Assembly (NCBI GenBank): GCA_017999435.1
Contig: JAGNLV010000001.1
Span: 358,108-391,937 of the forward strand
DNA from: Candidatus Zixiibacteriota bacterium
Lineage (GTDB): Bacteria > Zixibacteria > MSB-5A5 > GN15 > FEB-12
Direction: 5' to 3'
DNA: 33,830 nt
A model generated the notes under the pieces. The model saw nothing but the letters and a program-made list of their open reading frames with translations, did no database searches and was not told the origin of the DNA. This document shows positions 1 through 33,830 of the stretch, in pieces. A program made the translations under genes and the position numbers. The first letter of the stretch is position 1; every line of letters starts with the position of its first letter.

Positions 1-167
1 GCTGGGACTTGACAGGAACCGCCGCTTAAGTACATTCTATCTCGATGCTATCCTGCTTGTTGGTAGCTGGGACTTGACAGGAACCGCCGCTTAAGTACAT
101 TTCGGAAGGAAATTTCCCCGGTGTCACCGTGGCTGGGACTTGACAGGAACCGCCGCTTAAGTACATT
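1..167 (+). CRISPR. CRISPR array, type II-C, right-hand end (3 repeats, 2 spacers)
   Basis: Three identical 36-bp repeats lie at 1-36, 66-101 and 132-167, separated by spacers of 29 bp (37-65) and 30 bp (102-131). The window opens on the first base of a repeat, so the array probably continues to the left. The plus strand is taken as the crRNA sense, because the anti-repeat of the tracrRNA at 4673-4709 is complementary to it. Each repeat holds TTGACA at its bases 9-14 and TACATT at bases 31-36, 16 bp apart, which is a sigma70-type promoter firing into the following spacer. Promoters inside repeats are known for the type II-C system of Neisseria meningitidis. I saw no match to either spacer in the window. 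The array converges on the cas genes. Confidence 0.95.
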
Positions 168-200
168 ATGCCCCCTGTTAATCGTTTGATTAACAGGGGG
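168..200. other. Perfect hairpin closing the array
   Basis: Directly after the last repeat, 171-183 is the perfect reverse complement of 188-200, a 13-bp stem with a four-base loop. It lies between the last repeat promoter and the 3' end of cas2. It may stop convergent transcripts from both sides. It lacks a clear T-tract on either strand, so calling it an intrinsic terminator is an inference. Confidence 0.5.
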
Positions 201-219
201 TTCTCGTCAATAAAATCCA

Positions 220-585
220 TCAGAAAAGCATCAATTGAGCCGGCGGTTGTTCCGGTCGATGCCGTTTTGTCCCCGTAAACACCTCCATCTTGCCGTATTG
301 GCGATCCGTTATCGCCAGCACCCTCACCTCCCCTTCCGGGGGCAGCGCCTCTCGGATTCGCTTGCGGCAAATGTTGGCCCGTTCTTCGCTCCCGCAGTAC
401 CTCCCATACACGGACAGTTGCAGCATCAGGAACCCTTCCTTCAGTAAATGCATCCGGAACTGCGCGTACCGGCGCCGGGCCACGTTTGAATCGACCGGCA
501 GATCGAACATCGCCAGCACCCACATACCGCGATACTCCGACGGTACCCTGTCGCCCGCATGCTTCGCTACACCACGGGCAGGCAC
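220..585 (-). CDS. cas2: CRISPR-associated endonuclease Cas2
   Basis: Cas2 is the small ferredoxin-fold partner of Cas1 in the spacer-integration complex. The 121-residue protein has the family's first strand with its acidic residue in MWVLAMFDLPVDS (about residues 21-33), then the YAQFRMHLLKEGFLMLQLSVY helix-strand region and a later strand in VRVLAITDRQYGKM. The start is a GTG at 585 with GGAGAGG just upstream (589-595). It overlaps the 3' end of cas1 by 19 bases, so the two are probably translationally coupled. An internal ATG at residue 21 is an alternative start, since many type II Cas2 proteins begin close to the first strand. It is the last gene of the cas9-cas1-cas2 operon. No csn2 or cas4 follows, which fits subtype II-C. 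Confidence 0.93.
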   Translation of the reverse strand: MPARGVAKHAGDRVPSEYRGMWVLAMFDLPVDSNVARRRYAQFRMHLLKEGFLMLQLSVYGRYCGSEERANICRKRIREALPPEGEVRVLAITDRQYGKMEVFTGTKRHRPEQPPAQLMLF

Positions 586-1454
586 AGTCCTCTCCGTCTT
601 CCCAGATACACCTGTGCCAGGCTCGCGGCCGCATGGGCGAGAATATCCGGCAGCACTGCCGTTTCATTTTCCACGGCGTGCCGTGTCCCGATGATCCCCC
701 CGATGAGCTGGCGCTTCGCCGCAGCGTCGAGGGTCCCTTCCGGGCCCCGCGTGTCGCACATGCCCAGTACGACCCGGTCCACCGCCGGGCGATACGGTTC
801 CATCAGGTCGTCGGCCAAGCAGTAGGCGTCATAGCGATTGTGGTGGTGAAGTCCCAGCGACGGGTGCAGGCCCGCTCCGCAGATTGCGCGCGCGGCCATG
901 GCCCGCAGTACCGCGTACCCGTAGTTCAGCAACCGGTTCTGGTCCGCCCGGTTCCTGTCCCGGTGAAACGACGTCCCAAACAAAGCCGGCCAGTACCGCC
1001 GCGCTGCCTGCCCTTCGATGTTTGATGTGTCCCCGGAGCGCACGTCTCGCGCAAGTCGAAACAGCCCGAAATCCTCTCCCCGCACCCGCCGTAGACAAGC
1101 CCCTTGAGCCTGTACCTTCGACCTGACGATCTGCTGCCATAATCGCTTCTTCAGCGTTGGCGGTGCTTCGGCCTGTGCCGTAAGCCGCTCCCCCTGCGTG
1201 GTATGCCCCAGCAGCGAGACGAGCATTCCTATCGGCAGGTGCTTCTCGTCGCACACCACGAGCGCACCTCCCGCCTCACAGATCCCCGCCAGCACCCCCT
1301 GCGTATAGGATACCGCGGGATTGGAGACAACCAGCGCCGATACATCATTGAGCGGGGTCGTCTGCTCCGAACCGTCTACGCCAATGACGAGTTGTCGATG
1401 TCGAATGCTGAGGCGGGCCGGTTGCTCCGAAATATCAAGAAATCTCTCGCCCAT
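567..1454 (-). CDS. cas1: CRISPR-associated integrase Cas1
   Basis: Cas1 is the metal-dependent integrase that inserts new spacers at the leader-repeat junction together with Cas2. The protein has 295 residues, a normal length for type II Cas1. Visible motifs are the catalytic glutamate in SNIEGQAARRYW (E147), the histidine-rich segment GLHPSLGLHHHNRYDAY (about 195-211, catalytic His among 203-205) and the acidic LADDLMEPYRP motif (about 213-223). These are the E-H-D triad regions of active Cas1. It starts at an ATG 55 bases after the cas9 stop and overlaps cas2 by 19 bases. All expected residues appear intact, so the adaptation module looks functional. Confidence 0.95.
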   Translation of the reverse strand: MGERFLDISEQPARLSIRHRQLVIGVDGSEQTTPLNDVSALVVSNPAVSYTQGVLAGICEAGGALVVCDEKHLPIGMLVSLLGHTTQGERLTAQAEAPPTLKKRLWQQIVRSKVQAQGACLRRVRGEDFGLFRLARDVRSGDTSNIEGQAARRYWPALFGTSFHRDRNRADQNRLLNYGYAVLRAMAARAICGAGLHPSLGLHHHNRYDAYCLADDLMEPYRPAVDRVVLGMCDTRGPEGTLDAAAKRQLIGGIIGTRHAVENETAVLPDILAHAAASLAQVYLGRRRGLCLPVV

Positions 1455-1509
1455 GCTCTTGTCATGTTATCGACAGAGGCACAAGCCCCCTTGACCTCTG
1501 CCGGCCCCG

Positions 1510-4500
1510 TCAGTCGGCCGCTCGCCGCACCTCCCCCAGAGGCGTCACCACGACTTTGCGGCAGTTGCGCCTCCTCAAGCTGTCCGGGACAGCTGTCATT
1601 CCGGACTTTGGAATCTCCTTCAGCCTCCGAGCATCGTGGATCGGTACGAACCGAATCTGCTTGGATTGAGGGACAGTGCGGACCACGTAGAGCGCTCTGC
1701 CCGTTCCCTCGCGATCCAGTTCGATCACGTCCCCGCAGGACAACGAGAAGAGAAACCGACCCCCGTTGCAGTCATCCCGCCTCACGACCGGCTCCCCACG
1801 CCGCAACCGCTGCGTCGCCTCGAAAAGACTCACCACCTTTCCCTCCCATCGCACAGCCCCGCCCCCTTCCGCACACACTTCAAACAGAGTGATGTGGTGA
1901 TTCGCATCCGAGGTCACATGCCGCCGGCGATGGGCGGACCCGACGGGGAATGTCACCAGGTTTTTGGCCAGGCGCACTCGCCGGATGGGAATCCGTATTC
2001 CTCCTCCCCCTGAGAGATACGGCTTCTCCACGTCCGCCGCGAACGCCTTCTTGACGTCTCCGCCGGCTTCCTCCACCCGCCGCCGAACCGCGGCTCTGAC
2101 GACCGGGTCCACTATGTCATCAATATCGCCTTTGTGCAGCGCGGCCAGCGGCTTGCGGATGTGCACCACGGCCCGCCCATCCACAGTGCGGGCTCCGTAG
2201 AACGTATCCTGGTGCAACGCCCCGCGCACGCGCCTCGACAGCCGACGGGAGGGTATGACCCGGTCGATGACCGCCTTGATGTCGCCGATGAATCCCGGCC
2301 ACGGTTCCTCGACATCCTTGAACAGCTTGTCGTACGCTTCAGCCCGCCGCGCCGCCGCCGTGAGGCGCATGACCGTACGGGTATCGGACAGCGCGACCGC
2401 CACCGCGTCCACGGCGTGGTGCCGGTGGTCATCGCGCGACTTCAAATCGTCGCGCGACAGCAGGCCGTTCAGCCCATGCGCGTGCCGCACCAGCGCGGTG
2501 ATCATTCCTGCCGACGCCTGAATGCGCCGCTTTCCTTCGGCGTCCACCCCCTGCGTTCTCCCGCCGCCGTAGAGCATACTCAAATATCTCATGGCCAGCT
2601 TGGACGCGTAACGTGTGTCGTTGAGTTGCCGGCTGCAGAATTCATTGATGAATGCGTTGTGTTCCGCCTCTCTCATTTCAAACCGGCGCACTTTCGCCCA
2701 GCGCCCCGGCCCCTTGAATTCCCGCACCCGCCCCATGATCTCCTCCCACCTCTCTGTCCGGCCGTACGCCTCCCACGGCGTTCGGCTATGCTTCACCTTG
2801 CGATTTTCGTCCGCATGGCATAGCGTCTTGTTCATGAAGGAATCATCAAGGCACCGGCTGAAAGGAATGATGTGTTCGATATCGAACTGTGGTGACCGCC
2901 CGAGCAGATCGTGTATGCCAAAGGGCTCTGCCGTGTACGGACACCTCCAGCTGCATTCTTCGGCGAGGAGGATCTTCAGGATGTCGTCCCGGCTCGGGTT
3001 CTGTATCCCCGTTTCCTTCCTGATCCGCTCGGCCGCCCGCATTCTGGCCTGCTCGTTTTGGCGCATCTTCTTGGACAATTCCAGCCGCACCTTGGCGGTC
3101 TGTCGCAGGTCGCGGGCCAACTCGACTCTGACAAAATCGGGCTTGCCGTATCGCTGCACGACGGCATTGACGACCCGCCTCAGTTCTGTCAGCGACCGGA
3201 TCACGAGCGGATTGCGAATATCGCCAAGCGCGGACAGCACGCTCGGAAGTTCATCTACCGCCTCCGTCAGACGATTCATCCGCTCGCGGTACTCCGGCAC
3301 CGCCTCGATTGCGTCGTATAGCTTCGCCCCTTGTCGGAGATGCGGAAGGAGTTTGTCCAGCGCTTGTCTGGAGAAGGCGCAATGGCCGGGCTCGAGTCGA
3401 ATCTCGGTCAGCCGTTTCGCTTGCTCCGGCGCAAGTCCCCACTTCCTCTGCCCTCGCCGCGCCAGCGCCCCGTCGTTCACGATCGACCGCACGTCCTCGA
3501 CCACCGCCTCTCTGTCTGCCTCCGTCAAATCCCTCCATCGCTCCAGGCCGAACACACCCGCCAACTGGGCCGCCGTTCTGTTTCCCTTGATTCTCTTCTC
3601 GCCGCCGCGCTCCAGGTTGAACACCGTCCCGCGCAGCGAGGGAATGCCCCCTCTTCCACGAAAACTGCTGTATGTCGCTTCCGCCGTCGCCTCCAGCCTT
3701 TCGATGATCGCCTCCCGCTCCTCCGACGAAAGCGCCCTCACCTCCCCGGTTGATTTGTCTATCACCGCCAGATTATTCACAGTCTGAAGATACCGGAAGC
3801 GCTGCGCCGAGAGGTGCTCCCAAGAGGCCCGTCGGTACTTCGGCTCGAGTTCGCATTTCCCTACAAAGCGTTTCTGGCTTTTCAGCGGCCGCTGGTAGAA
3901 GATAATCTCGCGGATCTTCTCGCGCAGATCCGGGAGGAGCACGTCTGGAGCGAAACCGGCCTGAGTGTTCCACAGCGCGTCGAACTCCTGTTCATACATG
4001 TGGCGCCCGGTGTACCGGTCCCGAATGCGTGTGCCGCCTCCCTCGATTGAGGCGAAATACTCGCCGATAGTCCGCGCTCCCACCGAAGCCATCTCGCGCT
4101 CGAGGTCCAGGATTCCCTGTCTGACTTTGCCCGCCTCATCCTCGTCCTTGGGCGCCGAACGCCGGTTGCTGAGAAAGCCGCGTCGTTGCGCCAGGTGATA
4201 AAGCGCCCGTCCGAATTCGTAGGGCTCCAACCGCTCGGAAATCCCCCGACGCCGCAGCTGATACGGCGATTCCATGGAACAATCCAACCGCTTAAAGAAC
4301 TCGTGTCGCGCCGCGCTGTCCCGAATGTCCGCCAGCGGTAACAGACCAACTGTCTGTAGGAAGTTCGCCAGCCGACTCGTGCGTCGTGCCTGCCGCTCGA
4401 GCCGCCGGCGTATCGACCGCGCCTCCCTGCGCTGCATGTTTCGCGACTTTCCACGGGCGTCTGTTTCCAGCTCGTCCAACCCAGCCTCGAAGACTCGCAC

Positions 4501-4611
4501 GCCCGCCGCGACTACTCCCGTCGGCATGCCGCCCTCGTGACTCAGAACCGCCCACCCAACAGAATTCGTGCCGATATCCAAACCGAGTATGGTGCGACTT
4601 TCTTTGCTCAC
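1510..4611 (-). CDS. cas9: Type II-C Cas9 RNA-guided endonuclease
   Basis: Cas9 is the crRNA:tracrRNA-guided double-strand DNA nuclease of the locus. It has 1033 residues, in the compact II-C size range. Nuclease motifs look intact (numbering from the GTG start): RuvC-I ILGLDIGTNSVGW with D12, an arginine-rich bridge helix at about 55-80, RuvC-II FVRVELARDL with E497, HNH FDIEHIIPFSR with H580 and DENRKV with N603, and RuvC-III HRHHAVDAVAVAL with H732 and D735. A recognition lobe lies between the bridge helix and RuvC-II, and the PAM-interacting region occupies roughly 760-1033. The start is placed at GTG 4611 because GGGAGG (4619-4624) lies 7 bases upstream of it. A TTG at 4617 is in frame but only one base from that site. 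A promoter embedded in the anti-repeat (4674-4702) points at this gene. Confidence 0.97.
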   Translation of the reverse strand: MSKESRTILGLDIGTNSVGWAVLSHEGGMPTGVVAAGVRVFEAGLDELETDARGKSRNMQRREARSIRRRLERQARRTSRLANFLQTVGLLPLADIRDSAARHEFFKRLDCSMESPYQLRRRGISERLEPYEFGRALYHLAQRRGFLSNRRSAPKDEDEAGKVRQGILDLEREMASVGARTIGEYFASIEGGGTRIRDRYTGRHMYEQEFDALWNTQAGFAPDVLLPDLREKIREIIFYQRPLKSQKRFVGKCELEPKYRRASWEHLSAQRFRYLQTVNNLAVIDKSTGEVRALSSEEREAIIERLEATAEATYSSFRGRGGIPSLRGTVFNLERGGEKRIKGNRTAAQLAGVFGLERWRDLTEADREAVVEDVRSIVNDGALARRGQRKWGLAPEQAKRLTEIRLEPGHCAFSRQALDKLLPHLRQGAKLYDAIEAVPEYRERMNRLTEAVDELPSVLSALGDIRNPLVIRSLTELRRVVNAVVQRYGKPDFVRVELARDLRQTAKVRLELSKKMRQNEQARMRAAERIRKETGIQNPSRDDILKILLAEECSWRCPYTAEPFGIHDLLGRSPQFDIEHIIPFSRCLDDSFMNKTLCHADENRKVKHSRTPWEAYGRTERWEEIMGRVREFKGPGRWAKVRRFEMREAEHNAFINEFCSRQLNDTRYASKLAMRYLSMLYGGGRTQGVDAEGKRRIQASAGMITALVRHAHGLNGLLSRDDLKSRDDHRHHAVDAVAVALSDTRTVMRLTAAARRAEAYDKLFKDVEEPWPGFIGDIKAVIDRVIPSRRLSRRVRGALHQDTFYGARTVDGRAVVHIRKPLAALHKGDIDDIVDPVVRAAVRRRVEEAGGDVKKAFAADVEKPYLSGGGGIRIPIRRVRLAKNLVTFPVGSAHRRRHVTSDANHHITLFEVCAEGGGAVRWEGKVVSLFEATQRLRRGEPVVRRDDCNGGRFLFSLSCGDVIELDREGTGRALYVVRTVPQSKQIRFVPIHDARRLKEIPKSGMTAVPDSLRRRNCRKVVVTPLGEVRRAAD

Positions 4612-4637
4612 AGCCAATCCTCCCAGTCATTTTGCGC

Positions 4638-4666
4638 TTGACAAAGCCGCTTTCCAGCCCCAAAAT
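4638..4666 (+). promoter_or_regulatory. Predicted tracrRNA promoter
   Basis: TTGACA at 4638-4643 is followed after exactly 17 bp by CAAAAT at 4661-4666. The predicted start is near 4673, at the first base of the anti-repeat. This gives the tracrRNA a defined 5' end. It sits between the cas9 start and the anti-repeat and lies back to back with the predicted cas9 promoter. Confidence 0.65.
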
Positions 4667-4673
4667 ACGAATG

Positions 4674-4702
4674 AATGTACTTAAGCGGCGGTTGTCTGTC
4701 AA
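4674..4702 (-). promoter_or_regulatory. Predicted cas9-cas1-cas2 promoter inside the anti-repeat
   Basis: Read on the minus strand, the anti-repeat contains TTGACA (4697-4702), a 17-bp spacer, and TACATT (4674-4679). Both hexamers are the ones found in each CRISPR repeat, where the spacing is 16 bp. The predicted start is near 4667, giving a leader of about 55 bases to the cas9 GTG with its GGGAGG site. The same bases on the plus strand are the tracrRNA anti-repeat. Confidence 0.65.
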
Positions 4703-4750
4703 CTTCCAGTAAGAGACAACTGTCTCGAAGGATATGCCCTACGGGGTATC

Positions 4751-4780
4751 GACGCCGGTCCAGACCGGCGTCACTTTTTT
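4751..4780 (+). terminator. Intrinsic terminator of the tracrRNA
   Basis: A GC-rich stem (4751-4759 with 4764-4772, four-base loop) is followed by AC and six T (4775-4780). On the minus strand there is no T-tract after the stem, so it should stop the tracrRNA but not necessarily read-through from coaBC towards cas9. Confidence 0.85.
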
Positions 4781-4784
4781 CCCC

Positions 4785-5441
4785 CTACCGCTTCCCCAGC
4801 ATCGCCGCCACCCGCGCCACCAGCCGCCGCGCCACCTCCCCTTTCGCCAAGAGCGGCCACTCCTCCGCCTCCCCGTCCCGCCCGATCACCTGCACCCGAT
4901 TGGTGTCGGTCAGGAAGCCCGAGTCCGCCGACGGCTCGTTCAGGACAATCAGATCGAGTTTCTTCTCCCGAAGTTTCCGCCGCGCGTTGGCCACCCCGTC
5001 GGTCGTCTCCAGCGCAAACCCGACCACAATCTGCCCGGCCCGCTTGCCCGCCGCGACATCCTTGAGGATATCCCCCGTCGCTTCAAGCTCAAGCCGCAAG
5101 TTCTTGATACGCTTGATCTTCTCGGATGAGATCCGGGACGGCCGATAGTCGGCGGGAGCCGCCGCCATCACCAGGCAGTCGCACTGCGCGAACCGCTCCC
5201 CGACCGCCCGATGCAGCTCGGCGGTCGACTCCACGCGCACGAGGACCACGCCCTCGGGGGCGGCCAGTTCCACCGGCCCGGAGATGAGCGTGACAGAGGC
5301 GCCCTGCTCGGCTGCGGCCGCGGCGATCGCATACCCCATTTTCCCGGAAGAATAATTTGTGATATAGCGCACCGGGTCGATGACCTCGCGGGTCGGCCCG
5401 GCCGTGACCAGGAACCTACGCCCGGTCAGGCTTTTTTTTTT
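4785..5441 (-). CDS. coaBC: CoaB domain of CoaBC (phosphopantothenate-cysteine ligase), in the -1 frame
   Basis: This is the C-terminal half of CoaBC, which joins cysteine to 4'-phosphopantothenate using CTP in coenzyme A synthesis. Family motifs are VTAGPTREVIDPVRYITNYS followed by SGKMG (nucleotide binding), APADYRP, VGFALET and the ARRKL lysine motif. The frame begins only at the run of ten A on this strand (5432-5441). No ATG, GTG or TTG lies in frame between that run and the first conserved motif, so it is unlikely to be translated alone. Joined to the CoaC part it gives about 407 residues, the usual CoaBC length. The start given is the slip site, not an initiation codon. A homopolymer sequencing error would explain the split equally well. 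Confidence 0.8.
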   Translation of the reverse strand, partial: KKKSLTGRRFLVTAGPTREVIDPVRYITNYSSGKMGYAIAAAAAEQGASVTLISGPVELAAPEGVVLVRVESTAELHRAVGERFAQCDCLVMAAAPADYRPSRISSEKIKRIKNLRLELEATGDILKDVAAGKRAGQIVVGFALETTDGVANARRKLREKKLDLIVLNEPSADSGFLTDTNRVQVIGRDGEAEEWPLLAKGEVARRLVARVAAMLGKR

Positions 5442-6001
5442 GCCCGGCCCTTGGGCGCCGCGAAGAACCCCTCGATCGCCCGGAGAATCACCTCCGGCTC
5501 GGCCATCCGCCCCACGCCGTAGTCCTCGCACGCCATCTCCCCCTCGGCCGGCTCCACCACCCGGTAGCCGAGACTGAGAAGGGTCTTGAGATTGCGCTGC
5601 GTCACCGGGTTCCGCCACATCTGCGGATTCATGGCCGGCGCGATCATAATCGGTTTGCCCGAGGCGCACACCACCGTGGTGAGCAGATCATCCGAAATTC
5701 CCGAGGCTGCCTTGCCGATAAAGTTGGCCGTTGTCGGCGCCACCACGATCAGGTCGGGCCAGTGCGCGAGATCGATGTGCCGTGTCGCCACATACTCCCC
5801 GTGGGCGAACATTTCGACCGCCACCGGCCGCGCCGACACCGTCTCCATCGTCAGCGGCGTGATGAATTCGGTGGCGGCCCGGGTCATCACCACCTGCACC
5901 TCGGCCCCGGCTTTGACCAGCGCACGCACGAGATAGGGGACTTTGTAGCAGGCGATGCCGCCGGTGAGACCGACGAGAATCTTCTTGTTCGTCAGTGACA
6001 T
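5426..6001 (-). CDS. coaBC: CoaC domain of CoaBC (phosphopantothenoylcysteine decarboxylase)
   Basis: CoaC is the FMN-dependent decarboxylase that makes 4'-phosphopantetheine. The 191-residue frame has the flavoprotein start KKILVGLTGGIACYK, the active-site His of RHIDLAHW (H75), the PAMN motif (N125) and the MACEDYGVGRM flap with C158. These fall at the same numbers as in E. coli CoaBC. The frame runs into AKKKA and a stop exactly at a run of ten A, where the CoaB domain continues in the -1 frame. The ATG lies 3 bases after the smg stop, so it is probably co-transcribed with smg. All active-site residues are present, so this looks like one working gene read by slippage, or a base-call error, and not a decayed one. 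Confidence 0.9.
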   Translation of the reverse strand: MSLTNKKILVGLTGGIACYKVPYLVRALVKAGAEVQVVMTRAATEFITPLTMETVSARPVAVEMFAHGEYVATRHIDLAHWPDLIVVAPTTANFIGKAASGISDDLLTTVVCASGKPIMIAPAMNPQMWRNPVTQRNLKTLLSLGYRVVEPAEGEMACEDYGVGRMAEPEVILRAIEGFFAAPKGRAKKKA

Positions 6002-6004
6002 GGA

Positions 6005-6478
6005 TTAGTTGACGTGAAGCGACCGGTCGGGCGACGCCTCGCCCAGCGAAAGCTCATCGAAATCCTCAAGGTCGGCCAGCACCACCGACGACGCGATCAG
6101 CTTGATCTGCTCCAGCGACACCGACTTCGACCCGAACACCGACACCCGCTCCATGATCCCCTCGAACTGCTCATGATCCACCAGCGACAGATTCACCAGC
6201 TTCAGCAGGAATCCCTGCGCCTCCGGCTCCAACTGCATCCGCTCCATCGGCGTGAGGATCCGGGTCGAGGCGTTCATGAGCGGGATCTCCGAGAAATACT
6301 GCTCCGGGGTGTTGTCAAACCGCTGCAGGAGCCAGGAGTAGGCCGACGAGATCTCGTCCTGCGAATACCCCTCGGCCTCGAGCACCGTCGAGAGATCCTC
6401 GCTCCCGGCCAGATTCCCCTTGTTCCCCTGCATGAAATCTATAAGGAAAACGACTATTTCAAGTATCCGATTTCGCAT
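6005..6478 (-). CDS. smg: Smg/DUF494 family protein
   Basis: The 157-residue protein resembles the Smg (DUF494) family, whose exact function is unsettled and whose members often sit near translation or DNA-topology genes. Visible family features are the N-terminal hydrophobic helix RILEIVVFLIDFM, the LEAEGYSQDEISSAYSWLLQRF segment (about 33-54), RILTPMERMQLEPEAQGFLL (about 73-92), and the acidic C-terminal half with LEQIKLIASSVVL. The ATG at 6478 fits the usual family start. The ribosome site is weak (AAGGCG, 5 bases upstream). It is the first gene of a tight smg-coaBC pair. A weak -10-like TAGTAT lies at 6518-6523, but no convincing -35 partner was found. Confidence 0.8.
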   Translation of the reverse strand: MRNRILEIVVFLIDFMQGNKGNLAGSEDLSTVLEAEGYSQDEISSAYSWLLQRFDNTPEQYFSEIPLMNASTRILTPMERMQLEPEAQGFLLKLVNLSLVDHEQFEGIMERVSVFGSKSVSLEQIKLIASSVVLADLEDFDELSLGEASPDRSLHVN

Positions 6479-6648
6479 GTAAGCGCCTTGACCTCTACCT
6501 TTCCTACCTCGGGCAAGATACTACCGGAAGTTGATATTTCCAAACGATATTTCCTCTGCCGGTTCCGAGTTCGTGGAAAGCCTGTATCATGGTGAAAATC
6601 AACTTCTTCGGCCGGCCCGGCGGGCGGCGGGCCGCCTCCCCGGCCCGC

Positions 6649-6682
6649 AAAAAAAAGGCGCCGCCCCGAATGAGGCGGCGCC
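6649..6682 (-). terminator. Intrinsic terminator after the cysteine-rich peptide gene
   Basis: The stem 6657-6665/6674-6682 (GGCGCCGCC with GGCGGCGCC) is followed on the minus strand by eight T (6656 down to 6649). It lies 30 bases beyond the stop of the small peptide gene and closes that transcription unit. Confidence 0.85.
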
Positions 6683-6712
6683 GCAATCAGCGGCATCCGG
6701 CTGTGCGCACCC

Positions 6713-6904
6713 CTATGGGCACGGCACCGGGATGCACACGTCCCAGCACGGATAGGGCGGGATCTCGGAGCAGTACATCACCCAGATGCAGCACTTCGGC
6801 CGCGCCTGGGCATTGTCCGCAAAGGTCGCCACGAGTCCGCCGGTCACAATCGCGACGAGCGCGAATATCAGGACCAGCGTCTTCATCCTGCGGAGTGCGT
6901 TCAT
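6713..6904 (-). CDS. Small secreted six-cysteine peptide
   Basis: The 63-residue product is not a family I recognise. It starts with a basic N-terminus (MNALRRMK) and a hydrophobic segment of about 20 residues, then an Ala-x-Ala-type region (ADNAQARP). The short mature part has six cysteines within about 26 residues, rich in aromatic residues and proline (KCCIWVMYCSEIPPYPC, WDVCIPVPCP). The start is the ATG at 6904, because GGAGG lies 8 bases before it; the GTG at 6913 overlaps that site. The gene lies 21 bases after a thioredoxin-fold membrane protein and is closed by its own terminator. A periplasmic disulfide-bonded or metal-binding peptide, or a modified-peptide precursor, is possible. 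Function is unknown. Confidence 0.65.
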   Translation of the reverse strand: MNALRRMKTLVLIFALVAIVTGGLVATFADNAQARPKCCIWVMYCSEIPPYPCWDVCIPVPCP

Positions 6905-6925
6905 TGGTTTCACCTCCTCAAACGG

Positions 6926-7534
6926 TTAGGGTATCGCATTCTCCGGCGTCTCCGGAGTTTTCTGCTCAAGCTTCCCTGCCTCGGCCGCCCGGGCCTCAAT
7001 CTCCGCCTGCTGCGTCGATCCCGCGACCCCCGGCCACCGCCCCGCCACCTGCCCGGTTGGCGAAATGAGCAGCGTCTGCGGCACCACCGTGCCGCCATAG
7101 GCTTCCACGATGTAGGGGTCGCCGGCCGCAATCACCGGGAACGCGACTCCCTGCGCCGCGGCGTACCCCCGCACTTCATCCGGCTCTCCCGTGCACATCC
7201 CGATCACGCGCACGTTCCGCCCGGCGAACCGGTGCGCCAGCTCGTTCCAGAAGGGGATATTGTCCTTTCCGCGCGACGACCGCATCGTGAGCCAGCACAG
7301 CAGCGTGGCCGGCTCTCCCGGCCCGTACGAGAGCCGGCAGATGCCGCCGGTGACATCGGCCGCCTGAAGCGGCGGCACCTCCGAGCCGGTCTGCTGCGCG
7401 GCCACGAACGCCGCCGGATCCCGAAGCATCTGCCGCAGCCGGCCGTTGTCGACCAGGAGAAAGCCGATCGCGATGAGCGCCGCCGCGAGCAGTATGGTGA
7501 CCGTCGCCGCGTACCGATAGTGGCCGAATTGCAT
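6926..7534 (-). CDS. Membrane-anchored thioredoxin-fold (redoxin/TlpA-like) protein without CXXC
   Basis: The 202-residue protein has one N-terminal membrane anchor (ATVTILLAAALIAIGFLLVD, about 9-28) and a periplasmic thioredoxin-like domain. Support comes from RNVRVIGMCTGEPDEV, FPVIAAGDPYIVEAYG and VVPQTLLISPTGQVAGRWPG, which match the later strands, cis-proline and C-terminal strand of TlpA/ResA or AhpC/TSA redoxins. At the place where these proteins carry WCxxC it reads LLCWLTMRSSRGK, so the redox pair is missing and it is probably not a normal disulfide reductase. The ATG at 7534 was chosen because a promoter (7625-7654) lies downstream of the longer ORF's upstream start and the anchor begins here; a GTG at 7540 is possible. 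It is co-transcribed with the cysteine-rich peptide. Confidence 0.7.
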   Translation of the reverse strand: MQFGHYRYAATVTILLAAALIAIGFLLVDNGRLRQMLRDPAAFVAAQQTGSEVPPLQAADVTGGICRLSYGPGEPATLLCWLTMRSSRGKDNIPFWNELAHRFAGRNVRVIGMCTGEPDEVRGYAAAQGVAFPVIAAGDPYIVEAYGGTVVPQTLLISPTGQVAGRWPGVAGSTQQAEIEARAAEAGKLEQKTPETPENAIP

Positions 7535-7624
7535 AATCACGTGCCGGGCCGGACCGCCCGGTGGCCGCCCGGTCCGCACCGAAGACGATGTTAATGACTT
7601 GATCGAATGCGAAAGCTTGGGGCC

Positions 7625-7654
7625 AATATGTCCCGGCCGCCGAAACAGTGTCAA
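7625..7654 (-). promoter_or_regulatory. Predicted promoter of the thioredoxin-fold/cysteine-peptide unit
   Basis: On the minus strand TTGACA (7649-7654) is followed after 18 bp by CATATT (7625-7630). It lies just after the purH terminator and about 85 bases before the predicted ATG, so the two genes have their own transcription unit. Confidence 0.55.
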
Positions 7655-7682
7655 GAGGAAGTTTTTGCCCGCCCCGCTCCCG

Positions 7683-7716
7683 AAAAACGCGGGCCGGGTT
7701 CCGCGGAACCCGGCCC
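7683..7716 (-). terminator. Intrinsic terminator of the pur operon
   Basis: A perfect 12-bp inverted repeat (7691-7702 with 7705-7716) is followed on the minus strand by GCG and five T (7687-7683). It lies 56 bases after the purH stop. Confidence 0.85.
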
Positions 7717-7771
7717 CCATCCGACTCGTAGTTTGGCAGACGCGGTGCGCCGGTCGCCGCCGGCGCCGGAC

Positions 7772-9340
7772 TCAATGCTTGAAATGCCGGTGTCCGGTCA
7801 GCACCATCGCCGCCCCGGCTTTGTCGGCCGCGGCGATCGCCTCGTCGTCCCCCTTTGAACCGCCCGGCTGAATGATCGCGGTCACCCCCGCGTCGGTGCC
7901 CACCTCGACGCCATCCGGCATCGGGAAAAACGCATCCGAGGCCATCACCGAGCCCCGGGCCCGCTCGCCCGCCCGCTTCACCGCCATGAAACCGGAATCC
8001 ACCCGCGAGGTCTGCCCCATCCCGATCCCCACCGTCGCCGTTCCTTTTGCCAGCACGATGGCGTTTGACTTGGTGTGTTTCACGACTTTCCACGCGAACA
8101 GCAGCGACCGGATCTCCTCCGGCGTGGGCGCGCGTTTGGTCACGACCGTGAGCGCGTCCGGATTGGTCTCGATATCGTCGGTGTCCTGCCGCAGCAGCCC
8201 GCCCCGGATCGGCTTGTCGGCCAGTTGCCCGCGGGGCCAGCCGAGGGTGATCGACGGCAGCGCGAGAATCCGCCGCGCCTTCTTCTTCGTCAAGAGCGCG
8301 AGCGCCTCGTCGGTGAACGACGGGGCGATCATGCACTCGACAAACGGCGTCTCGTGGAGGAGCCGGGCGCACGCGAGGTCAACCTCCCGGTTGAGACCGA
8401 TGATCGACCCGAACGCCGACAGCGGGTCGCTCGCGTAGGCCGCCTCGTAGGCCTCGGCGATCGTTGCCCCGGTCGCCGCCCCGCACGGATTGGCGTGTTT
8501 CAACACGCAGGCGAACGGTTCCGTGAAATCCAGCAGCATGTCCAGGCAGGAGTCGAGGTCGCCGTAGTTGTTGTACGAGAGCTCCTTTCCGGCCAGGATC
8601 CGGGCCTCCAGCAGCGTCGGCCCCCCGTACCCGTCGCGCGCGTAGAGGGCCGCCTCCTGGTGCGGGTTCTCGCCGTACCGCAGCGCCGAGCGGAGACTGT
8701 AACTCGGGCGGTACTGCGGCGCGAACTTCGCCCCCGCCTGCCCGGCGCCGGCGAAATATCCGGCGATCGCCGTGTCGTAGCGCGCCGTCAGCGCGAACGC
8801 CTTGGCCGCGCACCGGCGGCGAAACGCCCGCGTCGTCCCCCCGTCGTGCGCGTTCATCTCCGCAATCAGCTCGGCGTAATCGCCGGGATCGACCACCACC
8901 GCCACCCCGTCGTGGTTCTTCGCCGCCGATCGGACCATGGACGGTCCCCCGATATCGATATTCTCGATCACCTCGTCGTCAGTGGCCCCCGCCTTCGCCA
9001 CCGTCTGCTCGAACGGATACAGATTGACGACCACGAGATCGATCAGTTTGTACTCGTGCTGGGTCATCGTCTCCAGGTGCGCTTCCACATCCCGCCGCGC
9101 GAGCAGCCCGGCGTGGATGCGCGGGTGGAGGGTCTTCACCCGCCCGTCCAGAATCTCCGGCGACCCGGTGAAGGCCGACACCGAGACCGCGTGGGCCCCG
9201 GCCTTCTTGAGCGCCTGCAGCGTCCCCCCCGTCGACAGGATCTCCACCCCCCGCTTCTCCAACTCGAGCGCCAGCTGGGTGATGCCGGTCTTGTCCGATA
9301 CCGAGATGAGCGCGCGTTTGATCTTCACTGTATCTTCCAT
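7772..9340 (-). CDS. purH: Bifunctional AICAR formyltransferase / IMP cyclohydrolase
   Basis: PurH catalyses the last two steps of IMP synthesis. The 522-residue protein has the full two-domain layout. The N-terminal IMP cyclohydrolase/MGS-like part contains RALISVSDKTGI, STGGT, GRVKTLHPRIHAGLLARR and NLYPFEQTVA (1 to about 200). The AICAR transformylase part has RYGENPHQEAALY, KELSYNNYGDLD, the catalytic KHANPCGAA, GQTSRVDS and ASDAFFPMPDGVE near the end. Length and motifs are normal. It is the last gene of the purN-purC-purH operon and is followed by a strong terminator. The ATG at 9340 has GGGAAG 8 bases upstream. Confidence 0.97.
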   Translation of the reverse strand: MEDTVKIKRALISVSDKTGITQLALELEKRGVEILSTGGTLQALKKAGAHAVSVSAFTGSPEILDGRVKTLHPRIHAGLLARRDVEAHLETMTQHEYKLIDLVVVNLYPFEQTVAKAGATDDEVIENIDIGGPSMVRSAAKNHDGVAVVVDPGDYAELIAEMNAHDGGTTRAFRRRCAAKAFALTARYDTAIAGYFAGAGQAGAKFAPQYRPSYSLRSALRYGENPHQEAALYARDGYGGPTLLEARILAGKELSYNNYGDLDSCLDMLLDFTEPFACVLKHANPCGAATGATIAEAYEAAYASDPLSAFGSIIGLNREVDLACARLLHETPFVECMIAPSFTDEALALLTKKKARRILALPSITLGWPRGQLADKPIRGGLLRQDTDDIETNPDALTVVTKRAPTPEEIRSLLFAWKVVKHTKSNAIVLAKGTATVGIGMGQTSRVDSGFMAVKRAGERARGSVMASDAFFPMPDGVEVGTDAGVTAIIQPGGSKGDDEAIAAADKAGAAMVLTGHRHFKH

Positions 9341-9393
9341 GTCTCTGCTTCCCCTGATCGGGTTGTGTCATTCCTGCTTCATGAGCCGCGCGG

Positions 9394-10302
9394 CTATCGG
9401 CCGGTGAGGAGGCGCTGCGCCTCGCGGTAGCGCGCCGCCGAGGCCTGCACTACCTCCTCCGGCAGCCGCGGCGCCGGCGGTTTCTTGTTCCAGTCCAGCG
9501 CGTCCAGGTAGTCGCGGATCGGCTGCTTGTCGAATGAGGGCTGCCCGCGGCCGATTGCGTAGGTGTCCACCGGCCAGAACCGGCTGGAATCGGGCGACAG
9601 CACCTCGTCGATCAGCATGAACCGCCCGTCCTTGTAGCCAAATTCGAACTTGGTGTCGGCGATAATAATCCCCCTGGTCCGGGCGTAGTCCGCGGCTTTC
9701 GTGTAGATCGCCAGCGAGCTGTCGCGGCACCGCTGCGCCGTCTCCGCGCCCACGAGCCCCACCAGCTCGCGGTAGCTGATGTTGATGTCGTGCCCGTCGT
9801 CGTTCTTGGTCGAGGGCGTGAAGATCGGGCGGGGGAGCTGTTCCGACTCGCCCAGAGCCGGCGGGAACTCAAATCCGTGCACCGCGTTGGTTCCCCGCTT
9901 TCGCGCCTCCTGCAGTTCCTTCCACATCGACCCGGAAATGTACCCCCGCACGATGCACTCGGCCTCCACCCGGTCGGCTTTGGCCACGATCATCGAGCGC
10001 CCCTCGAGCTGCTCCCGGTAGGCGCGCAGCGCCGCCGGGTACCGGTCGACGTCGGCCGTGACCAGGTGGCTCTCGACCACATCGCTGAGGAAGTCGAACC
10101 AGAACAGCGACATCTGCGTGAGTACCCGCCCCTTGCCGGGGATGCCGTTCGGCATGACCACGTCGAACGCCGAAATGCGGTCGGTCGCCACGAACAACAG
10201 CGTGTCGCCGAGATCGTAAATGTCCCGCACCTTCCCCCGCCGCATCAGGGGGTACTCGCGGATCTCGGTCTGCATCACCACCCGATCCGTCTCAGCCGCC
10301 AT
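9394..10302 (-). CDS. purC: Phosphoribosylaminoimidazole-succinocarboxamide (SAICAR) synthase
   Basis: PurC condenses CAIR with aspartate using ATP in purine synthesis. The 302-residue protein belongs to the longer, about 300-residue class (as in yeast Ade1), not the roughly 240-residue E. coli class. Motifs include MRRGKVRDIYDLGD (nucleotide binding), VATDRISAFDVVMPNGIPGK, ECIVRGYISGSMWKE, FTPSTKNDDGHDINIS, TKFEFGYKDGR and IDEVLSPDSSRFWP. The start is the ATG at 10302 with AGGTG just upstream. It overlaps the purN stop by 11 bases, which suggests translational coupling. The longer in-frame extension upstream only reads through purN in another frame. Confidence 0.96.
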   Translation of the reverse strand: MAAETDRVVMQTEIREYPLMRRGKVRDIYDLGDTLLFVATDRISAFDVVMPNGIPGKGRVLTQMSLFWFDFLSDVVESHLVTADVDRYPAALRAYREQLEGRSMIVAKADRVEAECIVRGYISGSMWKELQEARKRGTNAVHGFEFPPALGESEQLPRPIFTPSTKNDDGHDINISYRELVGLVGAETAQRCRDSSLAIYTKAADYARTRGIIIADTKFEFGYKDGRFMLIDEVLSPDSSRFWPVDTYAIGRGQPSFDKQPIRDYLDALDWNKKPPAPRLPEEVVQASAARYREAQRLLTGR

Positions 10303-10900
10303 ATTCACCTCGAATGAGTTTGTCCAGCACCCGGGCGTACCAGCGATGTTCCTGTTCCAGCACGCGCGCCGCCAGCGTCTCCGGCGTGTCCCCCGGCAGG
10401 ATCGGCACCCGCTGTTGGTGGAGCACCGCGCCGTGGTCGTACGCCTCGTCAACCAGGTGGATCGTCAGCCCCGATTCCTTCTCCCCGGCCGCCAGCACCG
10501 CCTCGTGCACGAAATGTCCGTACATCCCCTTGCCCCCGTATTTCGGCAGCAGCGCCGGGTGGATGTTCACGACCCGCCGCGGGTATGCGCGGAGGATATT
10601 TCCCGGAAGGAGTTTCAGGTAGCCGGCGAGCGCGATCCACTCCACGCCGTGCTCCTTCAGCACGCGCAGGAGCGCCGCCTGCCCCTCCTCCGGGGTTGCG
10701 TAGTCCGCCTCCTTGTAGACGAACACGGGGATCTGGACCTGCCGGGCCCGCTCCAGCCCGAACGCCTTGCGCAGGTTTGACACCACCAGCGCGATCTCTC
10801 CCGAGAGGATCCCGCACTTCGAGGCATCGATCAGCGCCTGGAGGTTGCTGCCCCCGCCGGAGAGAAATACGCCGATCCGGGGCCGTCTGCCGTCTGCCAT
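10292..10900 (-). CDS. purN: Phosphoribosylglycinamide formyltransferase
   Basis: PurN transfers the formyl group of 10-formyl-THF to GAR, an early step of purine synthesis. The 202-residue protein has the N-terminal phosphate loop SGGGSNLQALID (about 14-25), the catalytic NIHPALLPKYGGKGMYG region with N112 and H114, and the second catalytic motif VDEAYDHG with an aspartate at about 155. Length is normal. It is the first gene of the purN-purC-purH operon, behind a good promoter at 10961-10988. The ATG at 10900 has only a weak ribosome site (GGACAGG). Confidence 0.96.
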   Translation of the reverse strand: MADGRRPRIGVFLSGGGSNLQALIDASKCGILSGEIALVVSNLRKAFGLERARQVQIPVFVYKEADYATPEEGQAALLRVLKEHGVEWIALAGYLKLLPGNILRAYPRRVVNIHPALLPKYGGKGMYGHFVHEAVLAAGEKESGLTIHLVDEAYDHGAVLHQQRVPILPGDTPETLAARVLEQEHRWYARVLDKLIRGEYGG

Positions 10901-10960
10901 CCTGTCCGTTTGTCCCTCGCTTGCCGCCTTGCCTTCACCGGCCGGTCCGCCAAGGTGCTA

Positions 10961-10988
10961 AGTATACGCCTTCGCCGGCCAAAGTCAA
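10961..10988 (-). promoter_or_regulatory. Predicted purNCH promoter
   Basis: TTGACT (10983-10988) and TATACT (10961-10966) are separated by 16 bp on the minus strand. The predicted start is near 10954, about 55 bases before purN. The -35 box overlaps the last codons of the upstream hydrolase gene. Confidence 0.65.
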
Positions 10989-11848
10989 ACCTTCTCTGCC
11001 GCCCGCAGAAACGCCCCCGTATCCCCATCAAACTGCTCCGGTATCTCCATGTTCACCATGTGCCCGACGCCCCGGTGGATGATCACCCGGCTGCCCGCGA
11101 TCCGCTTGCCCAACTCCTGTGCGAGCGGCGCGAACACCTTATCCTTCTCCCCGGCGACGATCAACGTCGGCGCCGTGATCGTGTGCACCCGCTCGACGTC
11201 GTTTCCCGGACTCGGGTACTTCCCCCGGCGTTCGTCCAGCCACGCCGCCCCCGAGTACTCGCGCATCATCTGTTCCAGCCGGTCGCGGATGGAACGCTGA
11301 TCCTCGCGGTAGACGCGGAGCCCGTACTCGATCCACCGCTCGCGCACGTACGCGAGCCCCCGGGCGGCCGCCGCGGCGAAATCCTCCCCCTGCTCCTGAT
11401 GCGCCCGGCGGCGGATCTCTCGCCCCTGTTCCTCCGCCCGCTCCATCTTCCGGCCGATATTCCACCCGGCGGCGCTCGTCGACACGAGCGTCAGCGACAC
11501 CAACCGCGCCTGGTCCCGCAGCGCGTACCCGAGAGCCGTCGATCCCCCCATCGACAATCCCACCAGGTGAAACCGCTCAAGCCCCAGGCGGTCGGCGAAC
11601 CGGGCGAGGTCCTCCACCCGGTCGGCCCGGCTGTACCCGGTCGCCGGCGCATCCGACCGGCCGTGCCCCCGCGCATCCGGCACAATGACCGGAAACTCCC
11701 GCGCGAGGAACTCGCGGGTCTCGCTCCACATCCGGCGGTCGAGGGTGAATCCGTGCAGCAGCACCACTGGCGCCCGCCCGGCGGCGCTCGCCGCCGGTCC
11801 GCTCGTCTCGTAGTAGAGGCGAAAATCGCCCAGCGACACGTACGGCAT
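10985..11848 (-). CDS. Alpha/beta-hydrolase fold enzyme
   Basis: The 287-residue protein is an alpha/beta hydrolase; the substrate cannot be read from sequence. The oxyanion region is VVLLHGFTLDRRMW (about 28-41), the nucleophile elbow is LVGLSMGGSTAL (Ser within GLSMGG, about residue 99), and DARGHGRSDAP is the usual second motif. The acid lies in IVAGEKDKVFAP and the catalytic His in GVGHMVNME near the C-terminus, so the triad is complete. A helical cap rich in Arg and Glu occupies about 130-210. The start is the ATG at 11848, with GGAG 6-7 bases upstream and a promoter at 11894-11923. It has no signal peptide, so it is probably cytoplasmic. It resembles 3-oxoadipate enol-lactonase or general esterase relatives, without certainty. 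Confidence 0.88.
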   Translation of the reverse strand: MPYVSLGDFRLYYETSGPAASAAGRAPVVLLHGFTLDRRMWSETREFLAREFPVIVPDARGHGRSDAPATGYSRADRVEDLARFADRLGLERFHLVGLSMGGSTALGYALRDQARLVSLTLVSTSAAGWNIGRKMERAEEQGREIRRRAHQEQGEDFAAAAARGLAYVRERWIEYGLRVYREDQRSIRDRLEQMMREYSGAAWLDERRGKYPSPGNDVERVHTITAPTLIVAGEKDKVFAPLAQELGKRIAGSRVIIHRGVGHMVNMEIPEQFDGDTGAFLRAAEKV

Positions 11849-11893
11849 CCTTTGCTCCTTTCGCACCGGATCATCCGGCAACTTCCCCCTGGC

Positions 11894-11923
11894 ATGATAC
11901 GTCGCCGCCCGGCCCGCGGTCAA
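11894..11923 (-). promoter_or_regulatory. Predicted promoter of the alpha/beta-hydrolase gene
   Basis: TTGACC (11918-11923) and TATCAT (11894-11899) are separated by 18 bp on the minus strand. They lie between the glnA terminator and the hydrolase ATG at 11848. Confidence 0.6.
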
Positions 11924-11956
11924 TGGCCGCCGCGCCGCCTGAACGGCCCCGCCCCC

Positions 11957-12006
11957 AAAAAGAAGCGGGTCCGCCGCCGCGGCGTGCAGCCGCGGAGGCG
12001 GACCCG
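11957..12006 (-). terminator. Intrinsic terminator of glnA
   Basis: The 17-base arms 11966-11982 and 11990-12006 pair with a single mismatch around a short loop. On the minus strand they are followed by CTTC and five T (11961-11957). It lies about 28 bases after the glnA stop. Confidence 0.85.
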
Positions 12007-12034
12007 TTCACTCGTCCCGGCCGTCGGTCCGGTC

Positions 12035-13360
12035 TCACATGACCGGGAGGTACTTCTCCACCTCGAACGCGCTCACGTGGATGCGGTACTGGTCCCACTC
12101 AATGCGCTTGTTCTCGATCAGCTTGGTGAAGACGTGCTCGCCGAGCACTTCCCGCATGAGCTGCGACTCCTCGAACATCCGCACGGCATTCTCCAGCGAA
12201 TTGGGGAGGACTTCGATGTTCAGGCGGGCCTTCTGCTCTTCCGACATGTCGTAGATATTTTCCTCCACCGGGTCGGGGAGCGTCAGGCGCTGCTCGATCC
12301 CCTGGAGCCCGGCCGCCAGCATCGCCGCGAAGGCGAGGTAGGGATTGGCCCCCGGGTCGGGGGAGCGCAGCTCGATGCGCGTGGCCCGCTCCTTGCCCAC
12401 ACGGTGCGCCGGCACCCGCACCATGCTCGACCGGTTCCGGCGTCCCCACGATATGTACACGGGCGCTTCGTACCCCGGCACCAGCCGCTTGTAGGAATTC
12501 ACCCACTGGTTGGTCACCAGCGTGAACTCCCTCACGTATTTGAGAATCCCCGCCGTATACTGCCGGCCGATCTCCGACAGCCCGTACTGGTCGGTGCCGT
12601 TGGCGAACAGGTTCTTGTCCCCCATGAAGAGGGACTGGTGGCAGTGCATCCCGGAACCGTTCTCGCCGAAAACCGGCTTGGGCATGAAGGTCGCGTACAG
12701 CCCGTGCTGCATCGCCACCTGCTTCACCACGAACTTGTAGACCTGGGCGAAATCGGCCATCACCAGCGCCTCCTGGTACTTCAGGTCGATTTCATGCTGC
12801 GAGGGCGCCACCTCGTGGTGGGAGCACTCCACCGGAATCTCCATCGCCTCCAGCGCATTCACCGTCGCCTTGCGCACCTGCGATCCCTTGTCGACCGTCC
12901 CCATGTCGAAATACCCGTCCACGTCGATCAGGTCGGTCGTCCGCTCGTCGCGCAGGTAGAAGTATTCGAGCTCCGGCCCCACGTAGAACGTCCAGCCGCG
13001 CTCGGCCACTTTCTGCAGCTGCCGGCGCAGGACCCACCGCGGATCGCCGTCGTAGGGCGTTCCGTCGGGCAGGACGATGTCGCAGAACATCATGGCCAGC
13101 CGCTCCCCCGACGACTCCCAGGGCATGATCCGGAAAGTCACCGGGTCCGGCATCGCCAGCAGGTCCGACTCCTCGATCCGGGCGAATCCTTCCACCGAGG
13201 ATCCGTCGAACGGCTGGCCTTCCTCCAGGACCTGTTCGATCTCCGTTCGCGGGATTGACATACCCTTGATGCGGCCGAGAATATCGGTGAAACAGAGGCG
13301 GATATAGCGCACCCCGCCGTCGTCCATTAATCTGAGAATCTCCTGCTTCGTCTTCGTCAT
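12035..13360 (-). CDS. glnA: Glutamine synthetase, type I
   Basis: GlnA makes glutamine from glutamate, ammonia and ATP and forms dodecamers. The 441-residue protein has the FDGSSVEGFARIEESD motif near residue 51, the metal- and glutamate-binding GPELEYFYL, the ATP-binding KPVFGENGSGMHCHQSLF segment, and NSYKRLVPGYEAPVYISWGR. It also has IELRSPDPGANPYLAFAAML and a C-terminal ENIYDMSEEQ region. The short length and the MSEEQ context, lacking an NLYDLPPEE-type adenylylation loop, point to the GSI-alpha class, controlled by feedback and not by adenylylation. The ATG at 13360 has GGAG 7 bases upstream. It is monocistronic, with its own terminator. No glnB or glnR is adjacent. Confidence 0.96.
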   Translation of the reverse strand: MTKTKQEILRLMDDGGVRYIRLCFTDILGRIKGMSIPRTEIEQVLEEGQPFDGSSVEGFARIEESDLLAMPDPVTFRIMPWESSGERLAMMFCDIVLPDGTPYDGDPRWVLRRQLQKVAERGWTFYVGPELEYFYLRDERTTDLIDVDGYFDMGTVDKGSQVRKATVNALEAMEIPVECSHHEVAPSQHEIDLKYQEALVMADFAQVYKFVVKQVAMQHGLYATFMPKPVFGENGSGMHCHQSLFMGDKNLFANGTDQYGLSEIGRQYTAGILKYVREFTLVTNQWVNSYKRLVPGYEAPVYISWGRRNRSSMVRVPAHRVGKERATRIELRSPDPGANPYLAFAAMLAAGLQGIEQRLTLPDPVEENIYDMSEEQKARLNIEVLPNSLENAVRMFEESQLMREVLGEHVFTKLIENKRIEWDQYRIHVSAFEVEKYLPVM

Positions 13361-13421
13361 CGCTTGTCTCCTGGTACCGGTTTGACGTTGGTCGGGTGAC
13401 CCGCCCATTTTGGAAGCGGAC

Positions 13422-13449
13422 AATAAACTAGGAATGGCGGTAAAAACAA
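13422..13449 (-). promoter_or_regulatory. Possible glnA promoter
   Basis: TTGTTT (13444-13449) and TTTATT (13422-13427) are 16 bp apart on the minus strand, in the only AT-rich patch of the glnA-selA divergent region. The match to consensus is modest. Confidence 0.35.
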
Positions 13450-13576
13450 TAAAAATCCTGCGCGGTTCGGCGAAATTTCCCCGCACCGTGGACAAAAGGG
13501 AGTCGGTCGACCCATGATCCCGCCCCGGTCGGGGGCTGCCCCCGGTCTGCGCCCGGCCCCGGCCCTGCTTTTTCCG

Positions 13577-13604
13577 TTGACTTGCCCCCCGCTTTGGCGA
13601 TTAT
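13577..13604 (+). promoter_or_regulatory. Possible selA-selB promoter
   Basis: TTGACT (13577-13582) and GATTAT (13599-13604) are 16 bp apart on the plus strand. The predicted start is near 13611, immediately before a perfect 20-bp palindrome (13613-13632) in the selA leader. Confidence 0.4.
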
Positions 13605-13612
13605 TGGGAGGC

Positions 13613-13632
13613 GGGCGCCGCCGGCGGCGCCC
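13613..13632. repeat. Perfect 20-bp palindrome in the selA leader
   Basis: GGGCGCCGCC is followed directly by GGCGGCGCCC. In RNA it can fold into a 7-bp stem with a six-base loop, 18 bases before the selA ATG, close to where the ribosome binds. No strong ribosome-binding site is visible for selA. Confidence 0.6.
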
Positions 13633-13650
13633 CGGGATCCGGGTAACACT

Positions 13651-15030
13651 ATGACCGACAAAATCATTTCCCATCCGCGCGACTTCCCCGCCGTCGAGGA
13701 GCTCCTCCAGCACCCCCGCCTGGCCGATCTCATCGCCCGTTTGCCCCGTCCGGTCGCCGCCGACGTTGTCCGGGCCGTCGTCGCCGAGGCCAAATCCCGG
13801 CTGACGAGCCAAGACCGGCCGCTGACCCGCGACGACCTTCTCGCCGCCCTCCGGGCCGCTCTCCGTGCGGCCGGCCGACAGGCCGCCGCCCGGGTCATCA
13901 ACGCCACCGGCATCGTCGTCCACACCAATCTCGGACGCGCCCCCCTTCCGGCCGATCTCTTTGACGCCATCAAGCACTCCGTCACCGGCTACGGGAACAC
14001 CGAATTCAGCCTGGAAACCGGCCGCCGGGGCGGCCGGGGCGGGGCGGCCGAAAGCTACCTCGCCTTGCTCGCCGAGGCCGAGGCCGCCACCGTTGTCAAC
14101 AACTGCGCCGCGGCGCTCTTTCTGGCCCTCAATTCCCTGGCCGCCCGCAAGGAGGTCCTCATCTCGCGGGGCGAGCTGGTCCAGATCGGCGGCGGCTTCC
14201 GCATCCCCGATATTCTCCGCAAATCAGGCGCCCGGCTCCGGGAAGTCGGCACCACGAACATTACCACGATCGCGGACTACGCCTCTAATATCGACCCGAA
14301 GCGCACCGGGCTTATCCTGAAAGTCCACAAAAGCAATTTCACCCAGGCTGGCTTCACCGAGGAGGTTTCCCTCCGCGATCTGGTCGCGCTCGGCCGCGAG
14401 CACAACCTCCCGGTGATGAACGATCTCGGCAGCGGCCTCTTCATCGACACCCTCCCCCTCCTTGGCTACTCCGAACCGACTGTCCAGCAATCGGTTCGTG
14501 CCGGCGCCGTGCTCACAACCTTCTCCGGCGACAAACTCCTCGGCGGCGTCCAGGCCGGCCTCCTGGTCGGCCGGGCCGAGATCATCCGCACGATCAAGAA
14601 GAACCCGCTCTTTCGCACCATGCGCGTCGACAAAATCGTCTTCTCCGCCCTCGAGCGCCTCTTCTCCATCTACCTCGGTGGCACCTGGCAAACCGACATC
14701 ACGCTCTGGCGCCTGCTCGCCCTCCCCGAATCCGAGCTGTACAAGCGGGGTAAGAAAATCCTGGCCGACCTGGGGCAGCCCGAGGACCTCTCGGTGGAAG
14801 CCACCCAGGCATTCGTCGGCGGAGGCGCCCTCCCCGAGGCCGCCATCCCCTCGGTCGCCGTGTGCTTCTCCAAAACCCGCAACGCCGCCGCCCTGCTGGC
14901 CGCCTTCCGCGACCGCGACCTCCCCATCATCGGTCGGATCGAAAACGATCGCTTCCTCCTCGACCTGAAAGCGGTCGAAACAGAGGATTTGCCGGCTCTC
15001 ACCGAAGCCATCCGGTCGGTCCTCGGGTAA
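13651..15030 (+). CDS. selA: L-seryl-tRNA(Sec) selenium transferase
   Basis: SelA is the PLP enzyme that converts seryl-tRNA(Sec) to selenocysteyl-tRNA(Sec) using selenophosphate. The 459-residue protein has the N-terminal tRNA-binding domain, then [20 protein letters not shown] (about 80-99), [17 protein letters not shown] and [14 protein letters not shown]. The PLP lysine motif [14 protein letters not shown] has Lys at 295, the same number as in E. coli SelA. The ATG at 13651 is chosen; the longer in-frame start at 13582 lies in non-conserved, promoter-like sequence. selB starts 6 bases after the stop, so the two form an operon. No tRNA-Sec gene or selD was seen in the window. Confidence 0.96.
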
Positions 15031-15036
15031 TCGGCT

Positions 15037-16941
15037 ATGATCGTCGTTGGCACCGCGGGACACATAGACCACGGCAAGTCGGCCCTCGTCAAACGCCTCA
15101 CCGGCACCGACCCCGACCGTCTCCCGGAGGAGAAGGCGCGCGGCATGACCATCGACCTCGGCTTCGCCTTCTACCGCACGCCCGCCGGCGCCACCGTCGC
15201 CTTCATCGATGTTCCCGGCCACGAGCGGTTTGTCAAGAACATGATCGCAGGGGCCGGCGGGATCGACGCCGTGATGCTCGTGATCGCCGCCGATGACGGC
15301 TGGATGCCGCAGACCGAGGAGCACTTTCAGGTGGTTCGCCTGCTCGGGGTACGGCACGGCCTGGTGGTGATCAACAAGACCGACCTCGTCGAGCCCGACT
15401 GGCTGGAGCTCCTGACCGCGGACATCGGCGCGCGCCTGGCCGGCACCTTCCTCCACGACGTCCCGGTCTTTGCGGTCTCCGCGGCCACCGGCGCCGGTTT
15501 CGATCCCCTGCGCGAATACCTCAACCGCCTCCCCGGCCTCGTCGCCTCGCGCAAAGACATCGGGAAAGCCCGCCTCTTCATCGACCGCTCCTTCGTCCGG
15601 CCCGGCATCGGCGGCGTGGTGACCGGCACCCTGCGCGGCGGCTCTCTGCGCCTCGGCCAGACGGTCGGCGTCTGGCCCGCCCGCACCGTCGGCAAAATCC
15701 GGTCGCTCCACTCCGGCGGCGACAGCGTCGACCTCGCCGAACCGGGCCAGCGCACCGCCGTCTCCTTCACCGGCGTCGACCGCGAACAGCTCCTCCGCGG
15801 CGGGGTCATCACCGACCGCACCGACCTCGAGTACTTCCCGCACCATCCGGTGCTCGCCCTCTCGCTCGAACTTCTCCCCAACGCCCCGGTCGCCCTGGAG
15901 GACCGGCGCCGCGTCCTCCTCATAGTCGGCACCACGGAGGTCGAGGGGGAGATTCGCCTCTTCCGCGCCGAGGAGATCCGGCCCGGCGGCTCCGGCCTGG
16001 TTTTCTTCCAGCCCGACCAGCCCGTCTACGCCCTCATCGGCGACCGCTGCATCATGCGCCTGCCGACACCGATGGTCACGCTCGGCGGCGGCCAGGTGCT
16101 CGACCACCTCCGCTTCTTCCCCCGCCGCCGCGCCCTCGACCGCTACGACTATCTTCTCCTCCGGAGCAGCGGCCGACTGGAGGATCTCGTCCGTTCGGAA
16201 CTGCAGAAACGCACCGCTGTCCACCGCCCGCACCTGCTCGAACACGCCGACTGCGCCGAGACCGCCATCAACCAGGCCGTCACCCGCCTCATCGACTCCG
16301 GCCAGGCCGCCCTCTACCGGGGATACGTTTTCGAGCCGACCGCATTTGCCCAGGCTCTCGAGCGCTTCAAGCGACGTCTCGAGAAACACTTCGAGCGCAA
16401 GTCCCACCTCAAGGGAGTCCCGATCGAGACGCTCCAGCAGCTCTCCCCCTACGGCCGCGAGACGACCGACCTCCTCATCCAGTACGCCCTGGAGAACCGG
16501 ATCCTGGTGCGGCACGACGACGAGTACTCCGTCGCCGGGCGCGGCATGACTCTCGCCGGCCCCGTCCGCACCGCCTACGACGAGATCATGGCCGCACTCC
16601 GGGCCGACCCCTGGGCGCCGCCTAAACTCGCCGATCTGACCTCCCGCGGCAAGGCGCACCGCGAGGCGATCCGCTTCATCCTCGACTCCCGCGAGGGGCA
16701 CAAGTGCGGCGCCGATTTCATCTTCCTCGCCGACACCTGGCAGACCGTCCTCGCCTACATCCGCGAACGGCTCGACCGGACCGGCGAACTCGCCATCACC
16801 GACCTCCGCGACCGCTTCGGCTTCACCCGCAAATTCGCCGTGCCCATCCTCGAGGAAACCGATCGCCTCCGGCTCACCCGCCGCGAGGGCGACCTCCGCG
16901 TCAAAGGAGAACGCTATGAAGTCCCGCTCGCTGATCTATAA
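15037..16941 (+). CDS. selB: Selenocysteine-specific elongation factor SelB
   Basis: SelB delivers Sec-tRNA to UGA codons by binding GTP, the tRNA and the SECIS hairpin. The 634-residue protein has an EF-Tu-like GTPase domain: G1 [17 protein letters not shown] (about 5-21), the switch motif [12 protein letters not shown]3 [12 protein letters not shown] and G4 VINKTDLVE. The beta-barrel domains follow ([19 protein letters not shown]). The C-terminal third (about 370-634) should hold the winged-helix repeats that bind SECIS. Length is normal. It follows selA by 6 bases and overlaps the next gene by 26 bases. Confidence 0.96.
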
Positions 16942-18556
16942 CGCCAACATCCTGACTCAGGACCGCCGCCTCGCGGTCGATTCGATGGCGATCGAGCGTG
17001 GGCGGATCGTCGCCGTCGGCGACAACCTCCGCGGCGTCGGCCCTTTCGCCGGTTTCGACCGCATCGACCTCAGGCGCCGGACCGTCGTGCCCGGCTTTGT
17101 CGACGCCCACACCCACTTCTACTACTACGCCCTCTCCCTCGGGCGCATCGACCTCCACGGCGTCGATTCCCTGGACGAGTGCCTTCGCCTCATCCGTGGC
17201 TTCTGCCGCGGCCTTGGCCCCGATGACTGGGTGGTCGGTGAGGGCTACCGCCCCGATCTCTTCGCCGGACGAGTCGAACCGGACCGCCGCCAGCTCGACC
17301 GAGTGGTCGGCCGCCGCCCGGCGTTCATTTTCTCGCATGACCAGCACTCGGCCTGGGTGAGCACGCGGGCGCTGGAACTCGCCGGCCTCACCCGGCGCAC
17401 GCCGGATCCGGCCGGCGGAGTCATCGAGCGCGACCCCGATGGTTCTCCGCGCGGCCTCCTCCGCGAGATCCCGGGCTACGACCCGGTGTTCCGGCTCATA
17501 CCCGCGCCCTCGCGGCCGCTCCTCGACCGCCTCTATGGGCGGGCCCTGGCGCAGGCCTACCGCCGGGGCGTCACCGGCGTGCACTCGTTCGATGGTCCGG
17601 CGGGGTTCGCCTGGTTCATCGAACGCGCCGCCCGCGGTGCGCTCGGCCTCCGCATCAACTACTACGCCCCCGCCCCGGGCCTGCCCGAACTGCGCGCTGC
17701 CGGCACCCGCTACGGCGCCGGCGATGACTTCCTCCGCGTCGCCGGCATCAAGATTTTCGCCGATGGTTCCCTGGGGAGCCGGACCGCCCTGTGCTATCAG
17801 CCGTACCGCGACGACCGGCGGAACCGCGGCGTCGAGGTCACCCCGCCGGGCAAGATCGCTTCGCTTGCGCGCGCGGCCGCCCGCCTCGGCCTTCCCTGCG
17901 CCATCCACGCCATCGGCGACCGCGCCGTCGCGAATGTCCTCGACGCGCTCGCGGCCGCCCCGCCCCTCCGCCCGCCCGCCCGCCACCGCATCGAACATCT
18001 CCAACTGGTCCGCCGCCGGGATCTCCCGCGCCTGAAGAAATTGAATATTGTCGCCTCCGTGCAGCCGCAGCAGACGGTTTCCGACATCGAGATGGTCCGC
18101 GCCGCCTGGGGCGGGCGCGCCAAGGACGCTTACATCTTCCGCGCCCTGCTCGATCTCGGCATTGATCTGGCGTTCGGCTCGGACGTGCCGATTGAGCCGC
18201 TCGATCCGCTCGCCGGAATCGCCGCCGCCGTCCGCCGCGCCCACGGACCCGGCGAGGCCTTCCCCGATTCCGGTCCCGCCGGAAAGCGGGCCCGGCGCGG
18301 CGCTGGCCGTGACGTCTTTCATCCGGAGCAGCGGATCACCGCGGCCGAGGCGCTCTTTGCCTTCACCGCCGGCCCGGCTATCGCCGCCGGCCAGGCCGAA
18401 TGCCGCGGCCGCCTCCTCCCCGGCTACCCGGCCGACTTCGTCATCCTCTCGCAGGACCCCACCCGCGTCGCCCCGCTGCGCCTCTACGACACCGAGATCC
18501 TCGCGACCGTGCTGGACGGAAAGGTGAAATACACGGCGCAGGGGTTTTCATTGTAG
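16916..18556 (+). CDS. Amidohydrolase (YtcJ / Amidohydro_3 type)
   Basis: The 546-residue protein is a metal-dependent amidohydrolase of the YtcJ-like group, which includes N-substituted formamide deformylases. The substrate is unknown. Motifs are the metal pair in VPGFVDAHTHFYYYAL (about 57-72), the lysine region in VAGIKIFADGSLGSRTA, the third His in CAIHAIGDRAVANVL, HRIEHLQLV, and the catalytic aspartate in FGSDVPIEPLDPL. The C-terminal composite beta domain ends with GYPADFVILSQDP. No signal peptide is seen. The ATG lies inside the end of selB, with AAGGAG 6 bases upstream, so it is co-transcribed and probably coupled. Nothing visible ties its function to selenium. Confidence 0.9.
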   Translation: MKSRSLIYNANILTQDRRLAVDSMAIERGRIVAVGDNLRGVGPFAGFDRIDLRRRTVVPGFVDAHTHFYYYALSLGRIDLHGVDSLDECLRLIRGFCRGLGPDDWVVGEGYRPDLFAGRVEPDRRQLDRVVGRRPAFIFSHDQHSAWVSTRALELAGLTRRTPDPAGGVIERDPDGSPRGLLREIPGYDPVFRLIPAPSRPLLDRLYGRALAQAYRRGVTGVHSFDGPAGFAWFIERAARGALGLRINYYAPAPGLPELRAAGTRYGAGDDFLRVAGIKIFADGSLGSRTALCYQPYRDDRRNRGVEVTPPGKIASLARAAARLGLPCAIHAIGDRAVANVLDALAAAPPLRPPARHRIEHLQLVRRRDLPRLKKLNIVASVQPQQTVSDIEMVRAAWGGRAKDAYIFRALLDLGIDLAFGSDVPIEPLDPLAGIAAAVRRAHGPGEAFPDSGPAGKRARRGAGRDVFHPEQRITAAEALFAFTAGPAIAAGQAECRGRLLPGYPADFVILSQDPTRVAPLRLYDTEILATVLDGKVKYTAQGFSL

Positions 18557-18679
18557 GGAAGATAACAGCCGCCTTCGGCCGCTCAAGCGCGCCGCGGACA
18601 ATGCCGCACGGTGCTCCCCTTTAGTCCATTCGGTTGGGACCACGAACAGCCGCCCCCCTGCGGTTGTGGATCTCCCCCC

Positions 18680-20692
18680 TCAGACCGCGATCACAAACCG
18701 CGCCCCGCCGAGATCGCTCCGCTCCACCCGTACCTCCCCGCCCAGGTCGCTGACAATGCGGTACACGGTCGGCAGCCCCAGCCCCGTCCCGGCCTCCTTG
18801 GTCGTGAAATAGGGCGCGAACACCCGCTCGCGCAGATCCTCGGCGATCCCCGGCCCGCTGTCCTCAAACGTGAGTGCGACCCGGCCGTCGCCGGCGCGCC
18901 GGGCCTGCACCCGGATCCGCCCCGGCTGCCCCGCCAGCGCCTCTTTCGCGTTGTTGAACAGATTCGTCAGCACCTGCCGCAGCTCGTCGGGATCGGCTTC
19001 GAGCGTCAGCCCCGGCTCGCACTCCGCCTCCAGGGCGATTCCGATCTTCCGGGCCTCCAGCCCGAGGAACACCACGGCGTCGGCGATCAGCCGGTCGAGC
19101 GCGACCTTCTGCCGCCCCTTCTTCTCCTCGCGCGCGAGAGCGAGGAAGCGCGTGATGATGTCGTTGAGCCGCCGTGTCTCGGCCCGGATCTGCCCGGTGA
19201 ACCCGACAAACTCCTCGCGGTTCGCAGTCGGCGTGAATTCCGCCGCCAGCCGCTGGGCCGCGATCGAAATCGTGTTGAGCGGGTTGCGGATCTCGTGGGC
19301 CACCCCGGCTGCGAGGTCGCCCAGCTCCGATAGCCGCGCCCGCCGCAGCGCCCGCCGCTCGTACTCCTTCAGGCGCGTCACGTCGTACAGAACGATCACC
19401 ATGCCCTCGTCGCGCCGCTGCCCGATCGCCGAAACCGCCAGCACGAGCGTCTTCTCCCGGTCGCCGATCGCGGCCGTCAGCTCCTTCTCCTCGCCCGCAG
19501 CCATCCACCGCCGAAGGTTCTCCCGCGCGAGCGCCGGCGCCGTCACCGCGTCGTCCCAGTTCCTGCCCAGCACCCCGGCCGCGCCCACGATCTGTTCGAA
19601 GGCCCGGTTTGCCAGCGTGATCACCCCCCGATCATCCACGGCCGCGACCCCGGTGCGCATCCGGTCGAATATCACGTCGGTGAGCGATTTGATGTCCGTG
19701 TACTGCCGCCCCAGCTCTCGGCGCTTCCGCCGCGCCGCCAGGTAGAGCAGGCCGAACAGAAGCACCCCGAACAGCGCCGCCGAGAGCGCCGCCATCTGCA
19801 GATCGAACCGCCGCGACACGCTGTAGTAGCGGCCGAGCGACAGCCCCACCCGGAACAGCCCGAACGGGTACTCGCTGGTCGCGAACGGCCGCACGAGCTC
19901 CAGCACCCGCTCCCCCTGGAACTCGCTGGTCCGGTGCATGATCGTGTCGGCATCGAGCGCCTGCGTGAGAAACGGATCCGACTCGATCGCCAGCAGCGGT
20001 CCGGTGCGCCGCGAGGAGAAGATGATTCCGTCGGTCGACTGGTAGATGATGTACACAACCCCCGGCTCCTCCGCCATCCGCTGCACCAGGTAGCCGATCT
20101 GCGTCTGGCGGAGCGCCTCGACGTAGTACTGCGCGTCGGCGACCAGCACGGCGATCCGGTCGAGTGTGTTGGCGATCTGGAGATAGTAGTGGCGGGCGCC
20201 GTGCTCCCGCGTCGCCGGCTCCAGAAGCAGTACGTAGTTCGTCTGCGGGTTGTCCCCCAACGTTCGGACCTCGGCCTGTACGAACTGGGGCAGCAGCCCC
20301 TCCCAGGCCGGCGCCGCGCCGGTCGCCAGCACGTTCCCCTCGAGATCGCACAGGTAGATCGCGTCGAGATCGTGCAGGAGAGCGGCCTCGGTCAGCTCAG
20401 CCGCTGTCCGCGGATCGAGCGCAAGCTGCGACACCGTGACGAAGACCTCTTCGAACCGGAGGTGGACGAGGTAGTCGTAGAAGGCCTCGGCCTCGATCGC
20501 CCCGGCCGCGGCCTGGGCCAGCGCCTCGGTGAAGGCCGCCCCCTGCGTCACCAGCAGGCCGAGACTGTCTTTGCGGCTCTCCGAGATCCCGATCCAGGCG
20601 TACACGCCCACCGCGACTGCCAGCACAATCGCCCCGATCGCCGGAATCCGGCGCTCCACCCAGGTGGGCTTCCCGTTGGCACGCTCGGCCAT
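18680..20692 (-). CDS. Membrane sensor histidine kinase (NtrB-like, PAS)
   Basis: The 670-residue kinase has a transmembrane helix at about 17-36, a large extracytoplasmic sensor region (about 40-298, probably double-Cache/PAS-like) and a second helix at about 300-320. A PAS domain with VAAVDDRGVITLANRAFEQI follows at about 335-440. The phospho-acceptor motif is LAAGVAHEIRNPLNTI with H466. The ATPase boxes are LTNLFNNAKEAL (N), FEDSGPGIAEDL (G1), FAPYFTTKEAGTGLGL (F and G2), all intact. The PxNT context after the His is like NtrB-class kinases that partner sigma54 activators. The ATG at 20692 is preferred; a TTG at 20731 lies just after the upstream gene's stop. It is probably co-transcribed with the kinase upstream. 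No response regulator is adjacent. Confidence 0.93.
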   Translation of the reverse strand: MAERANGKPTWVERRIPAIGAIVLAVAVGVYAWIGISESRKDSLGLLVTQGAAFTEALAQAAAGAIEAEAFYDYLVHLRFEEVFVTVSQLALDPRTAAELTEAALLHDLDAIYLCDLEGNVLATGAAPAWEGLLPQFVQAEVRTLGDNPQTNYVLLLEPATREHGARHYYLQIANTLDRIAVLVADAQYYVEALRQTQIGYLVQRMAEEPGVVYIIYQSTDGIIFSSRRTGPLLAIESDPFLTQALDADTIMHRTSEFQGERVLELVRPFATSEYPFGLFRVGLSLGRYYSVSRRFDLQMAALSAALFGVLLFGLLYLAARRKRRELGRQYTDIKSLTDVIFDRMRTGVAAVDDRGVITLANRAFEQIVGAAGVLGRNWDDAVTAPALARENLRRWMAAGEEKELTAAIGDREKTLVLAVSAIGQRRDEGMVIVLYDVTRLKEYERRALRRARLSELGDLAAGVAHEIRNPLNTISIAAQRLAAEFTPTANREEFVGFTGQIRAETRRLNDIITRFLALAREEKKGRQKVALDRLIADAVVFLGLEARKIGIALEAECEPGLTLEADPDELRQVLTNLFNNAKEALAGQPGRIRVQARRAGDGRVALTFEDSGPGIAEDLRERVFAPYFTTKEAGTGLGLPTVYRIVSDLGGEVRVERSDLGGARFVIAV

Positions 20693-20734
20693 CACGTTGA
20701 TTCTACCCGCGGCCCCCCGGCGCGGCAACAAAAA

Positions 20735-22717
20735 TCAGACTTGGGGAATATCCGCCGCCGCCGCGGCGGGGGAGGCTGCGGACTCCCGGGAACGGTGCTC
20801 GATCGGCAGCGTCACGCTGAACACGGCGCCGCCGTCGTGCGCGTAGGCGATGTCGCCGCCGTGGGAGTCGAGGATTTTCCGGCACGCAATCAGGCCGATC
20901 CCGTGCCCGCGCGGCTTTGTGGTAAAGCGCCGCTTGAACAGCAGTGGCAGCTTGTCCGGCGCCACCCCCGGCCCCGTGTCGCGCACCGTGATCCCTACCG
21001 TCGGCGCCCCCGCACCCGCCGCCGGGAACGTCCGGATCTCGATCCGGCGCGGACCCTCGCTCCCGAGAACGGCGTCGCCGGCGTTGTACACGAGGTTCAC
21101 CAGCAACTGCTGGAGGAGCCCCGGGTCGGCCTCCACCAGGGGGATGTCGGGCGACAGTTCGCACACGATTGCGGTGTTGTCGAACCGGTTCTGCGGCTGC
21201 AGGAACGCCACGACCGCCTGCACGAGCTGGTTGATGTCGCACCGCGCGAACTGGATCTGGTCGTGGCTCCCGTCCAGCAACCCGTCGGTGAACCGCGCAA
21301 TCTTCTCCACCGTCCCGTGCATCACCTCGAGCTTCTGCTCCAGCCGCTCGGTATTCCCCTTGCGCAGCAGGAGCGGCACGAGCTCGATATTGCCCATGAG
21401 GATCGAGAGGTAGTTGTTGATCTCGTGCGCAATCTCGCTGGCCATCTCCCCCCGCGTGTAGTACCGGTCGAGCCGCACAATCATGGCCTGGAAATCTTTC
21501 CGCTGCGAGATGTCGCGGACGATGTAGACGTAGCCGATGCCCGCTCCCGCGTCGGTGCGCAGGGCCGAGGCCACCAGGTAGGCGGCAAACTGCGAGCGGT
21601 CACGCCGCCGCCCCACCACCTCCAGGCCGTGCTCGTCCTCGTATTCCCCCTCCGCCTGCGCCTGCGCCTGCACGTCGTTGACGAACAGGTCGGCGATCGG
21701 GCGGCCGAGCGCCTCGGCCGCGCGGTAGCCGAATATCGCGCCGGCCCGGCGATTGAACAGCAGGATGCGGCCGCCCGCATCGGTCGTGATCACGCCGACC
21801 GGCGAGTGGTCGATCACCGCCGCCAGCAGCCGCTGCGAATCCTCCAGCGAACTGCTCGCGTCGCGCAACTGCGCGTCATACCGGCTGAGCTCCCGCTGGT
21901 CGGCCAGCAGCGTGCGAGAAAACTTGTTGAACACCGCCGCCAGCCGGTTGAGCTCCCCCTCCCCGCAGTTCTCCAGCATGTGGTACAGCTCGCCGTCGGA
22001 GGTCCGCTCGAACCGGTGGATCATCCGCCGGAACGGCTGCGTGAACTGGTTGTGGATGAGATACACCGTCAACAGCGCCACCAGGCCGGCGCACAGAAAC
22101 AGCACGAGCAGCGCGTAGCCAAGCGCCCTCCGGTCCGACACGAACAGGTTGTGGTCCCAGGCCGCGACCAGCAGCCCGCTCGATCCGTCCCTGAACTCGA
22201 CCGGCGCCCCGTAGACGATGAACTGCTCCGTCAAACGGAGCGGCACGGTCGGCCAGCCGTGGGTGTCCGCGCCCGCCGTGTCGGCCGCGCTCAGCCGGAG
22301 ATGGGTCAGTTCGTGGTCCGTCCACGACGGCGGCAGCGGCGAGTCCTCCTCCCGTCCGTAGCCCCACAGGGCCGCCGGGCGACCCGCCGCCAGCTCGTAG
22401 AGCACCGCCTGCCGGACCGCCGTATGGCCGCCGAGAAGCGCGGCGAGAGCCTGCCCGCCCGCTCCCTCGGTGCGGTAGTCGGCCGGCATCCGGCCCGCCG
22501 CCTCGGCGGCCGCCGCCGCTGCGACCGGCGCGAAATCCGGAAGGCGCGGCGTTTCCGCCCGCCCTGACAAGTAGTGGCCGGGGGAGAATATAATCAGCAC
22601 CAGCGCGGCAAACACAAAAACCACCTGCACGATAATCAGGTGGCTCAAGCGCGACATCAGGCCCGGCTTCCAACCCGCCGTCAGCCGATCGAGCAAAGAC
22701 TCGCGACTTGCCTCCAT
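20735..22717 (-). CDS. Membrane sensor histidine kinase with HAMP and PAS domains
   Basis: The 660-residue kinase has transmembrane helices at about 25-45 and 200-222 around an extracytoplasmic sensor of about 150 residues. A HAMP-like linker follows (about 221-275), then a PAS domain at about 295-405 with VGVITTDAGGRILLFNRRAGAIFGY. The phospho-acceptor region is GEMASEIAHEINNYLSIL with H431. The usual HEI(N/R)NPL proline is replaced by Tyr, which is uncommon. ATPase boxes are LLVNLVYNAGDAV (N), VRDTGPGVAPDKL (G1) and FTTKPRGHGIGL (F/G2). GGAGG lies directly against the ATG at 22717, so the true start could differ slightly. It precedes a second kinase by about 42 bases. Confidence 0.9.
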   Translation of the reverse strand: MEASRESLLDRLTAGWKPGLMSRLSHLIIVQVVFVFAALVLIIFSPGHYLSGRAETPRLPDFAPVAAAAAAEAAGRMPADYRTEGAGGQALAALLGGHTAVRQAVLYELAAGRPAALWGYGREEDSPLPPSWTDHELTHLRLSAADTAGADTHGWPTVPLRLTEQFIVYGAPVEFRDGSSGLLVAAWDHNLFVSDRRALGYALLVLFLCAGLVALLTVYLIHNQFTQPFRRMIHRFERTSDGELYHMLENCGEGELNRLAAVFNKFSRTLLADQRELSRYDAQLRDASSSLEDSQRLLAAVIDHSPVGVITTDAGGRILLFNRRAGAIFGYRAAEALGRPIADLFVNDVQAQAQAEGEYEDEHGLEVVGRRRDRSQFAAYLVASALRTDAGAGIGYVYIVRDISQRKDFQAMIVRLDRYYTRGEMASEIAHEINNYLSILMGNIELVPLLLRKGNTERLEQKLEVMHGTVEKIARFTDGLLDGSHDQIQFARCDINQLVQAVVAFLQPQNRFDNTAIVCELSPDIPLVEADPGLLQQLLVNLVYNAGDAVLGSEGPRRIEIRTFPAAGAGAPTVGITVRDTGPGVAPDKLPLLFKRRFTTKPRGHGIGLIACRKILDSHGGDIAYAHDGGAVFSVTLPIEHRSRESAASPAAAAADIPQV

Positions 22718-22778
22718 ACCTCCTGTTATCGGCCGACCTCCCGATGGTATTAGCCGGCCGAACGGCCGGGGCAGGCAT

Positions 22779-22857
22779 AAAAAAACTGGGAGTGGCGGAG
22801 GGGGATGCCCGACTCTAACGTCAGGTGGCTGGAAAGTCCAGCACACGCCACTCCCAG
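22779..22857 (-). ncRNA. Branched hairpin RNA / terminator upstream of the kinase pair
   Basis: A perfect 12-bp stem (22846-22857 with 22786-22797) encloses two smaller hairpins: GCTGG/CCAGC (22838-22842 with 22828-22832) and, on the minus strand, CUGAC/GUCGG (22824-22820 with 22813-22809). It ends in seven T on the minus strand (22785-22779). The second inner hairpin needs a U-G pair on the minus strand that would be a C-A mismatch on the plus strand, which favours minus-strand transcription. It could be an elaborate terminator for trxB (256 bases upstream), or a leader or small RNA ahead of the kinase genes. It does not match a riboswitch class I know. Confidence 0.55.
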
Positions 22858-23113
22858 AATCTGATTGCTCTATCGGCCGGCCGGCGAAAAACGAACAGCT
22901 CCCGGCCGACGCGATCTCTGCACCGTCCGAATCCGCACCGCCCCCGGTTTCCATGGCGTGTCAGGATACGACTTACACCCGCAGGGGAGTTACTTAGTTC
23001 CCGCCGGTCGGCCGCCTCAGGCTGGGGCCGCGGTCGCTCGCCGGCGTGCGTCCGCCCCGCTCGGCCGACGCCTGCGGCCGCAACCGCGCTTTACCCGCCG
23101 AACGGCCCCCGTG
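22858..23113. other. Intergenic stretch between trxB and the branched hairpin
   Basis: About 256 bases of GC-rich sequence. I see no convincing gene, terminator or promoter here. The short ORFs are not supported by ribosome sites or recognisable protein features. Confidence 0.5.
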
Positions 23114-24079
23114 TCAGCGGGAGGCCGATTGCGCCGTCCGCTTGTCCTCGAGGTGCTCGATGTACTTCTCGGCCGCCACCGCCGCCGTCGTCCCATCCCC
23201 CACCGCGTTGGTGATTTGCCGCACCAACTGCGCCCGCACATCGCCGCAGGCAAAAATCCCCGGGATCGACGTCTCCATCTTGTCGTCCGTGATGATGTAC
23301 CCGCCGGCGTCTTTGCGCAGCTCCTCGCGCGTGAGGCCCGAATTCGGCCGGAAACCCACGAAGATGAAACAGGCACCGACCGGAAGCGTCGAGACCTCTC
23401 CGGTCGTCACATTGCGCAGCGTCAGGTCGCTGATCTTGCGGCCATCGCCGTTGATCGACTCCACCACCGTTTCGAGGACAAACTCGATCTTAGGGTTGTC
23501 TTTCGCCCGCTGCTGGATGATCTTCTGCGCCCGCAGCTCTTTTCGGCGATGGATGATGTGGACTTTGGAACCGAACTTGGTGAGAAACGCCCCCTCCTCG
23601 ACCGCGGCGTCGCCGCCGCCGACCACGGCGATCACCTGGTCCCGGAAAAAGGCTCCGTCGCAGATCGCGCAGTAGGAGACCCCGCGCCCCGCGTACTCCC
23701 GCTCGCCCGGCACGCCGAGTTTCACCGGCGAACCGCCCGTGGCCAGGATCACCGCTTTGGCCCGGTAGCGTGTGCCCGAGGCGCACTGCACCACCCGATC
23801 ATCACCGTCCACATAGATCTCCTCCACCTCTTCCGAGCCGACCTCCAGGCCGAACTTCATGGCGTGCTCCGCCATGCGCGTGGCCAACTCGTGGCCGGAG
23901 ATGCGGACGAATCCGAGGTAATCCTCCACCTCTTCGGTGTTGGCGATCTGGCCCCCCGGCATGTACTTCTCCAGGCATATGACCTTTCTCCGCGCCCGCG
24001 CCCCGTAGAGCCCCGCGCACAGGCCGCCGGGACCGGCGCCGACAACGACGATATCGTAGTTCTTCTCGGCTGTAGACAT
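23114..24079 (-). CDS. trxB: Thioredoxin reductase (NADPH)
   Basis: TrxB passes electrons from NADPH through FAD to thioredoxin. The 321-residue protein has the FAD dinucleotide fold VVVGAGPGGLCAGLYGARA (about 11-29), PGGQIANTEEVEDYLGF, ATGG, the redox pair CAIC (C137 and C140) in GVSYCAICDGAFF, and the NADPH fold VVGGGDAAVEEG. The HRRKELRA motif reads NADPH, as in classical TrxB. The C-terminal FAD motif is GIFACGDVRAQLVRQITNAV. The start is the ATG at 24079 with GAGGAG 4-5 bases upstream. It lies about 110 bases after cobO on the same strand and may be co-transcribed with it, since no promoter stands out between them. Confidence 0.95.
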   Translation of the reverse strand: MSTAEKNYDIVVVGAGPGGLCAGLYGARARRKVICLEKYMPGGQIANTEEVEDYLGFVRISGHELATRMAEHAMKFGLEVGSEEVEEIYVDGDDRVVQCASGTRYRAKAVILATGGSPVKLGVPGEREYAGRGVSYCAICDGAFFRDQVIAVVGGGDAAVEEGAFLTKFGSKVHIIHRRKELRAQKIIQQRAKDNPKIEFVLETVVESINGDGRKISDLTLRNVTTGEVSTLPVGACFIFVGFRPNSGLTREELRKDAGGYIITDDKMETSIPGIFACGDVRAQLVRQITNAVGDGTTAAVAAEKYIEHLEDKRTAQSASR

Positions 24080-24188
24080 GAGACTCCTCGTCCAGGGTTC
24101 TTCCTCTTCGGCCGCGCCGGGCGGCCGCACCTGCTGAAACACTCCCGGCGCGGCGCCGGTTCGGCTCACCAATTAGCTCTGCCGCCCC

Positions 24189-24743
24189 TCACCAGTCAAT
24201 CCCCTTCTGCGCCAGCACCCCCTTCTGAAAGGGGTGCTTGATCTCCCGCATCTCGGTGACCAAATCCGCCTGCTCCACCAGCCAGTCGCGCGCCCCGCGC
24301 CCGGTCACTACCAGGGACTGTTCCGCATCGCGGGCGGCCAGCAGCTCGCGCACCTCGTCATCGGTCACCAAGCCGAGGTCAACCGCCACGTTGAGCTCGT
24401 CCAGGATGACCAGCGGATACGCCCGGGAGCGAATCTTCTCCAGTGCCAGCGCCACCCCCTTCCGGGCCGCCGCCCGGTGTTCCTCGAAATCTTTGGTGTC
24501 GTCGACAATCCCGACAAACCCCTCTCCGACCGTGTGCAATTCGACATTCGGCGCCAACCGCTTGATCCCCTTCAACTCCCCGTACTTCCAGCTCCCCTTG
24601 ACGAACTGGATCACGCACACCTGCCAGTCGTAGCCCACCGCCCGGACGCACATCCCCAGGGCGGCTGTGGTTTTCCCTTTCCCGTTGCCTGTGTAGACGA
24701 TCAAAAGCCCCGTATTCTTCTTCTCGCGTTCGGTTTCCGCCAT
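24189..24743 (-). CDS. cobO: Cob(I)yrinic acid a,c-diamide adenosyltransferase (BtuR/CobO type)
   Basis: The enzyme transfers the adenosyl group of ATP to cob(I)alamin or corrinoid precursors. The 184-residue protein has the Walker A loop LIVYTGNGKGKTTAALGMCV (about 14-33), VCVIQFVKGSWKYGE, the Walker-B-like LVILDELNVAVDLGLV, and VVTGRGARDWLVEQADLVTE, all typical of the CobA/CobO/BtuR family. The C-terminal segment HPFQKGVLAQKGIDW closely fits the family end. The ATG at 24743 has GGAAGG upstream and a promoter at 24784-24811. No other cobalamin genes are in view, so it may act in salvage. Confidence 0.94.
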   Translation of the reverse strand: MAETEREKKNTGLLIVYTGNGKGKTTAALGMCVRAVGYDWQVCVIQFVKGSWKYGELKGIKRLAPNVELHTVGEGFVGIVDDTKDFEEHRAAARKGVALALEKIRSRAYPLVILDELNVAVDLGLVTDDEVRELLAARDAEQSLVVTGRGARDWLVEQADLVTEMREIKHPFQKGVLAQKGIDW

Positions 24744-24783
24744 AACCTTCCTGTCCTTGTGCCGGTGTAATCCGCTTAGCCGC

Positions 24784-24811
24784 AAAGTACTACATTGCCG
24801 CTCAAAGTCAA
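24784..24811 (-). promoter_or_regulatory. Predicted cobO(-trxB) promoter
   Basis: TTGACT (24806-24811) and TACTTT (24784-24789) are 16 bp apart on the minus strand. The predicted start is near 24777, about 35 bases before the cobO ATG. It is divergent from the Rrf2 promoter about 70 bp away. Confidence 0.5.
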
Positions 24812-24878
24812 CGGCTGTCATCACTGTGCATTCGGAGGACAAAATCGGCATTTTTATCCGCGTTTTTGCCTTTTTTTA

Positions 24879-24907
24879 TTGACGCCCTTGTCTATGTTGC
24901 GTATCAT
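24879..24907 (+). promoter_or_regulatory. Predicted promoter of the Rrf2 regulator gene
   Basis: TTGACG (24879-24884) and TATCAT (24902-24907) are 17 bp apart, a strong sigma70-type match. Runs of T just upstream (24851-24878) could act as an UP element. The leader to the ATG at 24994 is about 80 bases. Confidence 0.7.
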
Positions 24908-24993
24908 GTAGAAAACAAATTCGGTAACACTTGTCGCCTTCTGACATCTCATGACAGGCAGACTCCGAAAAGCGCAGCGAAAGAAGGTTAGTC

Positions 24994-25419
24994 ATGCAGT
25001 TCACTAAAGCTGAAGAATACGGCATCCTCGGCGTTTTGTACCTGGCCGAGCGCAACGACGCGACCGTGACACCGCTGTCGGAAATCTCGGAGGCACGGGC
25101 CATTCCTGAGAAGTTTCTCGCGAAGATTTTCCAGTCGTTGTCCCGGGCCGGGATCGTGCGCTCGCACCGTGGCGTGCGGGGCGGCTTCACGCTGGCCAAA
25201 GGCCCGGCCGACATCTCCGTCAAGGAGATTCTGGAAGCCATCCAGGGGCCCTACCACCTCATTAAGTGCATCAAAGACAACGCCATCTGCGAGAAAACCG
25301 ATTTCTGCGCCCTCCGCGAACTCCTCCGGGCGGCCGAAGATCGTCTCGTCTCCGTGTTCGAAGAACATTCTCTGGCCGATCTCCTCTCGTGGGAGAAGAA
25401 CAAGGCCGCCACTATCTAG
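24994..25419 (+). CDS. Rrf2 family transcriptional regulator with Fe-S cysteines
   Basis: The 141-residue protein is a winged-helix Rrf2 regulator, a family that includes IscR, NsrR and RsrR. The helix-turn-helix region is IPEKFLAKIFQSLSRAGIV followed by the wing SHRGVRGGFTLAK (about 37-69). Three cysteines at C92, C99 and C105 (KCIKDNAIC, DFCALREL) match the spacing of the cluster ligands in IscR-type members, so it probably senses oxygen, nitric oxide or Fe-S status. It starts at the ATG 24994 with GAAGG upstream. It is divergent from cobO-trxB and upstream of dcd and PFOR, an Fe-S enzyme. Control of PFOR or of the divergent genes is plausible but inferred. Confidence 0.92.
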   Translation: MQFTKAEEYGILGVLYLAERNDATVTPLSEISEARAIPEKFLAKIFQSLSRAGIVRSHRGVRGGFTLAKGPADISVKEILEAIQGPYHLIKCIKDNAICEKTDFCALRELLRAAEDRLVSVFEEHSLADLLSWEKNKAATI

Positions 25420-25454
25420 CGTGTCCCGACAGGTGATTTTTATGTAGTTTCCGG

Positions 25455-25483
25455 TTTACATCCCGCCACCCGCGCTGTATCTT
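25455..25483 (+). promoter_or_regulatory. Predicted dcd-PFOR promoter
   Basis: TTTACA (25455-25460) and TATCTT (25478-25483) are 17 bp apart, about 40 bases before the dcd ATG. Confidence 0.55.
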
Positions 25484-25522
25484 GAGGTTTGTGAAGAAAA
25501 TAACAAGGGAGTCGCGCGTGCT

Positions 25523-26086
25523 ATGGCGGTGATGGCGGACCGCTGGATAATTGAAATGGCCGAACGGCGCCGGATGATCGAGCCCTTCGCCCGCGATCAG
25601 ATCCGGGCCGGCATCAGTTTCGGCGTCTCCTGCTACGGCTACGACTTCCGCCTGGCCGACGAGTTCAAGCTCCTCGACACGACCCGCGTGGCCGAGCTCG
25701 ATCCGAAAAACGTCCGCCCCGACTGCTGGATGGACGCCCGGGCCGAATCTTTGGCGATCCCGGCCAATTCCTTCATCCTGGCCCGGTCCCTGGAATACTT
25801 CCGCATCCCCCGGAACATCATCACCCTCTGCACCGGCAAATCCACCTACGCCCGCTCCGGGCTCGTCGTCAACGTGACCCCCTTTGAACCGGAGTGGGAG
25901 GGGTACGCCACGCTCTCGCTGGCCAACACGGCGCCCGTGCCCCTGCGCGTCTACGCGGGCGAGGGCATCGCCCAAATCCTCTTCCTCCAGGGCGACCAGG
26001 ACTGCCTGCGGTCGTACCGGGACAAGAGCGGAAAATACCAGGCTCAGAAAGATATCACGGTTTCCCGCGCCGACGACAGCCGATAG
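25523..26086 (+). CDS. dcd: dCTP deaminase
   Basis: Dcd converts dCTP to dUTP for dTMP synthesis, as a trimer. The 187-residue protein has the family motifs ISFGVSCYGYDFRL (about 31-44), IPANSFILARSLEYFRIPRN, TGKSTYARSGLVVNVTP with the nucleotide-binding Ser/Arg, and FEPEWEGYATLSLANTAP with the catalytic glutamate. The C-terminal SYRDKSGKYQAQ lid is also present. Length is normal. The ATG at 25523 is used; a second ATG at 25532 is in frame. The upstream GGGAG lies about 11 bases away, so the start is not certain. PFOR follows 44 bases after the stop and is probably in the same transcript. Confidence 0.94.
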   Translation: MAVMADRWIIEMAERRRMIEPFARDQIRAGISFGVSCYGYDFRLADEFKLLDTTRVAELDPKNVRPDCWMDARAESLAIPANSFILARSLEYFRIPRNIITLCTGKSTYARSGLVVNVTPFEPEWEGYATLSLANTAPVPLRVYAGEGIAQILFLQGDQDCLRSYRDKSGKYQAQKDITVSRADDSR

Positions 26087-26130
26087 TCGCCGTCGGGGAA
26101 ATGCAAGCTGCTACCTACAGGAGTCTCAGA

Positions 26131-29100
26131 ATGCCGCAAGAAGCTGTTTCATCGATGGAAAAGCGCGTGCCGAAACCGCAGCCGCACCGGCGGCGCATGG
26201 TGACGATTGACGGCAATACCGCCGCGGCATACGTTGCCCACGCGACCAACGAAGTCATCGCCATATACCCGATCACACCCTCGTCGAACATGGGCGAGAT
26301 CGCCGACGAGAAGTCGGCCCGCGGGGAAAAGAACATCTGGGGCGTCATCCCCGAGGTGATCGAGATGCAGTCCGAGGGAGGCGCCTCCGGCGCCGTCCAC
26401 GGCGCCCTCACCACCGGCGCCCTGACCACGACCTTCACGGCCTCCCAGGGCCTCCTCCTGATGATCCCGAACATGTTCAAGATCGCGGGGGAGCTGACCC
26501 CGACGGTCTTCCATGTCTCCGCCCGCGCCGTCGCCTCCCACGCCCTCTCGATCTTCGGCGACCATTCCGACGTCATGGCCTGCCGCTCGACCGGTTTCGG
26601 CCTCATGGCCTCCGGGTCGGTCCAGGAGGTCATGGACCTCGCCCTCATCACCCAGGCCGCCTCCCTCGGGTCCCGCGTCCCCTTCGTCCACTTCTTCGAC
26701 GGCTTCCGCACCTCCCACGAAGTGCAGAAGGTCGAGGAGATCACTATCGACGACATGGCGGCGATGCTCGACCACGACCTGATCGTCGCCCACCGGCGCC
26801 GCGCTCTCTCCCCCGACAATCCGACCATCAAGGGAACTTCGCAGAATCCCGACGTCTTCTTCCAGCACCGCGAGACGGTGAACCGGTACTACCTCGCGGC
26901 CCCCGCCCTGGTCCAGAAAGCCATGGACCGCTTCGCGGGGATCGTCGGCCGCGGCTACCACCTCTTTGACTACATGGGCCATCCGGAGGCCGACCGCGTC
27001 GTGGTCGTCATGGGCAGCGGCGCCGAGGTCGTCCACGAAACCGTCGACGCCCTCGCGGCCCGGGGCGAGAAAGTCGGCGTGATCAAGGTGCGCCTCTACC
27101 GTCCCTTCTCGGTCGCGCACTTCGTGCAGGCCCTCCCGAAAACCGTCCGGCGCATCGCCGTCCTCGACCGCACGAAAGAACCGGGCTCGGTGGGCGAACC
27201 GATGTACACCGATGTCCAGACGGCGATCCGCGAGGCGCTCGACAAGGGGATCGCCCCCTTCTCCCAGCCGCCTCTCGTCATCGGCGGCCGCTACGGGCTC
27301 GGGTCGAAGGAATTCAATCCGCCGATGGCCAAGGCGGTCTTCGACAACCTCGCCGCCGCCCGGCCCAAGGACCACTTCACCGTCGGCATCGTCGACGACG
27401 TCACCCACACCTCCCTCGAACCCGACTACTCGTTCGACCTCGAGGGGGAGGCCTTCCGCGGCCTGTTCTACGGCCTGGGGGCGGACGGCACCGTCGGCGC
27501 CAACAAGAACTCGATCAAGATCCTCGGCGAAAACACGGACAACTACGCCCAGGGCTACTTCGTGTACGACTCCAAGAAGTCGGGCGCGATCACGGTCTCG
27601 CACGTCCGGTTCGGCAAGAACCTCATCCGCAAGCCCTACCTCATCCGCTCCGCCCAATTCGTCGCCTGCCACAACTTCTCCTTCCTCGAGAAGTACGACA
27701 TGCTTACGCCGCTGCTGCCGGGCGGCACTTTCCTGCTCAACGCGCCCTACGGCCCCGACGAGGTCTGGGACCGGATGCCCCGCGAGGTCCAGCAACAGCT
27801 GATTGACAAGAAGGCGCGGTTCTTCGTCATCGACGCCATCAGCCTGGCCAAGGAACTCGGCCTCGGCGCCCGCATCAACATGATCATGCAGACCGCCTTC
27901 TTCGCCATCTCCGACATCCTCCCCCGCGACGAGGCGATCACGGCCATCAAGCACGCGATCGTCAAGACCTACGGCGCCAAGGGAGAAAAGGTCGTCAAGA
28001 TGAATTTCGCGGCGGTCGACGGCGCCACCGACGCCCTCCGCGAAGTCAAGTATCCGCACAAGGTCACATCGACCATCACCCGGCCGCCCATCGTCCCCGC
28101 CCATGCCCCCGAGTTTGTCAAGAACGTGACCGCCGAAATCATCGCCGGCCGCGGCGACGATCTGCCGGTCTCGGCCTTCCCCGATGACGGCACCTACATG
28201 ACGGCGACCACCCAGTACGAGAAGCGGAACATCGCGGTCGACATCCCGATCTGGGACAGGGAAATCTGCACGCAGTGCAACATCTGCTCGATCGTCTGCC
28301 CGCACGCGGCCATCCGCCCGAAAGTGTACGAGAAGAAAGACCTCGCCGGCGCGCCGGCCGAGTTCCCCTTCGTCGAGGCCAAAACCAAGCAGCTCGCCGG
28401 GAAGTACTACACCCTCCAGGTGGCGCCCGAAGACTGCACCGGCTGCGAGGTCTGCGTCAACGCCTGCCCGGTCGAGGCCAAAGACGCGCAGGGGACCAAG
28501 ACCGGCCGCAAGGCGATCAACATGACGCTCCAGGCGCCGATCCGCGAGCGCGAGCGCGCCAACTGGGAGTTCTTCATCAACCGCCTGCCCGAAAACGACC
28601 CCGACCTCTTCCGCCTCGACACGGTCAAGGGATCGCAGTTCGCCCGTCCCCTGTTCGAGTTCTCCGGCGCCTGCTCGGGCTGCGGCGAGACCCCCTACCT
28701 CAAACTGATGACCCAGCTCTTCGGCGACCGCGCCATCTGCGCCAACGCCACCGGCTGCTCCTCGATCTACGGCGGCAACCTCCCCACGACTCCGTACTGC
28801 CGGCGGGCCGACGGCCGCGGACCGGCCTGGTCCAACTCCCTGTTCGAGGACAACGCCGAGTTCGGACTCGGCATGCGCCTCACCGCCGACAAGCTCCAGG
28901 ACTACGCCCTCACCCTCGTCCGGGAACTCGTCCCCGACATGTACGACGCCCTCGCCTCGGCCGACCAGTCGGAGCAGGCCGGCATCGCGCAGCAGCGCGA
29001 ACGCGTCGCCGCCCTTCTGGCGCGGCTCGACTCCCTCGGGGACTCGGACAAGGTCGCGACCCTGCGGAGCATCGCCTACTACCTCGTCAAGAAATCGGTC

Positions 29101-29763
29101 TGGGTGATCGGCGGCGACGGCTGGGCGTACGACATCGGCTACGGCGGTCTCGACCACGTCCTGGCCTCCGGCAAGAACGTCAACCTTCTCGTCCTCGACA
29201 CCGAGGTCTACTCCAACACCGGCGGCCAGATGTCGAAGTCGACGCCGCGGGGTTCGGTGGCCAAGTTCGCCGCCGCCGGCAAGCCGCGCGGCAAGAAGGA
29301 CCTCGGCATGATGATGATGTCGTACGGCAGCGTCTATGTGGCCCAGGTCGCCCTCGGCGCCAGCAACGGCCAGACCGTCAAAGCCATGATCGAGGCCGAG
29401 CGCTACAACGGTCCCTCGCTCATCATCGCCTACAGCGCCTGCATCGCCCACGGCATCGACATGGCCCACTCCATGGACCAGGAAGACAAGGCCGTCCGCT
29501 GCGGCCACTGGATGCTCTACCGCTACAACCCGGATCTCATCGAGCAGGGGAAGAACCCGCTCCAGCTCGACAGCAAGCCGCCGTCCATCCCCTTCTCCGA
29601 GTATGCCTACAGCGAGATCCGCTTCCGGTCGCTCAAAGCCATCGACCCGGAGCGGGCCGCCATGCTCCTGAAACTCGGCCAGCAGGACTGTGACCGCCGC
29701 TGGCGGCTGTACTCCCAACTGGCCGGCCTCGACTACTCCCTGCCGCCCAGGGCCGGGGACTAG
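26131..29763 (+). CDS. nifJ: Pyruvate:ferredoxin (flavodoxin) oxidoreductase
   Basis: PFOR oxidises pyruvate with CoA to acetyl-CoA and CO2, reducing ferredoxin; it is an oxygen-sensitive cytoplasmic enzyme. The single-chain 1210-residue protein has all domains fused: the pyruvate/TPP domain with IYPITPSS (about 45-52), the transketolase C-like domain, and the gamma domain. A two-cluster ferredoxin domain follows, with CTQCNICSIVC at about 713 and CTGCEVCVNAC at about 769. The proximal cluster motif is CSGCGE at about 848 and CANATGCSS. The TPP motif is GGDGWAYDIGYGG at about 994, with YSNTGGQMSKSTP. The start is the ATG at 26131, since AGGAG lies 9 bases upstream; an in-frame ATG at 26101 lacks a site. 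It follows dcd and ends at a strong terminator. Confidence 0.98.
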   Translation: MPQEAVSSMEKRVPKPQPHRRRMVTIDGNTAAAYVAHATNEVIAIYPITPSSNMGEIADEKSARGEKNIWGVIPEVIEMQSEGGASGAVHGALTTGALTTTFTASQGLLLMIPNMFKIAGELTPTVFHVSARAVASHALSIFGDHSDVMACRSTGFGLMASGSVQEVMDLALITQAASLGSRVPFVHFFDGFRTSHEVQKVEEITIDDMAAMLDHDLIVAHRRRALSPDNPTIKGTSQNPDVFFQHRETVNRYYLAAPALVQKAMDRFAGIVGRGYHLFDYMGHPEADRVVVVMGSGAEVVHETVDALAARGEKVGVIKVRLYRPFSVAHFVQALPKTVRRIAVLDRTKEPGSVGEPMYTDVQTAIREALDKGIAPFSQPPLVIGGRYGLGSKEFNPPMAKAVFDNLAAARPKDHFTVGIVDDVTHTSLEPDYSFDLEGEAFRGLFYGLGADGTVGANKNSIKILGENTDNYAQGYFVYDSKKSGAITVSHVRFGKNLIRKPYLIRSAQFVACHNFSFLEKYDMLTPLLPGGTFLLNAPYGPDEVWDRMPREVQQQLIDKKARFFVIDAISLAKELGLGARINMIMQTAFFAISDILPRDEAITAIKHAIVKTYGAKGEKVVKMNFAAVDGATDALREVKYPHKVTSTITRPPIVPAHAPEFVKNVTAEIIAGRGDDLPVSAFPDDGTYMTATTQYEKRNIAVDIPIWDREICTQCNICSIVCPHAAIRPKVYEKKDLAGAPAEFPFVEAKTKQLAGKYYTLQVAPEDCTGCEVCVNACPVEAKDAQGTKTGRKAINMTLQAPIRERERANWEFFINRLPENDPDLFRLDTVKGSQFARPLFEFSGACSGCGETPYLKLMTQLFGDRAICANATGCSSIYGGNLPTTPYCRRADGRGPAWSNSLFEDNAEFGLGMRLTADKLQDYALTLVRELVPDMYDALASADQSEQAGIAQQRERVAALLARLDSLGDSDKVATLRSIAYYLVKKSVWVIGGDGWAYDIGYGGLDHVLASGKNVNLLVLDTEVYSNTGGQMSKSTPRGSVAKFAAAGKPRGKKDLGMMMMSYGSVYVAQVALGASNGQTVKAMIEAERYNGPSLIIAYSACIAHGIDMAHSMDQEDKAVRCGHWMLYRYNPDLIEQGKNPLQLDSKPPSIPFSEYAYSEIRFRSLKAIDPERAAMLLKLGQQDCDRRWRLYSQLAGLDYSLPPRAGD

Positions 29764-29795
29764 CCGCCCGACCGGCCGTTTTCTGTGCCATTTCC

Positions 29796-29826
29796 ACGGG
29801 GCTCTTCGCGAGCCCCGTTTTCTTTG
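29796..29826 (+). terminator. Intrinsic terminator of PFOR
   Basis: The perfect 9-bp stem 29796-29804/29810-29818 with loop TTCGC is followed by a T-rich tail (29818-29825). It lies about 33 bases after the PFOR stop. Confidence 0.9.
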
Positions 29827-30001
29827 GGCTCCGGCCCGGCCGCCCCGCTCCGCTGTGCACAATCTGAACAATCCCGCGCCCCGCCTCCGCCCGTCCTATT
29901 TTTGCGCGAACGCCTTCGAAGACACGCTCTTCCGTCAAGTCCCCCGAAAGCGGTTCCGATAAAATCACAAACTGATTCTTACCAGTTCACAGGAGGTTGC
30001 C

Positions 30002-30850
30002 ATGCGTCGTTTCGTGTGCCTGGTGAGCGCCTTTGCGCTCCTAGTGTCTGCGGCCGGAACCCTCTCGGCGGAAACCGAGCAGGAGATCGTCAACCGCTAC
30101 ATGAAAAAAGTTGAGAAGAAGCACGTGCAGAAAATCGGCTGGGTGGCGCTCAACTACACCCTGAATCGTATCAACCGCAACAACGACTACAACAGTTTCG
30201 CCAGCTCCATCTCCGCCCAGATTGCGGAGGCCGATCTCCCCTGGCTGGGCCAGGCGTCCACTTTCGGCGTCGACTTCGCCGTGGGCGTCAAGCCCCGGCT
30301 CGCATGGACGGTCGGCGGAGAATACTGGCTGAAATTCGGCTCCGATATCGCCGGCCCCCTCACCTATTCCCCTCCCAGCGGCGGCGCCACGGTGGTCGAT
30401 AACCTCACCAGCGAAATCAAAGTCTACGGCGTGACCACCGGGCTGCAGTACTTCCTCCTCAATGCGCCCGCTCCCGATCGGCCGGCCGCCGGCCTGTCCG
30501 CCCGCGCCTTCGGCGCCGTCGGGTACTACCACGCGTCCTGGGAACTCTGGCCCGAGTATCAGAACCTCAACCTCTCCACCGCGGCTTCCGAGAGCGAGAA
30601 TTCGACCTTTGAGGGCAACGCCCCCGGTTTCACCCTGGGCCTCGGCGGTGAGATCCCGCTCAACGTCCTCAACCTCAGCCTCGGCGCCGACTTCGGGTAC
30701 CTCTACCTGAACTTCACCAACATTGCCTGGTATAATGCTCAAGACGAGGAGATCATCGTCACCTATACCGGTGACCAGGATGGCCGCGTCGATCTCGACC
30801 TCTCCGGCTTCCGGGGCAAGGTGGAACTGAAACGGTACTTTGCCTTCTGA
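30002..30850 (+). CDS. Secreted, probable outer-membrane beta-barrel protein
   Basis: The 282-residue protein is not from a family I can name. It starts with a clear signal peptide (MRRFVCLVSAFALLVSAAGT, cleavage probably after LSA near residue 23). The mature part has alternating hydrophobic and polar strands such as STFGVDFAVGVKPRLAWTVG, YGVTTGLQYFLL and LSARAFGAVGYYHASW. It also has GFTLGLGGEIPLNVLNLSLG, and it ends in KVELKRYFAF with a terminal phenylalanine, typical for outer-membrane barrels. AGGAGG lies 5 bases before the ATG. It sits behind the PFOR terminator. I found no convincing promoter in the preceding 170 bases. The function is unknown; a small porin-like or adhesin barrel is possible. 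Confidence 0.75.
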   Translation: MRRFVCLVSAFALLVSAAGTLSAETEQEIVNRYMKKVEKKHVQKIGWVALNYTLNRINRNNDYNSFASSISAQIAEADLPWLGQASTFGVDFAVGVKPRLAWTVGGEYWLKFGSDIAGPLTYSPPSGGATVVDNLTSEIKVYGVTTGLQYFLLNAPAPDRPAAGLSARAFGAVGYYHASWELWPEYQNLNLSTAASESENSTFEGNAPGFTLGLGGEIPLNVLNLSLGADFGYLYLNFTNIAWYNAQDEEIIVTYTGDQDGRVDLDLSGFRGKVELKRYFAF

Positions 30851-30870
30851 GTCGGAAGGCGCCGCGGAGG

Positions 30871-30899
30871 TTGACAAGTTCGGCGCGATCCCTGTTATT
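30871..30899 (+). promoter_or_regulatory. Predicted promoter of the propeller gene with an overlapping inverted repeat
   Basis: TTGACA (30871-30876) and GTTATT (30894-30899) are 17 bp apart. A 9-base inverted repeat with one G-T difference (30878-30886 and 30900-30908) starts in the spacer and ends just past the -10, so it could be an operator. Confidence 0.45.
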
Positions 30900-30922
30900 G
30901 CACCGAACTGTGCCAACCTCAG

Positions 30923-31966
30923 ATGGAGAGACGTATCTTGAGAAGTACTGACAACCGGACCGCGCGCCTGCTGGCGACGCTCGTGGCGGGCCTGGCTCTC
31001 GCCGCGAGTGCGGCCGCCGCGGAGAAACTTCCCCCCGCCCGCGCCGGGAAGATCGATCCCCCGACCGGGCAGATCGCCTTCCTCCGCAACGGCAACGTCT
31101 GGATCATGAACGCCGACGGCTCGGGCCAGCAACTGGTCTCGCAGGTGGGCAACGCCGACGGGAGCCTGTCGTGGGCCCCGGACAATCGCCGCATCGCTTT
31201 CGTCCGCTCCGGCAAGATCGACCTGCGCGGGCCCGACCCCAATGTCGGCGGTCTCCACAAGGTCTACGACATCTTCATCGCCTGGCTCGACTCGGCCTAT
31301 GCCAACAACACGCTCTGGTGGACGCGGCTCAGCGAGGACCTCGGCAGCCGCGGCCCGGAATGGTCGCTCGACGGTTCCGAGATCGTCTTCTGGAAAGACA
31401 TGAACGCCAACTACGCCAACGCCTTCCTCCCCAACTTCCAGATCTGCACCATGTCCCCGGACGGCGGGAAGTTCAACATCCTGCGCAAGGACTGGCAGAA
31501 CTTCAGCAACGACTTCCTCACCTTCCCCACCGCCAACCGCAAGGGGCAAATCGCCTGCGTCCACATGTCCGACCTTAAGGGGAAGGGGCTGGTGGTGTTT
31601 GACCGGGCCAACCCGATGATCTCCATCGATTCCATCCGCGCCGCCTCGGCGAAAAACCTGCGCTGCATCGCCCCCTCCTGGTCGCCCGATGACCAGTGGT
31701 TGGCTTACATCCTGGACGATATAAGCGCTCCCCAGGTCTGCATCGCCACGCCCGACCTGAAAGAGCACTTCACCGTCTTCTCGCCGCCCGTCGGAATCAT
31801 GCTCTACACCAATCCCCCCTCGTTCTCGCCCGACTCGAAGTGGCTGACATTCGCCACGTCGGACGGGTCGGTGTGGATCTGCGACATCACGGGCAACGGC
31901 GCGCGCCGTCTGACCCCGCCCGGCCTGGACAAGAACCCGGCCTGGTCAAAACCGCAGCCGCGCTGA
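30923..31966 (+). CDS. Exported TolB-like beta-propeller (PD40 repeats)
   Basis: The 347-residue protein has an N-terminal export signal (RLLATLVAGLALAASAAAA, about 15-33). A propeller follows, built of TolB/PD40-like repeats: GQIAFLRNGNVWIMNADGSG, LSWAPDNRRIAFVRSG, EWSLDGSEIVFWKD, PSWSPDDQWLAYILDD, PSFSPDSKWLTFATSD, and a last blade with VWICDITGNGARRLTPPG. Such proteins are periplasmic or lipoprotein partners; an exact role cannot be given. The ATG at 30923 is listed, but a TTG at 30938 has GGAGAG 7 bases upstream and may be the real start. It stands alone between its own promoter and a strong terminator. Confidence 0.82.
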   Translation: MERRILRSTDNRTARLLATLVAGLALAASAAAAEKLPPARAGKIDPPTGQIAFLRNGNVWIMNADGSGQQLVSQVGNADGSLSWAPDNRRIAFVRSGKIDLRGPDPNVGGLHKVYDIFIAWLDSAYANNTLWWTRLSEDLGSRGPEWSLDGSEIVFWKDMNANYANAFLPNFQICTMSPDGGKFNILRKDWQNFSNDFLTFPTANRKGQIACVHMSDLKGKGLVVFDRANPMISIDSIRAASAKNLRCIAPSWSPDDQWLAYILDDISAPQVCIATPDLKEHFTVFSPPVGIMLYTNPPSFSPDSKWLTFATSDGSVWICDITGNGARRLTPPGLDKNPAWSKPQPR

Positions 31967-31992
31967 CGGCGCTTCGGCAACCGATCTTCCCC

Positions 31993-32023
31993 AACCGCCC
32001 TCCCCCGAGGGCGGTTTTGTTTT
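31993..32023 (+). terminator. Intrinsic terminator of the propeller gene
   Basis: The 10-bp stem AACCGCCCTC/GAGGGCGGTT (31993-32002 with 32007-32016), loop CCCC, is followed by TTTTGTTTT. It lies about 26 bases after the stop. Confidence 0.9.
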
Positions 32024-32069
32024 GACCCCTTCCCGGCGCTCGTCCGCCGGCGGGGCCGCCATAATTCCC

Positions 32070-32098
32070 TTGACATCAACGACTTCATACGGTATGTT
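32070..32098 (+). promoter_or_regulatory. Predicted promoter of the lipoprotein operon
   Basis: TTGACA (32070-32075) and TATGTT (32093-32098) are exactly 17 bp apart, a strong match. The next gene starts at 32431, so the transcript would have a leader of about 325 bases. Confidence 0.65.
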
Positions 32099-32430
32099 AA
32101 GGGGTGTCAGGGTCTGGCACGAGCAGGCGGCGGCTTCCGTTTTCTGCCCCTTCGTTGCGCCGGTTGCCCGTGCCCGCTGAAGGAAGATTTCATCCATCGA
32201 TCGCGTGACCGGCGACCCGCCGAGTCCGTTGCACCGGGGTCGCTGAGCAATCAACCAGACCAGGCCGGACGAAACGCAGGGATTTACGCTGATGATGACT
32301 AGCAAGGGCCCCCGTCGCGGACTCCGCCCGCTTTCACCCGCAGGTCCCGACGCGCCTGCTCCTGTGTCTTCGGCGCCCCGCCCCGCCCCCGAACTAAACC
32401 TACTCATCCTATATGTCCCTGGAGGTTCCC
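32099..32430 (+). other. Long untranslated leader of the lipoprotein operon
   Basis: About 330 bases without a supported gene. A 49-codon ORF starting at 32291 runs into the next gene but has no ribosome site and proline/arginine-rich content of the GC-shadow kind. I do not recognise a riboswitch. GGAGG at the end belongs to the lipoprotein start. Confidence 0.45.
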
Positions 32431-33351
32431 ATGTATCGTAGGCTCCCTGTTCTGCTGGCTGTCGTGCTCTCCGCCGGTTTGCTGACGGTCGGCTGCAACA
32501 TCTTCGACTGGGCGGCTGAGGACGATCCGATCGCCGAAGGCAACGCCCTGATGCGCGAGGGCGATTACGCCGCGGCCGCCGAGCAGTTCGCCAAGGCGAT
32601 GGACGAAGATCCGGAGAATTCCGACGCCCGCTACTACCACGCCAAGGCCGTCATTCACGCCTCCGGCTTCAACGCCCTCCGGCTCGGAAGCGAACTCGAA
32701 GAAGATGAATTCGCCAGCAACGACCTGCTGCCGTTCTTCGGCGACAACTGGCCGGACGAGAAGGCCAACCGCCTCTTCGGCGCCGTCCGCACCGCCGTCG
32801 ACGATCTCCGGCCGATCTGGGACGGCAAGACGCACGGGAACTTCGGCCCGCGCGACATCGATCTCGACCTCGCCCTCCTGGTCGGTATGCGCTCCATCCT
32901 GCAGTGGCGCGATATCGACTTCGACGGCACCATCGGCCCCGATGACTTCCAGTTCGATATCGAATGGTTCGAGGGATTCAACGCCGATGGTTTCGCCCTG
33001 AAAAACCTGGCCGAGTATATCTCCGCCGACAAGTCGGCCGGCGACGCCGACCTCCTGTGCAATCCCGCCCACGTCGCCATCTTCAACGAGCTGGTCGACA
33101 GCGTCAGCACCAACATCGACTTCACCGCCGACGTCCTCACCCAGATCCTCTCCGACTCCGTGGGCGTCGACATCGACGTCGACGTCGTCAAAGAAATGCT
33201 GGGATTCGTGAAAGACGTCGCCCACATGTACAAGGTCAATGACGGAGACGACAACGACTACGACGGGCAGTACAACGAAGAGGAAATCGACCTTATCGAC
33301 AACGACGGCGACGGCTGGATCGATGAAGATTCGCAGTGCCAGGAGATATAG
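32431..33351 (+). CDS. Lipoprotein with TPR-like repeat and calcium-loop C-terminus
   Basis: The 306-residue protein has a lipoprotein signal (MYRRLPVLLAVVLSAGLLTV, then GC with the lipobox Cys at about 22). A TPR-like helix pair follows: AEGNALMREGDYAAAAEQFA and KAMDEDPENSDARYYHA (about 37-73). The middle is strongly acidic and unrecognised. The C-terminus (about 268-303) is dense in Asp/Asn/Gly, with DGDDNDYDGQYNEEE and DNDGDGWIDED, the latter a good EF-hand or thrombospondin-type-3-like calcium loop. GGAGG lies 5 bases before the ATG at 32431, so the upstream in-frame ATG is not used. It precedes a PorV/TraF-like gene by one base, suggesting an outer-membrane assembly or export role, which is inferred. 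Confidence 0.82.
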   Translation: MYRRLPVLLAVVLSAGLLTVGCNIFDWAAEDDPIAEGNALMREGDYAAAAEQFAKAMDEDPENSDARYYHAKAVIHASGFNALRLGSELEEDEFASNDLLPFFGDNWPDEKANRLFGAVRTAVDDLRPIWDGKTHGNFGPRDIDLDLALLVGMRSILQWRDIDFDGTIGPDDFQFDIEWFEGFNADGFALKNLAEYISADKSAGDADLLCNPAHVAIFNELVDSVSTNIDFTADVLTQILSDSVGVDIDVDVVKEMLGFVKDVAHMYKVNDGDDNDYDGQYNEEEIDLIDNDGDGWIDEDSQCQEI

Positions 33352-33352
33352 C

Positions 33353-33830
33353 ATGGAATGCAGGACAATTTACCGGCTGGCCGCGATCCTCGCGCTGAGC
33401 GGGCTGATCGCCTCGCCGGCCACCGCTTCGGAAAACGTCGGCTTCAAAGACATCCGCTCGCTCGCCATGGGCGGCACGGGTGTCGCGCATCAGGCCAACT
33501 TCAACGCGGTCGTGTTCAACCCGGCCCTCCTGGCCAAGGCCGGCTTCGACCTGCACATCGTGAGCCTCCAGGTGACCGCGTCGCAGGACATCAAGGATCT
33601 CGTGGAGTTCATCGACGACAACGCCGATTCCCTCGACAACTTCACGGACATCAGCGACGAGGCCCAGCAGCAACTGCTGGACGACATGGCCCCGTTCGAC
33701 AACAAGTGGATGGGTGCGCAGGCGGCGCCGCAGATCGGTTTCGCCACCCGGGGCTTTGCCCTCGGGGTCTACGGCACGGGCGACGTGGACTTCCGCGTGG
33801 ACAAGGGGATCATCCCGCCGCGCATCGGCG
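33353..33830 (+). CDS. PorV/TraF-like outer-membrane protein, 5' part only
   Basis: The gene starts at ATG 33353, with AGGAG 7 bases upstream, one base after the lipoprotein stop. It runs off the window end after 159 codons. It has a signal peptide (IYRLAAILALSGLIASPATA, about 6-25) and then SLAMGGTGVAHQANFNAVVF followed by NPALL. This N-terminal pattern of a glycine motif and NPA is typical of PorV, TraF_2 and FadL-type outer-membrane barrels. An acidic insertion (about 90-115) follows, then strand-like GFATRGFALGVYGTGDVDF. Which of these related families it belongs to cannot be decided from the part seen. Confidence 0.78.
   Translation, partial: MECRTIYRLAAILALSGLIASPATASENVGFKDIRSLAMGGTGVAHQANFNAVVFNPALLAKAGFDLHIVSLQVTASQDIKDLVEFIDDNADSLDNFTDISDEAQQQLLDDMAPFDNKWMGAQAAPQIGFATRGFALGVYGTGDVDFRVDKGIIPPRIG

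Follow-up and report, generated by a model that had tools for sequence, protein, structure and literature searches.

Organization of the locus

The window analysed here, i.e. the whole stretch of 33,830 nt taken from contig JAGNLV010000001.1 (positions 358,108 to 391,937, forward strand), contains a type II-C CRISPR-Cas locus composed of a tracrRNA gene, cas9, cas1, cas2 and a convergent CRISPR array. Its features are as follows.

1..167, plus strand: right end of the CRISPR array, whose remainder lies left of the window; three repeats of 36 nt, all carrying TTGACA, 16 bp and TACATT
220..585, minus strand: cas2 (TIGR01573, 67 bits)
567..1454, minus strand: cas1, type II (NMENI; TIGR03639, 251 bits)
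1510..4611, minus strand: cas9 (TIGR01865, 654 bits, cut-off 100); GTG start at 4611, Shine-Dalgarno GGGAGG at 4624-4619
4638..4666, plus strand: putative tracrRNA promoter, TTGACA (4638-4643), 17 bp, CAAAAT (4661-4666); predicted start at about 4673
4673..4780, plus strand: tracrRNA gene (fold z-score -4.2), with a terminator stem at 4751-4772 and a T-run at 4775-4780 found by terminator scan
4674..4710, plus strand: tracrRNA anti-repeat, pairing with all 36 nt of the repeat in the alignment, with an additional base facing repeat positions 13-16
4674..4702, minus strand: putative cas9-directed sigma-70-like promoter, TTGACA (4702-4697), 17 bp, TACATT (4679-4674); predicted start at about 4667
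4785..6001, minus strand: coaBC (open reading frames 5669-4785 and 6001-5426, named by reading the translation), upstream of cas9 and co-directional with it

The locus displays the Cas9 effector, a tracrRNA whose anti-repeat matches the array repeats, and an array lying on the strand opposite to the cas genes with repeats whose 3' end, TACATT, forms a -10 element. Genes cas1 (NMENI) and cas2 lie beside cas9, and the neighbours seen from the coaBC side to the array are coaBC and the array. The tracrRNA gene sits on the plus strand between coaBC and cas9. The GTG at 4611 is most likely the cas9 start, which would leave a 5' untranslated region of about 56 nt. Comparison with Rfam gave no match at gathering thresholds and a single sub-threshold match to CC1840.

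The genome holds 11 such repeats, a count that is uncertain owing to an assembly gap in the array. This gap is a run of N located just left of window base 1 (L026:6009-6108), inside the array and flanked by identical spacers, and some array units may be scaffolding duplicates. The degenerate repeats (TTGAGTACATT, GGAGCC, GAAACC; L026:5485-5720) are those farthest from cas2, as if new units joined at the cas2 end and transcription ran toward that end. Directly after the last repeat, between the array and cas2, a perfect inverted repeat was observed (CCCCCTGTTAATCG TTTGATTAACAGGGGG, window 171-202), which may serve to terminate array transcripts or belong to the adaptation end.

A putative cas9-directed promoter in the anti-repeat

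On its minus strand the anti-repeat reads ACTGGAAGTTGACAGACAACCGCCGCTTAAGTACATT, and the aligned repeat reads GCTGGGACTTGACAGGAACCGCCGCTTAAGTACATT. The preliminary description had reported TTGACA, 17 bp and TACATT facing cas9 on this strand, identical hexamers in the three window repeats (bases 9-14 and 31-36) with a 16-bp instead of a 17-bp spacer, and a separate tracrRNA promoter on the plus strand. The coordinates of the first and the identity and spacing of the second were confirmed, and the third was found at 4638-4666. The interval 4638-4709 given there takes in the tracrRNA promoter as well, the anti-repeat proper covering 4674-4710. Both putative start sites, at about 4673 on the plus and about 4667 on the minus strand, were placed from the -10 positions. 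That the tracrRNA promoter is itself a degenerate repeat was also considered and dropped, since relatives share only the -35 there.

Seven promoter-like sites occurred in 6 kb, against 1.3 expected. The top-scoring site in the 260 bp before cas9 was the anti-repeat, and none of 200 dinucleotide shuffles reached its score. Genome-wide (3.5 Mb), the pattern TTGACA-N16-18-TANNNT was encountered 187 times and the reversed pattern 5 times, an enrichment indicating that promoters of the ordinary sigma-70 type operate in this organism. The anti-repeat site has both a -35 and a -10 separated by a spacer within the 16-18 bp range, and agrees with the genome's own consensus.

Sampling of relatives

Long Cas9 matches were present in 14 of the 132 genomes of the phylum, that of the window included, with about 50% identity to the Cas9 of the window. 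A search of genome contigs with a single-protein query recovered no relative; an alignment query then yielded 341 loci, of which 80 were kept (named genomes from many phyla, partly the same records as the phylum set). The sample was completed by about 50 genomes from two more phyla and six plasmid loci. Repeats, anti-repeats and the region upstream of cas9 were extracted for each locus, and 51 loci provided a usable pair for comparison; in these, the anti-repeat spanned the whole repeat. The locus statistics below take related loci as independent of one another. A divergent tracrRNA gene lay just before cas9 in nearly every locus for which both could be located; the arrangement described for the window thus recurs across many phyla.

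Conservation within a Cas9 clade

In 12 of the 13 phylum loci, the anti-repeat ranked first among the sigma-70-like sites of the 260 bp preceding cas9, and in all 12 intact ones its spacer measured 17 bp, whereas the repeats mostly had 16. The thirteenth locus, L036, has lost TTGACA, reads TACATA and displays TTGAGT-17-TAGAAT 18 bp downstream; this substitute gave a p value of 0.025 with mononucleotide shuffles and its score was reached in 11 of 200 dinucleotide shuffles.

In the Cas9 phylogeny, a clade of 19 members (100% SH-aLRT) brought together Zixibacteria, Nitrospirota, one contig of WOR-3 and another filed as Ignavibacterium. A strong anti-repeat promoter was present in 18 of the 19; among relatives within the clade, it is thus kept on the strand facing cas9. 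Among the 14 clade members with a known repeat, anti-repeat and repeat differed at 9 of 84 -35 positions (9-14) and at 45 of 154 flanking positions (4-8 and 15-20), a contrast with p = 0.001 when loci are treated as independent. Outside the clade (37 loci), no difference was seen between the -35 (60/222) and the flanks (99/407). Likewise, a TTG present in the repeat was kept in the anti-repeat in 13 of 14 cases inside the clade and 15 of 30 outside (p = 0.007, loci again taken as independent). Inside the clade, the -35 thus appears, from these comparisons, to be held beyond the needs of pairing. At the sequence level, our results establish the hexamers, the agreement with the genome consensus, the geometry and the conservation of this element across 19 deeply diverged Cas9s.

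The -35 of the tracrRNA promoter (TGTCAA on the cas9 strand) recurred 29-32 bp past the cas9 -10 in almost every phylum locus. In relatives, e.g. L041 and L044, it abuts the cas9 Shine-Dalgarno (TGTCAAGGAG, TGTCAAGGGG), promoter and ribosome site sharing bases. L041 is the contig filed as Ignavibacterium; its Cas9 is nested among those of Zixibacteria and the contig is identical to G042:C86, which belongs to the window's own order, so that it probably represents a mislabelled genome bin.

Pairing and decay across type II-C loci

Repeat and anti-repeat shared one -10 variant in 39 of the 51 loci, over a range including TACATT, TACAAT, TACACT, TATACT, TATAAT, TATATT, TAGAAT, TACAGT and TACAAC. 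This region is therefore maintained by pairing or by templating from the repeat. On the cas9-facing strand, T31 and A32 were found in 51/51 loci, A34 in 48/51 and T36 in 41/51. Because the repeat end is a nearly invariant TAnAnT, as expected of a crRNA promoter, the same -10 is inevitable on the other strand of a full-length anti-repeat. The presence of the promoter is in part automatic in this respect: wherever pairing reaches the final base of a repeat with a terminal -10, the anti-repeat bears this -10 as well. Hexamer identity taken alone is no proof of selection for cas9 expression, since it follows from RNA pairing combined with a repeat-internal promoter. The argument from identity is thereby weakened, without any implication that the promoter is inactive.

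Outside the clade, the -35 and the last base of the -10 often decay. The final T of the -10 was missing from 10 of 51 anti-repeats and from 1 of 51 repeats (p = 0.008 for loci treated as independent). Where this T was lost, no better alternative site was generally found (p = 0.30), L036 being the exception, and no significant association was seen between loss of the -35 and loss of the -10 in anti-repeats (p = 0.16). In several proteobacterial loci, the anti-repeat stops short of the -10. In L187, L189, L191, L203, L202 and L212, the match extends to about nt 21-28 of the repeat only and no clear -10 was seen there. In the Neisseria-type locus L199, GACAAT stands opposite TACAAT of the repeat and cas9 starts 110 nt downstream. 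A general type II-C rule is thus contradicted by the 15 of 30 outside-clade anti-repeats that lack the TTG present in their repeats, by the lost final T, by the truncations and by the GACAAT of the Neisseria-type locus. Conversely, full-length anti-repeats with an intact -10 were recorded in several outgroup branches (L181, L182, L194, L204, L210, L211 and L218), which is compatible with an ancestral state followed by later losses.

In C. jejuni, the tracrRNA is located downstream of the array, not before cas9, and pairs with nt 2-25 of the repeat only (PMC4607530). Since some anti-repeats in our sample are short as well, the distal third is dispensable for guide function in some lineages. This fits a second role of that third in the clade, a role that is not universal.

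Origin of cas9 transcription

Taken on these sequence comparisons, the anti-repeat is likely a working cas9 promoter in this locus and clade. A cas9-facing promoter probably arises there because the anti-repeat is a near-copy of promoter-bearing repeats. The initial proposal is retained insofar as the anti-repeat is by far the best cas9-directed site here and in nearly the whole clade, but not as a property of type II-C systems at large. We considered it unlikely that the hexamers are a mere by-product of pairing with these repeats, in which case their activity could be low or blocked by the tracrRNA promoter, with cas9 transcribed mainly from elsewhere. The joint change of -10 variants in repeat and anti-repeat is in line with such a by-product, as are the lineages that retain cas9 with truncated or mutated anti-repeats and the absence of general compensation for a decayed -10. 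Yet it accounts poorly for a -35 that is held, inside the clade, more than the neighbouring pairing positions, for an anti-repeat spacer of 17 bp where the repeats mostly have 16, and for the lack of a comparable alternative site before cas9 in most clade members. In the distant relatives L200, L204 and L205, moreover, the anti-repeat and the cas9 start are no more than 19-26 nt apart.

Read-through from the upstream operon, here coaBC, had been named from the outset as another source of cas9 transcripts, and the organization of the window lends itself to it: coaBC is co-directional, ends about 75 bp before the anti-repeat, and a search for an intrinsic terminator-like site on its strand found none. 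However, upstream neighbours vary among relatives, and read-through would yield RNA antisense to the tracrRNA. In at least four clade members, L041, L030, L043 and L034, the adjoining long open reading frame beyond the tracrRNA is transcribed away from cas9 and the anti-repeat promoter is kept; cas9 therefore needs a promoter in the tracrRNA region, where the best site in these four loci is the anti-repeat. Read-through, which cannot explain cas9 in these relatives, was accordingly judged very improbable.

Proposed mechanism

With the anti-repeat as cas9 promoter, its other strand would be a copy of the CRISPR repeat that keeps the repeat-internal sigma-70 promoter (TTGACA-17-TACATT). RNA polymerase would use this promoter to start the cas9-cas1-cas2 operon, at a predicted position of about 4667, and the promoter placed face to face with it (4638-4666) would start the tracrRNA at about 4673. 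Cas9 and tracrRNA promoters would presumably compete. A further and more speculative step, which we hold as a tentative idea, is that the anti-repeat and the cas9 promoter might constitute a single conserved element acting in both directions, descended from a CRISPR repeat captured in inverted orientation together with its promoter, and that the overlapping, mutually exclusive promoters might set the Cas9:tracrRNA ratio. If true, this would explain both the divergent tracrRNA before cas9 in most type II-C loci and the origin of type II-C tracrRNAs.

Should the anti-repeat promoter be used, one short sequence would serve as crRNA promoter and as promoter of the cas9 operon, while its other strand would supply the crRNA-pairing RNA. 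A change in the repeat would then need a counterpart that suits both pairing and Cas9 expression. Such use would also provide a tangible explanation of the divergent tracrRNA-cas9 layout and a path from repeat to tracrRNA that can be tested, and recoding the anti-repeat in such systems may alter cas9 expression.

Relation to known systems

Start-site mapping revealed promoters inside the repeats of C. jejuni, and such promoters have also been reported for N. meningitidis (PMC3656092) and predicted across type II-C (PMC4607530). In N. meningitidis and C. jejuni, the -10 of this promoter, gnTAnaaT, lies at the repeat 3' end (PMC3656092, PMC4607530). Like their arrays, the one described here has repeats with a -35 and a terminal TACATT and runs convergently with cas9, and the anti-repeat bears the same promoter. 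In contrast to those reports, where the promoter starts crRNAs, its anti-repeat copy is proposed here for cas9, and a clear -35 (TTGACA) accompanies the -10. The C. jejuni tracrRNA resembles the one of the window in having its own sigma-70 -10, but is not next to the cas9 start (PMC4607530). In the openly licensed literature, no prior description of an anti-repeat as cas9 promoter was found.

In Clostridium cellulolyticum, the type II-C tracrRNA is located upstream of the cas genes and an extended -10 occurs at the repeat end (PMC7038990). It shares with the window this tracrRNA position, an array transcribed against the cas genes and the repeat-end -10; in the accessible portion of that report, by contrast, nothing is said of a promoter on the strand opposite to the anti-repeat. 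As outlined in a review (PMC8616872), Cas9 guided by tracr-L represses the cas operon promoter in S. pyogenes (Workman 2021). The nearest known tie of tracrRNA to cas9 transcription is tracr-L. Both cases link the tracrRNA gene with transcription of cas9; the one outlined there acts by repression through guided Cas9, whereas here the anti-repeat DNA itself is proposed as the promoter.

Features of the repeat:anti-repeat duplex

The repeat:anti-repeat duplex displayed a conserved wobble pattern, with a repeat G facing an anti-repeat U at position 1 in 49 of 51 loci and at position 7 in 37 of 51. In L081, L084 and L108, the middle of the anti-repeat is unpaired with the repeat and its far end is AT-rich (TATATT in L084, AATATT in L081 and L108), which makes these loci candidates for a -10 kept without pairing.
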